A stretch of 64,000 bases of DNA, taken from positions 1 to 64,000 of the forward strand of contig JAJEHX010000010.1 of NCBI GenBank assembly GCA_022823465.1. Reading direction: 5' to 3'. A program made the position numbers and the translations under genes. Under the pieces are notes generated by a model, which had not been told where the DNA came from, did not search any database, and worked only from the letters and a program-made list of their open reading frames with translations. This document shows, one piece after another, positions 1 through 64,000 of the stretch (its first letter is position 1; every line of letters starts with the position of its first letter). This stretch comes from Candidatus Latescibacterota bacterium (GTDB lineage: Bacteria; JAAXHH01).

Positions 1-1
1 C

Positions 2-844
2 GGCGAAACCGTGCAGCTTGCAGCAGTCGTACTGGATCAGCACGAGAACGTGATGGCTGACGTGGCCGTTACCTGGTCGAGCGGAGACGAGGCTGTGGCG
101 ACCGTGGACGCGGACGGCCTGGTGACCGCGGTGGATAACGGCATGGCGAAAATCACCGCGCAGGCCGGAGACGCCATGGGAAGTGCGGCGATCACAGTCG
201 CCCAGGTCCCGGTCAGCATCACTATAGAAGTTGCAGCCAGCGCCACCACCACCCTGACCGCCATCGGAGAAACCTTGCAGCTCATGGTTTCCGTCAGCGA
301 TGCGAACGACAACCCCATTGCCGAACCGGCCGTTATGTGGACGAGCAGTGACGAAGCCGTGGTGACCGTGGACGGGGAGGGATTGGTAACGGCGGTGGGC
401 AACGGCATGGCCGACGTTTCGGCTACGGCTGGCGACGTGTCGGATATGGTGGGCATTACGGTGATGGTTACGGTGGAAGAAGTCACCTACGCCCCGTGGG
501 TAGGAGTGAGGGTTGAGCGCGGTAAGTTGATATTCAGCTCATCAATAGGTGCAATAGAACTAACAGGCTGTTTCACTGAACATCCTCTCCTCGGAATTTT
601 GCTCCCCCCGGGCGGAATTAAAAACTGGAATGCTCCGACTGGAGACAATCTTACTGTCCATTATTCCGTATGGCAGACAAGAGCCGATATGGACAGCCCG
701 TGGAACGAAGTGGGTACCAGGGTGATGTATAATGCTTGCGCATATAATCCCGATGAAGCCGGTGAGTATCGACTGGTCGGAGACATTACGCTCAACGGAG
801 AAAGAGAATTACGCCGCAGTGAGAATACGTTTACCGTCCCATGA
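2..844 (+). CDS. Big2-type Ig-like repeat protein, 5' end missing
   Basis: The reading frame is open to the left edge, so the true start lies outside the window. What remains holds two bacterial Ig-like (Big_2) repeats of about 75 residues. Each has the typical order: GET-LQL near the start, W(S/T)S(G/S)DEAV(A/V)TVD in the middle, then G-LVTAV-NGMA and a closing GITV strand. A roughly 125-residue C-terminal part without a recognised domain follows; it has two Cys residues and may be a separate beta-rich domain. Big2 repeats are usually stalks of exported or surface adhesins, so an extracytoplasmic location is likely, although the signal peptide would lie upstream. The two repeats are similar in DNA as well as protein. 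The gene is isolated from the next by about 185 nt. Confidence 0.8.
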   Translation, partial: GETVQLAAVVLDQHENVMADVAVTWSSGDEAVATVDADGLVTAVDNGMAKITAQAGDAMGSAAITVAQVPVSITIEVAASATTTLTAIGETLQLMVSVSDANDNPIAEPAVMWTSSDEAVVTVDGEGLVTAVGNGMADVSATAGDVSDMVGITVMVTVEEVTYAPWVGVRVERGKLIFSSSIGAIELTGCFTEHPLLGILLPPGGIKNWNAPTGDNLTVHYSVWQTRADMDSPWNEVGTRVMYNACAYNPDEAGEYRLVGDITLNGERELRRSENTFTVP

Positions 845-1029
845 CCGCCGCGGGATCGTGTAACGTTCGTTTCGCACAGCAATAGTTTCATACACGCAAC
901 CTTAAAGGGGATCGGCGGGTCAAATCCGTAGATCCCCTTTCCGTTCCGCCGGGCATGTGACTCCCCCGGACCGTGACAACTGTATACAACCGCAGTGTAC
1001 ATCCGTGAGACACGGGAGTTGATGCGGCC

Positions 1030-3402
1030 ATGCTGAAGAACCACCTCGTCATCGCCCTTCGGCACCTCTTCGGCAACAAGGGCTACTTCTTCATCAACAC
1101 GCTGGGCCTGTCCATGGGCCTCGCTTGCAGCCTGCTGGTCTTCCTCTTCGTCCGGCACGAGTGGACTTACGATGCCTTTCACGAGAAGGCGGACCGGATC
1201 TACCGGGTCGTAGTCGGCGGATCGGGATTCGGCGACAACCCATTTGTAAGTGCGAATACCCCCCTTCCTCTCGCTAATGCCTTGAAACAGCAGTATCCGC
1301 AGGTGATCCGTTCCGTTCGAATACGACAAAGGAATTCCGAAATTCGCGTCGGAGAGGACATCTTTCGAAAAGAGAATGTCCTGTTCTGCGATCCATCCAT
1401 CTTCGAGATGTTCTCCTTTCCGATAATCGAAGGCGATCCAGAGACGGCACTGGACGATGTGAATTCCGTGGTAATCAGCCGGTCTGCCGCGGCAAAGTAC
1501 TTTGGGCTGACGAGCCCACTGGGCAGGCAACTTATGGTCGAAGACGTGCTCTTGACCATAACCGGCGTGGCGAAGAACGGTCCGGTCAATTCCAGTATTC
1601 GGTTCGATCTGATTATTCCGACAGGTAAAATGCCCCAAATTGACCCCTGGACTTCAAATGCCATCGGCAACTGGAATTACTCGCTCACGACAACGTTCAT
1701 TGAACTTCCGGTACCGGAAATGGTCGGGTCGCTCGAAAGTCAACTGCCGGATTTCGTGCAAACCCACTATCCGGGCTCGGAGTCGCTGTATATGAGATTG
1801 CAGCCCATAACCGACATGTACCTCGACCCTGAAGTGCAAGGCGGCCCGGGACCCACCAGCGACCCCAACCGGTCCTACCTCCTGATATGCACGGCCCTTC
1901 TCGTCCTCTTCATCGCCTGTGCCAACTTCATGAATCTGGCCATCTGCCGTTCATCCACGCGGGCGAAGGAAGTCGGATTGCGGAAGGTCTTCGGCGCGCA
2001 CAGGACACAGGTTATCACGCAACACCTCGGAGAAACCGCGGTGCTGTGCTGCTTTGCCCTGGCGCTCGGCGTCATACTGGCCCACCTGTTCCTGCCGGTA
2101 TTCAACATGCTGGCGGGGAGGTCTCTCGCCCTCGAGTATCTTTTCAGTGGCTCCATGGTCGCCGCGCTGCTGGCGCTGACCGGACTGGTGGCCGTGGTGT
2201 CCGGCAGCTATCCTTCCCTGGTACTCTCCCGGTTCAATCCCATCGCCGTGTTCAGGCGCCAGGTTCAGATCGGCGGCCCCAACCTGTTCATCCGCGGCCT
2301 GATGGTCGTTCAGTTCGGCCTGTCCGCGTTGCTCGTCATTGCCATTATCGTCATGACCCGGCAGTTGGACTTCGTCCGAACGGGTGATCTCGGATTCAAC
2401 CCGAAAAACGTCGTCGTCATTCCGTCCGCGCCCGGTTCCAGCTTCTACGAGGTGTACCGAAACAGGATTATCGCGTACGAGGACATACTCTTGGTGTCCG
2501 GCGCGTCGACCAGTATGGGACAGGGGCGAGGCGAAATCGTAGGCGCCTCTACCGATGAGGATGGAAACGCGCTGGAAGCGTTCCTCTATTCGGCGGAATA
2601 CGATTATCTGAGTACACTTGAGCTGAGGCTGGTATCGGGCCGGGATTTCTCGAGGGAATTCGGGAGCGACGAGGGCGAATCGTGCATCATCAACGAGGCC
2701 GCAGCACGGAAACTGGGATGGGAAGAGCCCTTGGGACGAAGGCTGCCCCAGGGTAGAACGGTCATCGGTGTGGTGAGGGATTTCCATTTCCAGTCTATGC
2801 ACGAGGAAATAAAACCGGCCATACTCACCCTCCATACGAAATCCATACAGGGTTTCGTGCCAAATATCGGTGTCATCCTGGTAAGAATCAGCGGCCGGGA
2901 TGTGCCGGGTGCGCTTTCGCTGCTCGAAGAAGCCTGGATGGAAGCCGCGCCTGAAACCCCCTTCGAATATGCCTTCATGGAAGACGATATCGCCCGGTTC
3001 TACGTGGATGAGGCCAACCTGGCGCGTATCTTCACCTATTCGGCGGTGTTTGCCCTGCTGATCGCCTGCCTGGGCGTGTACGGCCTGGTATCGCTGGAAG
3101 TCGCTCGCCGCACGCGAGAGGTCGGCATCCGCAAGGTAATGGGCGCCGCCGTATCGGACATCATGGGCCTGATATCGAAACAGTTCGTCTATCTTGTGCT
3201 GATCGCGAACGTCCTCGCCTGGCCCGCGGCCTGGTGGCTCATGAACGAGTGGCTGGCCGACTTCGCCTACCGAACGGAAATCGGCGTCGGCCCCTTCATC
3301 GCGGCGGGTGTCGTCATCCTGGCCATTACCCTGCTCACCGTCAGCCTGCAGACCTTCCGAAGCGCCCTGGCCAACCCGGCGGACACCTTGGGACGCGAGT
3401 AG
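1030..3402 (+). CDS. ABC transporter permease, MacB/FtsX type
   Basis: A 790-residue membrane protein with the double MacB-periplasmic-core plus FtsX architecture. A first membrane helix (about residues 20-42) follows an N-terminal LRHLFGNKGYFFINTLGLS motif typical of the family. A large periplasmic core comes next, then three helices (about 280-400), a second core and a last set of three helices. The cytoplasmic coupling motif occurs twice, as RAKEVGLRKVFGA and RTREVGIRKVMGA, marking two FtsX domains. Such permeases work with a MacB-like ATPase to move lipoproteins, peptides or drugs across the envelope mechanically. No ATPase gene is next to it here, so the partner must be elsewhere. Substrate unknown. 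Confidence 0.9.
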   Translation: MLKNHLVIALRHLFGNKGYFFINTLGLSMGLACSLLVFLFVRHEWTYDAFHEKADRIYRVVVGGSGFGDNPFVSANTPLPLANALKQQYPQVIRSVRIRQRNSEIRVGEDIFRKENVLFCDPSIFEMFSFPIIEGDPETALDDVNSVVISRSAAAKYFGLTSPLGRQLMVEDVLLTITGVAKNGPVNSSIRFDLIIPTGKMPQIDPWTSNAIGNWNYSLTTTFIELPVPEMVGSLESQLPDFVQTHYPGSESLYMRLQPITDMYLDPEVQGGPGPTSDPNRSYLLICTALLVLFIACANFMNLAICRSSTRAKEVGLRKVFGAHRTQVITQHLGETAVLCCFALALGVILAHLFLPVFNMLAGRSLALEYLFSGSMVAALLALTGLVAVVSGSYPSLVLSRFNPIAVFRRQVQIGGPNLFIRGLMVVQFGLSALLVIAIIVMTRQLDFVRTGDLGFNPKNVVVIPSAPGSSFYEVYRNRIIAYEDILLVSGASTSMGQGRGEIVGASTDEDGNALEAFLYSAEYDYLSTLELRLVSGRDFSREFGSDEGESCIINEAAARKLGWEEPLGRRLPQGRTVIGVVRDFHFQSMHEEIKPAILTLHTKSIQGFVPNIGVILVRISGRDVPGALSLLEEAWMEAAPETPFEYAFMEDDIARFYVDEANLARIFTYSAVFALLIACLGVYGLVSLEVARRTREVGIRKVMGAAVSDIMGLISKQFVYLVLIANVLAWPAAWWLMNEWLADFAYRTEIGVGPFIAAGVVILAITLLTVSLQTFRSALANPADTLGRE

Positions 3403-3493
3403 ACGGTTTCTGTCGGATACCCCGGTTGACCGGATCGAAAACCTGGTTTAGTTTCCAAATGTTGCCAGTATTGGCGGGTACACGTCTCATCGT

Positions 3494-5944
3494 ATGCTGC
3501 ACACCTCAGATTGGATGATTGTCGTGACCAGATTCCGCTTACTCCTCGTGACGGCCTTGCTGATTTGTCCGCTGCAGGGTCATGCCCAGGCCCTGCCTGC
3601 ATCTGCGAATCCAGTTCCCGAAACACACCACTCCGCGGCCCTGGAAGCGGGCAAGGCGCTGTACGAAGATGAACGGCTCAGGGAAGCGCTGGCGCTGTTT
3701 CAGGAGGCGGTTGAGGAGGACGGCCGCTCGGCGCCCGCCCATTACTGGCGGGGCATGGCCCGGTACGAGCTTGGAGAATACCGGAAGGCGGTGAGTTCCT
3801 TCAAGCGCGCGGTCCAGCTAGACGGGAAGTGGGGGTCTGGCTACGCGGGACTGGGCAAGTCCTATTTGCAGATAAAACACCGAAGACTGGATGCGCGTCA
3901 CGCCTTGCGCACGGCGGCCAGGCTATCGCCGGACGACCCGGAAATCCAGTACCACCTGGGTATCGCCCATATGAATCCGCGGAGGACCGACCAGATTGTC
4001 GGCGGCAAAAGGGACGGCCGGTCCTTCTTCCTCAAGGCGGCGGTATTGGATCCTGCCCATCCCGATGCGTTTTTCCAGATCGGCCGCTGTTACGAACGGC
4101 CCGAGTCGCCTGAATTCGACAATGCGATGGCGGCCTACGTCGCTCAGTTCAGGGTTAATCCCGACCATTACGACGCACTCGGCCGTTTCGTCTATCTTAC
4201 CCTGCTTACCGAAAAGTACGGCCTGGCCGTGGAACTGCTCGAACGGGCCGGAGTCGACCTGGTAGAATCGGGTTCAGCTGCAGTCCAGCCCCTGCTGACG
4301 CGATTCAGCGCGCTTTCCGAAGACTCGAAGTCACGACCCGACTTGCTGCATGAGGTCTATGAGACGTACTTTTCCCTTCTTGACCCGGACGAAAAGGAAG
4401 TCTACCGGGACCTGGCGCACGTAGCTCCTCCTGACGAACTGGCATCCTGGATGGAGGCCGGCGGAAAGGAACGCGATGCGCGCTGGCATGCCTTCTGGAA
4501 CGCCAGGGATTCGAACCCCGCCACCGTGACGAACGAACGCCTCGTAGAACATTACCGGCGTGTAACGTATGCCCGGTACCATTTTTCCCAGGGCCAACAC
4601 CCCTATGACCGCCGCGGCGAGATATACGTCCGTTACGGTGAACCGGAAAACCGCCGCGGCGACGTCTTTATCGCGGACCGGAACGCCTATCAATCGGCCG
4701 CGATTTCCGATGAGCCGGAAGTGGATGCGATCCGAGAGCAGAATAACCGGTTCGGTTATCAATTGAGCGTTGACCGAGGCTACTTGACGATCGTCGTGCC
4801 CGAGGAGGTATCCGAAGAAGAATTGGTCAACAGTGGCGGCGTGCTGGCCGACGGAATCGTTGCATCACTTGTGGACCTTGCCCGACAGAGGGAGAGAAAA
4901 CTGATGGGGGCGGGATACGCTACCGAAAGCTGGGTTTACGCCCGGTACGGCCTGGAACTGTTCTTCGTCGACCAGTTCGGCGGGGGCAGGTTCGATTACC
5001 CGTGGGGAAACCTGCTCACTAACCAGCAGGAAATGGTTCGACAGGAACGGTTCAGTCCGCGTCGGCTCGCCGAGGAACTTATCGCGGAAGCACCGGAGGA
5101 ATACCTGCACGACCTTGGCGGAGACCCCCTCGAGTACGCCTTCGACGCCGTGACCTTCAGAACGGATAACGGTGCGACGGAACTGGACCTTTCATACAGC
5201 ATACCCGTATGGCAATTCGGCGAGGTGTCGGACGGTAGAGGGAACAGGACCAGGCTGGCGCATCTGGTCACGTTGCGCGATTCGACTATGACCCCGCAGT
5301 TCACCCACGAGTTCGGTTTCGGTCCCTTCGACCGACCGAAGCGAGTGATGGCTGCATCCCAGGTAAAAGTCCCGGTCTATACCTTGCCCGAGAGCGTCGT
5401 GGCGCCGCCGGGACGCTTCACGCTGGCGGTCCAGGTGCGGGACGAAACGTCGCAGCGGATCGGGGTGTATCGTAAGCCGGTCACCCTGTCCGACTACAGC
5501 GGCGAAGAGCTGCTCATCAGCGATCTCAAGCTGGCCACCCTCATTGCGCCATCGGGCGTACAGGGACCTTTTGTACGCAAGGGGTTGAACATCACGCCGA
5601 ACCCGGGACGGCTATATATCCGCGGGAGCCCCGTTTACGTCTATTACGAGATATACAATCTCGGCCTGGACGAGGAGAAGAGAACGGAGTACGAAATCCT
5701 CTACGAGATCAGGCCCCTGGAGCGCAATGAAACGCGTAGCTGGTCGGCCCGCAGGCAAAGAGACATGCAGGCGGTGATGATGGCCTTCGCGGGAGAAGGG
5801 TTTTCGACCGAAGATCATGAGTACACGTCATTGGATACCAGTGGTCTGCCGGCGGGTGAATACGTACTTACCGTCACGTTTACAGACCTGAACGCCGAAA
5901 GTTCCGTATCCAAATCGGTCAACTTCCTGGTTATGGAACGGTAG
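3494..5944 (+). CDS. Exported TPR protein with GWxTD-like domain
   Basis: An 816-residue protein. A hydrophobic segment ending in GHAQA looks like a cleavable signal peptide; it fits better with the internal ATG at 3515 (MIVVTRFR) than with the first ATG. Residues about 45-260 form tetratricopeptide repeats (for example AHYWRGMARYELGEYRKAV). The middle carries a GWxTD-like segment: W-HAFW near 335, then YDRRGEIYVRYGEPENRR. That last motif is the hallmark of GWxTD proteins, which occur in Bacteroidetes, Acidobacteria, Gemmatimonadetes and related groups and have no established biochemical role. The C-terminal third is beta-rich. Probably periplasmic. Monocistronic as far as can be seen. Confidence 0.8.
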   Translation: MLHTSDWMIVVTRFRLLLVTALLICPLQGHAQALPASANPVPETHHSAALEAGKALYEDERLREALALFQEAVEEDGRSAPAHYWRGMARYELGEYRKAVSSFKRAVQLDGKWGSGYAGLGKSYLQIKHRRLDARHALRTAARLSPDDPEIQYHLGIAHMNPRRTDQIVGGKRDGRSFFLKAAVLDPAHPDAFFQIGRCYERPESPEFDNAMAAYVAQFRVNPDHYDALGRFVYLTLLTEKYGLAVELLERAGVDLVESGSAAVQPLLTRFSALSEDSKSRPDLLHEVYETYFSLLDPDEKEVYRDLAHVAPPDELASWMEAGGKERDARWHAFWNARDSNPATVTNERLVEHYRRVTYARYHFSQGQHPYDRRGEIYVRYGEPENRRGDVFIADRNAYQSAAISDEPEVDAIREQNNRFGYQLSVDRGYLTIVVPEEVSEEELVNSGGVLADGIVASLVDLARQRERKLMGAGYATESWVYARYGLELFFVDQFGGGRFDYPWGNLLTNQQEMVRQERFSPRRLAEELIAEAPEEYLHDLGGDPLEYAFDAVTFRTDNGATELDLSYSIPVWQFGEVSDGRGNRTRLAHLVTLRDSTMTPQFTHEFGFGPFDRPKRVMAASQVKVPVYTLPESVVAPPGRFTLAVQVRDETSQRIGVYRKPVTLSDYSGEELLISDLKLATLIAPSGVQGPFVRKGLNITPNPGRLYIRGSPVYVYYEIYNLGLDEEKRTEYEILYEIRPLERNETRSWSARRQRDMQAVMMAFAGEGFSTEDHEYTSLDTSGLPAGEYVLTVTFTDLNAESSVSKSVNFLVMER

Positions 5945-6013
5945 GACGCTCCGTCGCCGCTTTTGCACGCGGCCCGACCTGACTCACTTGAGCCGCTCCC
6001 AGTGCAGGTTCTG

Positions 6014-7129
6014 TCACTTCAGCCGTTCGGGGTTCAGGCACTCCAGGTCCGGAACGACGAACCGCCCGTCCCTCCGGATCACTTCCCCATCGAACTCGAT
6101 GGTCCCGCCGCCGTACTCTGGCGTCTGGATCATGACCATGTCCCAATGGACGGCGGAGCGGTTGCCGTTGTCGGCCTCCTCGTAGGCCTGTCCGGGCGTG
6201 AAGTGATAGGACCCGGCGATCTTCTCGTCGAAGAGGATATCCAGCATGGGCGTGGTGATGTGGGGATTGAAGCCGATGGCGAATTCGCCGATGTAGCGGG
6301 CCCCCTCGTCGGTGTCGAAGATTTCGTTGAGCTTCTCCGTCCGGTTTCCCGTGGCCCCGGTGATCCTGCCGTTTTCAAAACGCAACTCCACGTCCGTAAA
6401 CGTCACGCCGTGATAGAGCGTGGGCGTGTTGAACCGGATGACGCCGTCTACCGAATCGCGTACGGGCGCGGTAAAGCACTCGCCGTCGGGGATGTTGCGG
6501 TCGCCCGAGCACCCCACGGTGGGGATGTCGCGTATGCTGAATGACAGGTCGGTGCCCGGTCCCGTGAGCCGGACGCGGTCGGTGCGGTCCATGCGTTCCT
6601 TCAGCGGTGCGAGCGCCCGTTCCATCTTGCCGTAATCCAGCGTGCACACGTCGAAGAAGAAGTCCTCGAAGGCCTCGGTGCTCATGCCGGCCTGCTGCGC
6701 CATGGAGGGGGTCGGCCACCGCAGCACCACCCACCGGGTCTTCGGCACCCGCACATCGAAGTGCACGGGCTTGAGCCAGTGTTGTTCGTAGAGCCGCATG
6801 GCCTCGCCCGGCACGTCCGACATCTCCATCACGTTCCGGCTGCCGCGCAGGGCCATGTAGGCCTGCACCCGGTCCATGCGATGGGATTCATGGGCCCCGG
6901 CGGCTTCCATAGCGTCCTCGTCCCCGGCGCGGACCAGTTCCCGCATGACGCGCTGGTGCTTGATGGAGACCAGCGGCACGCCGCCCGCCTCCCGGATCGT
7001 GCGGATCAGCGAGATCACCATATCGTCGGGCACGTCGAAGGCCTCGACGAGCACCCGGTCCCCGGCCTTGATCTTCGTCGAGTGTCCGGTGAGTACTTTG
7101 GCCAGGTCGCCGTATCGTGGGTCGCGCAT
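6014..7129 (-). CDS. M29-type metallo-aminopeptidase (AmpS/AmpT-like)
   Basis: Cytoplasmic leucyl aminopeptidase-like protein of peptidase family M29, 371 residues, close to the usual length. Landmarks in order are VEAFDVPD near the N terminus, GDRNIPDGECFTAP (metal-ligand Glu), IGEFAIGFNPHI (Glu and His) and SAVHWDMVM (His and Asp). These supply the two-metal site expected of the family. I chose the ATG reading MRDPRYGD because an ACGGAG ribosome site lies about 9 nt upstream; an in-frame upstream ATG would add 11 residues but lacks one. Convergent with the GWxTD gene on the plus strand. It would release N-terminal residues from peptides. Confidence 0.85.
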   Translation of the reverse strand: MRDPRYGDLAKVLTGHSTKIKAGDRVLVEAFDVPDDMVISLIRTIREAGGVPLVSIKHQRVMRELVRAGDEDAMEAAGAHESHRMDRVQAYMALRGSRNVMEMSDVPGEAMRLYEQHWLKPVHFDVRVPKTRWVVLRWPTPSMAQQAGMSTEAFEDFFFDVCTLDYGKMERALAPLKERMDRTDRVRLTGPGTDLSFSIRDIPTVGCSGDRNIPDGECFTAPVRDSVDGVIRFNTPTLYHGVTFTDVELRFENGRITGATGNRTEKLNEIFDTDEGARYIGEFAIGFNPHITTPMLDILFDEKIAGSYHFTPGQAYEEADNGNRSAVHWDMVMIQTPEYGGGTIEFDGEVIRRDGRFVVPDLECLNPERLK

Positions 7130-7274
7130 GGGTGTTTGATCTCCGTGGGTTGAGTATTGCAATTGTTCAGGTTGAGCGGCTGGATGCGTGTCGCCCGGGT
7201 TAATCGCAGGACGAGTGCCGCCCGTCCGTGTCCGCCACCCGAGTCCGCCGCTTCACGCACGATTCGCCCCGGCG

Positions 7275-9119
7275 TCACTCCTCGACGCGACCGGGCGACA
7301 CGTCCAACGCGCCGGACGCCGATATCCTGACCAGCATGGAATCTTCGGGGTCGAAGGCCAGGCGCACCGTCCGCTCCCGGCCGTTGACGTGGAGGACAAC
7401 CTCCCGTTCGACCAACCCGGTGGAACGCCAGCCCTCGTAGGCCATGGGGTACCTGATCCGCTTCGTATCGGGATGGGCGAAGAAGATATGATAGCCGTCG
7501 TCGACTACCCGGCACCAGAATTCAGGGGCGTCCCGGCCGCTCACGAGCGGAGGATGGCGCAGCGCCGCACCGGGATCCGTAGTGACCGAGGACTGGCGCA
7601 TCAGTTCCCCGAGGCGATCTTCGTAGTCCGCTGGCGGACGATGGCCAGGCGCGGCGGGCCGGCGCGGGACGCAGATCCGGGCGCCCTCCCTGGCCAGCCG
7701 TAGCAGCGCCGAAAGGGCTTCGGCGTCCAGCCATTCCACGTCCACGTAGATCGCGGTAAATTCGGCCTCGCCGTATCGTACGCGCCCGGCCTCCACCACC
7801 GCCTCCGCCAGAAAAGGCGTCGAAATCCAGAGGGGATGGTATCCGAGTAGCGCACCGGGCCGTTCGACGGTCTGCAGTTCCCAGTAATAGTTGGCGGCCG
7901 GTCCGCGCCGCTCCTCGGGCAGCATGTGACGCATCCAGTGGTCTTCCAGCGGGAGGTACACCGCCAGGTCGGTGTAGGTCCTGCCCTGCTTGACGAAATC
8001 GGCGGCCTCCGTCATGTAGGCGTTGAAGGCCGGAAGCCGGCCGGCGAACCCGCTGTCCGGACCGACGTGCGTGGTCGCGTAGAAGGTGTTGTTCCCGCCC
8101 GGCGCGTTGTAGGGCATGCCGTGCCAGACGATGTGGTTGACCCCGTTGGCGAACACCGCGTCCGCCATGAGCTTCATGTCCTCCACCTTCTCCTCGCCGT
8201 GATGGGGCGACGGGGCGGGCCACGGTTCATAGCCGTAGATGCAGGTGAAGGTCTCGCAGGTCACGACGGGCCGCGAGCCCAGGGCCGCCGCCGAGCCGGG
8301 AATGGCCGAGAAGAAGGTCTCGAACAGCAGGGCCTCCGATTCCGGGACGTCCACGAGGGCGAAGGCGGCCAGCAGATCGGCCGGCGCCCCGTGGCACTGC
8401 ACGCGGCTCACGGCGCCGAGACCGTGGCAGATCTCGGCGTAGGGCCTGAAGAAACCCTCGATCGCCGCTTCAGACAGGATCTTCCTGTAGTCGTACCGCA
8501 CGTCGGGATGTTCGTCGATACAGGCCTTGAAGGGTTCCAGGCCGTACCCGAAGCGATCCCGGAAGACCGGGTCCAGGTGGGCGCTCCAGAGCCCCTCCGG
8601 GAAAACCTCCCACGAGTCGGAAAACAGTGCCGAGGTAGTGCCCTGCAGGGCCGGCTTGAGCGCACCGCCTACGTGGCCGGCGTACCGCGCCAGCGCGTCG
8701 GGGTCCAGGTGGTTCAGGATCCGTCCGCGGCCGTAATAGGACAACTCCCAGGATTTCTCGAGCCGCTGGGTCGACGCTCCGCCGAACACCTGTCCCGCGT
8801 CCTCCCCCGGCACGATCGATCCGCCGAAGGGCCAGGACGTGCTGAAGGTAAAGTCGCACCCGATTCCCAGCCGGTCGGCCTCCTCCTTGGCGAGCGCGAC
8901 AAGGCCGGTCCACGCCTCGCTCAGCCAGCGGGGCCCTTCACCCGCACCGGGCTGGGGGTACATGAAGGCGATCTCCACGCCCCCGAATCCGTGGTCCCGC
9001 ACCCATTGCAACTGCGTCCGGACGTCTTCTTCCCGGATATCGTCGTGGAACCACCACCACCGCGTGTACGGGCGGGAGTCCGTGAACGGGCGGTAGGTCC
9101 TGGTCAGTTCGTTCGACAT
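7275..9119 (-). CDS. GH106-like glycoside hydrolase
   Basis: A 614-residue protein. The N terminus has the pattern Y-RWWWF followed by GFGGVEIAFMYP, then FTFSTSWPFGG, as seen in alpha-L-rhamnosidase-related (GH106-like) barrels. A central region has TCETFTCIYGY and NHIVWHGMPYNAPGGNN, typical of an active-site-bearing TIM barrel with a Trp/His/Asn-rich loop. The C-terminal part is probably a beta-sandwich. There is no signal peptide, so a cytoplasmic site is likely unless it is exported another way. The start MSNELTR is preceded by AGGGAG at good distance. About 145 nt separate it from the M29 gene, and the two could be co-transcribed. Substrate not predictable; a rhamnosidase or uronosidase is plausible. 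Confidence 0.7.
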   Translation of the reverse strand: MSNELTRTYRPFTDSRPYTRWWWFHDDIREEDVRTQLQWVRDHGFGGVEIAFMYPQPGAGEGPRWLSEAWTGLVALAKEEADRLGIGCDFTFSTSWPFGGSIVPGEDAGQVFGGASTQRLEKSWELSYYGRGRILNHLDPDALARYAGHVGGALKPALQGTTSALFSDSWEVFPEGLWSAHLDPVFRDRFGYGLEPFKACIDEHPDVRYDYRKILSEAAIEGFFRPYAEICHGLGAVSRVQCHGAPADLLAAFALVDVPESEALLFETFFSAIPGSAAALGSRPVVTCETFTCIYGYEPWPAPSPHHGEEKVEDMKLMADAVFANGVNHIVWHGMPYNAPGGNNTFYATTHVGPDSGFAGRLPAFNAYMTEAADFVKQGRTYTDLAVYLPLEDHWMRHMLPEERRGPAANYYWELQTVERPGALLGYHPLWISTPFLAEAVVEAGRVRYGEAEFTAIYVDVEWLDAEALSALLRLAREGARICVPRRPAAPGHRPPADYEDRLGELMRQSSVTTDPGAALRHPPLVSGRDAPEFWCRVVDDGYHIFFAHPDTKRIRYPMAYEGWRSTGLVEREVVLHVNGRERTVRLAFDPEDSMLVRISASGALDVSPGRVEE

Positions 9120-9364
9120 TTCTGCTCCCTGGATCGATGCATTTGACCCGCATAATCTATACCGGAATACCGCGGCAACCACTATTTTATCTGGAAAAAC
9201 GGGAACGGATCGCGTACCATGCGGGTTCGTGTGAACAGACGGTCAGTCCGGTTCGGCCGAATCGACCTCGTTTTTCTGTCAGCAACCAATTCAAGACGGA
9301 CTGAATTTCATCATCTGGGAGGAACCCGGTCGTCACGCGTTCCACGTCCATCACAGGAGTTTCC

Positions 9365-10147
9365 ATGCAGACCATCGATTTCGCGCGTTCATACTTTACC
9401 TTCCGCGTGGATTCCGAGAAGAAACCGCCGAAGACCGTGACCCGGAAGGTGCCCTATTCTCTCAATAACGCCCGCATTCCAATAGAGGCCAGCCTGACCG
9501 TGAACGAAAAGGCCGGCGGATTCCAGGAAGAATACGTCCTGGGGGTGAGCTGCAAGACCGAACAGGTCGGTGTGGAGCAGGGTATCTGGCACATCCCGAA
9601 CGCCGACTTCAAGCCGATCTTCTCGTCGGACACCTTCATGGCCATCAAGACCTACGAGGTGGCGAACCGGGGCGCAACGCTCTATCCGCCGACGCTGGGC
9701 GAACAGCCCGAACGGCAGATCGTCGCCATCGAGGAGACCTTCGACGACGTCCGGATCGACCTGTCCCGTGTCGACGGCCGCGTCCTGGAGTCGCCCCGGG
9801 CCATTGTCGAGGCCGTCCTGGGCAACGTCCCCTTGAACGCCCGTACGACCATCGAGAACGACCGGTACGCCGCGGTGCTCGAATACCCTATCAAGACGAT
9901 CAATGCCAACGAGCGGGACTGGATCTATCAGCCGGACACGGGCCCGGTGCTGCTGCCGGACCTGTCCCGCGATCCGGAAGAGATGATGGAAGGGATCGAA
10001 CTGGCCTTCGCCGCGTTTAATACGCCAGACTGGGTGGAGTTTATCGTCCGGGTTCCCACGCCGATCGCCGAGGGCGTCAACGTGTATCATTACGCGGAAC
10101 CCGTCCGGATGGACAGCGCCAACGAAGTGCTGGTACCGCGGCACTAA
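9365..10147 (+). CDS. Conserved hypothetical protein
   Basis: A 260-residue soluble protein that I do not recognise. It has no signal peptide or membrane segment, and an AGGAG site lies 5 nt before its ATG. Composition and predicted strand-rich character (SLTVNEKAGGFQEEYVLGVSCKTE and later VEFIVRVPTPIAEG) suggest a beta-structured protein. Its stop is 25 nt from the start of the beta-lactamase-fold gene downstream, which has its own GGGAG site, so the two probably form a short operon. Codon use matches the surrounding core genes. Confidence 0.6.
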   Translation: MQTIDFARSYFTFRVDSEKKPPKTVTRKVPYSLNNARIPIEASLTVNEKAGGFQEEYVLGVSCKTEQVGVEQGIWHIPNADFKPIFSSDTFMAIKTYEVANRGATLYPPTLGEQPERQIVAIEETFDDVRIDLSRVDGRVLESPRAIVEAVLGNVPLNARTTIENDRYAAVLEYPIKTINANERDWIYQPDTGPVLLPDLSRDPEEMMEGIELAFAAFNTPDWVEFIVRVPTPIAEGVNVYHYAEPVRMDSANEVLVPRH

Positions 10148-10171
10148 ACGCACCGGGAGAGGGTCAGCCTC

Positions 10172-11809
10172 ATGCGTTCATACACGGGCCGTTTTCTCGC
10201 CTGGTTGTGTTGTTTCGGCATCCTGTATTTGCTCGCCGTGTCGGCGGCGCACGCTCAGGCTACGGCGCTGGTGCAGGGTATGGCGCTCGCGCAAGCTTCG
10301 GCGTACGCGCAGGGCGCAAGGGGCAGTACGCCCGGCATCACGGGAAGCCCCGTCGCGGATGAGGCCGACGAAGAGAATCCCGTGCAGCGCGTACTTCGCG
10401 AGCGCGTCGACGAATACGGCCAGACGGTGGGCATCGTCGCCGGGATCATCCGCGGCATCAACCGGTACGTTTACGCCCACGGTACGCTCAACCGCGGCAC
10501 GATACGGCGCGCGAGCGCCATGACGGTCTTCGAGATCGGCCAGCTGAGCAGCCTGTACACGACGGCCATGCTGTCCCTCATGGTTCAGCGGGGCGACGTG
10601 AACCTGACCGACCGGGTGTCCGCCTATCTCCCGGAAACGGTTACCGTACCGGCGACGCCCGCCGGACGTCCCATCCTGATAGAACACCTCGCCACCCACA
10701 TCTCGGGACTGCCCCGCCTGCCGGACAACCTGGTTTCGGACGATCCGGACGATCCGTTGAAGGGGTATTCGGTGGAGCTGATGTACGAATTCCTCGCACG
10801 GCACGCGGACGCTCAGAGCGACGTGTACGAGTCCGTCTTCGGATTTGACGACCCGGAAGAAGGCGATCCGGCGCGAGACGACCCGGAAGGTGGCGATCCC
10901 CTCGAGGCGGGGGGCCGCGATGAAATGGAAGACCGCTACGCGTATTCGGATCTCGGCATGGGACTCCTCGGGCACGTGCTCGAGCGGGCGGCCGGCGAGT
11001 CCTATGATGACCTGATCCGGGAATTGCTGGGTAATCCCATCAAGCTGGCCAACACGGCCAATACGCCTTCGCAGTCCATGCGGACCTACCTGGCGACCGG
11101 ACACGACGACGCCCGCCGGCCCGTGCCCTCCTGGTCCGATACGACCCTCGTGGGCGGCACGGGACTCAAGTCCAATCTCCACGACATGATGACCCTGGTG
11201 TCGGCCAACATGGGTATCATCTACGCGTTGCCGGAGGACTTCACCGAAGACGATTCGACCCGCTACCACGCGTCCTTCGACAGCCTCATCGTGGCTCGGA
11301 AACCAACTGGCGAAGAGGGTGTCGAGACCGCGCTGGGCTGGAAGGTGCGCAAGGACGCGCAGGGACGCGACATCCACTGGCTCACCGGCCGGACCAACGG
11401 GTTCTACGCCTTCGCCGCCTTCCTCAAAGCGTGGCGAAAGGGCGTCGTGGTCCTGTCCAACAGCTCCGCCAGTGTCGAGGATATCGGCTTCCACCTGCTG
11501 AGTGCCCGGAACCCTCTGGCTCCGCCCCCGAAGAAGACGGTGCGCTTGAGCGAAGCCGCCTACGAGGCCTGCACCGGCACCTACGCATTCTCCCCCGAAT
11601 TCTCCGTGGACATCACCTACAGCGGCGGCAAGCTCTACGGCCAGCCGCCCGGCCAGCCCCGGAGCGAACTGGTCCTCGAATCTTCAGGGGATTTCTACCT
11701 GGAAGAAGAGGACGCCCGGATCACCTTCGTACCGGACGACAGCGGAAACGTGGACCACTTCCTCTTTCTCCAGGACGGGAAGACACATAGGGCGGTGCGG
11801 GTGAGGTAG
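10172..11809 (+). CDS. Beta-lactamase/class C-fold protein with degenerate active site
   Basis: A 545-residue exported protein. A signal peptide ends near AAHAQA, followed by an Ala/Gln-rich linker with short internal repeats. The rest has the serine beta-lactamase (class C/esterase) fold: VFEIGQLSSLYT, LIEHLATHISGLP, YAYSDLGMGLLGHVLE and LTGRTNGFYAF. In active members the first motif reads GS-x-S/T-K; here the expected nucleophile Ser is Gln124 and the expected Lys is Ser127. The second motif, normally YSN, reads YSD. Protein hydrolysis or beta-lactamase activity by the usual mechanism therefore looks impossible; a binding or regulatory role is more likely. A C-terminal beta-barrel domain of about 90 residues follows, as in many family members. 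Confidence 0.8.
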   Translation: MRSYTGRFLAWLCCFGILYLLAVSAAHAQATALVQGMALAQASAYAQGARGSTPGITGSPVADEADEENPVQRVLRERVDEYGQTVGIVAGIIRGINRYVYAHGTLNRGTIRRASAMTVFEIGQLSSLYTTAMLSLMVQRGDVNLTDRVSAYLPETVTVPATPAGRPILIEHLATHISGLPRLPDNLVSDDPDDPLKGYSVELMYEFLARHADAQSDVYESVFGFDDPEEGDPARDDPEGGDPLEAGGRDEMEDRYAYSDLGMGLLGHVLERAAGESYDDLIRELLGNPIKLANTANTPSQSMRTYLATGHDDARRPVPSWSDTTLVGGTGLKSNLHDMMTLVSANMGIIYALPEDFTEDDSTRYHASFDSLIVARKPTGEEGVETALGWKVRKDAQGRDIHWLTGRTNGFYAFAAFLKAWRKGVVVLSNSSASVEDIGFHLLSARNPLAPPPKKTVRLSEAAYEACTGTYAFSPEFSVDITYSGGKLYGQPPGQPRSELVLESSGDFYLEEEDARITFVPDDSGNVDHFLFLQDGKTHRAVRVR

Positions 11810-11938
11810 GGAACTTCGAGGCGGGGTCGATCGACGCGTTCGATTGACTCATTCACCGGATTACATCGTTTGTCAGGCCACGCAGGTCAAAAGGTCGCGC
11901 CGGTCAGGCTACGCCAACCAGACAGGAGAACACCCTCA

Positions 11939-12259
11939 ATGCCCGCCTATGTCATCTCCATGATGTCCATCCACGACCCCGAGACCTACCGGAAGTACAC
12001 CGACCGGACGCCGGCCATCGTCAAGAAACACGGGGGCAGGTTCCTGACCCGGGGCGAAGAGATCACCTGTGCTGAGGGAAGGAATTACGATGGGCGGATG
12101 GTGATATTGGAATTCCCCAGTAAGGTCCATGCCGAGGCGTGGTACAACGATCCGGCCTACCAGGAGGCGATGAAGTTTCGCCAGGCCGCGTCGGAGATGA
12201 ACTACCTCATGCTGCAGGAAGGCGGCGAGAATACCAGGGATCCGGATCCGAAGTTGTGA
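11939..12259 (+). CDS. DUF1330 family protein
   Basis: A 106-residue protein of the DUF1330 (dimeric alpha/beta barrel) family. Family marks are PAYVISMMSIHDPETYRKYTDR at the N terminus, GGRFLTRG in the middle, then MVILEFPS and WYNDPAYQ. The start ATG follows ACAGGAG by 9 nt; an upstream in-frame start would add 23 low-complexity residues. Small stand-alone members are cytoplasmic and of unknown function, though related to ferredoxin-like mono-oxygenases. About 130 nt separate it from the preceding gene. Confidence 0.85.
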   Translation: MPAYVISMMSIHDPETYRKYTDRTPAIVKKHGGRFLTRGEEITCAEGRNYDGRMVILEFPSKVHAEAWYNDPAYQEAMKFRQAASEMNYLMLQEGGENTRDPDPKL

Positions 12260-12350
12260 CGGAGTGATTGAGGTAAGAGCCTGTCACGAGTGTCGTGTCT
12301 CTGTTGATGTCGGAGTAAACTCCTCCGTTTCATGAAATGGTAACACTTTA

Positions 12351-12545
12351 TTAATTAGCTCCAGAAGCTGCTCCGCGAAGTCTCTCTTCCCGGCGATCTT
12401 TCAGTACAAGAGCAATGGCCTCCGCCAGGCTCCCACGAGCTTCATCTTCGGTCGTACCTTGACCATTCGCTTCGGGTATTTCAGGACAAAAGGCGATATA
12501 CCATTCTTCATCCCGTTCGATAATCGCCGTGAATTCGTTTTTCAT
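12351..12545 (-). CDS. HicB-like protein without HicA
   Basis: A 64-residue HicB-like domain: MKNEFTAIIERDEEWYIAFC then PEIPEANGQGTTEDEARGSL. This is the partial RNase H-fold of HicB antitoxins. The C-terminal DNA-binding domain found in longer HicB proteins is absent. The start is set at MKNEF because GGAG lies upstream; the frame could extend 18 residues further. No HicA (a roughly 60-residue dsRBD-like toxin) is visible on either side, so this is an orphan or a repurposed antitoxin. It is the first of three broken toxin-antitoxin remnants in this patch. Confidence 0.7.
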   Translation of the reverse strand: MKNEFTAIIERDEEWYIAFCPEIPEANGQGTTEDEARGSLAEAIALVLKDRREERLRGAASGAN

Positions 12546-12676
12546 TGTCTCGCGCTCCATCGATACGTCTGCGATACCTTCAAAGTTCTTCAAATCCAAA
12601 GTCGGGTCGGCCGTGTGTCATCGACCTTCGATTAGGTCATACGATAAAACGTCGAGTTTTGAGACTTAAAATGGTA

Positions 12677-12704
12677 TTGACAGATTGGGAATCAATGGTA
12701 TTAT
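12677..12704 (+). promoter_or_regulatory. Sigma-70-type promoter of the abiEi-like gene
   Basis: TTGACA, a 16-nt spacer and TATTAT, lying 54 nt before the abiEi-like ATG. The surrounding 130 nt are strikingly AT-rich compared with the flanking genes. The hexamers are close to consensus; the spacer is one short. Confidence 0.55.
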
Positions 12705-12757
12705 CCAGATAGTATATTACAAATTCATTTTTTCGCATAAAATGAGAATTATTGTTA

Positions 12758-13558
12758 ATGAGTTATACTTACATAAGTAAGCAGTCATTACCAGTTGGTA
12801 GACAGAAGCTCTCAGCTGTGTTGCGGAACACCAACGAAGTCATCGAGACGGACGATGTGGTCAGGACGTTAATGGTTTCGCGAATTGAAGCCTCGAAATT
12901 ACTGTCAAGATGGGCTGGTCAGGGATGGTTGCGTCGCGTGGGACGTGGGGCTTATGTACCAGTCCCGTTGGAGTTACTGGGAAATAGGTATGTACTCGAT
13001 GATCATTGGGTACTTGTACCAACGCTATTCGGTTTATCTTACATCGGCGGGTGGACTGCCGCAGAATATTGGGATCTAACCGAGCAATTGTTCAACGAGA
13101 CTGTCGTAATGACAGCGAATCCGGTGCGCAAAAAACTGCAGATTAAACATGGTGCGCGGTTTCTTATATGTCATGTTCACAAACGTAAGGTGTTCGGTAC
13201 TAAGTTAATATGGCGAGGTGGCACGCGAGTGTCGCTCTCAGATATTCACCGCACCATAATCGACATGCTAGATAACCCGGGGTTGGGCGGTGGCATTCAG
13301 CATATATCAGATTGTTTGGGTGTCTACCTGAAAAACCAGAAGCGGAGTGATGAAACGTTAATGACCTATGCGAAGAAACTAGGCAATGGGGCAGTAATGA
13401 AACGCATGGGGTTTCTTGCTGAAGCGCTCTCTGGTCCATCCATATTAACAGATTTGTGTCAGGAACGGATGACCGCAGGTAACGCAAGGCTTGATTCCGC
13501 GCTTAACTGTACAAGACTGGTAACGAAGTGGCGGTTATGGGTTCCACCTAACTGGTAG
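12758..13558 (+). CDS. AbiEi-like antitoxin of a type IV toxin-antitoxin system
   Basis: A 266-residue AbiEi-family protein. The N-terminal winged helix (about residues 15-75, SRIEASKLLSRWAGQGWLRRVGRGAYVPVP) is the DNA-binding part that autoregulates the operon in known AbiE systems. It is followed by the antitoxin domain (SYIGGWTAAEYWDLTEQ, then RVSLSDIHRTIIDML). The ATG at MSYTYI was chosen over a TTG two codons upstream. Full length looks intact. The gene is AT-rich relative to the region and has its own promoter, which suggests transfer. The AbiEii toxin that should follow is only a stump, so this antitoxin has no visible target. Confidence 0.85.
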   Translation: MSYTYISKQSLPVGRQKLSAVLRNTNEVIETDDVVRTLMVSRIEASKLLSRWAGQGWLRRVGRGAYVPVPLELLGNRYVLDDHWVLVPTLFGLSYIGGWTAAEYWDLTEQLFNETVVMTANPVRKKLQIKHGARFLICHVHKRKVFGTKLIWRGGTRVSLSDIHRTIIDMLDNPGLGGGIQHISDCLGVYLKNQKRSDETLMTYAKKLGNGAVMKRMGFLAEALSGPSILTDLCQERMTAGNARLDSALNCTRLVTKWRLWVPPNW

Positions 13559-13573
13559 GTTGAGCAAGCTGGA

Positions 13574-13678
13574 ATGATCGACAGACGAGAGATTCTTAAT
13601 GCCGCGGAAGCATCCAGTGTAGGGCCCCAAATTGCCGAGAAAGACTATGTCCTGGGATGGGTACTCTGGGGGGTATAG
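13574..13678 (+). pseudogene. AbiEii toxin remnant (34 codons)
   Basis: Sixteen nt after abiEi an ATG opens a frame beginning MIDRREIL and continuing through IAEKDYVLGWVL before a TAG stop. That is the characteristic start of AbiEii nucleotidyltransferase toxins (MIDRREI then EKDYVLGW). Normal AbiEii proteins are around 300 residues and carry a GGT-type nucleotidyltransferase motif after this point. Here the match stops at the TAG, and the adjacent gene on the opposite strand begins 8 nt later. The toxin has therefore lost its catalytic part, probably by a deletion whose right end is at about 13,670. Confidence 0.8.
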
Positions 13679-13686
13679 TAGACGTA

Positions 13687-13929
13687 TCAATCCCGTAGCG
13701 ACGGATCATAAGGTTGCTCCCGGAACGACTCAATGTCGAACGGTGGGTGTCCAGGAGGAATCTTGTCTTTCAGCGTACCAAGACTGGAGTAGTCGATCCG
13801 TCTTGGCTTCAGGATGAACCCGGCAGGTCCTTCGATGATTTCGATTCGATCACCGGGTTTTACGCCCATGGCATCCAGTACCTGGACCGGAAGGGTAACT
13901 TGCCGTTCTGATGTAATTTCCAAAACCAT
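13687..13929 (-). CDS. AbrB/MazE/SpoVT-type antitoxin without toxin
   Basis: An 80-residue protein with a swapped-hairpin AbrB-type DNA-binding domain at the N terminus (ITSERQVTLPVQVLDAMGVKPGDRIEI). A C-terminal tail with SSLGTLKDKIPPG resembles the toxin-binding tail of VapB-like antitoxins. The toxin (usually a PIN-domain VapC) should lie just downstream on the minus strand. That place is taken by the end of the AbiEii remnant, so this too is an orphan. It either regulates only itself or is a decaying relic. Confidence 0.75.
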   Translation of the reverse strand: MVLEITSERQVTLPVQVLDAMGVKPGDRIEIIEGPAGFILKPRRIDYSSLGTLKDKIPPGHPPFDIESFREQPYDPSLRD

Positions 13930-14047
13930 GGCGAGATTCCTTACGTATGACGTTGATTTTGGCTGGTAGAAACTCGGGTTAAGCGAACAAAGGAGGATGT
14001 ACGTATCCAGGGGCTTCCGCCGTCACAATAACTACAAACCCCAAAAC

Positions 14048-15283
14048 CTAGAATTCCCACCCACACATACCCGGCACGGGCAGGCGAAGGGTCCGGTCCA
14101 GCGCGGACAGCAGTTCCGGGGGACCGTCCAGGTCGTCGGTAACGGAGAGTCCGGTGGCGGGACGTACGCCGAGCCACAGGCGGGTGAAGGCGCCGACCGA
14201 GGCGATGAGGGTTGGAAGCGCGGGGTCAGCGCCGGGTTCAGCGCTTGATTCCGAACCAAGCGTGACCACGTAATCCCCACTGATACCGCGCCAGGACGCG
14301 CCGGCGTCCATGTACTTCTCGATGGGATCGCGCAGGGAAAGGTTGAACCGGGTCGTCGGGCCGTGCAGATGGGTCTTGCCCATGCAGGCTGCCAGGTCGC
14401 AGATCCGGGCCTGCCAGTACCCGTCGCCCCTGATTAGCGTGTTGAAGGGTCCTTTTTCGGAAACCATCCTGGCCCGGAAGGGCTGCCTGATCAGGTCCTG
14501 AAGCTGCACGTCGGCGGGTTCGACGATCTGGAAGAGCCGGATCTGGTCTCCGAGAGACTTCATGAGCGCGAGCAGTTCCATGAGCTGGTCCTGATTCTGG
14601 TAGGCCATCATGTAGATATAGCACGGGCCATGTTCTTCATGGTCGCTCGCCCAGAAGAAGTGGGTCAGTTCGCCGCCGGGCCCATCGCAATACCCCAGCA
14701 GGAAGGATTTTTCCGAGTGATTCAGTTCGACCTGCACCAACTCCGCGGGATACAACCTGCATCCACCGTGGGTCAATCTTCGGTTTATCATGGCGGAATG
14801 GATCATTTCCCAGTCGGCGGCGGTCAGACGCCTGGGCACCCGGAAGGGCCGGTCGATCGTGAGGTCGGCGGGATCGAATCGTATCCGGTGTCCGTAGGGA
14901 CCGGTGCCGAACCCCATCAGGTCGTAGAATCCCTGCTCGAACATGGTCAGCATGCAGATCTCCGCCCCGTTGGCGGCGTCTTCTCCGATGCGGTGCGCCG
15001 TAACCCGCTGGGCCAGGCGCTGTTTCCGGGCGATCCGGCTGGTGGTGACGCCCACGATGGCGGACATGGCCAGGTCTTCGTCCTGGTACCGGAACGTACC
15101 GTCGGTCGACGAGGCCTGGCACTCCGCTTCGCCGTTCACTTCGGCCACGTCGGTCCGGGTCTTCTCCATGAACTGGGGCGCCCACTTGGCCTGTTCGTCG
15201 CTGGTAATCCAGTGCACTTCGCGCCAGACCCGGATAATCGCGTCTTGATCGCGTTCCGGGTCATAGGGCCTGATGGTCGGCAT
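14048..15283 (-). CDS. GNAT acetyltransferase, Eis-like
   Basis: A 411-residue protein with the Eis-type layout. An N-terminal GNAT fold contains the CoA loop VGVTTSRIARKQRLAQRV (about residues 78-95), where the family has a V-x-x-x-R-R-x-x-x-G/A pattern. A second degenerate GNAT-like region and a C-terminal SCP2-like domain (from about 290, with RFNLSLRDP and LWLGVRP) follow. Eis homologues acetylate amines on aminoglycosides or proteins; the substrate here is unknown. A ribosome site is not obvious before the ATG. It lies 12 nt after the duplicated tail of the neighbouring VOC gene. Confidence 0.75.
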   Translation of the reverse strand: MPTIRPYDPERDQDAIIRVWREVHWITSDEQAKWAPQFMEKTRTDVAEVNGEAECQASSTDGTFRYQDEDLAMSAIVGVTTSRIARKQRLAQRVTAHRIGEDAANGAEICMLTMFEQGFYDLMGFGTGPYGHRIRFDPADLTIDRPFRVPRRLTAADWEMIHSAMINRRLTHGGCRLYPAELVQVELNHSEKSFLLGYCDGPGGELTHFFWASDHEEHGPCYIYMMAYQNQDQLMELLALMKSLGDQIRLFQIVEPADVQLQDLIRQPFRARMVSEKGPFNTLIRGDGYWQARICDLAACMGKTHLHGPTTRFNLSLRDPIEKYMDAGASWRGISGDYVVTLGSESSAEPGADPALPTLIASVGAFTRLWLGVRPATGLSVTDDLDGPPELLSALDRTLRLPVPGMCGWEF

Positions 15284-15294
15284 TTATATTCCTT

Positions 15295-15352
15295 CTACTC
15301 CTCGCCCCGAAGCATCCGGTGCGGGTTCTCGCTGTCGGGCGCGTCCTTGAAA
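15295..15352 (-). pseudogene. Duplicated 3' tail of a VOC gene
   Basis: About 58 nt repeat the last 19 codons and stop of the intact VOC gene with an offset of 62 nt. The frame reads FKDAPDSENPHRMLRGEE then stop, against FKDAPDNETLHRMLRGEE in the intact gene. Differences between the copies are scattered. The simplest reading is that a second tandem VOC gene once lay here and was lost except for its end. Confidence 0.75.
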
Positions 15353-15356
15353 CGGC

Positions 15357-16349
15357 CTACTCCTCGCCCCGAAGCATCCGGTGGAGGGTCTCGTTGTCCG
15401 GAGCGTCCTTGAAGACGTTCCACTCGAGGTAGTAGCCTTCCGGATCGTAGGCGACGAAGGCGCGGTACCGGTCGGTTTCCTCCACCTTCTCGGAACGCAT
15501 TTCAAAGGACTCCTGGCCGCTGACATAGGCGTACCAGTCGTCGATGCGGTCCGTCCAGAAGGACATGGTAACGGCCTTCTTCTCCGTGAAGTTGTGCATG
15601 CCCCGGGTTTCGTCCACGAGGCCCATGTAGCCCGAGGGCGAGATGCGGTAGATCTTGGTCCATCCCTGGTCCACGATCAGGTCGAAGCCCATGACCTCTT
15701 CGTAGAAGGCCTGGATCGCGGGCATGTCCTTGTAGTAGAACCACACGACGGTCGCCTTGAAACCCAGTCCCGGAGGCACATTGGACGCCCCTTCGGCGGG
15801 ATAGACCGTCTCGGTCTCGTTCAGCACCGGGATCAGCATCTCGTTCTCGGCGTGCTCATTGAACCGCTCGAACTCAAGGAGATAGCCCTCCGGGTCGATG
15901 GCGACGAATCCGTGATGGGGACGCCCCTCCACCGGGTTGTAGGGGAACCGCATTTCCACGTCCTGTTCCTTCATGTAGTCCCACCATTCGTCGAGCTGAT
16001 CCGTGATGAGGGCTATGGCCACGGTCTTTGGATCGCTGGCGCTGTGCATGCCCATCTCTTCGTCGACGAGGGTGATGAAGGAACTCGGCCCGACGCGGAG
16101 GATCTTGGCGAAGCCGTAGTCGGCCGCCACGGCGAAGCCCAAGGTCCGCGTGTAGAACACCGTCGCCGCTTCAACGTCGGCGTAGTACAGGAATACGTTG
16201 CTGGCGGTCATGCCGTATTCGTTCATGGGATTCACGGGTGCAGGCTCCTCTTCGGGCGGCGCCGGTTGTTCTTCGAGTGGAGTACGGAAGTCGTAGACCA
16301 CGGCTGCGAGCGCCGCGCAGACCAGCACGATAGAAATCAGACGATCCAT
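15357..16349 (-). CDS. Membrane-anchored double VOC (glyoxalase-fold) protein
   Basis: A 330-residue protein. Residues 1-20 form an uncleaved membrane anchor or signal segment, followed by a Pro/Glu-rich linker (about 24-40). Two vicinal-oxygen-chelate domains follow: first NVFLYYADVEAATVFYTRTLGF to FVAIDPEGYLLEFE, second VVWFYYKDMPAIQAFYEEVMGF to FVAYDPEGYYLEWN. The E of LLEFE and YLEWN are at the usual metal-ligand positions; the His positions are less clear. Function not predictable: VOC proteins include dioxygenases, isomerases and drug-binding proteins. The export anchor is unusual for the family. A copy of its tail lies immediately downstream. Confidence 0.8.
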   Translation of the reverse strand: MDRLISIVLVCAALAAVVYDFRTPLEEQPAPPEEEPAPVNPMNEYGMTASNVFLYYADVEAATVFYTRTLGFAVAADYGFAKILRVGPSSFITLVDEEMGMHSASDPKTVAIALITDQLDEWWDYMKEQDVEMRFPYNPVEGRPHHGFVAIDPEGYLLEFERFNEHAENEMLIPVLNETETVYPAEGASNVPPGLGFKATVVWFYYKDMPAIQAFYEEVMGFDLIVDQGWTKIYRISPSGYMGLVDETRGMHNFTEKKAVTMSFWTDRIDDWYAYVSGQESFEMRSEKVEETDRYRAFVAYDPEGYYLEWNVFKDAPDNETLHRMLRGEE

Positions 16350-16420
16350 GGGACCTCCTTGCCGACTAAGCTATTGAAGCCGGCTACGCTATTGAAGATC
16401 TGCCGGGAAAATACAGATTA

Positions 16421-16891
16421 TCAGAGATCAGCCGGGAACTTGCAGTTGTAGTGGCAAACGCCGCACGTGATGGAAAGATCCTGCAGCGCCGAGTCAGCCT
16501 CGATGGCGGAACCGGTCTCCGCGGCGGCAATCAGCGTCTCTGCGCGAATCTGGAAGTCGGAGGCGTAGAACCCGAACCTGGAGGAATCATACCGAGGCGG
16601 CATCGTCGAAACCTCTTCCATGATGTCCTTGAGATGCTCCACGTCGGCCCTGATCGTCCCCACGGAACCTCCCTCGACCGCCCCGGCGATGCCTTCACAG
16701 AGCCGGACGATCTCTCTCATGTGCTCCTGGCGCGCCTCGGCGTTCGGATCAGGCGCTTCGCTTTCGGCCGATTCTTCGGCGTGATCCTGGCTTTCGCCGC
16801 CGCCTTCGCCGCCGCAACCCGCCATTACCATACCCGAGATTAAACAGCACGCAAGCGCGGTCGTCATAATCCGATAGAAAGGGCTTTTCAT
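16421..16891 (-). CDS. c-type cytochrome lipoprotein (cytochrome c'-like)
   Basis: A 156-residue protein with a lipoprotein signal peptide ending in the lipobox MAGC (Cys near residue 26). A Gly/Glu/Ser-rich acidic linker follows, then a helical domain with one haem-binding motif CGVCH at residues 143-147, close to the C terminus. That layout (four-helix bundle, C-terminal haem site) is the cytochrome c'/c556 type. A further Cys three residues later (YNC) is unusual. Expected to be anchored on the periplasmic face and to carry electrons or bind gases. It lies upstream of, and in the same direction as, the VOC gene, separated by about 70 nt. Confidence 0.8.
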   Translation of the reverse strand: MKSPFYRIMTTALACCLISGMVMAGCGGEGGGESQDHAEESAESEAPDPNAEARQEHMREIVRLCEGIAGAVEGGSVGTIRADVEHLKDIMEEVSTMPPRYDSSRFGFYASDFQIRAETLIAAAETGSAIEADSALQDLSITCGVCHYNCKFPADL

Positions 16892-17128
16892 AGATATTCC
16901 TCGTGTGGAGACCTGGGGTTGCCAATAGTAACTCGCCGGGAATCACGCGTGGGTTCACGCCGGAACCGGCTAAACAAAGAGTTCGTTTGACGTACGGACT
17001 TACGGGTCGAAACGTACGGACTTACGGGCCTTGATGTTCCCGTCATGGTAACGCGACCCGCTGAATTGTCAACCTGTTTTGATGGAAGAATACACCGGCA
17101 CTGCGCGGTACCGGACGGGTCTAACGCA

Positions 17129-17248
17129 GCGGTGGCCAATGCGGTCAATGAAGGTGCGGCCTATGCGGTGAACGCAGAGGTGGCCAATGCGGTCGTTGTA
17201 GGTGCGGCCAGTGCGATGTTCGCAGGGGTGGTCTATGCGGTCATTGAA
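17129..17248 (+). repeat. Five 24-nt tandem repeats
   Basis: Five head-to-tail units of exactly 24 nt, built on the pattern GGTGGCC-ATGCGGT. The period is a whole number of codons, and a frame from 17045 to 17335 reads through them as degenerate eight-residue units (such as VANAVNEG and AAYAVNAE). I cannot tell whether that frame is expressed: it lacks a clear ribosome site and overlaps the lon control region. The preceding part of the spacer, from 16892 to 17128, shows no gene I can support. Confidence 0.75.
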
Positions 17249-17258
17249 GGTGTGGATG

Positions 17259-17307
17259 ATATGTCAATTTGGCAGTTCATGGCCTTCGATATATGTCAAT
17301 TTGGCAG
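17259..17307 (+). promoter_or_regulatory. Twin operator-like repeats upstream of lon
   Basis: The 17-nt sequence ATATGTCAATTTGGCAG occurs twice without mismatch, at 17259-17275 and 17291-17307. The spacing is 32 nt, about three helical turns, so both sit on one face of the DNA. Each contains an imperfect inverted repeat, TGTCA-ATT-TGGCA. They lie 21-70 nt upstream of a predicted sigma-54 promoter, where an enhancer-binding activator or a repressor would bind. Confidence 0.6.
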
Positions 17308-17327
17308 GTTTCGGCCCGGATTCATCG

Positions 17328-17342
17328 TGGCATGATGTTTGC
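17328..17342 (+). promoter_or_regulatory. Predicted sigma-54 (-24/-12) promoter of lon
   Basis: TGGCATGATGTTTGC matches the RpoN consensus TGGCACG-N4-TTGC in 10 of 11 fixed positions, including the invariant GG and GC at exact spacing. Transcription would start near 17354, giving a leader of about 170 nt before the lon ATG. Confidence 0.6.
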
Positions 17343-17523
17343 GCATTACAGACTGCAGTATGGCAGAACTTTCAGGCCGATTGAAGCGTAAAGGCCGGTT
17401 CGTGCGTATAAAGAGGTAGGGAGCCGCGGGACATGGTCGGCCCTCCGCCTTATACAAACAGGGGCGGACAACCGGCCACCTCTCAGGCGACGCGTAGTAA
17501 ATGCAGGGAAAGCGAGGTAGAAC

Positions 17524-19995
17524 ATGGCGGAATCCAAGGCACTCCAGGAAGTCCAGATGAACCTGCAGGAGGACTCGGTGATCGAGTCCATCGCCGTATT
17601 GCCCGTGCGCAACCTGGTCGTGTATCCCCATATGGCCGCCGCGCTGGTGGCCGACCGGCCGGGTTCCGTCAAGGCGCTGGATGAAGCGCTCCAGCAGGAC
17701 AAGATGGTCCTGATACTGGCGCAGCGGGACCCGGAGACGGACCGGCCCGCGCCCGACGATCTCTATAAATTCGGTACGCTGGTCCGGATCTACAAGACGA
17801 TGAAGCTGCCGGAAGACAGCCTCCACGCGGTCGTTCACGGGGTCTCCCGCGCCCGTGTGATGGCAGTGCTTGAAACCGAGCCCGTCATGCGCGTCCGGGT
17901 GGAACTCCAGGCGGAGCGCCAGGATGAATCCATGGAGGGCAAAGCCCTGGCCCACAACCTGGCGGAGCAGTTCCAGCGGCTGATCGAACTGGTCCCGACC
18001 ATGTCCGAGGAGCTGCGGATCCCCCTGCTCAACCTGGAAGACCAGCCGGCTAAAATGGCCGATTTCATCGCCTTCAATCTGAAGCTGTCCCTCGAAGACC
18101 AGCAGGCCATGCTGGAGCTGAGCGACGTCCGGGACAGGCTGAAAGCGCTGACCTTCCTGATCACCCGGGAGATCGAGGTGGCGGAGACGGGCAGCCGCAT
18201 CCAGTCCCAGGTCGAGGACAAGATGGGCAAAGCCCAGCGCGAGTATTACCTCCGCGAACAGATGAAGGCCATACAGCGGGAACTCGGTGAAGACGCGGAC
18301 ACCCACGGCGAGGACCTGGCCGGCCTGCGCGAGAAGATCGAAGAGGCCGGCATGCCGGAAGAAGCCCGGGCGGAGGCGGAGCGCGAGCTCAAGCGGCTGG
18401 AACGCGTTCCGGCCGTCTCGCCGGAGTATTCGACGCTGCGGACCTATCTCGAATGGCTGTCGGAACTGCCCTGGTCCGTTTCATCGGATGATCAGCTGGA
18501 CATCGGGCGGGCCCGGGAGATCCTGGACGAAGACCACTACGGCCTCGAGAAGATCAAGGACCGCATCCTCGAACACCTGTCCGTACGCAAGTTGAAGCCG
18601 GACCTGAAGGGATCCATCCTGTGCTTCGTCGGACCGCCGGGGGTGGGCAAGACCTCGCTGGGCAAATCGATCGCCCGCGCCCTGGGCCGCCAGTTCGCGC
18701 GCATTTCGCTGGGGGGCGTCCATGACGAGGCGGAGATCAGGGGACACCGCAGGACCTACATCGGCGCGCTGCCCGGCCGGATCATCCAGAGCATCCGCAA
18801 GGCGGGCACCAACAACCCGGTCTTCATGCTGGACGAAATCGACAAGCTCGGCCGGGATTTCCGGGGAGATCCCTCCTCGGCGCTTCTCGAAGTGCTCGAC
18901 CCGGAGCAGAACGACACCTTCACCGATCACTACATCGATCTGCCCTTCGACCTGTCGAACGTCATGTTCGTGACCACGGCCAACATGCTGGCCGGCATAC
19001 CGGCGCCGCTGCGCGACCGCATGGAGGTCATCGAACTCTCGGGGTACACGGAAGAGGAGAAGATCGAGATCGCACGGCGCTACCTCATTCCCAGGGAACT
19101 GGAGACGCACGGGCTGTCCGCCGAAGACGTGGTTTTCGATGACCGCGCGATCGGCCGGACCATCTCCGATTATACCCGGGAGGCGGGCCTGCGCAACCTG
19201 GAACGCAAGATCCGCACGATAGCCCGCAAGTCGGCCCGTTCGGTCGCCGAAGGGCAGTCTCCCCCCTTCCTGGTGGCTTCCGACGAAGACCTCCACCGGT
19301 ACCTGGGACCGCCTGAGTACTACTCCGAGACCGCGGAGCGCACAGGCGAAGCCGGCGTGGCGATCGGACTGGCCTGGACCCCCGCCGGCGGCGAGATCAT
19401 GTTCGTCGAAGCCAGCAAGATGTCCGGCGGAAAGGGACTGACGCTGACGGGCCAGTTGGGCGACGTAATGAAGGAATCCGCCCGGGCGGCCCTGACCTAT
19501 GTCCGGTCGCATGCCGCGGACTGGCAGATAGACCCGGCCTTCTTCGACAGGCACGACATCCACATCCATCTCCCCGCAGGCGCCATTCCCAAGGACGGGC
19601 CTTCCGCCGGCGTGGCGCTCGTGACGGTGCTGACCTCCCTGCTCTCGGGCAGGCCGGTCCGGAACGATCTGGCCATGACCGGCGAGGTCACCCTCCGCGG
19701 CAAGGTCATGCCCGTAGGCGGTATCAAGGAGAAGGTCCTCGGGGCGATGCGGGCGGGTATCACCACCATCATCCTGCCCCGGCGGAACGAGAAAGACCTG
19801 GACGACGTACCCGCGGCCGTAAAAGAGAAGCTCGGCTTCTGCCTGGTCGACCATATCGACCAGGTCCTGGAACTGGCGCTCATGGACCCGCCCGTAGATA
19901 CGCCTGAAAACGACGCGCCGGAAAGCGATGGGACATGGGTGGAAAACCTGGAGAGCGGCGTGACGGTTTCGACCCGGGACGCGAATCTGAACTGA
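17524..19995 (+). CDS. lon: ATP-dependent Lon protease
   Basis: An 823-residue LonA protease, normal length. The N-terminal LAN domain starts with SIAVLPVRNLVVYPHM. A coiled region and the AAA+ module follow, with Walker A GPPGVGKT at about residue 370 and Walker B FMLDEIDKLG. The C-terminal protease domain has the catalytic Ser in PKDGPSAGVAL (about 694) and Lys in GGIKEKVLGA (about 735). It degrades misfolded and regulatory proteins in the cytoplasm. Its upstream region holds twin repeats and a sigma-54-type promoter, suggesting activator-controlled stress induction. A short, variable acidic tail ends the protein. The DegP-like gene follows after 90 nt. Confidence 0.97.
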   Translation: MAESKALQEVQMNLQEDSVIESIAVLPVRNLVVYPHMAAALVADRPGSVKALDEALQQDKMVLILAQRDPETDRPAPDDLYKFGTLVRIYKTMKLPEDSLHAVVHGVSRARVMAVLETEPVMRVRVELQAERQDESMEGKALAHNLAEQFQRLIELVPTMSEELRIPLLNLEDQPAKMADFIAFNLKLSLEDQQAMLELSDVRDRLKALTFLITREIEVAETGSRIQSQVEDKMGKAQREYYLREQMKAIQRELGEDADTHGEDLAGLREKIEEAGMPEEARAEAERELKRLERVPAVSPEYSTLRTYLEWLSELPWSVSSDDQLDIGRAREILDEDHYGLEKIKDRILEHLSVRKLKPDLKGSILCFVGPPGVGKTSLGKSIARALGRQFARISLGGVHDEAEIRGHRRTYIGALPGRIIQSIRKAGTNNPVFMLDEIDKLGRDFRGDPSSALLEVLDPEQNDTFTDHYIDLPFDLSNVMFVTTANMLAGIPAPLRDRMEVIELSGYTEEEKIEIARRYLIPRELETHGLSAEDVVFDDRAIGRTISDYTREAGLRNLERKIRTIARKSARSVAEGQSPPFLVASDEDLHRYLGPPEYYSETAERTGEAGVAIGLAWTPAGGEIMFVEASKMSGGKGLTLTGQLGDVMKESARAALTYVRSHAADWQIDPAFFDRHDIHIHLPAGAIPKDGPSAGVALVTVLTSLLSGRPVRNDLAMTGEVTLRGKVMPVGGIKEKVLGAMRAGITTIILPRRNEKDLDDVPAAVKEKLGFCLVDHIDQVLELALMDPPVDTPENDAPESDGTWVENLESGVTVSTRDANLN

Positions 19996-20085
19996 GGCTT
20001 AAACGATTGACGCGGCCCCGCACGCGCGGTATTTTCAGTATTCGTAATTGTGCAGGACGGTGATCGCATAGAAAGGGAGATTGAT

Positions 20086-21582
20086 ATGAAGGAGAAAAAG
20101 AAGCTCGGCGGCCTCACTGGCGTGGCGCTGCTCGTCACAGGCATGGTGCTCGGGGGCCTGTTCATTTCAAACTGGGATGCATCTGTCGTCGAACCGGAAG
20201 CCAACCGGTCGATCACGCCGGTCGTGGCCGCGGACCAGCGGTCGCTACAGGAATTCAGCGAAACCTTTGCCTCCATCGCGGAAAGGGTCAAACCCGCGGT
20301 GGTGCGCATTACAAGCAGACGCGTGACCAGGCAGGCGCAGGCGCAGCGGTTCTGGAGCCCCTTCGAGGAGTTCTTCGGCGGCGGACCGCCGCGCAATGCC
20401 CAACCACGGCCAGTCCAGGGTCTGGGGTCCGGGGTCATCGTGTCGGAGGACGGCTATATCCTTACGAACAACCACGTGGTGGAAAACGCCGAAAAACTGA
20501 CTGTCCAGCTATCGGACGAGCGCGAGACCGAAGCAGAGATCGTCGGCCTGGATCCCCGGACGGACCTGGCCGTCATCAAGGTGGATTTCGATGACCTTCC
20601 CGTGCTGGCCTTCGGCGATTCGGACAAGCTGCGCGTGGGCGAATGGGTCATGGCCGTGGGTAATCCCTTCGGGCTGAACCATACTGTCACGGCGGGCATC
20701 GTCAGCGCCAAGGGCCGTGGGGGTGGGAGAGTGCTGGGACAGAACTCCTACGAGGATTTCATACAGACGGACGCGGCCATCAATCCCGGGAACAGCGGCG
20801 GCGCGCTGGTCGACCTGGATGGGAACCTCATGGGCATCAACACGGCTATTTCCACCCGGACGGGCGGGTACCAGGGTGTCGGTTTCGCGGTTCCGGCCAA
20901 CATGGCCCGGGACATCATGACCAGGCTGGTCCGGGACGGTCGCGTCAGCCGCGGGTACCTGGGCGTGCAGATCGGAAATCTGGATGAGGACGTGGCCGCA
21001 TCCATGAACCTGGAAAGTAAGGCGGGGGCGGTTATCAACAGTATCACTGACGACGGCCCGGCAAAAGATTCCGACCTCCAGGTGGAAGACGTGATCGTCG
21101 GGCTCAATGGCGCAGACGTGGAAGACACGGACGACCTTCGCATGCGGATCGCGAGTATAGCGCCGGGGACGGAAGTAGAACTGGAGGTGATCCGGGACGG
21201 AGCGCCCCGGACGATCTCGATTGAACTGGGCGAGTTGCCCGATGGCGATCCCACAAGTACTGCGTCAAGGGAAGAGTCGAGGGAAAGAAGTCCGGCGAGC
21301 AACCTCGGCATCGACGTAGTGGATGTCGTCCGCGAGTGGACCCGCTTCTACGAATCGGGCTCGGGCGTAGTGATCGCACAGGTGCGATCGGGCAGCGTGG
21401 CCGAAGACAAGGGGCTCCGCCGGGGCGACCTGATCCGAGAGGTGAACGGCGATCCGGTGTCCAGCGTGCAGGAATTCCTGGCCATTGTCCGCCAGTTCGA
21501 TGCCGGCCAGGCCATCCGGTTCAGGATACAGCGCGGCAACGCGCAATTCCTGGTGGGCCTTCGGATTCCCGATGTAGAATAA
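20086..21582 (+). CDS. DegP/HtrA-family periplasmic serine protease
   Basis: A 498-residue DegP-like protease. A single N-terminal membrane segment (about 10-28) serves as signal anchor. The trypsin-like domain has the triad His130 (NNHVVENA), Asp160 (RTDLAVIKV) and Ser237 (NPGNSGGAL). Two PDZ domains follow, at about 295-385 and 410-495, joined by a low-complexity Ser/Arg linker. Start ATG (MKEKKKLGG) chosen because AAAGGGAG lies 5 nt upstream; a GTG 12 codons earlier has none. It acts on misfolded envelope proteins. Together with lon upstream it forms a protein-quality-control pair. A strong terminator lies downstream. Confidence 0.95.
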   Translation: MKEKKKLGGLTGVALLVTGMVLGGLFISNWDASVVEPEANRSITPVVAADQRSLQEFSETFASIAERVKPAVVRITSRRVTRQAQAQRFWSPFEEFFGGGPPRNAQPRPVQGLGSGVIVSEDGYILTNNHVVENAEKLTVQLSDERETEAEIVGLDPRTDLAVIKVDFDDLPVLAFGDSDKLRVGEWVMAVGNPFGLNHTVTAGIVSAKGRGGGRVLGQNSYEDFIQTDAAINPGNSGGALVDLDGNLMGINTAISTRTGGYQGVGFAVPANMARDIMTRLVRDGRVSRGYLGVQIGNLDEDVAASMNLESKAGAVINSITDDGPAKDSDLQVEDVIVGLNGADVEDTDDLRMRIASIAPGTEVELEVIRDGAPRTISIELGELPDGDPTSTASREESRERSPASNLGIDVVDVVREWTRFYESGSGVVIAQVRSGSVAEDKGLRRGDLIREVNGDPVSSVQEFLAIVRQFDAGQAIRFRIQRGNAQFLVGLRIPDVE

Positions 21583-21656
21583 AGGCGGTGCATGGCGCAT
21601 TGGGAACGTTGAAGGCGCGCGACTGGCCTGGCACCGTGGCGCGTGGCATGACACCA

Positions 21657-21710
21657 GCGCATTCGGTGTGACCCGTGCATTCGACCTGACCCGCGCATTC
21701 GACGTGACGC
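21657..21710 (+). repeat. Three 18-nt tandem repeats
   Basis: Three adjoining 18-nt units of the form GCGCATTCGGTGTGACCC with two to four differences. They lie between the degP-like stop and its terminator and would be transcribed in the 3' leader. Confidence 0.75.
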
Positions 21711-21748
21711 CGAACTTCTGGCATACATGAATCATAGATGAATCATCA

Positions 21749-21776
21749 GAAAACGCGGAGTGACTTCCGCGTTTTC
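21749..21776 (+). terminator. Rho-independent terminator of the degP-like gene
   Basis: A perfect 11-bp stem (GAAAACGCGGA with TCCGCGTTTTC) closes a 6-nt loop, followed by TTC. The A/T ends of the arms give it bidirectional potential. It separates the protease gene from gpmI. Confidence 0.8.
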
Positions 21777-21838
21777 TTCATAATGGGCCTTTCGCTCGAA
21801 GGGCACCCGGTTCAGAAACACAGGATACGCACTTCCAA

Positions 21839-23470
21839 ATGAGCTCTCCCGTTGCGCTTGTCATACTGGACGGCTGGGGTATGGGGTCCCGAAGCGACGC
21901 CAACGCCGTCCTGCTGGCGGATACGCCGAATTTCGACAGGCTGTGGCAGCGATATCCCCGCACACTGTTGAGCGCGTCCGGCGAAGACGTCGGGCTGCCC
22001 CCGGGCATCATGGGAAACTCGGAAGTCGGCCACCTCAACCTGGGCGCCGGGCGGGTGGTGCGGCAGGAAGTCAGCCGGATCAACGAATCCATCGACGACG
22101 GCTCGTTCTTCGAGAACCCCGCGTTCATCGAAATGCTGGAACGGCTTCGGGAAACGGGCGGGCGGCTCCACCTGCTCGGGCTCACGTCGAACGGCCTGGT
22201 CCACAGCGCCGAAAGGCATTACCTGGCGCTGCTCGAACTGGCCGGACGACGGGGTCTGGCCGGCGACCGCGTCCTGGTGCATGCCGTGGTGGACGGGCGC
22301 GACACGCCGCCCCGGAGCGCGCCTGGCTATCTCCGGACGCTTCAGGAAGCCGTCGACCGGCTGGGCGTGGGTCGCATCGCCACCGTGATCGGGCGGTACT
22401 ACGCCATGGACCGGGACAACCGGTGGGAGCGGGTGCGCCGGGCCTACGAACTCTTCACCGAGGCAAAGGGAAACCGGGCCGACACCGCGGAGCAGGCCAT
22501 CCAGGCGGCCTACGGCCGGGGCGAAACGGACGAGTTCGTGTCGCCAACTGTTATCGCGCCGGAGGAATCCGGTTCCACGAGCGTGATCGCCGACGGCGAC
22601 GCGATAGTCGTCTTCAATTTCCGGGCCGACCGTGGCCGGCAAATCGTTCGGGCCTTCATCGAGCCCGCCTTCGACGGATTTCACCGCGGGAGGGTGCCGC
22701 ACGTTCGTGTCGCCACCATGACGCCCTACGATGCGCGTTTCGATGTGCCCTGCGCCTTTCGTCCCCCGGAACGCATGCGCGAGATTCTGGGAGAGACGGT
22801 CAGCCTCGCCGGGCGACGGCAACTGCGCGTGGCGGAAACGGAAAAGTACCCCCACGTCACCTATTTCTTCAACGGCGGCGAAGAGCGGCCCTTCGAAGGC
22901 GAGGACCGGATCCTGGTTCCCTCGCCGCGGGACGTCGCCACCTACGACGAGAAGCCCGAAATGAGCGCGCCCGAAGTCGCGGCGCGCGTCGCAGAGGGCC
23001 TCCGCAGCCGGAAGTACAACTTCGTCCTGGTGAATTTCGCCAACCCGGACATGGTGGGCCATACGGGCTCGCTCCCGGCGGCGGTCACGGCCGTAGAGAC
23101 GGTAGACCGTTGTCTCGGCCAGGTGATGGATGCGGTCGCGTCGGCCGGCGGCGGGGCGGTCGTCACGGCGGACCACGGCAACGCAGAAGTCATGGTGGAT
23201 CCGGAAACGGGCACGCCCCACACGGCCCATACCACGAATCCCGTGCCGCTCATCCTCGTGGACGAGCACCGCAAGAAAGCCGGGCTGCGAACCGGAGGCC
23301 GGCTGGCGGACGTGGCGCCGACCGTGCTGTCCATGATGGGCATCACCGGGCCGGAGGCAATGTCGGGCAGCGATCTGGCGGAGGCGGGCGAAAATCTGGC
23401 GGCCGATGCGGGCGGCGATCTGACGGCGAATACGAACGTGGATCTGACGACCGATGCGGAAAGGGATTAA
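21839..23470 (+). CDS. gpmI: 2,3-bisphosphoglycerate-independent phosphoglycerate mutase
   Basis: Glycolytic enzyme interconverting 3- and 2-phosphoglycerate in the cytoplasm; two Mn ions and a phosphoserine mechanism. Seen: VILDGWGMG at the N terminus (metal Asp11), GNSEVGHLNLGAGR with the catalytic Ser61, VDGRDTPP, and the C-terminal ADHGNAE metal motif. At 543 residues it is about 30 longer than usual. The excess is an acidic Ala/Gly/Thr/Asp tail after MSGSDLAEA, composed of repeating GGDLTAN-like units. The tail reads into the spacer before the ROK gene, only 17 nt away, so the two genes are an operon. Confidence 0.95.
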   Translation: MSSPVALVILDGWGMGSRSDANAVLLADTPNFDRLWQRYPRTLLSASGEDVGLPPGIMGNSEVGHLNLGAGRVVRQEVSRINESIDDGSFFENPAFIEMLERLRETGGRLHLLGLTSNGLVHSAERHYLALLELAGRRGLAGDRVLVHAVVDGRDTPPRSAPGYLRTLQEAVDRLGVGRIATVIGRYYAMDRDNRWERVRRAYELFTEAKGNRADTAEQAIQAAYGRGETDEFVSPTVIAPEESGSTSVIADGDAIVVFNFRADRGRQIVRAFIEPAFDGFHRGRVPHVRVATMTPYDARFDVPCAFRPPERMREILGETVSLAGRRQLRVAETEKYPHVTYFFNGGEERPFEGEDRILVPSPRDVATYDEKPEMSAPEVAARVAEGLRSRKYNFVLVNFANPDMVGHTGSLPAAVTAVETVDRCLGQVMDAVASAGGGAVVTADHGNAEVMVDPETGTPHTAHTTNPVPLILVDEHRKKAGLRTGGRLADVAPTVLSMMGITGPEAMSGSDLAEAGENLAADAGGDLTANTNVDLTTDAERD

Positions 23471-23487
23471 GAGGGGACCAGCGAGGC

Positions 23488-24459
23488 ATGAAGCGAGACC
23501 TGGTCATAGGCGTCGACCTGGGGGGGACGAACGTCAACACCGCCGTCGTGGATGACGGCGGCCATATATCCCACCGGGCCTGGCAGTCCATATCGGGCAG
23601 CCGAACCGCCCGCGAGGTGATCGACCGCCTGGTGGCCTGCGTCGAAATGACCATGGATTCATGCGGACGGGACCGGGTGGCCGGCGTGGGCGTGGGAACG
23701 CCGGGCCTGATCATCGAGGACACCGGCACGGTGGTGTACGCGCCCAACGTGCCGGAATGGGCGGACCTGCCCCTCCGGTCGATCCTTCATGACAGGTTGG
23801 GCGTGCCGGTGACGATCGAGAACGACGCCAACGCAGCGGCCATCGGCGAACACTGGGTCGGAGGCGCCGCCGGTCACGCCAATATCGTGTGCATCACCCT
23901 CGGGACCGGCGTCGGTGGCGCGATCATCATGAACAACGAAGTCTGGCGCGGCTCCAACGGCGCGGGCGGCGAGATCGGTCATATGACCGTGGTGGAAAAC
24001 GGGAGGATGTGCGGTTGCGGCGCGCCGGGTTGCCTGGAAGCCTACGCCTCGGCAACGGCCATAGCCGGCCGGGCGAGGGAATTGCTGCAAAGCGGGCGCG
24101 AGAGCGCTTTGACGGAGATGGCCGACGGCGACTTGGGCCGCATCGACGCCGCGATGATCGCCGAGGCGGCCAACCAGGGAGACGAGACGGCGCGCGAGGT
24201 GATGCACCGGGCCGCCACGCTGCTGGGCACGGCCGTGTCCAGCCTCACCAACCTGCTGAATCCTGAGCTTATCGTCATCGGTGGGGGGGTCATCAGGGCG
24301 GGTGATCTGATCTTCGACCCCATACGCGCCGAGGTAGCCCGGCGAGCCTACAAGTGGTCGGCCAGCATACTGCGGATCGTGCCCGCCAGACTCGGTGACG
24401 ACGCCGGCATAATCGGCGCCGCCCGGCATTTCATGCTGTCCCGTTCTTCGAAGTCCTGA
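23488..24459 (+). CDS. ROK-family sugar kinase (glucokinase-like)
   Basis: A 323-residue ROK protein. Phosphate-binding loop GVDLGGTN at residues 8-15; ENDANAAAIGEHWVGGA with the catalytic Asp; LGTGVGGAI; Zn-binding MCGCGAPGCLEAYAS. No N-terminal helix-turn-helix, so it is a kinase, not a repressor. Likely phosphorylates glucose or an amino sugar; position after gpmI supports a glycolytic role. Start ATG is 17 nt after the gpmI stop, with GAGG upstream. The same frame is open far into gpmI but that part is only the shadow of gpmI. Confidence 0.9.
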   Translation: MKRDLVIGVDLGGTNVNTAVVDDGGHISHRAWQSISGSRTAREVIDRLVACVEMTMDSCGRDRVAGVGVGTPGLIIEDTGTVVYAPNVPEWADLPLRSILHDRLGVPVTIENDANAAAIGEHWVGGAAGHANIVCITLGTGVGGAIIMNNEVWRGSNGAGGEIGHMTVVENGRMCGCGAPGCLEAYASATAIAGRARELLQSGRESALTEMADGDLGRIDAAMIAEAANQGDETAREVMHRAATLLGTAVSSLTNLLNPELIVIGGGVIRAGDLIFDPIRAEVARRAYKWSASILRIVPARLGDDAGIIGAARHFMLSRSSKS

Positions 24460-24532
24460 ACCGAACTCGATATCCTGAACCGTCCTCGCGGAAGACCACT
24501 GCCCGGTAGCAACTTCGTCGGCTCTGTGGCAA

Positions 24533-25027
24533 CTACCCTGCCGGCTCTGTGGGTCCGCCGGACTGCCTGGACTGCCCGGACTGAACGATCTCTTTATGGG
24601 TCCGCAAAATCAGCTCCAGGGCATCGACCACGGACTCGAATTGCTCCTGGTCCCATTTGCCGGCCACCCTCAAAGCCGCCTCCCTGGCAACACGCCAGAA
24701 CCGCTCCGTCGCTTTCTGTCCCTGTTCCGTCAACTCGCAGACGACCACTCTTCTGTCCTCGGGATCTCTGGAACGAGTCACCAGGTCTTTGCGCTCCAGC
24801 CGGTCTACGATCGAGGTCGTGGCGGCCAGCGTGTTCCTCAGATAGTAGGAGATCATGCCCATGCGCATTGGGCCCATCTGCTTAAGCATGACCAGGGTAT
24901 TGAACTGGGAAATCGACAGGTCCATCCCCTGCCACTCATGAAGACGACCGCTGTACATGATCCGGTTGATTTCTTCCACGGAATCCAGGTAGCGGGTTGA
25001 AATCTGCTTTCTGCGTTCTTCGTCCAT
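24533..25027 (-). CDS. MarR-family regulator, copy 1
   Basis: A 164-residue winged-helix regulator. The core reads MYSGRLHEWQGMDLSISQF, then the recognition region TLAATTSIVDRLERKDLV and the wing RSRDPEDRRVVVCELTEQG. The C terminus is a Gln/Ser/Gly-rich tail. It shares clear similarity with the second MarR protein 700 nt away (same MYSGRL start, SIVDRLERK against NIVDHLVCE, DRRVV-CELT wing), so the two are paralogues. Its AT-rich upstream region holds a promoter with an inverted repeat, suggesting autoregulation. Convergent with the ROK gene. Target and ligand unknown. Confidence 0.9.
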   Translation of the reverse strand: MDEERRKQISTRYLDSVEEINRIMYSGRLHEWQGMDLSISQFNTLVMLKQMGPMRMGMISYYLRNTLAATTSIVDRLERKDLVTRSRDPEDRRVVVCELTEQGQKATERFWRVAREAALRVAGKWDQEQFESVVDALELILRTHKEIVQSGQSRQSGGPTEPAG

Positions 25028-25145
25028 GTGTTCATTCGCCCTGTATCAGCGGGAATACATGCGTCAATCGCGTCGATTGCCAGGGACGGAGCTTCCCGAC
25101 AGAGACCCCGGAGATAATTGCATTTCCAAACAAATCTAAGTAAGG

Positions 25146-25172
25146 ACTATACAATATACTAATATTTGTCAA
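25146..25172 (-). promoter_or_regulatory. Promoter and candidate MarR operator
   Basis: On the minus strand TTGACA, a 15-nt spacer and TATAGT. The spacer is filled by the inverted repeat AATAT-ACTA-ATATT (25153-25166). A palindrome between -35 and -10, about 120 nt before the first marR gene, is a usual arrangement for MarR autorepression. The short spacer lowers certainty. Confidence 0.45.
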
Positions 25173-25338
25173 AGTAAACTTTTAGCTACTGGAGTGATTT
25201 TGCATAGACGCGCTCATATGCCACACTGGCACCCAATAGACCAGGCTGTGATCATACTAGTGCCACACCGAACCATGCTGTGGCCGGTCCTGGTTCCTGT
25301 CAGCCGGGTGACGGGCAACCACGATCAAGCCGTTTCCA

Positions 25339-25520
25339 GCGGGAGTAAGGGATGTTTCGCGGCGGGGGTAAGGAGTGTTCGCCGGAGATGAGGGGTGTTC
25401 GCGGCGGGAGTAAATATAGGCAGGGATAGGCGGGCGCTACAACGGTGGCCGGGACTGAAGTCGCTTTCAAGGATCCGGGGGGACTGACGGGGATTGACGG
25501 GAATTGACGAGGACTGACGG
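25339..25520. repeat. Two tandem-repeat arrays in the MarR spacer
   Basis: The spacer between the two marR genes (about 680 nt) holds no gene I can support. It has an array of 20-22-nt units built on GCGGGAGTAAGGGATGTTTC (25339 to about 25416, 3.5 copies) and an exact series of four 10-nt units of the form GGACTGACGG (25481-25520). Confidence 0.65.
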
Positions 25521-25710
25521 CAGGTCCGCCCTGGGTCGTCCTGGGGAGCTTCGCATACGGGGATAGAAGGCATGGCCGGTCACTGCAAACATGATACCGG
25601 CACGATGTTAAACCACGGGGAGTACTGGGGCTATATTGACCTATGAGATAGACCATCAAGACGCTGGCCGTTTCTCAAAGCTTTGAGTGGCCTGACTGTC
25701 TGAATTTCCC

Positions 25711-26223
25711 TCAGGCCTTGTCCGGTGTTTTGTTTTTAATCTTGCTCGACAGGACCGATTCCTGAACTTCTCTTTCTGCCCTCCATAACAGTTCCAGTGA
25801 CTCGACCACCGACTCGAACTGTTCCAAATCCCACTTCTCAGCCACCTTGTTCGCACGAATCGTGGCAAGTTGTATGAACTGCTTTGTAGCCTTCCTGCCG
25901 CGTGCGGTCAATTCACAGATAACCACGCGCCGATCCTTCGGATCCGAACTTCTTCGAAGGTACCCCTCGCAAACCAGGTGATCTACGATATTGGACGTAT
26001 GGGACAACTTGCTACCCAGGTGACTTGCCAGGGCCCCCATCCTGGAGGGTCCGTAATAATCCAGCAGAACCAGGGCGTTAATCTGGTGAACATTCAGGTC
26101 CAGTTTCCTTAGTTCGTTCAAACGTCCACTGTACATCAGGCGATTCAGGTGCTGGATCACACAGACGAACCGGTCTGTCAACTTCCCCCTGTTGCCTTCT
26201 CCTGTTAATCCGCTCATACACAC
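25711..26223 (-). CDS. MarR-family regulator, copy 2
   Basis: A 170-residue winged-helix protein, paralogue of the previous one. Core: MYSGRLNELRKLDLNVHQI, recognition region KLSHTSNIVDHLVCEGYL, wing RRSSDPKDRRVVICELTARG, and a shared C-terminal WDLEQFESVVESLELLWR helix. The extra N terminus has two Cys (MCMSG and FVCVIQ). Upstream an inverted repeat CGATA-N10-TATCG (26231-26250) lies just before the start and could be an operator. No obviously controlled gene is adjacent; the PIN module and copper pump further right are candidates only by proximity. Confidence 0.9.
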   Translation of the reverse strand: MCMSGLTGEGNRGKLTDRFVCVIQHLNRLMYSGRLNELRKLDLNVHQINALVLLDYYGPSRMGALASHLGSKLSHTSNIVDHLVCEGYLRRSSDPKDRRVVICELTARGRKATKQFIQLATIRANKVAEKWDLEQFESVVESLELLWRAEREVQESVLSSKIKNKTPDKA

Positions 26224-26310
26224 TAACCCTCGATACGCGATCGACTATCGATTGTGAAACCTATCGGGTCCGGGATGGAAGTGGACCATCACTCGACAAG
26301 CTATCGACAT

Positions 26311-26390
26311 AAGGTCGTTCATCTCGGCATGAGGTCGCCCATCTCGGCATGAGATCGTCCATCTCGGCATGAGGTCGCCCACTACGGACT
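26311..26390. repeat. 20-nt tandem repeats upstream of marR copy 2
   Basis: Four adjoining 20-nt units of the form GAGGTCGCCCATCTCGGCAT, the last only half conserved. They lie 90-170 nt upstream of the second marR start. Further right, 26513-26546 is a 17-nt unit GCGGTCTGCGGACCGGG repeated twice. Nothing else recognisable lies between the marR start and the PIN promoter. Confidence 0.75.
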
Positions 26391-26618
26391 ATTCTATTGA
26401 AGTATACAGGAAAAAGTGTGACGCGTGTGTGAACAATACGTGCTTTAAGGGGGATATTGGGTGAACATTGGCCTGGCGGAGCGGGCAGACTGACGGATTG
26501 GGGCGGACTGAGGCGGTCTGCGGACCGGGGCGGTCTGCGGACCGGGGCAGGCCAACCAGTTTAACCGGATCGGCAGCCCCAGTGTCAATGCCAGGCCCTG
26601 GAATCTTCGTGATTTTGC

Positions 26619-26652
26619 TTGACCTTACCTGAGTTCATAAGTACAATTGTAC
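26619..26652 (+). promoter_or_regulatory. Promoter and palindromic operator of the PIN/Phd module
   Basis: TTGACC, a 17-nt spacer and TACAAT. A perfect 12-bp palindrome GTACAATTGTAC (26641-26652) covers the -10 box, so a bound antitoxin would block RNA polymerase. Start of transcription is predicted near 26654, only about 20 nt before the toxin start codon. Confidence 0.7.
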
Positions 26653-26675
26653 AATACAAGACAGGAGGTTTCGGC

Positions 26676-27074
26676 GTGAATATGGTCATCGACACATCGG
26701 CGATTATCGCTTCCGTATTGCGAGGTCCGGAAAGGGAACTGCTTGCGAACGCCGCTTCGGGACATGCCCTGATCGCACCGGACTTCCTCAGATGGGAAGT
26801 CTGCAACACCTTTTCCGTCATGATTCGGCAGAAAGGGATCGACGCCGGCGATGCCCGCAGGACGATGGAGACCCTCGACAATATCCCGCTGCGTTACGTG
26901 GATGTGGACATGGCCAACGTCCTTGCGATCGCGTCCCGATTGAAGGGCGTGGCGGCCGATGCGTTTTTTCTGGAGGCCGCTCTCAGGTACAACGCGCCCC
27001 TGTTGACGCTGGACCGTTCCCTGGGTCGCGCCGCTGAATCACTCGGAATCGAAGTGGTTCGTCTGGAGGAATAA
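26676..27074 (+). CDS. PIN-domain toxin (VapC-like)
   Basis: A 132-residue PIN-domain protein. Acidic residues sit at the expected places: D in MVIDTSAIIA, E in RWEVCNTF, D in GVAADAFFLEAA and D in LLTLDRSLG. PIN toxins are Mg-dependent RNases that cut tRNA or rRNA. The start is the GTG seven nt after AGGAGG; the ATG two codons later is also possible. The gene comes first in its operon and the antitoxin second, 12 nt after the stop, which is the reverse of most vapBC operons. Confidence 0.85.
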   Translation: MNMVIDTSAIIASVLRGPERELLANAASGHALIAPDFLRWEVCNTFSVMIRQKGIDAGDARRTMETLDNIPLRYVDVDMANVLAIASRLKGVAADAFFLEAALRYNAPLLTLDRSLGRAAESLGIEVVRLEE

Positions 27075-27086
27075 GGGAGTATTACG

Positions 27087-27335
27087 ATGGACGTCTATAC
27101 CTATTCTGAAGCCAGGCAGCGTCTGTCGAGCTTGCTCGACGAAGCTGAATCGACGGGAAAGGTCATCATCCGCCGGAAGGATGGCAGGCGGTATGCCGTC
27201 GTCCCCGAGCTGCCTCCCGCATCACCGCTGGACGTTCCCGCGGCCAAGACGGATCTCACGGCGAAGGAAGTAGTCAAACTCGTCAGACGCCAGCGTATCC
27301 GGGGCAAACGGTGGGGACGCGATTCGGAAAAGTAA
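27087..27335 (+). CDS. Phd/YefM-like antitoxin
   Basis: An 82-residue protein starting MDVYTYSEARQRLSSLLDEA, followed by GKVIIRRKDGRRYAVVPE. That is the Phd/YefM dimerising DNA-binding fold. The basic C-terminal tail (VVKLVRRQRIRGKRW) would neutralise the PIN toxin encoded just upstream. An AAGGGAG site precedes the ATG. It most likely binds the GTACAATTGTAC palindrome over the operon promoter. Confidence 0.8.
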   Translation: MDVYTYSEARQRLSSLLDEAESTGKVIIRRKDGRRYAVVPELPPASPLDVPAAKTDLTAKEVVKLVRRQRIRGKRWGRDSEK

Positions 27336-27491
27336 GCGGACAGGGCCCCGCGGCTGACCCATGCCCGGCCCATGCCCGGGTGATGTAAGGCCCCTGTCCG
27401 AGCGCAGCAAGGGCGTTTTCGATTGCGTATCCGCCGGAATATGCGTAGATTATCCGTGTCGAGCGTTTATCATATCCGGGAGAATCCGTTC

Positions 27492-27911
27492 ATGATCAGG
27501 CAGGCCAGGCAACTCACCGTCCTCATCCTCTTCCTCGCGCTATCGTCTCCGACCACCGCGGTCGGCGCGGCGGCGGGCATGTGTATGACAGAAAAGGCTC
27601 TGTCGCATGAGGGGATGCCGGCCGAAGGCGCACACGCATGCTGCGCAACGGCCGAGACGCCGGAAACCTGCGGCACGGGGACGCTGGCCATGTCCTGCTG
27701 CGGCCTCGAAGCGGCGCCGTACCGGGAGGCCGGAGCGGGTGCGCTCCCTGCGTACTCCCTCGTCCAACCTGATCAGCCGGACCTGTCCACACCGCTGCGG
27801 GGCCCTTACGTGGTCGAACCGGTGGTCCATGTTTCCGGGGGTTCGCCCGGGATGGATGCCACCCGGTCTCCACTGCCCCTGCGCACGCTCTTCTGCACCT
27901 ACCTCATTTAA
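27492..27911 (+). CDS. Small exported Cys/Met/His-containing protein
   Basis: A 139-residue protein that I do not recognise. It begins with a signal peptide (MIRQARQLTVLILFLALSSP, cleavage near AVGAA). The mature N-terminal half has metal-ligand-like residues: MCMTEK, SHEGM, HACCAT, ETCGTG, MSCC. The C-terminal half is Pro-rich and lacks cysteines. It lies just ahead of the copper/silver efflux operon and on the same strand, so a periplasmic metal-binding or sensing role is an attractive guess. Start ATG preceded by GGGAG. Confidence 0.6.
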   Translation: MIRQARQLTVLILFLALSSPTTAVGAAAGMCMTEKALSHEGMPAEGAHACCATAETPETCGTGTLAMSCCGLEAAPYREAGAGALPAYSLVQPDQPDLSTPLRGPYVVEPVVHVSGGSPGMDATRSPLPLRTLFCTYLI

Positions 27912-28224
27912 TACCCAACCCTGGTACTTTCGGACGGCAGCGGGTCTTGCGTGACACCTGGCGCCTGGCGGGCATCGTGTATCCGGATTGACCGTATATC
28001 CGGACCAGAAGCGCTTCGTTGTCCAGACCGCCCGGCGTGTTTCGGCATGATATCCGCGCGCCACATGGCATGAGTCGCCCGGCACGATGATCAGCCGTCC
28101 GGCGCATCATGGTATGATATCCGCGATCCATCATGTCGCGATGCCGTGCCAGGAACCGCCCCGTCCGAACCCAGTCTCGTAACGATTAACAGCAAACGAT
28201 CCATATCAACCCAAGGAACTGCCC
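27912..28224 (+). other. Spacer before the efflux operon
   Basis: No gene supported. It contains the repeated 14-mer G(C/T)ATGATATCCGCG at 28045 and 28112 and several short CATGAT-type echoes, part of the small-duplication habit seen elsewhere. No clear promoter is seen. Confidence 0.4.
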
Positions 28225-29496
28225 ATGTCCGTATTCATGCGATACGCGGGCTTTTTAAACATGGTAATTGTCGCCCTGGTTGTCGCCGTCCAGCCGGCCC
28301 GGGCCCAGACGCCGGAACTCGAGGCCCTGGTCGCCGAGGCTTTGGACCGCAATCCGGCCCTGCAGGCGGCACGTCATCGCCGGGCCGGGGTGGAGCAAAG
28401 GGGCCCCCAGGTCGCTTCATACCCCGATCCGACCCTTGCGTACACGCGCTGGCTTTCCTCGCCGGAAACGCGCGTCGGACCGCAGCGGAACGTGCTGGCT
28501 TTCGGTCAGAAGATCCCCTACCCGGGCAAATTGAGCCTGCGCGGCGACATGTCCGGCGAGGAAACGGCCACCGAAGCAGCCCGTATCCGGACGATCGCCC
28601 GCGACATCACCCACGAAGTGAAGCGTGTCTACTACGATCTTTACCGGGTAGACAGGTCCCTGCGCATCCTGGACGACTATCTGGTAATGCTGGAGACCTT
28701 CACCGGCGCCGCGGAGGAGAAATACGCGGCCGGAGGCGGTACGCAGGCCGACGTGCTCAAGTCCCACGTGGAAGCATCGGAGATCCTGAAGCGGCGCATC
28801 GCGCTGGAAGGCGAGCGTAGCGCCCTTGCGGCCCGTCTCAACGGCGTCCTGAGCCGTCCGCCCGATACGCCCGTCGACCAGGTGACGGCCATAGACACGA
28901 CGAGATACGCCCGGCCCGAGTCCCTGGTGACTGAAAGGGCGCTTGCCGCCCGGCAGGAACTGGAGGAGGTCGAAGCCCGGATCCGCCGGGACGAGTTGGG
29001 CGTGCGGCTCGCCCGCCTCGCCAGCCGGCCTGACTTCACGGTGCAGGCATCCTACGTCACCGTCCCGAAGATCGGGGGCAATACCGCGTCCGACGCGGGG
29101 AAAGACGCCTTCGGCATCATGTTGAACGTGAATCTGCCCCTCTTCAGAAAACGCATCCGTGCCGGAGTACAGGAAGCCATGGCGCGGGTGGAAGAAAGCC
29201 GTTACATCAGAGAGAACATCCGGGATACCGTCGCGGCGGAGGTCGCGGAGGCCTACGGACGGTTGCACCACTCCAGACGGGCCCTGGACGTCTACGAGCA
29301 GGGCCTTATCGCCCAGGCGGAAAACAGCGTGCTGGCGACGCTGGCCGCCTACCAGACGGGACAGATGGACTTCCTGGATTTGCTTGACGCGGAACGCATG
29401 GTGCTGCGCACCCGGCTCGGGTACGTGGCGGAAATGGCGAATTACCGCAAATACGTAAGTCTGCTGGAAAGAGCCGCCGGGGGTTCGCTCCCGTAG
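28225..29496 (+). CDS. TolC-family outer-membrane efflux protein (CusC-like)
   Basis: A 423-residue outer-membrane channel subunit. A signal peptide ends at ARAQT. The body is long helices with the family marks AEALDRNPALQAARHRR and QASYVTV in strands, and VAEAYGRLHHSRRALDVYEQGLIAQAENSVLATLAAYQ shows the repeated coiled-coil half. It would form the trimeric exit duct for the RND pump encoded downstream. No lipobox, unlike E. coli CusC. The stop is 16 nt from the adaptor gene, which has AGGAGG before its ATG, so the three pump genes are one operon. Confidence 0.9.
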   Translation: MSVFMRYAGFLNMVIVALVVAVQPARAQTPELEALVAEALDRNPALQAARHRRAGVEQRGPQVASYPDPTLAYTRWLSSPETRVGPQRNVLAFGQKIPYPGKLSLRGDMSGEETATEAARIRTIARDITHEVKRVYYDLYRVDRSLRILDDYLVMLETFTGAAEEKYAAGGGTQADVLKSHVEASEILKRRIALEGERSALAARLNGVLSRPPDTPVDQVTAIDTTRYARPESLVTERALAARQELEEVEARIRRDELGVRLARLASRPDFTVQASYVTVPKIGGNTASDAGKDAFGIMLNVNLPLFRKRIRAGVQEAMARVEESRYIRENIRDTVAAEVAEAYGRLHHSRRALDVYEQGLIAQAENSVLATLAAYQTGQMDFLDLLDAERMVLRTRLGYVAEMANYRKYVSLLERAAGGSLP

Positions 29497-29512
29497 GCAC
29501 AGGAGGTAAAAC

Positions 29513-31036
29513 ATGGGAATCATCAGACGCATACGCGGGCACGTATTTCGGACGCTGCTTCTCGTGCTCGTGGCCGCTGTCCCGTTATCCATGATCGCGG
29601 GATGCGGCGACCCCGAAACGACTGTTCCGGAGGGCGACCGCGATGAAACGACGCAGGTCCAGCTCTGGACGTGCGGTATGCACCCCAATGTGATCACCGA
29701 AGAACCAGGCCAGTGCCCCATCTGCGGCATGAACCTGACGCCGGTGAAAAGTACGGAGGAGGAGGCGCAGGCCACGGACGACGCAGAGGAGCGGGGCGCC
29801 GAAGAAGCGCAGGTCCAGCTCTGGACATGCGGCATGCACCCCAACGTGATCACCGAAGAACCAGGCCAGTGCCCCATCTGCGGCATGAACCTGACGCCGG
29901 TCAAGCAGGCGGCCGCCGATGAGGGGGATGATGCTGGAACGGGACGTGGGACCGCGCATGGTGAAATGTCCGCGGCGCCTCCCGAAGAGACCGCAGGTTC
30001 CTCCCGCGACGCCTCCATCGTGATCGACCCGGTCACGATTCAGAACATCGGCGTCCAGACCGCGGCGGTCCGGGAACGGCCGCTGACCCGGTCCGTCCGG
30101 ACCGTCGGCCACCTGGACTACAACGAGGAGATGTTCTCGCGGATCAACGTCAAGTATGCCGGCTGGATCGAGAAGCTCTACGTGAACGAGACGGGCCAGC
30201 AGGTCGGCGCGGGCGATCCGATGCTGGATATCTACTCGCCGGAAATGGTCGCGGCGCAGGAAGAGTATCTCCTGGCGTTCCAGAACCACAAGAACCTGGA
30301 AGGCAGCGAGTTCGAGACCATCGCGAAAGGCGCGGCATCGCTCCTGGATGCCTCGCGGCGCCGGCTGCTCTACTGGGACGTGACCGAAGCGCAGATCCGG
30401 GAACTGGAAGCGCGCGGCGGGATCACCCGCACGCTGACCATCTACGCGCCGTCGAAGGGCATCGTCGTCGAGCGGATGGCCGAACTGGGCATGCGCGTCA
30501 CACCCGGCATGGACCTGTACCGCATGGCCGACCTGTCCAGCATCTGGGCCTTCGCCCATGTCTACGACGCCGACGCGCCGTGGTTGAATCCGGGCCTGAC
30601 GGCCGAGATGGAACTGCCCTACAATCCGGGGAAGGTCTACCGGGGCACGATCGATTACATCTATCCCTACCTGGACCAGGCATCCAGGGATATCAAGATC
30701 CGGCTGGTGTTTCCCAACCGGAATCTCGAACTGAAACCCCAGATGTACGCCAATATCCGTTTGTCCGCGCGAGGTGAACGGCCCGTACTCGTCATCCCGG
30801 GCAGCGCGGTCATCCGCAGCGGCGAGCGCAACGTGGTTTTCGTCGCCCTCGACGGAGGGAAATTCGAACCGCGCGAGGTGACCCTCGGCATGGAGGGAGA
30901 GGACGGCTATGTGCAGGCTGCGAGCGGCGTCAGCGTGGGTGAGCAGGTCGTAACCTCGGCCCAGTTCCTCATCGACTCGGAAAGCCGGCTCCAGGAGGCG
31001 ATCCAGAAAATGCTCGATCACCGGATGACGCATTGA
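29513..31036 (+). CDS. RND adaptor (CusB-like) with two heavy-metal-binding domains
   Basis: A 507-residue periplasmic adaptor. Lipoprotein signal with IAGC (Cys about residue 31). Then two near-identical heavy-metal-binding domains (about 47-80 and 99-132), each with WTCGMHPN and CPICGMNLTP, giving ligands C, M, H, C, C, M. The membrane-fusion part follows: barrel-sandwich and hairpin (YAGWIEKLYVNETGQQVGAGDP), beta-barrel and membrane-proximal domain. It links pump and outer-membrane duct and hands metal to the pump. Usual relatives have at most one such metal-binding domain at the N terminus. Confidence 0.9.
   Translation: MGIIRRIRGHVFRTLLLVLVAAVPLSMIAGCGDPETTVPEGDRDETTQVQLWTCGMHPNVITEEPGQCPICGMNLTPVKSTEEEAQATDDAEERGAEEAQVQLWTCGMHPNVITEEPGQCPICGMNLTPVKQAAADEGDDAGTGRGTAHGEMSAAPPEETAGSSRDASIVIDPVTIQNIGVQTAAVRERPLTRSVRTVGHLDYNEEMFSRINVKYAGWIEKLYVNETGQQVGAGDPMLDIYSPEMVAAQEEYLLAFQNHKNLEGSEFETIAKGAASLLDASRRRLLYWDVTEAQIRELEARGGITRTLTIYAPSKGIVVERMAELGMRVTPGMDLYRMADLSSIWAFAHVYDADAPWLNPGLTAEMELPYNPGKVYRGTIDYIYPYLDQASRDIKIRLVFPNRNLELKPQMYANIRLSARGERPVLVIPGSAVIRSGERNVVFVALDGGKFEPREVTLGMEGEDGYVQAASGVSVGEQVVTSAQFLIDSESRLQEAIQKMLDHRMTH
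29653..29904 (+). repeat. In-frame duplication of the metal-binding domain
   Basis: Two 96-nt copies (29653-29748 and 29809-29904), offset 156 nt, differ at four positions only, and all four changes are silent. The copies therefore either arose recently or are kept alike by gene conversion and selection. Confidence 0.9.
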
Positions 31037-31094
31037 CCGGACGGCCTGGTCCGCCCGGACCGACTGGTCTGCCCGGAACACCCGGGCCGTCCGG
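31037..31094 (+). other. Long hairpin between the adaptor and pump genes
   Basis: CCGGACGGCC (31037-31046) and GGCCGTCCGG (31085-31094) form a perfect 10-bp stem around a 38-nt loop that itself contains TCCGCCCGGA. It fills the 76-nt gap between the two genes and ends about 8 nt before the pump ribosome site (AGAGG). It has no T-run. It may tune the ratio of pump to adaptor; it could also be chance in GC-rich DNA. Confidence 0.45.
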
Positions 31095-31112
31095 AACGTA
31101 AAGAGGTTCATC

Positions 31113-34100
31113 ATGTTAGAACGCATAATCGAATACTCCGTGAAAAACCGGTTCCTGGTGATCCTGGTCACGGTGCTGCTGATCGCGGGCGGAACCGTGG
31201 CCCTGGTGGAGATCCCGCTGGACGCCATCCCGGACCTCTCGGACGTGCAGGTGATCGTCCTTACCGAGTATCCCGGGCAGGCGCCCCAGGTGGTGGAAGA
31301 CCAGGTGACCTACCCCCTGACCACCGCCATGCTCGCGGTGCCCCACGCACAGACGGTCCGCGGCTACAGTTTCTTCGGGCTCAGTTTCGTGTACATCATC
31401 TTCGAAGACGGCACGGACATCTACTGGGCCCGCAGCCGCGTGCTGGAGTACCTGAGCTACGTGACCGACCGCCTGCCGCCGGGCGTAAACCCCGCGCTCG
31501 GGCCGGACGCCACGGGCGTGGGCTGGATCTACGAGTACGTACTCCGCAGCGACCGGCACAACCTGGCGGAACTGCGGAGCATCCAGGACTGGTTCCTCCG
31601 GTACGAACTGACTTCGGTAAACGGCGTTTCCGAGGTGGCCAGCATAGGCGGCTTCGTCAAGCAGTACCAGGTGGAGGTCGATCCCAACAAACTGCTGATC
31701 TACGGCATTCCGCTCAACCGGATCAAGACGGCGATCCAGCGGAGCAACAACGACGTGGGCGGCCGGGTCGTCGAAATGGCGGAAGCGGAATACATGGTCC
31801 GCGGCCTGGGGTATATACAGTCCGTCGAGGACCTGGAGAACGTCACGCTGGGCGTCGACGGTTTCGGTACGCCCGTCCTGCTCCACCAGGTCGCCCGGGT
31901 CACGACGGGTCCCGAGCTGCGGCGCGGACTGGCGGAATGGAACGGGGAGGGCGAGATCGTCGGCGGCATCATCGTCATGCGGTACGGCGAGAACGCCATG
32001 GACGTCATCCGGGACGTGGAGGAGAAGCTGGAGTCCCTCAAGTCTGGCCTTCCAGAAGGCGTGGAGATCATCACGGCCTACGACCGGTCGAACCTGATCG
32101 AGCGTGCCATCGACAATCTATCCGACAAGCTGCTTGTAGAAAGCCTCATCGTCGCCCTGGTCTGCATCATCTTCCTGGTCCACTTCCGATCGGCCCTCGT
32201 GGTCATCCTCACCCTGCCCATCAGCGTGCTCGCCGCCTTCCTGGTCATGTCCTGGCAGGGGATCAACGCCAACATCATGTCCCTGGGCGGGATCGCCATC
32301 GCCATCGGCACGCTGGTGGACGCCGCCATCGTCATGATCGAGAACATCCACAAGCACATGGAGCGGGACCGCGGGAAGAAGGACCACTGGCTCATCGTGC
32401 TCGACGCCACGAAGGAAGTGGGACCCTCCCTCTTCTACTCCCTGCTGATCATCACCCTGTCCTTCGCGCCCATTTTCGCCCTGCAGGCCCAGGAGGGTCG
32501 GCTCTTCAAGCCGCTGGCCTTTACCAAGACGTACACGATGGCCGCGGCGGCCCTGCTGGCCATCACCTGCGTGCCGGTGCTGGCGGGATACCTGGTCCGC
32601 GGCCGCATATTGCCGGAGCGCAGGAACCCGCTCAGCCGTCTGCTCGTGTTCCTCTACCGGCCCGTGATCCGGGCGGCGATACGCGTGAGGTGGCTGACCA
32701 TCGCCGTCGCAGTGGTTGTCCTGTCCGCCACTTGGTACCCGCTGCAGCGGATCGGATCCGAGTTCATGCCGCCCCTCTACGAGGGCGACCTCCTCTATAT
32801 GCCCACCACGGACCCCGGCATATCGATAACCAAGGCCCGCCAGCTTCTGCAGCAGACCGACCGGATCATCAGTTCCTTCCCGGAAGTGGAACGGGTCTTC
32901 GGCAAGGTGGGGCGGGCCGACACGGCGACCGATCCGGCGCCGCTGTCCATGATCGAGACCACCATCATGCTCAAGCCCGAGGAGGCATGGCGGCCGGGCA
33001 TGACCCGCGAAGGGCTCGTGGAAGCGCTCAACGACGCCATCCAGTTCCCGGGCCTGACCAACGCGTGGACCATGCCCATCCGCACGCGGATCGACATGCT
33101 GTCCACGGGCATCCGGACTCCCGTCGGCGTCAAGCTGATGGGGGACGACCTGGCCGTACTGTCGGACCTGGCCCAGCAGGTCGCGGTGGAACTCGGTGAA
33201 CTTCCGGGCACCCTCAGCGTCTTTCCCGAGAAGACTATGGGCGGCAACTATCTCGACTTCGAAATCAACCGCGTCGAGGCGGCCCGTTACGGGATGACCG
33301 TCGGCGACGTGCAGGACGTAATCATGTCGGCGGTAGGCGGCGTGGACGTGACCTACACGGTGGAGGGGCTGGAGCGCTACCCGGTGAACATCCGCTATGC
33401 CCGCGAACTGCGCGACGACGTTTCGGACCTCAGGCGCATCCTGATCCCGACACCCTCGGGCGCGCAGATCCCCATCAGCCAGGTGGCCGACATACGGATC
33501 CACAAGGGACCGTCCGGCATCAAGTCGGAGAACGCCCGGCCCACGGCCTGGGTGTACGTCGATCTCACGGATACGGACATCGGCGCCTACGTTGAAACCG
33601 CCCGGAATCACATCGCCGAACGGGTCTCGCTGCCCGTGGGGTACAGCATGGTCTGGAGCGGGCAGTACGAGTACCTGGAACGGGCGCAGCGGAGGCTGCA
33701 GATCGTCGTGCCCGTCACCCTGGCGATCATACTCCTGCTGCTCTACATGAACTTCCGCAACGTCGTGGACAGCATGATCGTCATGCTGTCGCTGCCCTTC
33801 GCGCTGGTGGGCGGCGTGTGGCTGATGTACCTGCTGGACTACGACTTCAGCATCGCGGGGGGCGTCGGGTTCATCGCGCTGGCCGGCGTGGCGGCGGAAA
33901 CGGGGGTCGTCATGCTGCTCTATCTCAAGCACGCCTACCAGGAACGGGCGGCCCGGAACGCGCTCAACACCCGCAAGGATCTCTACGAGGTGGTCATGCA
34001 CGGGGCCGTGGAACGGGTGCGCCCCAAGATGATGACAGTCGCGGCCACCATGGCCGGACTGGCGCCCATCATGTGGGGGACCGGCACGGGTTCGGAAGTC

Positions 34101-34217
34101 ATGCAGCGCATCGCCGCGCCCATGTTCGGCGGCATGGTGACATCCACGGTACTGACCCTCGTGGTCATCCCGGTCATCTACTACATGGTCAGGTCGTGGG
34201 GACTGCGGAAGGCTTAG
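31113..34217 (+). CDS. cusA: Copper/silver RND efflux pump (CusA-like)
   Basis: A 1034-residue heavy-metal RND pump, normal length, with twelve membrane helices and two periplasmic loops. The three methionines that bind Cu(I)/Ag(I) in E. coli CusA are present in the same contexts: EGDLLYMPTT, PLSMIETTI and RIDMLSTGI. This favours Cu/Ag over Zn/Co/Cd pumps of the CzcA branch. Proton-relay acidic residues are in the helix GGIAIAIGTLVDAAIVMIEN. ATG follows AGAGG. With the TolC-like and adaptor genes it forms a complete tripartite exporter. Confidence 0.93.
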   Translation: MLERIIEYSVKNRFLVILVTVLLIAGGTVALVEIPLDAIPDLSDVQVIVLTEYPGQAPQVVEDQVTYPLTTAMLAVPHAQTVRGYSFFGLSFVYIIFEDGTDIYWARSRVLEYLSYVTDRLPPGVNPALGPDATGVGWIYEYVLRSDRHNLAELRSIQDWFLRYELTSVNGVSEVASIGGFVKQYQVEVDPNKLLIYGIPLNRIKTAIQRSNNDVGGRVVEMAEAEYMVRGLGYIQSVEDLENVTLGVDGFGTPVLLHQVARVTTGPELRRGLAEWNGEGEIVGGIIVMRYGENAMDVIRDVEEKLESLKSGLPEGVEIITAYDRSNLIERAIDNLSDKLLVESLIVALVCIIFLVHFRSALVVILTLPISVLAAFLVMSWQGINANIMSLGGIAIAIGTLVDAAIVMIENIHKHMERDRGKKDHWLIVLDATKEVGPSLFYSLLIITLSFAPIFALQAQEGRLFKPLAFTKTYTMAAAALLAITCVPVLAGYLVRGRILPERRNPLSRLLVFLYRPVIRAAIRVRWLTIAVAVVVLSATWYPLQRIGSEFMPPLYEGDLLYMPTTDPGISITKARQLLQQTDRIISSFPEVERVFGKVGRADTATDPAPLSMIETTIMLKPEEAWRPGMTREGLVEALNDAIQFPGLTNAWTMPIRTRIDMLSTGIRTPVGVKLMGDDLAVLSDLAQQVAVELGELPGTLSVFPEKTMGGNYLDFEINRVEAARYGMTVGDVQDVIMSAVGGVDVTYTVEGLERYPVNIRYARELRDDVSDLRRILIPTPSGAQIPISQVADIRIHKGPSGIKSENARPTAWVYVDLTDTDIGAYVETARNHIAERVSLPVGYSMVWSGQYEYLERAQRRLQIVVPVTLAIILLLLYMNFRNVVDSMIVMLSLPFALVGGVWLMYLLDYDFSIAGGVGFIALAGVAAETGVVMLLYLKHAYQERAARNALNTRKDLYEVVMHGAVERVRPKMMTVAATMAGLAPIMWGTGTGSEVMQRIAAPMFGGMVTSTVLTLVVIPVIYYMVRSWGLRKA

Positions 34218-34229
34218 GGCGAGAGGCGC

Positions 34230-34649
34230 TTACGCCCGCGTGCGGACGTAATCCTGGAATTCCAGGTGGCGCAGGTAGACCTCGATGCACCGCCGGCCGG
34301 TGATGCAAAGGTCCAGTTCGTCGAGTGCCCGGGAGGGGTCGATGAACCGGATGGCCTGGCCTTCGCCCAGCACCAGGTCGTCGATGGACACTTCGATCGG
34401 GACGAGATAGAGGTGCCGCGTGCCCTCGCCGTCGAAGAAGGTCGCCAGGGGATGATATTCGGTCACCTGGTAGCCGATCTCCTCCGCCACCTCGCGGACG
34501 AGCCCTTCTCCGGGACTTTCGCCAGCTTCCACGTGGCCGCCGATGAGGCTCCACTGGTTCGGGAAGATGATGCGGGGGTCGTTGTCGCGCAGGTTGACGA
34601 GGATGTCGCCGGCGGCGTTGACCAGCATGGCGGAGGAAATGATGGACAT
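34230..34649 (-). CDS. Nudix hydrolase
   Basis: A 139-residue protein with a full Nudix box, GGHVEAGESPGEGLVREVAEEIG, at about residues 36-58. It hydrolyses a nucleoside diphosphate linked to some other group; the specific substrate is not predictable. The start MSIISSAM is preceded by AGAGAG. An upstream in-frame ATG would add 18 residues made of a CTACTT-rich repeat region. Convergent with cusA, only 12 nt apart and with no terminator visible between them. It is 81 nt from mutS and in the same direction, so the two could be one transcript. Confidence 0.88.
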   Translation of the reverse strand: MSIISSAMLVNAAGDILVNLRDNDPRIIFPNQWSLIGGHVEAGESPGEGLVREVAEEIGYQVTEYHPLATFFDGEGTRHLYLVPIEVSIDDLVLGEGQAIRFIDPSRALDELDLCITGRRCIEVYLRHLEFQDYVRTRA

Positions 34650-34730
34650 GGCTGCTTCTCTCTGAACGTCGCTACTTTCGCTGGACGCGGCTACTTCCTT
34701 CAAAACGCGGCTACTTACCGCTAAACACGT

Positions 34731-37415
34731 CTATTTACTGTTCCCGTCAGACCCGGCGGCCTTCTGCTGGAGCCGGTAGAGGGCGTTCATGGCTTCGACC
34801 GGGGTCATGAGATCCAGGTCCAGCTCCTTGATATCCTCGACGACCGGATGGTCCGCCGGCACGAACAGGCTGAGCTGGTAGTCACCGCCTTCCACCTTCG
34901 GTTTTCCGTGGTGTGGCGTCCCGGCCGTACCGGACTCGCCATCCTCGCCGTCCAGGCCGCCCAGTCCGTCCGGCGCGGTTTCCTCGTCCTCCAGGTTGGC
35001 CAGGATGACCCGGGCCCGTTCGATCACGCTGCGCGGCAGTCCGGCCATGCGCGCCACCTGGATCCCGTAACTCCGGTCGCTCCCGCCGGGCATCACCTTG
35101 CGCAGGAATACGATCTGATCGGCCTGTTCGCGGATGGCCACGTTGAAGTTGGCGATGCGGTCCAGGGACGACGCCAGTTCGATCAGTTCGTGGTAGTGCG
35201 TGGCGAAGAGCGTCTTGGCGGTCCGCCCGGGCGTATTGTGAAGGTACTCCGTGACCGCCCAGGCGATGCTCAGTCCGTCGTACGTGCTCGTGCCCCGGCC
35301 GATCTCGTCGAGGAGGACGAGACTGTCCGGCGTCGCGTTGTTGAGGATGTTCGCAGTCTCGTTCATCTCGACGAGAAAGGTGCTCTCGCCCCGGGCCAGG
35401 TTGTCGGAGGCGCCCACGCGCGTAAAGATGCGGTCCACGATGCCGATCCGCGCGGATCTGGCCGGTACGAAGGAACCGACCTGGGCCATGAGGACTGTGA
35501 GGCCCACCTGGCGGAGATAGGTGCTCTTCCCGGCCATGTTCGGCCCGGTGATCAGGGCGATCTGCTTGGTCCGGGTATCGAGGCGCGTATCGTTGGGCAC
35601 GAAGGGTTCGCCCTGCAGCAGTTGCTCCACCACAGGGTGGCGTCCGTCGTTGATCTCCAGGACCGATCCGTCGTCGATCTCTGGCGCCACGTAGTCGTTC
35701 TGGACGGCCAGTTCGGCCAGCGCGGTCAGGAAGTCGAACTGGGCGATCGCCCGGGCGTTGCCCTGGATGTCCTCCAGGCTCGCGGCCACTTCTTCCCGCA
35801 ATGCGAGGAAGAGGGCGTATTCCAGCTCTCCGATCTTCTCCTCGGCGCCCAGGATCTTCTCTTCATATTCTTTCAGTTCCGGCGTGATGAACCGCTCCGC
35901 GTTGCGCATGGTCTGCTTGCGGATATATTCGCCTTCCAGCCGGTGCAGGTTCGGTTTCGTGACCTCGATGTAATACCCGAAGACCCGGTTGTAGTCGACC
36001 TTGAGAGACTGTATCCCCGTGCGCTCCCGTTCCTTCTGCTGCAGTTCGGCGATCCAGCGCTTGCCGCCCGAACTGATCACGCGCAGGTCGTCCAGGTCCT
36101 TGTTGTATCCCGCGCGGATGAGTCCGCCTTCGGTCAGCGACAGGGGCGGGTCGTCCACCAGGGCCCGGTCCAGTTTTTCTGCCAGGGTTTTCAGATCGCA
36201 CAGTCCGTCGCGAAGGCCGGCCGCCAACCCGGCCTTCAGGCCTGCGAGCGTCTTCTTGATCACCGGGATCTCGTGCAGGGCCTGCTTCAACGCGATCAGG
36301 TCGCGGGCATTCGCACGCTCCGACCCGACGCGGGCGGCCAGCCGCTCCATGTCTCCCATCGACTTCAGATGGCCGGCAAACCCGTCCCGCGTCTCGTGAG
36401 CTTCGTAGAGTTCGGCCACCGCGTGCTGACGGGACAGAACGGTTTCGACGGAAACCAGCGGCCGCGTGATAGCCTGGCGCATGAAACGCGCACCCATGGG
36501 GGTGTAGGTCCGGTCCATCACGGAAAGGAGCGTGCCTTCCCGGCCCCCGTCCCGCAGGGAGGTGATCAGCTCCAGGTTGCGCTGGGTCGACGTGTCCATC
36601 AGCATCGAGTCCGACACGTCGTACCGGGCCATCGTCCTCAGGTGGGCCAGGTGGTTCTTCTGGGTTTCCCGCAGGTAGACCAGCATGCCGCCCGCCGCGG
36701 CGACGCCGGCGGTCATTTCGTCGCACCCGAAGCCCTTGAGCGTCAACACTTCGAAATGGTCGAGCAGGATCTGAAGCGCGTGGTCGTAGGAAAAGGCCCA
36801 TTCTTCCAGGCGGCTGATCGCGATGTCGGGGAAATGGGGTTCGAGGAGGGCCCCGGCTTGCTCCGCCCGGTCGTAGGATACGATCGCCTCGGTGGGATCC
36901 AGGCGGTTGAGTTCGCTGAGCAGGTCGTCCTCGTCGAGCTCCGCCGCGCGGAACTCGCCGGTGGAGAGATCGAGAAAGGCCAGGCCGTATACGTCCTGGT
37001 CGAAGGTCAGCGCGACCATGTAGTTGTTCTCGCCGGGATCGAGGGTCTGCGCCAGCATCGACGTGCCCGGCGTAACGACTTCCACCACGTCCCGCTTGAC
37101 CACGCCGCGGGCCTTCTTCGGGTCTTCGACCTGTTCGCAGACCGCCACCTTGTATCCGGACCCGACGAGTTCGGCGATGTACTTCTCCACCGCATGGTAG
37201 GGCACGCCGGCCAGCGGCGTCTTGTCCCCGCCGCCCGAACCCGAATTACGCGCGGTGAGCGTAATGCCCAGGACGCGCGAGATCAGCCGGGCGTCGTCGC
37301 CGAAGGTCTCATAGAAATCCCCCATGCGAAAGAATAGAATCGCGTCCTTGTGCTGATCCTTCATCCTCGCGTACTGCGCCATGGCGGGCGTGAGGGTTCC
37401 GGCGGGTCGGGTCAT
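34731..37415 (-). CDS. mutS: DNA mismatch repair protein MutS
   Basis: An 894-residue MutS, normal length. The mismatch-reading F-x-E motif is present in MGDFYETFGDDA (Phe34, Glu36). The core and lever domains follow, then the ATPase with Walker A TGPNMAGKSTYLRQVG, Walker B SLVLLDEIGRGTSTYDG and the His-switch FATHYHELIEL. A C-terminal linker and the dimerisation helix (TPVEAMNALYRLQ) complete it. Start: ATG of MTRPAG; a TTG two codons earlier is less likely. Its promoter is visible 130 nt upstream. No mutL adjacent. Confidence 0.97.
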   Translation of the reverse strand: MTRPAGTLTPAMAQYARMKDQHKDAILFFRMGDFYETFGDDARLISRVLGITLTARNSGSGGGDKTPLAGVPYHAVEKYIAELVGSGYKVAVCEQVEDPKKARGVVKRDVVEVVTPGTSMLAQTLDPGENNYMVALTFDQDVYGLAFLDLSTGEFRAAELDEDDLLSELNRLDPTEAIVSYDRAEQAGALLEPHFPDIAISRLEEWAFSYDHALQILLDHFEVLTLKGFGCDEMTAGVAAAGGMLVYLRETQKNHLAHLRTMARYDVSDSMLMDTSTQRNLELITSLRDGGREGTLLSVMDRTYTPMGARFMRQAITRPLVSVETVLSRQHAVAELYEAHETRDGFAGHLKSMGDMERLAARVGSERANARDLIALKQALHEIPVIKKTLAGLKAGLAAGLRDGLCDLKTLAEKLDRALVDDPPLSLTEGGLIRAGYNKDLDDLRVISSGGKRWIAELQQKERERTGIQSLKVDYNRVFGYYIEVTKPNLHRLEGEYIRKQTMRNAERFITPELKEYEEKILGAEEKIGELEYALFLALREEVAASLEDIQGNARAIAQFDFLTALAELAVQNDYVAPEIDDGSVLEINDGRHPVVEQLLQGEPFVPNDTRLDTRTKQIALITGPNMAGKSTYLRQVGLTVLMAQVGSFVPARSARIGIVDRIFTRVGASDNLARGESTFLVEMNETANILNNATPDSLVLLDEIGRGTSTYDGLSIAWAVTEYLHNTPGRTAKTLFATHYHELIELASSLDRIANFNVAIREQADQIVFLRKVMPGGSDRSYGIQVARMAGLPRSVIERARVILANLEDEETAPDGLGGLDGEDGESGTAGTPHHGKPKVEGGDYQLSLFVPADHPVVEDIKELDLDLMTPVEAMNALYRLQQKAAGSDGNSK

Positions 37416-37797
37416 GGGCAAGACTGGATCGGCCGGCTTCCGGCCGGTCCGGGGAAACCGGCATTACGCTCGGGGATGCTGCGGGTATTCCGGCCGCTGC
37501 CAGGCTTCTCGCGGCCGTGTTTGGCAGTTGATCTTACGATGTGGAATCATAGTTAAATGAGCCCCTCCCGTCAAGGTGTTTCTCAAGCGTTCAACAGCCG
37601 GTAAAGGCCGTGCGGGAAGAGGTGATCCGGGTGATCGGCGAAGTGCCGCACAGCGGGCAAACATCCCTTGACATTTAAGAGTCCAGACGCGACTTTTCAA
37701 ACAGTTCGGGTTACGCTGCAGGATGGTGCCGGACGGGTTTGAAACGGTTCATGCAGCGCGTAATGAAAAAGCAAAGTGCGTGAATGAAGAAAGCGTT
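37416..37797. other. Divergent spacer between mutS and the FMN reductase gene
   Basis: About 380 nt without a gene. It contains the mutS promoter on the minus strand. On the plus strand there is a lone TTGACA (37668-37673) with no convincing -10 partner. Confidence 0.5.
37546..37574 (-). promoter_or_regulatory. Sigma-70-type promoter of mutS
   Basis: Minus-strand TTGACG, a 17-nt spacer and TATGAT. Both hexamers match consensus in five of six positions at ideal spacing. The start of transcription would be near 37539, leaving a leader of about 120 nt. Confidence 0.65.
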
Positions 37798-38394
37798 ATG
37801 AACATGGGCTACGTGCCCAGAATACTTGCCTTTGCGGGCAGTGCGCGGACCGGATCGTTCAATAAGAAACTGGTCCGCATCGCCGCCCGGGGAGCGGAAG
37901 AAGCCGGCGCCGTGGTCGACCTGGTCGATCTGCGGGACTATCCCATGCCGCTGTACGACGGCGACCTGGAGGAGCGGGAAGGCATCCCGGAGCATGCCGT
38001 GCGGTTCAAAGCCCTGATGATGGCCTGCCAGGGCCTGCTGATCGCCGCGCCGGAATACAACAGTTCGATCACGCCGCTCCTCAAGAACACGATCGACTGG
38101 GCGTCGCGGCCCGCGGCCGGAGAGGAGAGGCTGGCGGTATTCAGGCACAAGACCGCTGCCCTGATGAGCGCGTCGCCGGGATCGCTGGGCGGTCTCCGGG
38201 GACTGGTGCACGTCCGGTCTATACTAAGCAACATACGCGTGCTGGTCCTGCCGGACCAGTTGGCGGTGCCAAATGCTTTCGGGGCGTTTAACGATGACGG
38301 ACAGTTAAAGGACGAGAAGCGGCAGGCTGCCGTGGAGGCACTGGGACGTGAACTGGCTGAGACCCTGAAGAAACTACGCGGCCCGGAGGGGTGA
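37798..38394 (+). CDS. NADPH-dependent FMN reductase-like flavoprotein
   Basis: A 198-residue flavodoxin-fold protein. FMN phosphate loop GSARTGSFNKKL near the N terminus, then IAAPEYNSSITPLLKNTIDW, the diagnostic motif of the NADPH-dependent FMN reductase family (ArsH, chromate and azo reductases). SASPGSLGG binds the isoalloxazine region. Cytoplasmic. The chosen ATG is the first of two close ones (MNMGYVP); upstream codons read as non-coding. Its physiological acceptor cannot be told. Divergent from mutS. Confidence 0.88.
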   Translation: MNMGYVPRILAFAGSARTGSFNKKLVRIAARGAEEAGAVVDLVDLRDYPMPLYDGDLEEREGIPEHAVRFKALMMACQGLLIAAPEYNSSITPLLKNTIDWASRPAAGEERLAVFRHKTAALMSASPGSLGGLRGLVHVRSILSNIRVLVLPDQLAVPNAFGAFNDDGQLKDEKRQAAVEALGRELAETLKKLRGPEG

Positions 38395-38498
38395 AGCGAA
38401 TCACGTCAGAGGAGAAACTGCGCGGCGCGTCGGAGTTAAAATCTATCGTGGGCGGATGGCGGCGAGGTGAAGCGAATCCCCTCACAGCCGAAAGCAGT

Positions 38499-39065
38499 CT
38501 ATTCCTCCAGCAGGGGCATGACGGCGGCCTCAAGGTTTTCGTATGACATGTAGCCTACGTGTTTCTTACGGACCCTGCCGTCCCGGTCGATGATGAACGT
38601 GGTCGGGATGCCATAGACCCCGCCGAACTTCGCGGCGGCCATCTGACTGGTGTCGATGAGGGAAAGGTAGGTCATGTTTATTTCTTCGACGAAGGGCTGC
38701 ACGACTTCGGCGCCTTCGTCGTCGAGGGCGATGCCGATGATCTTGACGCCCCGATCGCCGTATGCTTCATGGAACGCCTGGAAGTCGGGGATCTCGTCAC
38801 GGCAGGGAGGACACCAGGTGGCCCAGAAATTGATGACCCGGACCTGACCCCCGAACTGCGCGATGGTGAATTCATTCTCGTCGGCATCCTTCAGGGCGAA
38901 CCCCAGGTCGACCGAGTAGGCTTCCGTAGACAGCGTTCCGTCGGAAGTAAACACAACGGGCATTTCAGACCCGTCCCTGTCAGCCAGAATGGCGGAAACC
39001 AGGCCGGCCACGATCAGGAACGCGGCGAGGATGTAGATGACGTTGAAGCGTGATTTGGTTTCCAT
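38499..39065 (-). CDS. TlpA-like thiol-disulfide oxidoreductase
   Basis: A 188-residue membrane-anchored thioredoxin-fold protein. An N-terminal helix (about 8-28, FNVIYILAAFLIVAGLV) anchors it in the inner membrane with the domain in the periplasm. Active site WATWCPPCRDE with the CPPC pair, and the cis-Pro in GIPTTFIIDRDG. TlpA/ResA-type proteins reduce apocytochrome c or other periplasmic disulfides. ATG (METKSRF) follows AAGGCGG. The haem lipoprotein encoded at 16.4 kb is a possible client, but nothing in the neighbourhood shows it. Confidence 0.88.
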   Translation of the reverse strand: METKSRFNVIYILAAFLIVAGLVSAILADRDGSEMPVVFTSDGTLSTEAYSVDLGFALKDADENEFTIAQFGGQVRVINFWATWCPPCRDEIPDFQAFHEAYGDRGVKIIGIALDDEGAEVVQPFVEEINMTYLSLIDTSQMAAAKFGGVYGIPTTFIIDRDGRVRKKHVGYMSYENLEAAVMPLLEE

Positions 39066-39175
39066 GATTTCATTCCGCCTTGGAAGGGTGGGGCCGGCCC
39101 GCAATCGGTCCGCGGCAGTTAATTTAAGATAGCACGAAAACGCACGCAAGGCAAGGGAATTAGGGGGCGCAGGAG

Positions 39176-39994
39176 ATGCGGATAACCAGATGGAATATCC
39201 CACGGATTACAAGATGGAATATCGCGCTGATCGTCACGCTGTCGATGATCGTTCCGCAGGCGCTCCTCTTTCCGGGAACCGCGGAACCACAGGGAGGTGG
39301 CCGGGTGGACCACTCCGTGTACGACGGGTTGCTTAAGAAATACGTCGACGACAGGGGCATGATCGACTACCGAACCTGGAAAGCCCGGGACGTGGGTACG
39401 CTCGACGGCTACCTGGATATGCTCAAAGGCGTGGATCCCGACGGGCTCAGGGACCGGAACGAGGTGTTCGCCTTCTGGATCAATGCCTACAACGCGCTGA
39501 CCATAAGGGGCATGCTGCACTTCTATCCGACCAGCAGCATCAAGAACCACGTCAGCCTGCTCGGGTACAGCATCTGGAAGGACTACAAGATCAACATCAG
39601 CGGAACGGACTACTCGCTGGACGACATCGAGCACGAGATCCTGCGCAAGATGGACGAACCCCTGGTCCACTTCGCCCTCGTGTGCGCCTCCATAGGATGC
39701 CCGCCGCTGATGACGGAAGCGTTCACGGCGGAAGACATGGCGCGTCAGTTGCGGGCGAATACCCTTGTTTTCTTCGCCGATCCCAGTAAGTTCCGTGCCG
39801 ATCCGGGAAACCGGACCGTGTGGCTCTCACCGATCATGGACTGGTACAAGGACGACTTCGGGAAGAACCGGCGGGAGCGCCTGGACTTCATTGCCCCCTA
39901 CGTCCCGGACGACGCGGCCCGCGCCTTGTTGAGGCAGAAAGACGTGGACGTCGATTACCTGCACTATGACTGGGGGATCAACGAGCAGCGTTAG
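39176..39994 (+). CDS. DUF547 protein, exported
   Basis: A 272-residue DUF547 protein. Hallmarks are FAFWINAYNALTIRGML and VHFALVCASIGCPPL, the latter with the conserved Cys of this presumed papain-like fold. The N terminus carries a signal peptide preceded by an eight-residue duplication, RITRWNIP/RITRWNIA, encoded by a 24-nt tandem repeat. Function of the family is unknown. GGAG abuts the ATG, with GGGGG a little upstream. The next gene follows after 65 nt on the same strand and encodes a membrane protein of the DedA/VTT group, so they may be co-transcribed. Confidence 0.85.
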   Translation: MRITRWNIPRITRWNIALIVTLSMIVPQALLFPGTAEPQGGGRVDHSVYDGLLKKYVDDRGMIDYRTWKARDVGTLDGYLDMLKGVDPDGLRDRNEVFAFWINAYNALTIRGMLHFYPTSSIKNHVSLLGYSIWKDYKINISGTDYSLDDIEHEILRKMDEPLVHFALVCASIGCPPLMTEAFTAEDMARQLRANTLVFFADPSKFRADPGNRTVWLSPIMDWYKDDFGKNRRERLDFIAPYVPDDAARALLRQKDVDVDYLHYDWGINEQR

Positions 39995-40059
39995 GGATCA
40001 CCTGTAAGCGTTAAGGAAAACCTGAAACGGATTGAATCCATGACGAAACAGTACCACCC

Positions 40060-40818
40060 GTGCGCCAGTTAGAAAACGGTGAAGAAGACAGGCAGGTAGA
40101 CGGCCGATCAAGGCCGGTCGCCAGGCTGGCCGTCCTGCTGGCGGTCGCCTTTTCCGGCTTTCTGGCCTATTCCTTCACGCCCCTGGGCGAGTATCTCCAG
40201 CCTCTTGCGATGGAGGGGTTCTTCGAATCCATCAAGGGGTTCTGGTGGGCGCCCCTGGTGTTCATCGGCCTCTACGTAGTCCTCACGGTGCTGGGGGTGC
40301 CGATGGTGATCCTGACCTTCTTCTCGGGGTTCACCTTCGGCGTCATGTACGGCACGCTCTACGTGCTGATCGGCGCGAATCTTGGCGCCAACCTCGCCTT
40401 CGATCTGGCCCGGTACCTGGGCCGCGATTTCATATCACGCCACATCAGGGGTCCCTTCGACCGGATCGACCGGCAACTGCGGAACCAGGGCTTCCTGCGC
40501 ATGCTCCAGCTCCGGCTGATCCCGGTCATCCCCTTCAACCTCCTCAACTTCGCCGCCGGGCTCTCCGGCATTCGAAAACTGCACTACATGCTGGGAACCG
40601 CGATCGGCATCACGCCCGCGACGTTCATCTACGTCTACACGGCGGCGTCCCTGATGCAGGTCTACATGGCCGGCGCCGAACTGGATGAGATCGCCCGCGC
40701 CGCCCTCCGCTCCTCGGCGTTCACCAACCTGGGCATCGCCCTCGCCCTGCTGATTGCCATCTCCCTGACCCCGGTGGTCTACCGGAAGCTGAGAGGGAAA
40801 GCGCGGCAATCCCCGTGA
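40060..40818 (+). CDS. VTT-domain membrane protein (TVP38/TMEM64-like)
   Basis: A 252-residue integral membrane protein of the DedA/VTT superfamily. Central motif: FFSGFTFGVMYGTLYVLIGANLGANLAFDLARYLGRDF, then RLIPVIPFNLLNFAAGLSGI, the re-entrant-loop signature of TVP38/TMEM64 proteins, and hydrophobic segments at about 20-38, 60-80, 85-115, 165-190 and 220-240. Relatives act in lipid scrambling or transport across the inner membrane. Start is a GTG; no ATG is close, and the first 20 residues are charged. Confidence 0.85.
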   Translation: MRQLENGEEDRQVDGRSRPVARLAVLLAVAFSGFLAYSFTPLGEYLQPLAMEGFFESIKGFWWAPLVFIGLYVVLTVLGVPMVILTFFSGFTFGVMYGTLYVLIGANLGANLAFDLARYLGRDFISRHIRGPFDRIDRQLRNQGFLRMLQLRLIPVIPFNLLNFAAGLSGIRKLHYMLGTAIGITPATFIYVYTAASLMQVYMAGAELDEIARAALRSSAFTNLGIALALLIAISLTPVVYRKLRGKARQSP

Positions 40819-40901
40819 GCGCGTAAGCGCAGCCTGCAGGTGAAGAACGGCAGTAGTTCCTTGCCGACGCCCTCTTTTACTTTCCGAGGGCATCGCCCAC
40901 C

Positions 40902-42287
40902 TCAAGAATCTCCGAACCGGATAGAGAAGATATCGGCGTCCGCCAGTACGAAGCGCAGGCGGACCGGCACGCCGTTGAGGCGGGACAGGTCGCCGGATCC
41001 CTTCCAGGCGACCGGGGCGTCGAGGTCGTCACCGAACAGCGGATCCAGGTCGGATGCGGCGAAACCTTCCAGGGCGCGGCCCTCCATATCCTGGATCTCC
41101 ACGGACACACTGCCCACGGCCGACGTCGCGTAGTTGAGAAAGAGCGTCGAACCCGTAAAGGTCAGGGGTTTGGTGACCAGTTCGCCGCCGTGATATCCCG
41201 CACGGACGGATGCGAAGCCATGGGGGCGGACGGTCACCCGGCGCACGCCGTTCGTGTCCCAGCCGTAGTGTTCGGCTACGTACATCGACCATTCGTCCGG
41301 CGCGGTCGGTATGATCCCCGCGGCCGGCGTCTGGTTGCGGTGCGTCCAGTTGCGCTTCTCCGGACCCGGGCGCAGCCAGGCGTCCATGAAGGTCCGGTCC
41401 CAGTGGACGCCGTCCCGGCTCGACATGAACACCGCGTCGGAGACCCCTCCGCCCGGGTAATCCATGCCCTCGATGTCTTTCGTCCGTTCCGGCACGAACC
41501 GCATGGGGAAGGAAAGCAGGATGTGTTCCGCGCCTGGGCAGAGCGTGGTGGCGTTGGTGTAGAAATGCTCGAAGGGGACGCCCTCGCCGTACACGTGGTG
41601 TTCAGGCGTGGTCCAGTTGATGAAATCGTCCGAGATGCAGCTCTGAATGGCGCGGACCCCGACGCCGACGTCCCCCGTCTGTTCGAAGTACCGGCTGAAG
41701 ATGCGGTAGCACCCCGCATGGCCATCCCACATGGGCACGTTCACCGAATCGAAGGCGCCTGTGATGGCGAGGGGGCCGTCCTGTACCGGTTTCCAGGTCA
41801 GCCCGTCGGAAGAAGTAAAGCCGAAGAGACTGTCCCTGCCTTCGCCACCGACGGCCTTGAAACGCTGATCAGGCGCCGCCGCCGGATTGCCGTCCAGGAA
41901 GACGCAGAAGTTGTGGGCCTCGGAGCCCCGGATGAGGATATTGTTGTCCGTCGACCCCTCCGCCTCCACCAGACCCAGGCCGGGCCGCTCGAAATGGATG
42001 CCGTCGTCGCTGACCAGCAGGTTCGCCGTCTGCGTTTGCGCCCAACCCTCGGGCAAATCCTCGTGTTTACCCGTGGGATGGTAGCCGCGGTAATACACCA
42101 TGATCTTGCCGTCGGCCTGTACCAGGTTGTAGCACCCCGTACAGGCGTTCTCCAGCGGTTCAATGACGCGGAAGACCGTCTCCTTCCGGACCGGCTCGTG
42201 GAGGTGAAGCGTGGCGCGTGAAAGGCTGTCGATCAGGTAGGAGTCTACAAACAGTTCGCGGCGTGATCCCAAGTCGATGGGGTTCAT
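40902..42287 (-). CDS. GH32-like five-bladed propeller protein
   Basis: A 461-residue protein starting MNPIDLGSRRELFVDSYLI, an opening shared by a group of putative glycoside hydrolases common in Planctomycetes-like and related genomes. Repeated strands with SDDGIHFERP, SSDGLTWKPV, SDDFINWTTP and SSRDGVHWDRT mark the blades of a beta-propeller as in GH32/GH43/GH130 relatives. A beta-sandwich with a sugar-binding look (AVGSVSVEIQDMEGRALEGF) ends it. No signal peptide. Catalytic residues and substrate cannot be named from the sequence. Confidence 0.7.
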   Translation of the reverse strand: MNPIDLGSRRELFVDSYLIDSLSRATLHLHEPVRKETVFRVIEPLENACTGCYNLVQADGKIMVYYRGYHPTGKHEDLPEGWAQTQTANLLVSDDGIHFERPGLGLVEAEGSTDNNILIRGSEAHNFCVFLDGNPAAAPDQRFKAVGGEGRDSLFGFTSSDGLTWKPVQDGPLAITGAFDSVNVPMWDGHAGCYRIFSRYFEQTGDVGVGVRAIQSCISDDFINWTTPEHHVYGEGVPFEHFYTNATTLCPGAEHILLSFPMRFVPERTKDIEGMDYPGGGVSDAVFMSSRDGVHWDRTFMDAWLRPGPEKRNWTHRNQTPAAGIIPTAPDEWSMYVAEHYGWDTNGVRRVTVRPHGFASVRAGYHGGELVTKPLTFTGSTLFLNYATSAVGSVSVEIQDMEGRALEGFAASDLDPLFGDDLDAPVAWKGSGDLSRLNGVPVRLRFVLADADIFSIRFGDS

Positions 42288-42336
42288 GGGGAGTCCTTTT
42301 GTGGGTTGGGGGTGCTGGCGGTCTTATGACGACTAA

Positions 42337-42804
42337 CTAACGCGCCGTCAGGTAAGATTCCCGGAAGTGATTGAAGTTTATCACATTCATTCCACGTTCA
42401 CTAATGGCAAGGTAGAGTTCAAGATCCGCCGTTATTGACAATGAGACTTGCTCTGAAGTTTGTATAAAGCCGGAATCGGTGACACCGAATCTCAGGTAGT
42501 TTGGAAACCCAAATATCAACTCTTTGTTAACATGCGATTCGTGGGCGTTCCCGCAATATGTGGCCAGGCAATGAAGCAAAGCCCGCGCCTTTACGCGGTC
42601 TGTTTGCTTCAAAAGATTCGAAGTCTCTGCCAAACTATGAGAAGTTACCCAAAACTCACGAAATGTCGCTAGCCGACTCGTTAGTTCGTCGTAGTCACGA
42701 GGTATGAACGATTTTGTACGTTTGTGTTTGCGGATTATGTTCCTGTCTGTAGCGCCTACAACCAGAAGAACCAGCAGGCTCGTATCAACAAGCACACTAT
42801 TCAT
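42337..42804 (-). CDS. PIN-like protein
   Basis: A 155-residue protein with a PIN-like pattern: MNSVLVDTSLLVLLVVG (Asp7), SLAETSNLLKQTDR (Glu about 60), ITADLELYLAISERGMNVIN (Asp about 128). The last acidic position of the PIN quartet appears to be Asn (NFNHF), so RNase activity is less certain. The long middle (residues 20-110) differs from VapC. Its first 8 nt overlap the end of the small gene upstream, as in toxin-antitoxin operons. AT-richer than the surroundings, so probably acquired. Confidence 0.65.
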   Translation of the reverse strand: MNSVLVDTSLLVLLVVGATDRNIIRKHKRTKSFIPRDYDELTSRLATFREFWVTSHSLAETSNLLKQTDRVKARALLHCLATYCGNAHESHVNKELIFGFPNYLRFGVTDSGFIQTSEQVSLSITADLELYLAISERGMNVINFNHFRESYLTAR

Positions 42805-43090
42805 GAACCCCTACTTCTCTTATCTTGATTGCAGTAACCTGCCCATCACAGTCACGCACTACCACGGTCTTGTAAGTTCTACCTGAGGGTCTTTCGGACA
42901 TATCTGCGAAAGTGCCGATCAAACTTTTAGGGGGGAAATCCCAACTACGCGCAAATCCAACAGTCACGTTCCACTGAGAATTCAGCTCATCATATTCAAC
43001 TTCTTCTAGGCCAATATGAGATACATTCTCAGCCGAATATATATCTGAAACGTAGTTCAGAGCAGTCCTTATCGCTTCTTTTACTTCCAT
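42797..43090 (-). CDS. Small hypothetical partner of the PIN-like protein
   Basis: A 97-residue acidic protein that I do not recognise. It starts MEVKEAIRTALNYVSDIYS and has a strand-rich second half (WNVTVGFARSW, YKTVVVRDCDGQVTAIKI). No DNA-binding motif is evident. It precedes and overlaps the PIN-like gene by 8 nt, the position of an antitoxin. GAGG precedes its ATG and a direct repeat lies just upstream. It may be a new antitoxin type or an accessory subunit. Confidence 0.55.
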   Translation of the reverse strand: MEVKEAIRTALNYVSDIYSAENVSHIGLEEVEYDELNSQWNVTVGFARSWDFPPKSLIGTFADMSERPSGRTYKTVVVRDCDGQVTAIKIREVGVHE

Positions 43091-43097
43091 TGGTTAC

Positions 43098-43140
43098 CTC
43101 AAGGACTTAGTCGATCAGTCATCTCAAGGGCTTAGTCGAC
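43098..43140 (-). repeat. 25-nt direct repeat before the PIN operon
   Basis: CTCAAGGACTTAGTCGA (plus strand, 43098) recurs at 43123 with one change, as part of adjoining 25-nt units. It lies directly over the leader and ribosome site of the small partner gene, where an autoregulatory protein could bind. It may also be just another short duplication. The remaining spacer to 43291 holds nothing recognisable. Confidence 0.55.
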
Positions 43141-43291
43141 TTTGTATTAGATTTCTCGTAAATAATCGGTGTTCAGAGCGCAGCGCACCCAATACCTGGT
43201 TAGATGTACTAGTCGTTCCATCCAAGGTGCACTGTAAATATCCACTGAACCAGCTCAGTTATCAATCTCTGTATACCGCCGCCAACGGTAT

Positions 43292-46200
43292 TCACCTCTC
43301 ATCCCCCTCATCCCCCCACTCCCTCCAGCCCTGCAGCAACGGGAAATACAGCCCGAGGGTAATGGGCCGGGAATCCATGGTCCGGATCAGGCTCGCGTAG
43401 CGTTTCAACTGGTCGCGGTATCGCTCTCGTTCGTTGTCGAGGAATCCTTCCAGGTCTCCTCCTGTATGGGCGCTCGTTTTGTAATCGATGATCCAGCGCC
43501 TGCCGTTGTCCACGAAGGTCCGGTCCAGGATGGACTGCCGGAACCTGCCCTCTACCATCGTCGATAGCCTGAACTCCCTCTCATCGCTTTCGTGACGCGA
43601 CAGGATCCATCGGCCGCGCTTGTCGTCGATGGTATTCGTCAGGGCCGATACCGTACGGAAGACCGCCTCGTCGAGTTTGTCGCCGTCCAGTCCCTCCCGC
43701 CTGAGCGCGGTATGGATGATCTCCTCGCTGAAGTCCATGCGATCCGGTACACGCATCCGCCGGAGCATCTCGTGCACGACGATCCCCACGCGCCGCTGAA
43801 GTTCACTCGCCCATTCGAAGGTTGGATGGTGTGTCTCGGAGTCTCTAGTCTCGACCGGCTGATGCCGCGGATCCAGATCGATATCTTCGGGCAGGGGCAG
43901 GGGATTCCAGTCCGCGGGCAGGCGCCTGAGCGGGACGCCGCGGAGCTTTTCGTCTACTGCATCGTCTTCTTCCTCATGCTCTGATTGATCCGTTTGATGC
44001 TCCGTCTCTCTGCGCGCGTTCCACGCCGCCTCGAATTCCGGTTCGATCGTGTTCCATACTTCCGCTAATAAAGTACGGGGATCGGGGGCCTTTATGGACT
44101 CATCATCGGAATCCAGGTTGGTGTGTCCCAGCAGATGCAGGCACTTACGGGCCCGCGTCGTCGCCACGTACAGAAGGCGGGTTCGTTCATGCGCCCGTTT
44201 CTTGGCGTTCATGCCCTGCAGACTCCCGTACAGGGGATCCCTGTCTCCGCCGACGCCGGGTATCGGCGCCAGCAGCAGGCGGGATTTATCGCCTTCCATG
44301 TACTCGCGCCACAACAGCAACTGCTGCTCTTCCGGTCGCGTGCGGCGGCCCAGGCCCGGTAGAATCACCGTGTCGAACTCCAGCCCCTTGGCCTTGTGGA
44401 TCGTCATCAACTGCAGGTTCGCGCTGGCTTCAACGTCGGCCCCCGCGAAAAGGCGGCTGACGTCTTCGGCGAACTTCCTCTCGTTCGGGATGCCCAAGCC
44501 GTCCTGCACTTTTTCCAGGAGATCCAGGTAGGCCGCGGCGTCTTCGAGCTCCGTCCTGTTCTCCAGGCAGGCCGGACCGCCCAGCGCGGTCCAGACGCCT
44601 TCCACCAGCCTGCGCAGGGGCAGCCTGCCCCGCTTCTCGAACGCGTCGCCGAGGACGGGAATCATGCGGCCAATGCGCGCCCGGCCGTCGGGAGACAGCC
44701 CTTCCTGCCGATCGGGGTCCCGAAGCAGATCCCAGACGGCCCGCGGGTTTTCGCCGCCGGCCAGCGCCTCGAGATCCGCGAGCGTGAGTCCGCACCATGG
44801 CGCCCGCAGGATCGACAGCCAGGCCAGGCGGTTGCCCGTGTGCACGAGGGCCTGGGTGAGCGCCACCAGGTCCTGCACCACCGGACGCTCGCCCAGAGCG
44901 TCGATCTCCACGGCGCGGAACTTCCTCCCGTTCCGGTGGAGTGCGGAGACGATACCGAAGAGGTGATTGCGGGCCAGGACCAGCACGGTGATGGTCTCCT
45001 CCGGCCACTTCGCATGGGTCTCGTCGATGATCTCGACGACACGTTCGGCCTCGGCTTCGTGATCCGCTCCCAGGAACGGATGTACGCGTACGGCACTGTC
45101 GGGATTTGTGTCCTTGAATGCCTCGGCGGGTTTGTACGTCACCGCTCCGGTGAGTACGTCCTCGGTGTCGGGGAACGCCTCGCCCAACGCGCCGTTCACC
45201 CATCCCACGATGGCCGGGAAGGAACGGAAATTGACCGACAGCGTGAGGGGGGTCAGTTCGATGGCGCCGATCCCGTTCTTCCGGGCCTGCAGGAAGAGTC
45301 CCACCTCCGCCTCGCGGAAGCCGTAGATCGACTGCATCGGATCGCCGACCAGGAACAGCGTCCGGCCATCTCCGGGCTGCCAGTCCCTGATGAGCCGGCA
45401 GAGCAGGTCATACTGGCTCTGGGACGTGTCTTGGAACTCGTCGATCAGCAGATGCCGGATCTGGCAGTCGAGCGCATGGGCCAGGTCGGTCGGCGCCGAG
45501 TCCGTCCCCAGGGCGGTTCGCGCTCCGATCGCGATCTCCGTGAAATCCACGCACCCTTCTTCCTGGAACACCCGCCGCAGTTGGTCGACGGCCAGCGGCA
45601 ACAGGAGCATCAGGGCGTTCAGGATTTCCCACTGTGTCTCCTCGAAACGCGGCAGGGGCAGGGAACGTAACGCGTGCAATGAAGCGATGGCGTCGTCGTC
45701 CAGTTCGATGTCGGCAAGCCGTGCTTTGGCGTCGCGTCCGGCAGCGTCTGCGGGAAATCCCTGTCTCTTCGTGACACTCTTTCGCCTTGACCCCTGCGCG
45801 GTAAGGAACATCTCGGCGAGTCCCAGCCAGGCAGGCAGCGAATCTGCCGAGGCATCGGGGAAGGACTGGAGATTGAAACAGGTGTCCAGGGCGGTCGTCT
45901 GGCCGGTCGTCTGGCCGTCTGCAAGGATTTCGTTCCGAAGATTACCGGCCGCGAAGCGGGCGAGTTCCACGGCCTCTGCACGGTACCCCGCGGGGAATGC
46001 CGCATCGGCCGCCTGCAAAGCGCCTTCGACAACCCGCCGGATCGTAGCCTCTAGTTCGGCCCGCAGCGCGTCGGGGTTGGGTGCCGGGTCCGGGTTGGGC
46101 ACCTTATCTGGCCCGGGCGCTGTTACGGACCCAGGTGCCGGATCGGGCCCGGGCGCCCTCTCACCGGCCACATGCCGCATCCACTGGTCCCGGCTCCCCA

Positions 46201-46792
46201 GCATGATGCTCAACAACCGCTCGATCCTTCCGACGTAATTGTCCAGGTGCGCCAGCAGTTTGGACAGCGCTTCAGACACATTGTCGGGCGTTTCCTCCGT
46301 ATCCAGGGAGGCAACCGTCAGGCGGGCCGCGCGGTCATACAGATACCCGGCATCGTCGATGGGCTGCCGCGCCGCGCCCATGCGGGAAACCCAGGGCATC
46401 TGCCGGACCAGCATGGCGCAAAGGGAGTCGATGGTCTGGATCCGAAGACGCGACGGGTGTTCGGCCAGGTGCCAGTTCAACCTGTTGTTTCGTTCCAGGG
46501 CGTCCCGGGCGATCTGCCAGGTGTGCTTTTCATGGGGGGTCGAGGGCTGTGACCCGGCGGCGCGCTGCAGGGCGGCGATGATCCGGTGGCGCATTTCGGC
46601 GGCCGCCTTTCGCGTAAAGGTAATGGCGACGACGGCCTCGGGCCGGTCCACCCGGGCAAGCAGGGTCAGGAACCGCCGGATCAGCAACTCGGTCTTCCCG
46701 GACCCCGCGGGCGCCTGCACGATGAAGGACCGGGTGGGGTCGAGCGCCCGCAGACGCTGTTCCCAGTCCGGCATGAGGTCAGTCATCGCCAT
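43292..46792 (-). CDS. AddA-like helicase-nuclease
   Basis: A 1166-residue UvrD-like superfamily 1 helicase with a C-terminal RecB-type nuclease. Walker A APAGSGKTELL near residue 27; motif Ia ITFTRKAAAEMR; Walker B LLIDEFQDTSQSQ; motif VI LLYVATTRARKCLHLLG. The PD-(D/E)XK nuclease has RWIIDYKTSAH near residue 1090, with QLKRYASLI after it. Function: resects double-strand breaks and degrades linear DNA together with the product of the next gene. A Pro/Asp/Gly-rich repeated linker (about 220-240) sits between motifs. It overlaps the upstream partner gene by 14 nt, so they are translationally coupled. Confidence 0.9.
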   Translation of the reverse strand: MAMTDLMPDWEQRLRALDPTRSFIVQAPAGSGKTELLIRRFLTLLARVDRPEAVVAITFTRKAAAEMRHRIIAALQRAAGSQPSTPHEKHTWQIARDALERNNRLNWHLAEHPSRLRIQTIDSLCAMLVRQMPWVSRMGAARQPIDDAGYLYDRAARLTVASLDTEETPDNVSEALSKLLAHLDNYVGRIERLLSIMLGSRDQWMRHVAGERAPGPDPAPGSVTAPGPDKVPNPDPAPNPDALRAELEATIRRVVEGALQAADAAFPAGYRAEAVELARFAAGNLRNEILADGQTTGQTTALDTCFNLQSFPDASADSLPAWLGLAEMFLTAQGSRRKSVTKRQGFPADAAGRDAKARLADIELDDDAIASLHALRSLPLPRFEETQWEILNALMLLLPLAVDQLRRVFQEEGCVDFTEIAIGARTALGTDSAPTDLAHALDCQIRHLLIDEFQDTSQSQYDLLCRLIRDWQPGDGRTLFLVGDPMQSIYGFREAEVGLFLQARKNGIGAIELTPLTLSVNFRSFPAIVGWVNGALGEAFPDTEDVLTGAVTYKPAEAFKDTNPDSAVRVHPFLGADHEAEAERVVEIIDETHAKWPEETITVLVLARNHLFGIVSALHRNGRKFRAVEIDALGERPVVQDLVALTQALVHTGNRLAWLSILRAPWCGLTLADLEALAGGENPRAVWDLLRDPDRQEGLSPDGRARIGRMIPVLGDAFEKRGRLPLRRLVEGVWTALGGPACLENRTELEDAAAYLDLLEKVQDGLGIPNERKFAEDVSRLFAGADVEASANLQLMTIHKAKGLEFDTVILPGLGRRTRPEEQQLLLWREYMEGDKSRLLLAPIPGVGGDRDPLYGSLQGMNAKKRAHERTRLLYVATTRARKCLHLLGHTNLDSDDESIKAPDPRTLLAEVWNTIEPEFEAAWNARRETEHQTDQSEHEEEDDAVDEKLRGVPLRRLPADWNPLPLPEDIDLDPRHQPVETRDSETHHPTFEWASELQRRVGIVVHEMLRRMRVPDRMDFSEEIIHTALRREGLDGDKLDEAVFRTVSALTNTIDDKRGRWILSRHESDEREFRLSTMVEGRFRQSILDRTFVDNGRRWIIDYKTSAHTGGDLEGFLDNERERYRDQLKRYASLIRTMDSRPITLGLYFPLLQGWREWGDEGDER

Positions 46793-49424
46793 CCTCCAGT
46801 TCGACGGTGCCCTGGCTTATTCGGCACAGGGACGGCAGCGCGCAATACCTGCAGGTCTGGTGCGGGTTCTTGGGATCGACCGCCGCCAGGCCCAATCTGT
46901 AGTCGCGGCCGAGCTTGTCCAGGACCTCTCCCCACGCTTCGATCGTGTCCGCCAGCGACGCCTCGTCGTCGGGCGCTTTGACACCGCGCCCGGGAACGAT
47001 TTCCGTGGACTTGGCCAGGCCCCGGAATTCCACTTTCCCGGCCGTAATCCTGCCGAAGACCACGCCCGCTACGTGATCGTCCGTGGCCACGGCATAGATG
47101 GGCAATTGGGGCTCATCCGGCCGGGGTCCCTCCCAGCCGGACGGACTGCACGCCCCCGTCTTGTAGTCGATAATGACGATTTCCTCGTTCTCGAGGCGGT
47201 CCACCCGGTCGGCCCGGATGCTCACCTCGATGCCGCCCACCGTGGCGCGTTGCCACTTCTCCTGCTCGAGCACCGTGAAGGGCGATCGCTCCATTTCCAG
47301 TTGCAACCAGTTCCCGATGATGCCTTCGAGCCGGGCCTGCTCGATTTCAACGAAACGGGGATTGCGTAGCGCCCGGTCGCCCAGTTGATTCAGGATCTCG
47401 GTACTGACGCGCAAGCGCACGAGGATCTCCAGTTCGTCCTCCGTCTGGGAAAGCAGCCCGTCGTGCGATTGCAGTTGTTCCCACACGCGCTCGAGAATGC
47501 GGTGAACCAGGTTCCCCCGGTCTAGCGCGTCCAGTCCCGGCGCCGCCTCGTCCGGCGCCCTGGCGCCAAGACGCAGTTCGGCAAAGGCCTTGAAGGGACA
47601 GGCCGCCTGGAGCGTGAACAGGTAGGTCCCGCCGGTAAGCGCCGCATCGCCGCACGGCGGGCCGCGATGGTCGTGTAGGGTCTCCACGCTGGCAGCGTCC
47701 TGGAGCTGTTCCGCGTAACCGGGCGACGCGAGGAGTCCCAGGTCGGCGACAGACTTTTCCGGCAACGAAATGAAAAGGGGACTGACCCTGAGATCCGCAT
47801 CCTCTTCCCGCTCGGGATAGCTGACGACAATCGACGGCGCGCTCGAAAGCAGGCGGCCGGTGAGCATACGGTGATAGTCCAGTTCCCGCGCCGGGGACGA
47901 CCCGGGCAGCTCGAAACGGCGCTGCAGGCGAAGGGGAAGGAACGGATCGGGCCGGCGGACCGCCGGCCAGGCGCCGTCGTGCATGCCCATGATCCAGAGC
48001 CTGTCGAAATGGAGGCCGGCGGTTTCAAGCAGGCCCAGAACCTGGACCGGCGCGCGCGCCGACTCCGGTTGAAACAGCCGGGATGACGCGAGGTCTCGCA
48101 GGATGCCTGTCGCCGCACCGAGTGGAACGGGCCCCGAGACGCTATCCAGTTTCGAGAGTTCGGCAAGCAACTCTCTCCAGACTTCCAGGGTCTGGTACTC
48201 GATACTGTCGAGTGCCCGGTCGCCCGGCCATCCGAGGTCCCCGAGATAATCCGAGAGGACCGGCGCCCAGTCGCTCGGCATGCGCGGGGCCTGCAGGGTC
48301 CTGTACCGGTCCGTCCACGGCCCGAAGCGGGCGACAAGTTCGGGACAGTGGTGGGCGGTGTCCTCATTTCGTGCGAGGCCGATGATGTCCCACAGGGAAA
48401 CATGGGTCTGTCGCCGAGATCGCAGGGTTACGTCCAGCAGGGCGCGGCTCGTCATCTCCGCCTCGGAACCGTGCAGGAACGGCGATCGCAATATCCGGCT
48501 GGCCAGCTCGATCGGGATGTCCAGGGGATCCGTCTCCAGGATCAGGAACGCCGTATTGACAAGCGGGTATTCGTCGGCGGGAAGCCCGAGGGAGATGTTG
48601 AAGAGCCGATTGGGGTCCAATTCTGGCCGGAGCCGGGTGCGGGGATGGAACACCGCACCGAAGACGCGCTCGACCTCGCTGCGGTGCTGCTCCAGGTCGG
48701 GATCGACGACACCGATCTGAAACGCAGGGGACGAGGCGTCTGGCTCGTTTTCCAGGGTGCGGCGCGCCCATTCGGCGGCGGCGCGGATTTCTCGGCTGGC
48801 GTCAGGCAGGCCCACGCGTACGCCGTCGCCCACGGCATCCGGGTGTTCGCGATCCCGCACATCCACCCCGCGCCGGACCAGGGCGCCGGCAAGCCGTTGC
48901 TGGCCAGGCGTCCGTTCATGGAACCCCGCGAACTCGACTTCTTCGGGGACAGGGACTTCTCCTCCTTCGATGAGGCCCGCGAGCATCGAGGGCAGTTCCG
49001 CGTTCGAGAACCAGCCGTTCTCGCGGCAGCGACTTCGGAACTCCCGGGCCCACGCCTGGAAGGCCGCGGGATCCGCGGAATCCTTCCACTCCGGCGCGTC
49101 GAGCGACAGGTTCCAGTCGCAGACAAGGCCCCAGGATTTTAGTGCTGCCTCGGCCGTCGCGGGGACGTCCAGCAGCGTGTTGCCCGTCTGCGAACGAATG
49201 ATCTCTTCCCAGATCACCCGTTCTTCGGCCGGCCAGAGCAGCCGGTCTGATGTGGCTGCCCCGTGGTCGGAAAACAACCACGTATTCCACAGATCCTGCA
49301 GCCAGGCCGACAAGGGCAGGATATGCGCCGCCGGCCAGCAGGAAAGGCCCGCCGTCTGCTGTTCCTGGTCGTATTCCTGGCGGAGTTCGCGGGAAAGCCG
49401 GGTGGTCGCGGTGATGACGGTCAT
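46779..49424 (-). CDS. AddB-like nuclease with iron-sulfur motif
   Basis: An 881-residue protein. The C terminus is a PD-(D/E)XK nuclease (EIVIIDYKTGAC near 740) with the Cys set typical of AddB Fe-S nucleases: ACPFKAF near 605, then CRYCALPSLC at the end. The N-terminal two-thirds is helicase-like, but the Walker A position reads ITATTRLSRELRQEY, with no GxGKT. So it is an inactivated helicase plus active nuclease, as in the branch of AddB-like proteins found in many Proteobacteria. Partner: the AddA-like helicase downstream. They replace RecBCD. Confidence 0.85.
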   Translation of the reverse strand: MTVITATTRLSRELRQEYDQEQQTAGLSCWPAAHILPLSAWLQDLWNTWLFSDHGAATSDRLLWPAEERVIWEEIIRSQTGNTLLDVPATAEAALKSWGLVCDWNLSLDAPEWKDSADPAAFQAWAREFRSRCRENGWFSNAELPSMLAGLIEGGEVPVPEEVEFAGFHERTPGQQRLAGALVRRGVDVRDREHPDAVGDGVRVGLPDASREIRAAAEWARRTLENEPDASSPAFQIGVVDPDLEQHRSEVERVFGAVFHPRTRLRPELDPNRLFNISLGLPADEYPLVNTAFLILETDPLDIPIELASRILRSPFLHGSEAEMTSRALLDVTLRSRRQTHVSLWDIIGLARNEDTAHHCPELVARFGPWTDRYRTLQAPRMPSDWAPVLSDYLGDLGWPGDRALDSIEYQTLEVWRELLAELSKLDSVSGPVPLGAATGILRDLASSRLFQPESARAPVQVLGLLETAGLHFDRLWIMGMHDGAWPAVRRPDPFLPLRLQRRFELPGSSPARELDYHRMLTGRLLSSAPSIVVSYPEREEDADLRVSPLFISLPEKSVADLGLLASPGYAEQLQDAASVETLHDHRGPPCGDAALTGGTYLFTLQAACPFKAFAELRLGARAPDEAAPGLDALDRGNLVHRILERVWEQLQSHDGLLSQTEDELEILVRLRVSTEILNQLGDRALRNPRFVEIEQARLEGIIGNWLQLEMERSPFTVLEQEKWQRATVGGIEVSIRADRVDRLENEEIVIIDYKTGACSPSGWEGPRPDEPQLPIYAVATDDHVAGVVFGRITAGKVEFRGLAKSTEIVPGRGVKAPDDEASLADTIEAWGEVLDKLGRDYRLGLAAVDPKNPHQTCRYCALPSLCRISQGTVELEDGDD

Positions 49425-49480
49425 GGTGGGGAGTAGCCAAAAGGATTGGCGATTTAATGGACGTGCGGTGTTATAAATAA

Positions 49481-50203
49481 TCAGTACTGCCAGTCTTCAT
49501 GCGCGAGAGGAGCACTGTTTAATTCGTCGCGGTAAAGTCGCCATTGAGGCAGGTGTGAATCCATCAATTCTCTGAACCGGTCGTTATGCCTACGTTCGAT
49601 CAAGTGGACCATTTCGTGCACGAGGATGTACAGCAGGCAGGATGGAGGTTTCTTAGCCAGTTCCAGGTTCAACCAGATGCGTTTCGCTTCGATGTTGCAG
49701 GAGCCCCAGAGGGTTTTCATCCTCTTGATACGGAATTCGTTTATAGTTATTCCAACTTTAGACTCCCATTCGGTCTTCAATGACAACACCTGATTCCGAA
49801 GTTGGCGACGGTACCATCGGTGTAGTACAGCTTCCCTTTCGTTTCGGTCGGCAGACGGGCGAACACGAATTTCCATTCTCGTATTGTTTAACAGGCGGAC
49901 ACAAGGCGGACCATCGAACTCACTCACCTGTAGCCGATAGCGACGCCCCCGGTAATAATGACTTTCACCCGACACGAACTCACGCTGAGACTGTCGGACT
50001 TGCTTTTCGAACTCGGCCTGTTTCTTCCGAATCCATGCCAGACGTGAGACCACCGCTGTCCGGATGGCGTCGTCATCGAGATGCAACGGTGCGGCTACGC
50101 GGATTCTGCCGTTTGGTGGATACACTCCCAAGTGAAGGTTCTTGATGTCCTTTCGAACGATCTCGACCACAATTCCTCTTACTTCGATGAGTCTACTACT
50201 CAC
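49481..50203 (-). CDS. YgjP-like (DUF45) zinc metallopeptidase
   Basis: A 240-residue protein of the YgjP/SprT-related family. Zn motif VHEMVHLIERRHNDRF supplies HExxH and the distal His; WGSC ahead of it is also diagnostic. The GTG start is placed 1 nt after the hsdR stop, with AAGGA about 9 nt upstream. An upstream ATG inside hsdR is less likely. Genes of this type often end type I restriction operons. Role unproven; a peptidase or a chaperone for the complex is possible. Confidence 0.85.
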   Translation of the reverse strand: MSSRLIEVRGIVVEIVRKDIKNLHLGVYPPNGRIRVAAPLHLDDDAIRTAVVSRLAWIRKKQAEFEKQVRQSQREFVSGESHYYRGRRYRLQVSEFDGPPCVRLLNNTRMEIRVRPSADRNEREAVLHRWYRRQLRNQVLSLKTEWESKVGITINEFRIKRMKTLWGSCNIEAKRIWLNLELAKKPPSCLLYILVHEMVHLIERRHNDRFRELMDSHLPQWRLYRDELNSAPLAHEDWQY

Positions 50204-50204
50204 C

Positions 50205-53200
50205 TCAGTATTCCTTCTGGTTCTTCGCAATTTCGAAAATCGTCTCGACGAGTGTATCGTTTCCGTCCAATTCGGACTTAATTGCATTACGAATCTTACG
50301 TTCTTTCATCGTATTGCCCCGCCAGTCATCCATTTTTGCAATCCTTATCGTCTTATCCAATGATAAGGCTTTCGACTCCGTAACATCCTCGGTCGATTCA
50401 AACGGGAAGTCGGGCGTTTGTTGTGCGACTTTCAGGCCCTGAACTCCAACCAGATTGTCGTATAGAGATCTCAATGCCGAGGTGTTTATGGTCGAAGGAT
50501 AGGACTCGGAGGTATCGGAAGCCGGATTATGTACTTTTTGTGCCAATTCAACTATCTGAGCCAGGTATTCCTTGTATTCTAGCGCTTCCTGCTTGCGTTG
50601 GCGAATCAGATCATCCAGCAATCGCGACATCTTCTCATAGTACTTTGGATTGACAGGTGTCTCATCGATGATCAGTCGACGGACGTTATTCTCAATGGTC
50701 GAACTTACCGCTTCGTTGTCCTCTCGCATGGTTTCAGGTAGCGCATCGACGGCATCTTCACCATCCCGGACGATCAGTTGTACCAGTGTCATGTCGTCGA
50801 ACGTGGAGACCTGCTCACTTGCCTCTGCACGGATGTAGGTATCGAGCAGGTGACGCATAGCGGGCTCGTACATCTTCATATCGACATAGTCTCCGCTGTT
50901 AAGCTTGACCTCTTTCCGGGCCTTCTCGTAGTGGTCCACTTCGGCTCTGATCTTGCAAGTCTCGGTATCGGAATAGCCTGCTTCCTGCATTTCATTTGCC
51001 AGGTTAGCATATGCGCGAAGGTATGCGACCACCAATTTGTAGAACGCGACCCGCTTGGGTTCATTTTCCCTGAGCTGCTCGGCATCGCCGCTTTCCTGTC
51101 CACAGAAGTACTTGATATAGGCGGACGTATCACGAGGCGGTTCGACAGGCTCCGTTAGCGCCTTGATTGCTTCCCTTGCTTCCTCCAACCGCTCGCGACC
51201 TTGCTGAAGCCGATCCTTTAGCAGACCCTTTACATCTTCGGCATCGTAGCCATCGAAGGCCGCGCCGGTATAATCGTTGATCGACTGTTCCAGCGATCTG
51301 AAGAGATCTTTGTAGTCAATAATGTATCCGTATTCCTTGTCCTCGCCGTCAAGACGGTTGACACGGCAGATCGCCTGGAACAGCCCGTGGTCCTGCATAT
51401 GCTTGTCGATGTAGAGGCAGGTCGCGGGAGGCGCGTCGAATCCGGTCAGCAGCTTGTCCACCACGATCAGGAGTTTCATCTGCCCTGGACTTTCGATGAA
51501 ACGCTTTTTTGCTTCCTGCTCGAACCGGTCGGCCTTTTGCATGGCCGAGTCTTCAGGTTCGTTGAAGTGATCCGCAAGCATCTTGCGGTAGACTTTGTAC
51601 TTGAGCAGTTTCTCCGTGACTCCTTCGCCAGTCTCCTCCCCTTTTAAGTCCGCGGTGGCCGGTCGATAGGAGGTGACAATGGCGCATTTCCCCTCCAGGC
51701 CATGGTTCTGAAACATCTCATAGATGCGACAGGCCGAGTAGATGCTGTCCGAGACGAGCAAAGCGTTGCCCCGGTCGCTCTTTAGTCGGTCACGCGTCTC
51801 CATATCGATCAGGATGTCCGCGACGATCTTTTCCAAACGGTCCTGTGAACTCAACACCCTCCGCATCGTGCCCCAGCGTCGCTTGAGCTGGGCCTTTGCC
51901 ACATCGCTCAGCCCCTTGGTCTTGACGTCGAACCACAGATCAACCTTATCCTGAGCGGTGATGTTCTGATCTATGTCGCGTGCCTCATATCGAAGGTCCA
52001 GCACCACGCCGTCGTTCACCGCTTCGTCGTACTTGTAGGTATGTATGTAGGGTCCAAAGGTCTCGATGCTTCGCCGCTTGTCATCTCTAAGCAACGGGGT
52101 ACCGGTAAACCCGATCAGCGTGGCTTCCGGTAGCAGCGAGGTCATTGCCGCGTGGAGCTTACCGGACTGCGTACGGTGGCACTCGTCCACGAAGACGAAT
52201 ATTTCGCCTTTAGCATGGAAGTTGTCGGGAAGGTGTTTCCGGATGTCGTCAAAGAACGCCTCGATATCGCCTTCTTCAGACGCGCCGAATTTATGGATCA
52301 GTGAGCAAACCAACCACTCGTTGGTGGTGTTCAGTACATGGACCAGATCGGCACCGGAATTGGTCCGGTGGATGTCTTCGCTGACGCCCATGAATACCTT
52401 TTCAATCTGTTCGTCCAGTTCCGTGCGATCTGTGATGATAAGGACGCGACCGCCGCTTACGTTCTCGCGTATCCACTTCGCCAGCCAGACCATGGTCAGG
52501 CTCTTGCCGCTGCCCTGGGTGTGCCATATGATGCCTCCTTCGCGCCGGTTTACGCGCTCCCGGGCGGCTCGTACGCCGAAGTACTGGTTGTGTCGGCAGG
52601 TCTTCTTGTTACCCGTGTCAAAGACGATGAAGTCGTGCACGATCTCCAACAGCCGCTTCTTGTCGCAAAGTTGAGCCAGTTCGCGATGCAGAGGATTGTC
52701 ACCGACTGTGTTTGAGGGTTCTTGTTCCTTCCAGCGCAACCAGTATTTCTCAGGCGTCTCTATTGCTCCGTATCGAAGCCCCTCTGTCTCGTTGCCCGCC
52801 ATGACCAGTTGCACGGTGGTGAAGAATGGCTGGATGAACTCCTTCTTCTGGCTGTCGAGGTTCTGCCGGATGCCCTCGCTTACCGACACGGTGGAGCGCT
52901 TCAGTTCCAGCACGCCTATGGCGATCCCATTGACGTAAAGGACAAGATCGGGCCTCCGCGTATTCTCGCCGATTATGGTCACCTCCACGGCGATGGCGAA
53001 ATCGTTATTCGCAGGGTTTTCCCAATCGATCAGCCAGACGGTCTGGATCTGCTCCCCCACGTCGGGCTGGACCCTTACGCCGTAGCGCAGCAGTCCATAC
53101 AACTCCCGGTTGGCGTCGTAAAGCTTCTTGCTACCGCCGAGTGCCGTTGCCTGGTTTAAAGCAAAAAGCGTCCTGGCGATGATCTTTTCATCATGGCCAT

Positions 53201-53354
53201 TACGTTTCAGCCAGACGGTGACCAGATTCTTTTCTACGTTGCAGTTGTCGGGGCGGTTCTTCCAATCGCCGAGATACTCGTAGTCGAGTACCTCGTCAAA
53301 AAATGCCACAACGCGCTGCTGTGTAAGGATCTCCTGTTCGCCGACTTTGCTCAT
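50205..53354 (-). CDS. hsdR: Type I restriction enzyme, HsdR subunit
   Basis: A 1049-residue motor and nuclease subunit. The N-terminal PD-(D/E)XK nuclease shows RRPDLVLYVNGIAIGVLELK (Asp, then Glu and Lys). The translocase has Walker A HTQGSGKSLTM, DECHRTQ, IGFTGTPLL and the helicase-C motif KLLIVVDKLLTGFDAPP. The C-terminal helical region binds the methylase core. It cuts unmodified DNA far from the recognition site after ATP-driven translocation. Unusually it lies 9 kb from hsdM/S, separated by an inserted cargo of eight genes, and follows the fitAB pair by 111 nt. It probably depends on the fitAB promoter or its own. Confidence 0.95.
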   Translation of the reverse strand: MSKVGEQEILTQQRVVAFFDEVLDYEYLGDWKNRPDNCNVEKNLVTVWLKRNGHDEKIIARTLFALNQATALGGSKKLYDANRELYGLLRYGVRVQPDVGEQIQTVWLIDWENPANNDFAIAVEVTIIGENTRRPDLVLYVNGIAIGVLELKRSTVSVSEGIRQNLDSQKKEFIQPFFTTVQLVMAGNETEGLRYGAIETPEKYWLRWKEQEPSNTVGDNPLHRELAQLCDKKRLLEIVHDFIVFDTGNKKTCRHNQYFGVRAARERVNRREGGIIWHTQGSGKSLTMVWLAKWIRENVSGGRVLIITDRTELDEQIEKVFMGVSEDIHRTNSGADLVHVLNTTNEWLVCSLIHKFGASEEGDIEAFFDDIRKHLPDNFHAKGEIFVFVDECHRTQSGKLHAAMTSLLPEATLIGFTGTPLLRDDKRRSIETFGPYIHTYKYDEAVNDGVVLDLRYEARDIDQNITAQDKVDLWFDVKTKGLSDVAKAQLKRRWGTMRRVLSSQDRLEKIVADILIDMETRDRLKSDRGNALLVSDSIYSACRIYEMFQNHGLEGKCAIVTSYRPATADLKGEETGEGVTEKLLKYKVYRKMLADHFNEPEDSAMQKADRFEQEAKKRFIESPGQMKLLIVVDKLLTGFDAPPATCLYIDKHMQDHGLFQAICRVNRLDGEDKEYGYIIDYKDLFRSLEQSINDYTGAAFDGYDAEDVKGLLKDRLQQGRERLEEAREAIKALTEPVEPPRDTSAYIKYFCGQESGDAEQLRENEPKRVAFYKLVVAYLRAYANLANEMQEAGYSDTETCKIRAEVDHYEKARKEVKLNSGDYVDMKMYEPAMRHLLDTYIRAEASEQVSTFDDMTLVQLIVRDGEDAVDALPETMREDNEAVSSTIENNVRRLIIDETPVNPKYYEKMSRLLDDLIRQRKQEALEYKEYLAQIVELAQKVHNPASDTSESYPSTINTSALRSLYDNLVGVQGLKVAQQTPDFPFESTEDVTESKALSLDKTIRIAKMDDWRGNTMKERKIRNAIKSELDGNDTLVETIFEIAKNQKEY

Positions 53355-53465
53355 GAGTTTACACTCTCCGACATCAGACTTGCTGAGATGGATAGCATCC
53401 CGTTTTTCAGGCGTTGTAATAAGGATATGACAGCCGATTCACTCCGACAATAGTTCATGAAGCAA

Positions 53466-53885
53466 TTAAACGAACCATGGGTTGATTACTTCAATTCCAC
53501 AATGCTCAAAATCACCGACATTACGTGTTGCTACAGCCGCTCCATGGCATCTTGCGATTGCCGCCAACTGGCAATCAGCGAAGCTGATCGGCATCCCTAT
53601 AGCTCGTCTACCGGCAGCGATCACTGCGTGCAAACGCGCGGCATCGCTGTCAAAGGGAAGAATGCGTCGCTCGAAATCTTCCCGAAGCATATTCTCGACT
53701 TCAGATGCCAGTCTTTCACGCCGAAGACCCGCGGGCAGAATTGCAACGCCGAAGCGCAACTCGGCTTCAGTGACAGCCGAGAGGTATACATCTTCAGTGA
53801 TTTGCGCATCAAGCCAAGAAATCACGGAGGGATCAGGCGCGGGACGCGTCAGTTCTGATACGACATTAGTATCGAGAAGGATCAT
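53466..53885 (-). CDS. FitB-like PIN-domain toxin
   Basis: A 139-residue PIN toxin: MILLDTNVVSELTRP (Asp5), LSAVTEAELRFGV (Glu about 41), ISFADCQLAAIARCHG (Asp about 103), VATRNVGDFE (Asp about 124). These are the FitB/VapC active-site positions. It pairs with the FitA-like gene 11 nt upstream. Mg-dependent RNase held inactive until the antitoxin is lost. It lies inside the restriction locus, suggesting stabilisation of the island. Confidence 0.9.
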   Translation of the reverse strand: MILLDTNVVSELTRPAPDPSVISWLDAQITEDVYLSAVTEAELRFGVAILPAGLRRERLASEVENMLREDFERRILPFDSDAARLHAVIAAGRRAIGMPISFADCQLAAIARCHGAAVATRNVGDFEHCGIEVINPWFV

Positions 53886-53896
53886 TCAGGAGGAAC

Positions 53897-54139
53897 TCAA
53901 CCTAATTCCGGTGGATCGCGCATCGGCTCACGGGGGGGTATGTCAAGCTCAACACCGCCCAAGGGCTCAAAACGAGCGCGTATGGACTGTGCCAATTTCA
54001 TACGAGGGTTGTTAATGGCCAGTGCTACTCGAAGGATTACCCGGACTTCCTCCTCCATTGAGTGACCATGCTCGGCTGCTTGGATGCGCAGTCTCTGCTT
54101 TATCTCGTCACTAAGATTTCGAATAGTCATACTAGCCAT
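53897..54139 (-). CDS. FitA-like ribbon-helix-helix antitoxin
   Basis: An 80-residue antitoxin. The N-terminal ribbon-helix-helix (MASMTIRNLSDEIKQRLRIQAAEHGHSMEEEVRVIL) is the FitA signature. The C-terminal tail (PLGGVELDIPPREP) is what wraps the toxin. It is expected to repress its own promoter through the palindrome directly upstream. The toxin gene follows after 11 nt. Confidence 0.9.
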   Translation of the reverse strand: MASMTIRNLSDEIKQRLRIQAAEHGHSMEEEVRVILRVALAINNPRMKLAQSIRARFEPLGGVELDIPPREPMRDPPELG

Positions 54140-54165
54140 TTGGTATTTCCTTTTCGGTTGTATGC

Positions 54166-54194
54166 AATATAGCTAATGATATCATTGATGTCAA
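54166..54194 (-). promoter_or_regulatory. Promoter and operator of fitAB
   Basis: Minus-strand TTGACA, exactly 17 nt, TATATT. The spacer contains a perfect 12-bp palindrome AATGATATCATT (54175-54186), ideally placed for repression by FitAB. The region 54140-54388 is otherwise AT-rich and has no gene. Confidence 0.8.
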
Positions 54195-54388
54195 TGAAAT
54201 CATATTCTACTTGTATCATTAGTTTTGTAAGAACTACCTACTCCATTTCGGTCCTAGGATTCATTTACATTCGATTGGAGTCGGGTATGGATCAAAGCCG
54301 ATTTCAAGTACGCTGATAAATCAAATTCTACATCTAGACTGCAAGCAGGTGTTTACGCATACCAGGTTGTGACCGACACTTGGTTCAT

Positions 54389-54886
54389 TCATCGGTTTTC
54401 GGACTGTTGATCTATGGTTCTAGATAGTTGGGTTTGATTCCATGGCACAACAGGGATCTTGTTGTCTGAGATTGCCTTTGGAATACGATTGGGCGGGGAG
54501 TCACCTTTGTGCATTGCTACGACACCTTTCCCCATGGACAGACTCTCACGTATTTCCCAGTCTACCCATTTACTGTTTGCGGTTTTCTCAGTTAGATAAA
54601 CGACGGTAACTGAGGACTGACGTATACGTTCTCGTATGCCTCGTTTTATATATTGAGCGTCTTTACTATCGAACGGTTTTTTCAACGAGAAGTCGTTGAA
54701 TTCTAGGTTGCTGTTTTCGTTTTTAGCCTGACCACGAACTAGGTTGACTTCATCTATATCATCGGAATCGAAGGCAATGTAGATGTTACGTTTTCCTTCG
54801 CCTTCTTTTAGTGACTGTTTGGCACGTTGCTGAGCTTTTTGATATTCACTATAAGTCATACCACTTCCACCTCCACTGCCCGCCAT
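54389..54886 (-). CDS. ThsB-like (MTH538-type) TIR-domain protein
   Basis: A 165-residue protein. Residues 1-10 are a Gly/Ser tail (MAGSGGGSGM), 11-30 a predicted charged helix, and 33-160 a TIR-like fold of the MTH538/DUF1863 type. Strand 1 is NIYIAFDSDD; the helix NSKWVDWEIRESLSMGKG is very like the catalytic region of SARM1 (WVHKEI), placing the NADase Glu at residue 111. Thoeris ThsB proteins of this family make cyclic-ADP-ribose-type signals. Start: ATG 2 nt after the QueC-like stop, with GGAGG 5 nt upstream, so the Gly tail is really translated. Last gene of the five-gene operon. Confidence 0.8.
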   Translation of the reverse strand: MAGSGGGSGMTYSEYQKAQQRAKQSLKEGEGKRNIYIAFDSDDIDEVNLVRGQAKNENSNLEFNDFSLKKPFDSKDAQYIKRGIRERIRQSSVTVVYLTEKTANSKWVDWEIRESLSMGKGVVAMHKGDSPPNRIPKAISDNKIPVVPWNQTQLSRTIDQQSENR

Positions 54887-54888
54887 TA

Positions 54889-55485
54889 CTACCTCCAGTT
54901 CTTTGCGTTAGCGATCTCAACGCATGCTATACATTCACCACAAGGTTCATCATTTCCAGAATGACATGAATATGCCTGTGTTATACCTCGTTCACTGGCC
55001 ATCTCTAGTATATCTTTTTTGGAGAATTCGAAAAGTGGTGTAAGTACACGTATCCGCCTCTGCATCGCCAACTCGATCATTCTCTCACTTTCTTCCACGA
55101 ATTCCTTGGTCTGATCTGGAAATAGATGATCGACTGGATTCAAAAGTCCAAGTGCTACGCTACCGGCGTGAGTCTGGCAAGCATAGGCTGCTCCAGCAAG
55201 CACAAATAAGAGATTACGACCCGGTAAAAAAGCATCTTCGTTTATGCGTAGACTGCTGTCAGTAAGTCCGCTAGAAATTGACTTTCCAAAACCAGACATA
55301 TCCATATTTGTCACGGAAGGTAAATCGAACTGTTCATGTAATCTTTGACAAGCTGTCCATTCCTTTTTCGCTCCAAGTTGTCCATAATTGACAAAGAGGG
55401 GGAACAACTCGACACCTTCCTCGTGTGCCATCAAACTCATCAGTGTTGAGTCTAGTCCACCAGAGACTAGAGTTACTATCCCCAT
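54889..55485 (-). CDS. QueC-like enzyme (Cap9/QatC-type)
   Basis: A 198-residue member of the QueC family, shorter than housekeeping QueC (about 220-230). PP-loop SGGLDST at residues 8-14 binds ATP; PGRNLLF at 88-94 is the conserved GRN motif; a Zn site is formed by Cys174, 182, 185 and 188 (SC, then CGECIAC). QueC turns carboxy-deazaguanine into preQ0 by adenylation. In type IV CBASS and Qat systems related enzymes act in immunity. No queD, queE or folE is nearby. Its start overlaps the OGG-like gene by 10 nt; its stop touches the TIR gene. Confidence 0.85.
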   Translation of the reverse strand: MGIVTLVSGGLDSTLMSLMAHEEGVELFPLFVNYGQLGAKKEWTACQRLHEQFDLPSVTNMDMSGFGKSISSGLTDSSLRINEDAFLPGRNLLFVLAGAAYACQTHAGSVALGLLNPVDHLFPDQTKEFVEESERMIELAMQRRIRVLTPLFEFSKKDILEMASERGITQAYSCHSGNDEPCGECIACVEIANAKNWR

Positions 55486-56165
55486 TTATCTGATTCCTCC
55501 CTTACTACTTTCATTACAACCCATACAGCTAAATCGAATCGATCTGGCGAGCATCCCAAAGAGTAGGAATGATTGATAAATGACTCTTCCAGTGATTCAT
55601 ACTTTCCCATTGACGATACCGACTTAAGTGGGGATTCCACATAACCGACCCAACTCAGATAAGTTAGAACATGTGTGTCCAATACCGCAATGGATTTGGT
55701 AAAACCTATGTTTCGTAGGAATAAGCTAGACTGCTTAGGTCCTAATCCAGCTACCTCAGTTGCTAATAGGCGTCTTGCACTTCGAACATCATTGGTATTG
55801 CGTAGATACTCCTTAATAGACCCTTTTGTTTTATATATGTGTTCTGCTGCCATCCTAATCTGATTGGCTTTACCGCGGACAAAAGGATATCCTGTAGAAA
55901 GAGCCGCGACTGTTTTTTGTTCAAGTTCATTAAACTCCGAGTCACTACGTGGACTTGAGAGCAAGTTTAGATCATACATTCTTTCTACAGCAGCAAATAC
56001 AGTTTCAATTCTCACTCGACTTCCAAGAATACAGTAAACAAGTTCGCTCCATAGGTCGTCTTCACTGATATCGTTCCATGGAACGGGCGGAATCCTATCC
56101 AGGATATGATACACATCTTTGATCGCATATTCGATAGCTGGAAGAGAATAGCTTTTCTTGGGCAC
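55476..56165 (-). CDS. OGG-like DNA glycosylase (Cap11-type)
   Basis: A 229-residue helix-hairpin-helix glycosylase of the Ogg2/archaeal type. SELVYCILGSRVRIETVFAAV opens the domain; the hairpin is AGLGPKQSSLFLRNIGF with the presumed Schiff-base Lys144; Asp163 is in AVLDTHVLTYL. Both catalytic residues are therefore kept. Housekeeping members remove 8-oxoguanine from DNA; here, beside TGT- and QueC-like genes, a deazaguanine-like base or a modified nucleotide may be the substrate. Starts 1 nt after the TGT-like stop and overlaps the QueC-like gene. Confidence 0.8.
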   Translation of the reverse strand: MPKKSYSLPAIEYAIKDVYHILDRIPPVPWNDISEDDLWSELVYCILGSRVRIETVFAAVERMYDLNLLSSPRSDSEFNELEQKTVAALSTGYPFVRGKANQIRMAAEHIYKTKGSIKEYLRNTNDVRSARRLLATEVAGLGPKQSSLFLRNIGFTKSIAVLDTHVLTYLSWVGYVESPLKSVSSMGKYESLEESFINHSYSLGCSPDRFDLAVWVVMKVVREESDKWG

Positions 56166-56166
56166 G

Positions 56167-57237
56167 CTATTTTAGCCCTTCACAGGCTTCAAGTAATAGA
56201 TCTACATGTTCTTTAGATGCGTATTGTTCCATCAATGATACAGGATCTCCATCGTGTATTGCCAGATGAAGATCTGCCATAAATCCACGATAGAATTCTA
56301 GATTGTGTGCCAATACTGACTGCAAATAGGGAAGTACGGGACATCGGCCCCACTCTGTCTGATGCCGAACTAAGTCCCACTGCTGGAAATGAAACAATCT
56401 CCCTGATTGATGATCAACAACTGTCTGACACCACTCAAGACCATCGAAGCTATCTGCGCCAGCCAAAGCGTAGGCAATAATCGAAAGCGGATTACCTGTG
56501 CCGAGCAGATGAAGAGGGCAATATACCCCCAATGTATCAAGCGCCTCGCGTATTTTCTTTACCGTCCGGGTCCGCTCGACAATGCCGTCTCCTAGCTCAC
56601 GTTCCGGGACGGCCAAGAGTAGTGGATAAAGTTGCTCCGCTGTCATGCGGGCGGCTTCCGGAAATAGTGCTGAGGCTCCATGGACTATCGGAGCCACGGT
56701 ACCTAGGGCGTGTTGCTGATCTCGCATGACATCGGCTACAACTTCTGCTGCAATAGAATCTGGCGTACATGACGGCCGACGGTTATCATAACAGAAACAG
56801 AGTTGGTATTCGCTAACACCAGCAACCTCGTGGAATCTATCGACAAGCCAGGTTTCGTCATTAAGCCAATAACCTTCGTAATTTCCGCTGTCCATGAGGA
56901 TTACAGAGCCACTTTTTCTGCATTCGTTTAATGCGGTATCCATGCATACGCGCTGATCGGCGGTACAGTTAGCGATGTCATAGGCGGATACTAAGAAGAG
57001 CGGGTGACCCAACGCGTTGAGTAGTTGTACATAGTCAACAGGATGCAGGTTTGTTTTGACGCTGGAGACTGATGGGAAAAAGCAGGGTATCGGAATGTTT
57101 GTCTGCGTGACGTAAATCTCGCGGCTTCGGCCTACCGTCATGTTAGATTTCCCAGTGGCGCTACCAGATCCAACGCTATTAGTAAGTGTATAACGTGAAT
57201 CTTTGATAGCAATGAAGTGAACGACAGAATCTACCAC
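56167..57237 (-). CDS. TGT-like protein (Cap10/DpdA-type)
   Basis: A 356-residue TGT-like barrel. LMDSGNYEGY (Asp116) corresponds to the DSGGFQ motif of tRNA-guanine transglycosylase, and HLLGTGNPLSIIAYALAGADSFDG (Asp262, 265) to the second catalytic Asp region. The Cys-x-Cys-x2-Cys zinc site of true TGTs is not seen, as in distant relatives such as DpdA. It may swap a base in nucleic acid, or act on a base-modified partner. Start is a GTG; the first 35 residues are not conserved with TGT and could be overlong. Second gene of the operon, 34 nt after the SLATT gene. Confidence 0.78.
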   Translation of the reverse strand: MVDSVVHFIAIKDSRYTLTNSVGSGSATGKSNMTVGRSREIYVTQTNIPIPCFFPSVSSVKTNLHPVDYVQLLNALGHPLFLVSAYDIANCTADQRVCMDTALNECRKSGSVILMDSGNYEGYWLNDETWLVDRFHEVAGVSEYQLCFCYDNRRPSCTPDSIAAEVVADVMRDQQHALGTVAPIVHGASALFPEAARMTAEQLYPLLLAVPERELGDGIVERTRTVKKIREALDTLGVYCPLHLLGTGNPLSIIAYALAGADSFDGLEWCQTVVDHQSGRLFHFQQWDLVRHQTEWGRCPVLPYLQSVLAHNLEFYRGFMADLHLAIHDGDPVSLMEQYASKEHVDLLLEACEGLK

Positions 57238-57271
57238 ACCATGGTGACCAATAGTTAATCGGGTTAGGTCG

Positions 57272-58201
57272 TCAGACTACTTCTCGACGTGCGCACCACA
57301 TGGTATGTTCGCGAGAAATAGTTTCCTCGACCTGTTCCACAAGTGTGAGAAGGTCGTTCTCTGTTGTAACATTTGAGAATATCGCTTCCTGATCCCCTAG
57401 TTCTTGAGCAGCAAGTGAGTAGGACTGTGCTAACTCTCCGTAGCGCTTCATCTTGCTCCACGCGATAGCTGAAGCAGCACAGGTCATTAGCACTGGTACG
57501 ATGTTTACAGGTAAGCTCTTGGAAGCAGCCCAGATGATCGCGAGGACTACAGCGAGAACCTGTAGTATTGTCACCGTAACGAACCAACAATCTTCTTTTC
57601 CAGCATTGAATCTGGAGTTTTCTGAATACCAGTTTTTTTGGTCGCGTAATCGTGCTTTTAGATACAGGTCCCGCCTTTCGTCCAACGATTTCTCACGTAT
57701 TTTATTCATAAAACTGGGAACGACCTGAGCATTTGCATTTAAGCTTTGGGCCAAGTCTTTTGAACTTGAAGGTCTCGCGTCTCGTATTCGTTGAAGTTGC
57801 TTAACAAAAGACTGGTTAGCATTACTGTCATCCATGAACGGCGTAGCCTTCATAATATACCGCCACGTAGCCGTCTTTGTGGACTCAGCAATGGCACGGC
57901 AGTCAAACCATACCCTGTCGTACCGACGTACACGAGATACCAAATTTAGAATGACACCAATTACAAGAATGATCGCCAAGACAATGTAAATCCACCTGTC
58001 AGATACATCGGGAACTATCGTCGCAAGCGCAGCACCAAAACTACCTAAGATAAGACAGGCGATATGAAACTTCTGACAACAGAGATAACGTTGTTGCGCT
58101 GAAAGTGAAGCTTGATTGGCGTTCTGGTAAAGAGCTGGAAAGTGCTCGTCCTGAATAGTGGTTGAAACCAGGGGGTTTTGATCTCGCATAGTATTGACCA
58201 T
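57272..58201 (-). CDS. DUF4231/SLATT membrane protein, likely effector
   Basis: A 309-residue protein with two pairs of membrane helices, at about 46-66 and 71-92, and 206-226 and 230-250. The first pair follows a helix ending QQRYLCCQKFH (DUF4231-like). The second follows WYSENSRFNAGKEDCW, typical of SLATT domains (SMODS and SLOG-associated 2TM effectors). SLATT proteins are predicted pore-forming effectors that respond to nucleotide signals. Start ATG of MVNTMRD chosen; an upstream TTG and a further ATG are alternatives. First gene of the operon, about 125 nt after the RloC-like gene, so a promoter may lie in that AT-rich gap. Confidence 0.75.
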   Translation of the reverse strand: MVNTMRDQNPLVSTTIQDEHFPALYQNANQASLSAQQRYLCCQKFHIACLILGSFGAALATIVPDVSDRWIYIVLAIILVIGVILNLVSRVRRYDRVWFDCRAIAESTKTATWRYIMKATPFMDDSNANQSFVKQLQRIRDARPSSSKDLAQSLNANAQVVPSFMNKIREKSLDERRDLYLKARLRDQKNWYSENSRFNAGKEDCWFVTVTILQVLAVVLAIIWAASKSLPVNIVPVLMTCAASAIAWSKMKRYGELAQSYSLAAQELGDQEAIFSNVTTENDLLTLVEQVEETISREHTMWCARREVV

Positions 58202-58327
58202 CGACAGACTCAAAGTCTAATGTTCTGTAAAAAAACTGATTACTCAAAACTGACTTTTACATTCGTATGTCTAAGCTGGGTCGCCTATCCGCACGCAGCG
58301 GGTAAATAGAATTTCATCATACGTTGG

Positions 58328-60916
58328 TCATACGACGTCCTGAGAGGGGCGCTTATTGAATTCTTCGCGCCATGCCTTCAGCGACTCCAAGTCCTCGCGC
58401 AGTTCTTTCTCATCAGGCAGAAAGATCGGCGCTTCCTGCGACTGACTGTGCTCGTAGCACGAATACTTGGTCATCAGATCATCTATCAACCTGCAATCTT
58501 CTCGATTGATACTTACAAGTGGTTTAAGTCTATTGTCGGTTGTGACGCTTCTTCGGTGGCGCCGTACGATTTGATTCAGGAGGTCATCTTCGACTGTTCG
58601 CTCCAGAAGTTTTCGAAAATCAGTGCAAATCGCTTGTGCTTGGATCCGGTAGGCACCGGCGCCATCAGTTTTGCCGGCCTTCTTCGCCTTGTCAAGGCGT
58701 GCCAATAGGATATTGTTGCCCGTCTTGGTGTTGACATTCCAGACAGCATCATCCGCTGGGTGGCCTGCGGTCCCGAAAAACGATTCAATACAGCGTTGTT
58801 GAAGATTTGTTCTCTTCCATTCTTCGCCAATCTTCTTTGCGACCTCCTCCATCGCACCATAAAGAGAAAGCCGGTGCGTGAACACAAGGACCTGACGATT
58901 CTGCGCCATTTGCGCAAGACGAGTCGCCACCTGCCACTCGAAGTCTTGATCCAGCGACGAGATCGGATCGTCGAAAATGAATGGTGCCGCGTGGGGCTTC
59001 TCTGCCACATCGGCTAAAAAAGCCGCGAGAGAGACGACGCGACGCTCTCCGTCGCTCAGAATCTTCTCGGGTGCGTTCTCTGTTGTCAGTTTGACTCCCT
59101 TCAGGCGAAGCCCATGGAGTGCTTGCCCTTTTATTGTTTGGGTTTTGATTAGCTCGACCTTGATTCGCGATGCACCCAGAAACTTGAGTTCCTGGTTGAA
59201 ACGATCCACGTACGCCTGTGTGATTACCTTCTCGGCGACACGATTAGCCTCAAGGGATATATTGCGTGAGTTCGCTAATTTCTCCCATTTTTCATACTTT
59301 CGTATAATCTTTAGACGAGCAATCTCGCGGTGGATTGCAGTAGCTTGCTGTGCTGTCCAGCGCAGAGCCTCCAGATTCAGCTTTTCTTGAATTGCCCTTT
59401 CCCGATCGAAGTTCTTCGTATCCTCATCATTTTGCAGTGCGTCGTGCTCCAACGATTCGGCACGGCATGCTATTTGGGTCAAAAGCTCATCTGGTGCCTT
59501 TATAGCGACAGCTTCTGCATCTGCCTCGTCATTTAGGAGATCATTGCGGGTCTTGCCCAATTTGGACCAAAAGGCTCCGATTTTCTCGGTCCAATCCTCC
59601 TCGGTCAATCCGGCAGCCTGACACTTTGTGCGGATTTCCTCGTCATTCCATTGTGTAGGCAGGCTCTCCAGCAATCCACTATACGCTTTTTCAGCCGACT
59701 TGGCTTCAGTCTCTACTGTACTTTGGACAAAAGCTTCAAATTCCTGCAATCGATGCTGTGCTTCTTGAGCCAATTCCTGATGACACAAAATGCACCGTGC
59801 ACCGTTCTCTGTAACAGGATACTCCCGTCCTGGATACGCCGTTTGCGAATATATGCGTGCGGCCTCCCATAGAGCGTTCCACGTTCCGGTCCCGATGCCA
59901 TCCAGTTCGGCACTACCCAATTTAGCGGCATCGGTAGCAATCTTGCGTTTGTGATGTGCATTCCTACGGGCATTCCGAAGAGATTCCACCTGTTGCGGTC
60001 CTACAGCGACTGCGGCGTTTTTTAACTGCACTCCGAGTTGGTCGAGTTGGCTCTTTGTTTTACGCTTTAAATGCGCGAGCTTTGCCGGGTCGTCCGCAGT
60101 TAGACGTTCAGTCAGTTTCTTGAGTTCTTCTTCTTTATCCTGGTCCCATTGTGTTAGACGCAGGATTTCTTGCTCGTCGAGATCGTGTCTCAATACAGCA
60201 TACACTTTACCAGCTTTAGTAGTCCGATATTCTGGTGGCAAATTGGGGAGTGTGCTGACCAGACGATTCCGTTCGTCTTGAAGTCTCGCTTTCACTTGGT
60301 CGCACACAGTTGCCAACGCCTCGAACAAAGTGACGGTCGGTGGCGTGTAGGAGATTGCTTTCTCTTGGCTGATATAAAAGGTGGCAGCATCAGCGTCGAA
60401 TACATCTACGGCTTGGAGGTCCTGTATCGGAGTGTCGTTTGCCAGCCATGTAGTCAATTGCTCGCTTCCCGCCAAACGGTAGCGAAACTGACATTGTTGC
60501 TTTTCAGGTCGAAATTCGAACACGTTGGCCTTGAGCTCTGTCGCTCGGGGTTTCCCACACGCTCGCTTGAGGATGCGAACGTAACCAGTTTTTCCAGAGC
60601 CATTGGGGCCATAGATTACAGAAAGATTTCCAGCTCCGAACTTGAGAGGACTTTGCGGACATAGATTCTCAATGCCGCAGATGTCTCCGATTTCCAAGAG
60701 GTGTACCTCGGTCGAAGATGCAGAGGTAGTTCCAATACCTTCGAATGTGCGGTGAGTGGTCACCTTTTGTCCGGATGTGGTCTTGAGACGCTCGGTGATG
60801 GCCTGGATGTCGCAATCCTCCAAGCTGCTCGAAGCGAGCAGCTTCTCGACCGCTTCCTGAAGCCAATCCTGTTGTTGGTGAAGCCAGGCACGAATCTCTT
60901 GTTCAATGTCAGACAT
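58328..60916 (-). CDS. RloC-like ATPase with zinc hook, probable anticodon nuclease
   Basis: An 862-residue SMC/Rad50-like ATPase. Walker A GPNGSGKT at 103-110; a long coiled coil interrupted by a zinc hook CILC at 375-378; ABC signature LSDGERR at about 620; Walker B FIFDDPISSLD at 647-657. The C terminus has R768-x3-E772 and a later His (His787 or His823), as in PrrC/RloC anticodon nucleases (Arg-x3-Glu with a distal His). RloC cuts tRNA in the anticodon loop when DNA is damaged or restriction is inhibited. It overlaps hsdS by 8 nt, the place where prrC and rloC guard genes are often found. Confidence 0.78.
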   Translation of the reverse strand: MSDIEQEIRAWLHQQQDWLQEAVEKLLASSSLEDCDIQAITERLKTTSGQKVTTHRTFEGIGTTSASSTEVHLLEIGDICGIENLCPQSPLKFGAGNLSVIYGPNGSGKTGYVRILKRACGKPRATELKANVFEFRPEKQQCQFRYRLAGSEQLTTWLANDTPIQDLQAVDVFDADAATFYISQEKAISYTPPTVTLFEALATVCDQVKARLQDERNRLVSTLPNLPPEYRTTKAGKVYAVLRHDLDEQEILRLTQWDQDKEEELKKLTERLTADDPAKLAHLKRKTKSQLDQLGVQLKNAAVAVGPQQVESLRNARRNAHHKRKIATDAAKLGSAELDGIGTGTWNALWEAARIYSQTAYPGREYPVTENGARCILCHQELAQEAQHRLQEFEAFVQSTVETEAKSAEKAYSGLLESLPTQWNDEEIRTKCQAAGLTEEDWTEKIGAFWSKLGKTRNDLLNDEADAEAVAIKAPDELLTQIACRAESLEHDALQNDEDTKNFDRERAIQEKLNLEALRWTAQQATAIHREIARLKIIRKYEKWEKLANSRNISLEANRVAEKVITQAYVDRFNQELKFLGASRIKVELIKTQTIKGQALHGLRLKGVKLTTENAPEKILSDGERRVVSLAAFLADVAEKPHAAPFIFDDPISSLDQDFEWQVATRLAQMAQNRQVLVFTHRLSLYGAMEEVAKKIGEEWKRTNLQQRCIESFFGTAGHPADDAVWNVNTKTGNNILLARLDKAKKAGKTDGAGAYRIQAQAICTDFRKLLERTVEDDLLNQIVRRHRRSVTTDNRLKPLVSINREDCRLIDDLMTKYSCYEHSQSQEAPIFLPDEKELREDLESLKAWREEFNKRPSQDVV

Positions 60917-62312
60917 TTGCAGCCCTCTCTGATTCGACCAATCGTACCCGGCCGGTGAGAAGCTGCTGGATCATGCCTTGTTTGATGGCACGCATCTTGT
61001 ATCGGCGATGTTCCAGCGCGGTGATCTCGTCGTCCATATCGGAGAGTATGGCGGCGATTGCATGCTGTTCCGTATGAGTAGGAATACGTAATGAAAGTGA
61101 TGCCACATCAGACTTACTGATTTCAAGAAAAGTTGAACCGATGGCCCGCTCTATCAGTTGCGGTTTAAGTGTCAAAAGTAGGTAATATAGAAACTCGTTC
61201 GACACATCGGTTTTACAGACGAGCGATTTGAAGCCTTGATTGGTGCATACTGGTGATACAGCGATTTTAATCTCCCCAATGGTTGCACGGCTGCACAGGA
61301 GAAGGGAGCCGGCAGGGAGCAGTCGTGCTGAGCAACTTACCAGCCCCTCTTCGGTGACACTCCGTTCTGTCGCGCGAAGGTACTTCCCAGGCATAGCTGT
61401 GATGTCGGTCGGCGTGCACCACGGAATCCGTCCGTTCCAATAAGCACTTACCTGAGTATTTGGCGTTGCTCCACTATATATCTCTGCGATATCTCCAAGT
61501 GTTGTTGTCTCCCACGCCCCGCTAAATCCCGGCAATCGTGTCATGCCAATGAGGAGTTGCTGCATGGCGGCCCGCTTGATGGCCTGTTTCTTGGCAATCA
61601 GGGTCTCCAACGCTGCGTGCAATCCATCTACGTCCGACAAAGCCTCGGCAATGTCGCGTTGTTCGGTTTCAGGTGGAACCGGTGCCGAATAGCGTGTGAC
61701 TTGAGGGGCTGTTAATTGAGGCACTCCTGTGCTTTCGATTGCAAATTGGACTCCATGATTGATGTAACTGGAGAAATACCTGGCATCCATCCTGATCTTT
61801 GGCTTCAACACAAGTAGCCTGCCAATCGCGACGAATGGCGTATCTCTATAAAACGCTACTCCCAAGGTGCCTCTCGCTGTGATAGTGATAGACCCCGTTC
61901 GGTTTTCTGCGTAGTCAGAGAATCCATAGAGACCTTCTTGCGAAAGACCGTTCGCAAATATGGGATATGGGTGACTATCGCTCTGTACGTCGCTGGATCT
62001 AGTTGAGTCAAAGTCGCCGCCAGCTGTTGACTCAAACAGGTCACCAATTTTCATTACATCCCAATCAGACGGTATCACCCCCACCTCAGTTCGCTTGTAA
62101 CCTGCCGGTACCTCCGACCTGTCTGCTGGAGTACCGTACGACGGTGCAGATACAGTCTGCGGGTGCGCAAAGGAAGGCAATGCGAGATCTCCTTCACCCA
62201 GGGCGTTAATCATTGTCTCTTGTCTCGTGTTCATAACATTCGCCTTGTCTCGAGAGACAGAAACGCGGCTCCGATAGTTGAGCAGGGGAAACCCCATTTT
62301 TTGCTCTGCCAT
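60909..62312 (-). CDS. hsdS: Type I restriction-modification specificity subunit HsdS
   Basis: DNA-recognition subunit with two target-recognition domains, each followed by a conserved helix: LSDVDGLHAALETLIAKKQ and LSDMDDEITALEHRRYKM, both ending in AIK-x-x-M-x-QQLL. The first domain starts at about the GVIPSDWDVMKIGDLFE motif, the second at GAWETTTLGDIAEI. The start is uncertain: the frame is open to a TTG at 62408, 9 nt after hsdM; the ATG given follows GGTGGA; an ATG at 62234 is also reasonable. The N-terminal 80-100 residues do not look like usual HsdS. Overlaps the RloC-like gene. Confidence 0.9.
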   Translation of the reverse strand: MAEQKMGFPLLNYRSRVSVSRDKANVMNTRQETMINALGEGDLALPSFAHPQTVSAPSYGTPADRSEVPAGYKRTEVGVIPSDWDVMKIGDLFESTAGGDFDSTRSSDVQSDSHPYPIFANGLSQEGLYGFSDYAENRTGSITITARGTLGVAFYRDTPFVAIGRLLVLKPKIRMDARYFSSYINHGVQFAIESTGVPQLTAPQVTRYSAPVPPETEQRDIAEALSDVDGLHAALETLIAKKQAIKRAAMQQLLIGMTRLPGFSGAWETTTLGDIAEIYSGATPNTQVSAYWNGRIPWCTPTDITAMPGKYLRATERSVTEEGLVSCSARLLPAGSLLLCSRATIGEIKIAVSPVCTNQGFKSLVCKTDVSNEFLYYLLLTLKPQLIERAIGSTFLEISKSDVASLSLRIPTHTEQHAIAAILSDMDDEITALEHRRYKMRAIKQGMIQQLLTGRVRLVESERAANV

Positions 62313-62417
62313 CACTGTTCCACCAATGTATAGGCCTTCAGATTGCCAACAAATGGTCGGTGATTCTATCGTGTTTTTTTCTGGATATACAGAAAGCCAA
62401 CAGTACAAAGACCTCTC

Positions 62418-64000
62418 TCATAATGACAGCCCCATCCGCTTCAAGTGCCCCTCGACCTTTGCGCCAAACGCCTCCACTTCCCGATCTAACTCCGGTAACG
62501 GACAGGAGTAGCGTTCTTCCAGATCTGTCACGCGCATAGTAAGTTGCCGTATCACCCCTTGCACCTCATCCTCGACGGCGGTACGCATGCTCGCAAACCA
62601 CTTGTCCTCGATCACAAGCGTCTTTATCTCACTATCGGTGAGGGTGGCGTACTTCTGGATCACCGATATAAGTAGGGTGTCCCGGGTCTGCTTGCACATG
62701 TCCTTTCGGATCTTCTCAACTTTCATGAGCTGGAGATAGTCGTAAAGAATATCCAGCTCTTTGAATAGTCCTTCTTCGTCTTGGATGTTCTTGGTCCAAT
62801 CATGAACGCCAAAGGTCGTTTTCTTGATGGACATTGCCTGATTGTGCTCCGGCGTTCCTTCGTAACAAGTCTTTAGAATGGCTTCCTTTAACTCAATGAC
62901 GCGCTTCTGAAGATTACCTTTGGCGATACCACTCTTCCCTTCAAGACCGTTGAGAGCGCCCTCATCGGCACCATGCTCCTCTTCGAATTCCTCCTTGCGT
63001 TCCGCCAATTCAGTAACTTCCGTCTCAAGTCGCTCCAGTTCCTGCTGTTCATTCTTAAAAAAATTCTCAATTACCAAAGAATGCGGGACAAGTTCACCAA
63101 CATACTTGGTATTCTTCTGGCCCTTCTTGATAGTGAACTCCGGCGTTTCCTTGTCATGGGAGGAGCGAAGGTTGCGCCCTACGTGCCAGCCTTCCCCGGC
63201 GATGAGATAAACATCGTCCTGCATCGTCTTGTCCCAATAGTCCATCAACCGCTGGTACACGTCATACGGGTCGAGCAGCGGCAGGCCAGCGAAACGCGTC
63301 AGCAGATCCTCTGCAAGAGTACTAATGAGGTTCCTAGGGTTGGCATCTGGACCAATTCCTTTCAATGCCGGCTCGTGTGCCTTGCACCAATCGCCAAAAA
63401 TTGCTACGACACGGGCTTCGTACGATTTGAACTCCTCGTGATAGCGAATGGCTGCCTGTGCATGTCCGACATCGACGCGACTCTCGCTGTATCCCACGCG
63501 GCCGTTACCGATGAATAAGGTCCGGCGCAACGACGGGAAGACCTCCCAGTAGACGTTGAGCGCATCGATATCACGATCGGGAATACCACCGTGCAAGTGG
63601 GCGTCGAGGTCGTGCAGATCCTCTAGCTCGCTGGAATCGATATACCGGGGGATGTTGAGGCTATAGTTATTGGCTGTGCTTGCGATCTCGGCGGTCGGTA
63701 CCAGGCGAGAATAACGCGGCAAATCGGTCTGCTGGTTGAACACGTCGACGATCCGGTGAATGTCCTGAGCACGGAGGCGGTTCTTGTTGGCATCCTTGCG
63801 AAAGCCCTTGCTTGCGTCGATCATGAAGATGCCGCTACGGGTGAGGGCATTCTCCTTATCGAGCACCAGGATGCAGGCGGGGATACCGGTACCGTAGAAC
63901 AGGTTGGACGGCAAACCGATGATACCCTTGATGAACCCTCTTTGGATGAGATTCCTGCGGATGTCTGCTTCCCTGTTGCCCCGGAACAGTACGCCGTGCG
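62418..64000 (-). CDS. hsdM: Type I methyltransferase HsdM, N-terminal part outside the window
   Basis: C-terminal 527 or so residues of HsdM; the frame is open to the right edge. Seen: the end of the methylase domain (GVLFRGNREADIRRNLIQ, then GIIGLPSNLFYGTGIPACILVL) and the HsdM specific tail with coiled coils (ENFFKNEQQELERLE). The catalytic NPPF and SAM motifs are beyond the edge. With HsdS it forms the N6-adenine methylase and, with HsdR, the restriction complex. Confidence 0.95.
   Translation of the reverse strand, partial: HGVLFRGNREADIRRNLIQRGFIKGIIGLPSNLFYGTGIPACILVLDKENALTRSGIFMIDASKGFRKDANKNRLRAQDIHRIVDVFNQQTDLPRYSRLVPTAEIASTANNYSLNIPRYIDSSELEDLHDLDAHLHGGIPDRDIDALNVYWEVFPSLRRTLFIGNGRVGYSESRVDVGHAQAAIRYHEEFKSYEARVVAIFGDWCKAHEPALKGIGPDANPRNLISTLAEDLLTRFAGLPLLDPYDVYQRLMDYWDKTMQDDVYLIAGEGWHVGRNLRSSHDKETPEFTIKKGQKNTKYVGELVPHSLVIENFFKNEQQELERLETEVTELAERKEEFEEEHGADEGALNGLEGKSGIAKGNLQKRVIELKEAILKTCYEGTPEHNQAMSIKKTTFGVHDWTKNIQDEEGLFKELDILYDYLQLMKVEKIRKDMCKQTRDTLLISVIQKYATLTDSEIKTLVIEDKWFASMRTAVEDEVQGVIRQLTMRVTDLEERYSCPLPELDREVEAFGAKVEGHLKRMGLSL

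Follow-up and report, generated by a model that had tools for sequence, protein, structure and literature searches.

A candidate anti-phage operon that places putative deazaguanylation enzymes, similar to those of type IV CBASS, beside a TIR protein

A five-gene operon within the 64,000-nucleotide stretch of Latescibacterota DNA analysed here (the window) raises the question of why enzymes resembling the ancillary set of type IV CBASS should be encoded with a TIR protein and no CD-NTase. The five minus-strand open reading frames are as an earlier note on this DNA had described them, all are intact, and the gaps between them measure 34, 1, -10 and 2 nt. They encode a membrane protein with two SLATT units (57272..58213; SLATT_3, PF18184, 1.7e-31, and SLATT_1, PF18181, 1.2e-30), a TGT-like, Cap10-like protein (56167..57237; Pfam TGT, 2.7e-7), an OGG-like protein of the HhH-GPD fold (55476..56165; Ogg-HhH, PF22175, 2.7e-27), a QueC-like, Cap9-like enzyme (54889..55485; PF06508, 1.5e-37) and a ThsB-like TIR protein (54389..54886; ThsB_TIR, PF08937, 2.3e-23, above the family cut-off). 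PADLOC models for TGT and QueC also matched operon proteins (3.1e-24 and 9.8e-29). The SLATT reading frame opens with TTG at 58213 and contains an ATG at 58201, the end given in the earlier note; either is a likely start. The product, which has hydrophobic stretches at residues ~48-97 and ~207-252, is the presumed effector. The start of the TGT-like gene, GTG at 57237 or ATG at ~57141, is uncertain, since residues 1-26 are predicted to be disordered and the TGT-like gene of the nearest homologue (L012) starts opposite the internal ATG; with the latter start, the gap to the SLATT gene may be ~130 nt instead of 34.

A QueC-like gene directly before a TIR gene with a legible start was found at 43 loci besides the window, representing 36 clusters at 90% TIR identity and 21 at 70%. 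TGT-like genes were present in 41 and OGG-like genes in 42 of these loci, among which are counted L030 and L047, whose fetched stretches end before any TGT gene position, and L035, whose TIR frame is interrupted. The loci left out were, from a list of 44, L017 and L043 (truncated at the 5' end), L048 (with a broken TIR frame but MGG retained) and L049-L056 (without QueC), and, from other searches, the viral L057-L059 (no QueC seen), L093 (without QueC) and L062 (from the genome of L034). The gene order TGT-OGG-QueC-TIR recurs across dozens of distant genomes, which is more than a chance association. The genomes carrying the set have been assigned to numerous phyla, and it also occurs on conjugative plasmids (14 plasmid records matched, nine of them outside the counts). 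The earlier note had allowed that the trio might never be linked to TIR elsewhere, which the linkage in 43 loci contradicts. SLATT was found in 27 of the 43 fetched stretches, so that the family cannot depend on it as its only effector. In 30 of the 43 loci the Cap10-like protein carries a fused second TIR domain, which points to physical contact between the two. A viral origin of the system was considered and set aside, because relatives of the TGT-like protein were found neither among viral contigs nor among phage records; three viral contigs matched the TIR profile, and the TIR of L057, at a contig edge, starts MGG. A literature search on QueC, TGT, OGG, Cap9 or Cap10 together with TIR, SLATT or Thoeris yielded no description of this gene set among the papers listed, which falls short of establishing that none has been printed.

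The earlier note's statements that the operon lacks a CD-NTase and that the TIR protein stands in its place were both borne out. Pfam analysis of the five genes yielded no CD-NTase, the CD-NTase/SMODS profile PF18144 had no match in the whole genome of the window, which is 98% complete, and a single-query BLAST found no CD-NTase in the 43 homologous stretches. A CD-NTase just outside the homologous operons, which by the earlier note's own terms would have refuted its reading, was likewise absent beside these loci: of 35 genomes that carry homologous loci, 26 had no match in the profile search, in draft contigs where adjacency across gaps is invisible, and the matches in the other nine were on a different contig or 1.4 Mb distant. 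On the evidence of a single profile, that for SMODS, and of one BLAST query, a hidden CD-NTase is disfavoured. A standard type IV CBASS with its CD-NTase encoded elsewhere or lost would fit the remaining parts of the operon, and L011, a true type IV locus and the only one found for comparison, also has SLATT alongside; nevertheless this explanation is very improbable, considering that PF18144 does recognise a type IV CD-NTase and that a TIR gene adjoins QueC in all 43 loci.

The relation between the enzymes and the TIR protein is indicated by the TIR N-terminus. Cap9 has been reported to attach 7-deazaguanine to the glycine at the CD-NTase N-terminus (MGGS; PMC13279940). Protein deazaguanylation, which was described in 2025 for the CD-NTases of type IV CBASS, has also been proposed for QatB, whose tail is reported to enter the active site. 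All 43 TIR proteins, which belong to a family of ~155-170 aa, begin with MGG (VGG in the one that opens with GTG), read from a start codon adjacent to the stop of QueC. A fixed start rule gave MGG in 38 of 42 TIR proteins; in the other four it lies at an alternative start codon no more than 26 nt from the QueC stop, and the 43rd locus was added by a later search. MGG is missing from the start of all ten TIR relatives whose fetched stretch contains no QueC (L049, L050, L051, L053, L054, L055, two in L058, L059 and L093, of which L053-L055 are weak matches of ~40 bits); L052, with no start seen, and L056, a weak match that starts with MGH and MSY, are not among the ten. Among 795 background open reading frames, which are mechanical ORFs of the fetched loci and the window and not annotated genes, five start with MGG and 52 with MG. 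Because MGG accompanies QueC in this way, the TIR protein most likely took over the role of the CD-NTase as the base-tagged substrate, and because a glycine N-terminus marks substrates of QueC-type deazaguanylation, the likeliest target of the trio is the TIR protein itself. The earlier note had recognised the Cap9/Cap10/OGG-type trio with TIR in place of a CD-NTase, but had missed this relation of the trio to the TIR N-terminus. The N-terminus of CdnD in 9ntn/9nto is GGSFGSGF, and the start of a Pseudanabaena type IV CD-NTase, MGGSGGGFF, resembles that of the L020 TIR protein, MGGSGGGFK. As for the TIR domain, W110-E111 is invariant (33/33) and Foldseek returned a Bacillus cereus TIR (8fz9) as the best match, followed by SARM1 and ThsB entries; the TIR protein is presumed to be the substrate that receives the tag and to make a signal from NAD.

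The window copy departs from this pattern. Its glycine-rich tail, read from the DNA as MAGSGGGSGM (54857..54886, minus strand; residues 1-10 predicted to be disordered), carries Ala2, alone among the 44 TIR proteins of the 43 loci and the window. This copy might therefore have lost the tag acceptor and work, if at all, without tagging, or be decaying. We regard this reading as unlikely, given that the five frames are intact and the conserved positions of all four enzymes are retained. An N-terminal alanine, moreover, also permits removal of Met1 and offers a primary amine.

Different evidence bears on what the trio modifies. The TGT-like protein matched Cap10 first in the profile search (9ntn, 2.1e-12; runner-up 0.0033), and its predicted model gave a Z score of 28.1 against Cap10 and 23.9 against the next structure, so that Cap10 is its nearest relative in sequence and in modelled fold. 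FDGLxW is common to both proteins. Cap10 has been published as binding a tagged protein N-terminus, and the TGT-like protein is the presumed reader of such a tag. The QueC-like enzyme (198 aa), the presumed writer, is equally near to Cap9 and to QueC, since its best PDB matches are tied (Cap9 9nto_B, 2.4e-13, 53.5 bits; QueC 2pg3, 2.6e-13, 53.4 bits). Its SGGxDS, PxRN and PDQ motifs and four cysteines are invariant in 26 sequences, and F122 and D124 align with Y115 and D117 of Cap9. It has FPDQ where Cap9 and QueC have YxDC. The OGG-like protein matched the archaeal OGG 3fhg (9.1e-12), with K144 and D163 invariant (23/23).

It is conceivable, if unlikely, that the product of the trio is a modified nucleic acid or free deazaguanine, as it is for canonical QueC and TGT, that TIR and SLATT form a separate Thoeris-like module, and that the TIR protein has its glycine start for another purpose. 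The kinship of the QueC-like enzyme with canonical QueC, most of whose motifs are kept, would suit such an arrangement, as would the retention of both D116 and D265 in the TGT-like protein and the existence of TIR-SLATT pairs without QueC (L049, L050, L058 and L059). It is opposed by the occurrence of MGG with QueC and not without it, by the likeness of the TGT-like protein to Cap10 and its lack, by eye, of the CxCxxC of canonical TGT such as L072, and by the failure of the operon proteins to reach the NCBIfam equivalog cut-offs for TGT and QueC. An ordinary tRNA-modification operon is disfavoured by the gene neighbourhood and the Cap10 likeness. L072 itself, a weak TGT match in a 398-genome sample, is canonical by eye and was excluded from the TIR-type count.

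We therefore propose that this is probably an anti-phage operon, in which the type IV CBASS cassette for protein deazaguanylation has a TIR protein, and not a CD-NTase, as its partner. Removal of Met1 would free the N-terminus of the TIR tail, and the QueC-like enzyme would activate 7-carboxy-7-deazaguanine, supplied by the host's own pathway, with ATP and join the activated base to that N-terminus. The Cap10-like protein would bind the tagged tail and hold or present the TIR protein, which upon infection would act on NAD+ via its conserved Glu; the product would open the two-unit SLATT protein, and the infected cell would be stopped. The OGG-like protein, with its glycosylase residues, may remove the tag or sense damaged or phage DNA. 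The tagging model is supported by the published Cap9/CD-NTase and QatC/QatB precedents, by the canonical QueC and QueD-family genes of the host genome and by the position of the operon in a defence cargo slot. It is weakened by the Ala2 of the window TIR protein, by a QueC-like enzyme no nearer to Cap9 than to QueC and with FPDQ for YxDC, and by L058, a TIR relative without QueC that also begins with MAG (MAGKKRV).

With type IV CBASS the operon shares QueC-like and TGT-like enzymes, an OGG-like protein (Cap11 in type IV CBASS) and, in L011, SLATT; the homologous loci also share an MGG(S) partner in the same operon (43/43), where the window copy has Ala2. It differs in having a ThsB-like TIR protein as partner and FPDQ for YxDC, in the lack of a CD-NTase from both the locus and the window genome, and in the frequent fusion of the TGT-like protein to a second TIR domain. 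With Thoeris it shares a ThsB_TIR-family protein with an aligned Glu that matched ThsB PDB chains, whereas Pfam detected no ThsA-type domain (SIR2-SLOG or macro) in the five genes or the scanned flanking genes, and the operon adds QueC, TGT and OGG enzymes and the MGG tail. The qatABCD system likewise pairs a QueC-family protein with a neighbour that has a flexible tail and a glycine N-terminal motif, reported as MGTS (PMC13279940); here, however, the QueC-like enzyme lacks the QatC extensions, the partner is a TIR protein, a TGT-like protein is present, and no KAP NTPase (QatA) or TatD (QatD) domain was found in the operon or scanned flanking genes. TIR adjoining SLATT has been described in firmicute phages, where SLATT is a predicted effector regulated by an ADP-ribose derivative (PMC9503650); the TIR-SLATT pairs L049, L050, L058 and L059 share this adjacency but have no QueC, TGT or OGG match and no MGG tail.

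On balance, we lean towards the view that deazaguanylation is a portable tag-and-reader module that moved from cyclic-nucleotide to NAD-based TIR signalling, the Cap9-like writer, Cap10-like reader and OGG-like third protein forming one cassette able to arm any MGG-tailed signalling enzyme. The reader-fused TIR domain suggests that tag reading builds TIR-TIR contacts, and with the window copy an N-terminal alanine would come within reach of the chemistry. Tagging has so far been shown only for another class of immune enzyme, the CD-NTases; a TIR protein that bears their acceptor motif, with a similar writer and reader alongside, would be a third substrate, and a small one. The TIR-type set would connect two major branches of immunity in bacteria and opens to direct test what the tag and the Cap10-like and OGG-like proteins are for. 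Detection rules built around a CD-NTase would presumably miss TIR-type loci.

The defence-type setting that the earlier note had assigned to the operon was corroborated by neighbourhood comparison, in which the operon occupies the cargo slot of a type I restriction locus; in a sister species the same slot is occupied by a match to PADLOC's Upx. Flanking the operon on the minus strand, and outside the system, are a FitAB-like toxin-antitoxin pair (53466..54139; PF22513 and PF01850) and an AAA_13 protein (58328..60916) that matched PADLOC PDC-S06.

Reading of the five minus-strand open reading frames at 54389-58213 indicated that the genes for the SLATT, TGT-like, OGG-like, QueC-like and TIR proteins are tightly packed and form one operon; the intergenic gaps given by the earlier note were correct, and only the start of the TGT-like gene is doubtful. 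Pfam analysis confirmed the domain identity of all five genes, and the PADLOC models named TGT and QueC, which we take to be those of type IV CBASS, matched operon proteins at 3.1e-24 and 9.8e-29. The SMODS profile gave no CD-NTase match in the window's own genome.

A TIR alignment was built from G086, a distant genome carrying the TGT-like gene, and rhizobial plasmids, and a peptide-pattern scan of 84,980 species genomes then yielded 44 loci. Outside the window, a QueC-like gene directly precedes a TIR gene whose start can be read in 43 loci (four plasmid loci, L012, 33 of the 44 scanned loci, L068-L071 and L092). The TGT-like gene is present in 41 and the OGG-like gene in 42 of these, and single-query BLAST detected a CD-NTase in none. 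The SMODS profile found no CD-NTase in 26 of 35 genomes; in the remaining nine, the CD-NTase lies on a different contig from the TIR gene, or 1.4 Mb off. Among 398 sampled Pseudomonadota genomes, the PADLOC TGT model matched six (the seed genome, four more TIR-type loci and one canonical-looking TGT) and revealed no CD-NTase-type locus. TGT, QueC and TIR genes are present at L020 (1723-4316) and no OGG-like gene was detected in this cassette; the OGG-like part may be dispensable. At L035 (4448-4970) and L048 (7855-8380) the TIR reading frame is broken and the neighbouring cassette genes were still detected.

As described in two papers (PMC11996544, PMC13279940), Cap9, the QueC-like protein of type IV CBASS, attaches 7-carboxy-7-deazaguanine (CDG) to the CD-NTase at its N-terminal glycine, which is part of an MGGS motif; the modified N-terminus is bound by the TGT-like Cap10, and a similar MGTS start is needed by QatB of qatABCD. 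When a fixed rule took the first start codon beyond a point 12 nt ahead of the QueC stop, M/VGG opened 38 of 42 TIR proteins. In the other four (L020, L047, L070 and L071), MGG occurs at a different start codon, at most 26 nt from the QueC stop. The 43rd TIR protein, found later among 345 genomes, lies beside QueC and starts MGGGSGGGLF; a second new TIR relative from that search lacks both QueC and MGG. MGG was absent from all ten TIR relatives without QueC, and the background was 5 MGG starts in 795 ORFs. The TIR tail resembles the start of CdnD, the CD-NTase of type IV CBASS (GGSFGSGF), and the Pseudanabaena CD-NTase starts MGGSGGGFF, compared with MGGSGGGFK for the TIR protein of L020. The TIR family has a start of the type seen on deazaguanylated CD-NTases, and members of the family probably carry the tag.

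The window TIR protein, which starts MAGSGGGSG and has a predicted disordered N-terminal tail, is alone among 44 in having Ala after Met, and no start codon nearby upstream gives MG. Either an N-terminal Ala is accepted as tag site or this copy has lost the tag acceptor, and the chances that it is tagged with deazaguanine are about even.

In the candidate writer, the QueC-like protein, a comparison of 26 sequences showed no variation at SGG-DS, Q36, E42, R90-N91, PDQ and four Cys. F122 and D124 occupy the aligned positions of Cap9 Y115 and D117, which stack on and read the base according to PMC13279940. The QueC-like protein matches Cap9 and QueC equally well (53.5 and 53.4 bits). Profile searches with the TGT-like protein returned Cap10 first (2.1e-12; next match 0.0033), and its structural model (pLDDT 89.7) aligned best with Cap10 in the NDG complex (Z 28.1, 291 residues, 3.0 A; runner-up Z 23.9). 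All 29 TGT-like proteins compared share D116, D265 and F264-D265-G266...W269, and FDGLxW is common to the TGT-like protein and Cap10 of type IV CBASS. OGG-like K144 and D163 are kept in 23 of 23 proteins and align, respectively, with the Lys of 3fhf and the Asp of 3fhg and 3fhf, which are presumably catalytic. TIR W110-E111 is kept in 33 of 33, E111 being aligned with the Glu of ThsB and of a Bacillus TIR.

In 30 of the 43 loci, a TIR domain is fused to the N-terminus of the TGT-like protein. Upstream of the fusion, 23 of the 30 fused loci (such as L007-L010) have a PfkB-like gene, versus none of 13 unfused loci, and a gene similar to a TPR-S protein (PF20308) occurs in the stretch of 28 fused versus two unfused loci; these genes are possibly extra parts or sensors of the fused class. 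SLATT genes were found in 27 of the 43 loci overall. The window operon belongs to the class whose TGT-like gene is unfused, in which 10 of 11 loci have SLATT. At four further loci (L049, L050, L058 and L059) a SLATT gene directly follows a ThsB-like TIR gene, with no QueC, TGT or OGG match and no MGG tail; these pairs are perhaps a plain form of TIR-SLATT signalling. A Moraxella osloensis plasmid (L076, 2775-6059) has a row of three genes, PfkB, one of the QueC family and one annotated as an anti-phage dGTPase, which looks like another QueC-family defence context.

In the best supported mechanism, the QueC-like protein would put deazaguanine on the TIR N-terminus, the TGT-like protein would read the tagged N-terminus, and on infection the TIR protein would produce an NAD-derived signal, with the SLATT protein as the putative membrane effector in the window operon. 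SLATT is predicted in PMC9503650 to be an effector regulated by ADP-ribose derivatives. Supply of CDG by the host is plausible, because the host genome encodes a canonical QueC and a QueD-family gene. The window system differs from type IV CBASS and from Thoeris in missing the defining CD-NTase and the defining ThsA, respectively. No description of this gene set was found in the literature searched; key papers lie outside that literature and priority is unproven. In the main text of a 2026 QueC-family survey, as far as available, TIR, TGT, OGG and SLATT do not occur as whole words.

The operon is flanked by HsdS and an AAA_13 protein on one side and by a FitAB-like pair and HsdR on the other. 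In the type I restriction locus at 53466-62408 of the window and in L084, L085 and L086, AAA/HsdS and FitAB enclose a slot of variable content. Among 12 genomes of the genus, the same HsdR (84-90% identity) occurs in four besides the window's; in one of these (L083) the contig stops short of crossing the slot. In the three sister genomes L084, L085 and L086, the region from FitA to the AAA or HsdS gene lacks the operon and encodes a 1226-1228 aa protein that by eye looks similar in all three, with further genes in L084; the L085 protein, the only one of the three scanned, matched PADLOC's Upx at 7e-150. The TGT-like gene was not found in the other 11 genus members searched, and occurred in only two of 143 genomes, the window's and the distant G086. 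Because the sister genomes without the operon hold other content in the slot, and genus members lack the TGT-like gene, the operon is exchangeable cargo of the defence locus; we infer a defensive function for the operon itself. The GC content of the operon region is approximately 42-48%, versus 64-67% in the 44-49 kb stretch. Two long ORFs at 43292-49424 of the window resemble, by eye, an AddA/AddB-type helicase-nuclease pair.

Follow-up and report, generated by a model that had tools for sequence, protein, structure and literature searches.

A QueC-, TGT- and OGG-like gene cassette with a glycine-tailed TIR protein as a probable TIR-based counterpart of type IV CBASS

Introduction

In type IV CBASS, Cap9 conjugates 7-carboxy-7-deazaguanine (CDG) to the N-terminal glycine of a CD-NTase that starts with MGGS (PMC11996544, PMC13279940). 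The glycine concerned is G2, which is modified after removal of the methionine, and the modified N terminus is bound by Cap10 (PMC11996544, PMC13279940, PMC13329287). G2 of MGGS is the NDG site, and the substitution G2D kills defence (PMC13279940). In the Qat system, QatB needs an MGTS N terminus, and QatC has an altered pocket and a product that is unresolved (PMC13279940). The initial annotation of the locus described here had pointed to this CBASS and Qat chemistry, which is confirmed by the published work (PMC11996544, PMC13279940).

Protein deazaguanylation was first described as recently as 2025 and for a single enzyme family, and neither TIR proteins nor Thoeris is mentioned in the two QueC papers. 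In this study, a gene cassette was analysed that combines QueC-, TGT- and OGG-like proteins with a TIR protein. This combination is not named by any model in PADLOC 2023 or NCBIfam 2026, and a description of the cassette was not found in the open-access literature, subscription papers and preprints being outside the scope of that search. The cassette is apparently an undescribed anti-phage-type gene set and is treated here as a putative variant of deazaguanylation-based immunity.

Results

The window, as the whole stretch of DNA analysed is called here, comprises 64,000 nucleotides from a Candidatus Latescibacterota bacterium. Five genes lie head to tail on its minus strand at 54389-58213. They encode, in order, a membrane protein with SLATT_3 and SLATT_1 domains (57272..58213; PF18184, 1.7e-31; PF18181, 1.2e-30), which is a candidate effector; a Cap10/TGT-like protein (56167..57237); an OGG-like homologue of HhH DNA glycosylase/lyases (55476..56165; PF22175, E=2.7e-27); a Cap9/QueC-like ligase of 198 aa (54889..55485; PF06508, E=1.5e-37); and a ThsB-type TIR protein of 165 aa (54389..54886; PF08937, E=2.3e-23) with a catalytic-type glutamate, E111, in the motif WVDWE. 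All five are intact open reading frames with conserved motifs. With the exception of the SLATT gene, they are tightly packed, with 1-2 nt between neighbours and an overlap of 10 nt between the OGG- and QueC-like genes.

The cassette sits between hsdS (62408-60909) and hsdR (53354-50205) of a type I restriction system, adjoined by a PDC-S06-type ATPase gene (58328-60916) and a FitA/VapC-like pair (54139-53466), and these surroundings are a defence-island setting. The type I restriction locus as a whole (49481-62408) is split by defence genes, namely the PDC-S06 ATPase, the cassette and the FitA/VapC-like toxin-antitoxin pair; a gene for a YgjP-like metallopeptidase follows hsdR. A second copy of the cassette was not found in genomes of the same phylum as the window host.

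At the junction of the QueC-like and TIR genes, the minus strand reads GAACTGGAGGTAG, a TA spacer and then ATGGCGGGCAGTGGAGGTGGAAGTGGTATG. The QueC-like stop codon, TAG, occupies 54891-54889, and the TIR ATG follows after 2 nt at 54886 with a GGAGG 5 nt upstream of it. The TIR reading frame (54886-54389) opens with MAGSGGGSGM, after which a helix begins. The 2-nt spacing, the GGAGG site and the tail ahead of a helix, which had been noticed in the initial annotation, were confirmed in the sequence. The inference drawn from them, that the Gly/Ser tail (54857..54886, minus strand; a putative 7-deazaguanine acceptor) is translated, was upheld, but not by the signals in the window alone. A GGAGG also lies 10 nt ahead of the only other in-frame start of the TIR gene, M10, since glycine codons resemble Shine-Dalgarno sites, and the start is therefore undecidable from the window by itself. 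Among the other QueC-linked TIRs, the upstream start is kept in 41 of 41, which ruled out the tail as an annotation artefact of a protein starting at M10. In the TIR model, tail residues 1-8 have pLDDT values below 50 and the helix spans residues 12-28. Residue 2 of the window TIR is Ala, which is unique among 42 QueC-linked TIRs, the other 41 having Gly; the acceptor in the window would therefore be Ala. Methionine aminopeptidase exposes Ala as well as Gly.

The first relatives found were rhizobial plasmids with the same gene order, the TIRs of which start with MGGGGGGNWNRLGD and MGGGSSGSWSRLGD. Patterns derived from the TIR core, without the tail, were run against 84,980 species genomes and gave 38 loci; one of these, from an archaeal MAG (L040), has its TIR at a contig edge with a broken 5' end and no QueC in the DNA analysed around it, and was excluded from the counts. 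The QueC-like gene lies directly upstream of the TIR gene in 37/37 scorable loci and on four rhizobial plasmids. Among these 37 QueC-linked loci, a TGT-like gene is present in 35 and an OGG-like gene in 36, mostly contiguous and in the order TGT-OGG-QueC-TIR. The hosts belong to eight bacterial phyla (Pseudomonadota, Thermodesulfobacteriota, Methylomirabilota, Acidobacteriota, Bacteroidota, Nitrospirota, Myxococcota and Minisyncoccota), and the cassette also occurs in archaeal MAGs.

The TIR starts with MGG in 41 of the 42 QueC-linked proteins (37 loci and four plasmid copies), the exception being the window with MAG. These starts lie in the same place as the window start, usually no more than about 10 nt from the QueC stop. 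Position 3 is G without exception, position 4 may be G, S, N or D, and the tail drifts beyond that point; moreover, Gly2 and Gly3 are encoded by differing GGN codons. In L028 and L046 the TIR genes are frameshifted and their MGG starts are intact. As controls, ThsB_TIR (PF08937) matches were taken from two sets of genomes, 22 that bear the cassette and 289 that belong to the class of G027. Of these ThsB-type TIRs, 34 have no QueC next to them, and the 34 take in second TIRs from the same loci or genomes. In none of them is the start followed by Gly-Gly, and the TIR domain mostly begins 5-10 residues after the methionine, although the frames of a few are less certain (for example L094, L098, L104, L105 and L107). 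In addition, three further QueC-linked TIRs from the independent 289-genome sample (L083, L085 and L090) all start with MGG, and no MGG start is found in the 108 TGT, OGG and QueC reading frames of the same loci. The unlinked TIRs and the neighbouring reading frames together ruled out chance composition as the source of the tail. Fisher's test for MGG (41/42 linked against 0/33 unlinked) gave p = 1.7e-20, which is only indicative since the sequences are not independent. The check proposed at the outset, whether the glycine tail is conserved only where a QueC-like gene is present, thus came out as predicted.

The QueC-like protein carries the motifs SGGLDS, YGQ..E, PGRN and FPDQ and a zinc site, C(x)7CGxCxxC. 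In a phmmer search against the PDB, Cap9 (9nto) was the first match (2.4e-13), level with the enterobacterial QueC 2pg3. The AlphaFold2 model (pLDDT 93.7) has as its top fold match the same entry, the Cap9-CdnD-NDG complex 9nto (E=1.2e-13, TMt 0.86). The Cap9 motifs SGGxDS, Y/FxQ(x)5E, RN and C(x)7CxxCxxC are present, and the zinc spacing C(x)7C is that of Cap9, whereas canonical QueC has C(x)8C. The invariant D124 aligns with D117 of Cap9, which reads the Watson-Crick edge of 7-deazaguanine (PMC13279940). Only YxDC is replaced: the YPDC of QueC and Cap9 is FPDQ in the cassette enzymes, with PDQ invariant, which leaves room for a donor other than CDG. A tree of 47 sequences places the cassette enzymes in a single group (99/97), separate from canonical QueC (100/96) and from Cap9. 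How these three groups branch is unresolved without an outgroup, and a sister relationship between cassette QueC and Cap9 remains unsettled because there were only two Cap9 sequences, no outgroup and long branches. A canonical preQ0 synthase was rejected on the TIGR00364 score (122.5 bits against a cut-off of 150.3), the FPDQ and C(x)7C motifs and the position outside the canonical clade. A phage origin was also rejected, phage QueCs being no closer than canonical ones, with at most about 31% identity among the matches listed.

A profile of 10 TGT-like sequences (A3), which takes in one CBASS row, the protein of L008, matched Cap10 in the PDB (9ntn) at 4.4e-35 and archaeosine TGT at only 2.8e-5; with the window sequence alone, Cap10 was also the first PDB match (1.9e-7). 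The TGT-like protein is without the CxCxxC zinc site of tRNA transglycosylases and retains the DSG and FD base-pocket motifs; the canonical TGT of the window host carries CSCYAC...H. The idea that the TGT-like protein recognises the base is supported by Cap10 as its best structural match, although binding itself is inferred. The TGT-like proteins of L004-L007 and of many proteobacterial loci carry a TIR_2 domain at their N terminus, giving two TIR domains per cassette; this domain was shown for L004, and the other loci were judged by protein lengths. Neither the window TGT nor the CBASS Cap10 gave a match in scans of viral contigs, and the PADLOC TGT family, searched across 369 gammaproteobacterial genomes, returned only the one already known, so that CBASS Cap10 was not sampled in this way. 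The OGG-like protein is nearest to archaeal-type OGG (PDB 3fhg/3fhf), and its catalytic residues K144 and D163 are invariant (alignment A6); that it removes the base is a prediction of the initial annotation only. In the TIR, the Glu of WVxWE (E111) is invariant among relatives, and the model fold is nearest to the 8fz9 TIR and to ThsB structures. TIR catalysis is inferred from this one conserved Glu and the fold.

Around the cassette, a SLATT protein is found nearby in 18 of 37 loci, and its role as effector in the window is inferred from position only. A protein from a cluster whose sampled members carry TPR-S is present in 27 loci. TPR-S (PF20308) was seen beside the cassette at L012:7563-8984, L017:8409-10100 and L024:7962-9422 and in relatives, and some of these proteins are fused to trypsin-like peptidase or alpha/beta-hydrolase domains; they are candidate messenger-activated effectors. 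As the neighbours differ and the four-gene core is constant, the effector seems to vary as in CBASS. A PfkB-like protein is a frequent fifth member, encoded upstream of TGT in 24 loci (for example L004:6342-7490 and L018:3037-4194). It has about 385 aa, only part of which is covered by the PfkB match, and its role possibly lies in nucleoside metabolism. No CD-NTase was found by seed matching in the related loci, in the window operon or among the leading Pfam and PADLOC families of 76 neighbour proteins. No ThsA model was among the leading PADLOC matches of the neighbours, for which no dedicated ThsA search was made.

Discussion

The cassette is probably a TIR-based counterpart of type IV CBASS in which the TIR takes the place of the CD-NTase as the deazaguanylated signal synthase. 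Its anatomy and conservation, the tie between MGG and QueC, the standing of Cap9 and Cap10 as nearest structures and the retention of catalytic motifs are computed observations. Every element of type IV CBASS is present, with the one difference that a TIR carries the MGG start, and conjugation, reading by the TGT-like protein and the TIR as synthase are inferred on that account. With ATP, the QueC-like, Cap9-like enzyme would activate CDG, or a close analogue, at its carboxylate and would couple the activated base to the free amine at the TIR N terminus, exposed by removal of Met1; the disordered Gly/Ser tail and the helix presumably bring this amine to the active site of the QueC-like enzyme. 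The TGT-like, Cap10-like protein may then bind the modified N terminus, and the modified TIR would be kept in a signalling state or licensed for one. Once infection occurs, the TIR is predicted to make an NAD-derived messenger that triggers an effector, which would be the SLATT protein in the window and, in other loci, TPR-S proteins, some of which have a peptidase or hydrolase fused to them. Like the conjugation and the recognition, the messenger, the effector and the defence role are inferences with no biochemistry behind them. The proposal of the initial annotation that the QueC-like enzyme conjugates its product to the TIR nevertheless gains support from the MGG-QueC tie and the Cap9 match, with the reservation that the window itself has Ala at residue 2.

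That residue raises the question of whether the window copy is decaying or altered, such that A2 abolishes modification and the locus is dead even though the family works as described. This is improbable but deserves to be kept in mind, A2 being the only such case in 42 sequences; however, the five reading frames and their motifs are intact, the remaining glycine tail is kept, and Ala, as a matter of general knowledge, is likewise exposed by methionine aminopeptidase. The three enzymes could also be thought to act on nucleic acid, the QueC-like protein making free 7-deazaguanine, the TGT-like protein inserting it and the OGG-like protein excising it, with the TIR tail a mere flexible linker. 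Homologues of QueC, TGT and OGG all act in base modification elsewhere, and the catalytic Lys and Asp of the OGG-like protein are indeed kept. However, a linker needs no fixed MGG at positions 1-3 amid a drifting tail and would not be missing whenever QueC is absent, and a TGT-like protein that has no CxCxxC zinc site and is far nearer to Cap10 than to any tRNA transglycosylase fits poorly, so that we attach very little weight to this account.

A further point is the supply of the base. Canonical QueC is present in most of the cassette hosts searched, and the window host has canonical QueC, a double QueD, a canonical TGT, a weak QueE-like match and a reading frame that reads as FolE, though no family search lies behind the latter. 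In two hosts, Pseudooceanicola batsensis (G023; L026) and a Frigidibacter MAG (G034; L043), both of them drafts, no QueD, QueE or canonical QueC was detectable; this counts against the preferred explanation, since the source of CDG there is unexplained. The donor might be salvaged in these hosts or might differ from CDG, the latter agreeing with FPDQ. It is conceivable, if unlikely, that the QueC-like enzyme conjugates the TIR N terminus to a carboxylic acid or base other than CDG, which the TGT-like protein reads. The pocket motif FPDQ in place of YPDC and the two hosts just named speak for such a donor, as does QatC, with its altered pocket and unresolved product (PMC13279940). Nevertheless, the Asp for the Watson-Crick edge is kept, as is an aromatic residue for stacking (F for Y), E. 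coli QueC with the Y131F substitution is partially active (PMC13329287), and most hosts searched do have canonical QueC.

If deazaguanylation of the TIR holds, it would be a control module that can be transferred between immune proteins that produce signals, it would connect TIR/Thoeris-type signalling with CBASS accessory genes, and it would explain TGT- and QueC-like genes in defence islands without nucleic acid modification. We lean, with some reserve, towards N-terminal nucleobase conjugation as a general switch of bacterial immune signal synthases that extends over the unrelated folds of CD-NTases, QatB and TIRs, the TIR system being undescribed and widespread and its base maybe distinct. 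The MGG-start TIR is a putative substrate for deazaguanylation that is directly testable.

Among known systems, qatABCD resembles the cassette in having a QueC-family protein beside a protein with a disordered N-terminal glycine tail. However, QatC has about 400 aa, extensions and a remodelled Thr/Thr pocket, whereas the cassette enzyme is minimal (198 aa) and Cap9-like; QatA, QatB and QatD are absent from the five window operon proteins, and the QatC model reached only E=0.017. The likeness to Thoeris lies in the TIR, which belongs to PF08937 ThsB_TIR and matches ThsB structures. In contrast to Thoeris, the constant partners are QueC-, OGG- and TGT-like proteins, and the N-terminal extension is missing from unlinked ThsB-type TIRs; ThsA was not among the leading PADLOC matches of the neighbours. 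A type IV CBASS with Cap9, Cap10, an MGGSGGG CD-NTase and a small hydrophobic protein was observed on a Pseudanabaena plasmid (L008:4854-7927), and no OGG was seen in that locus. The cassette differs from type IV CBASS in that its MGG protein is a ThsB-type TIR and no CD-NTase was found, in that its QueC-like proteins form their own clade with FPDQ for YPDC, and in that a second TIR domain is often part of its TGT-like protein. As the defining CD-NTase is wanting, the cassette is not filed as type IV CBASS. OGG-like proteins are associated with type IV CBASS and are counted as shared with the cassette. Moreover, the two have in common a QueC-like/TGT-like pair that is best matched by the structures of Cap9 and Cap10, and an acceptor-type M-G-G N terminus (MAG in the window) on the neighbouring signalling enzyme.
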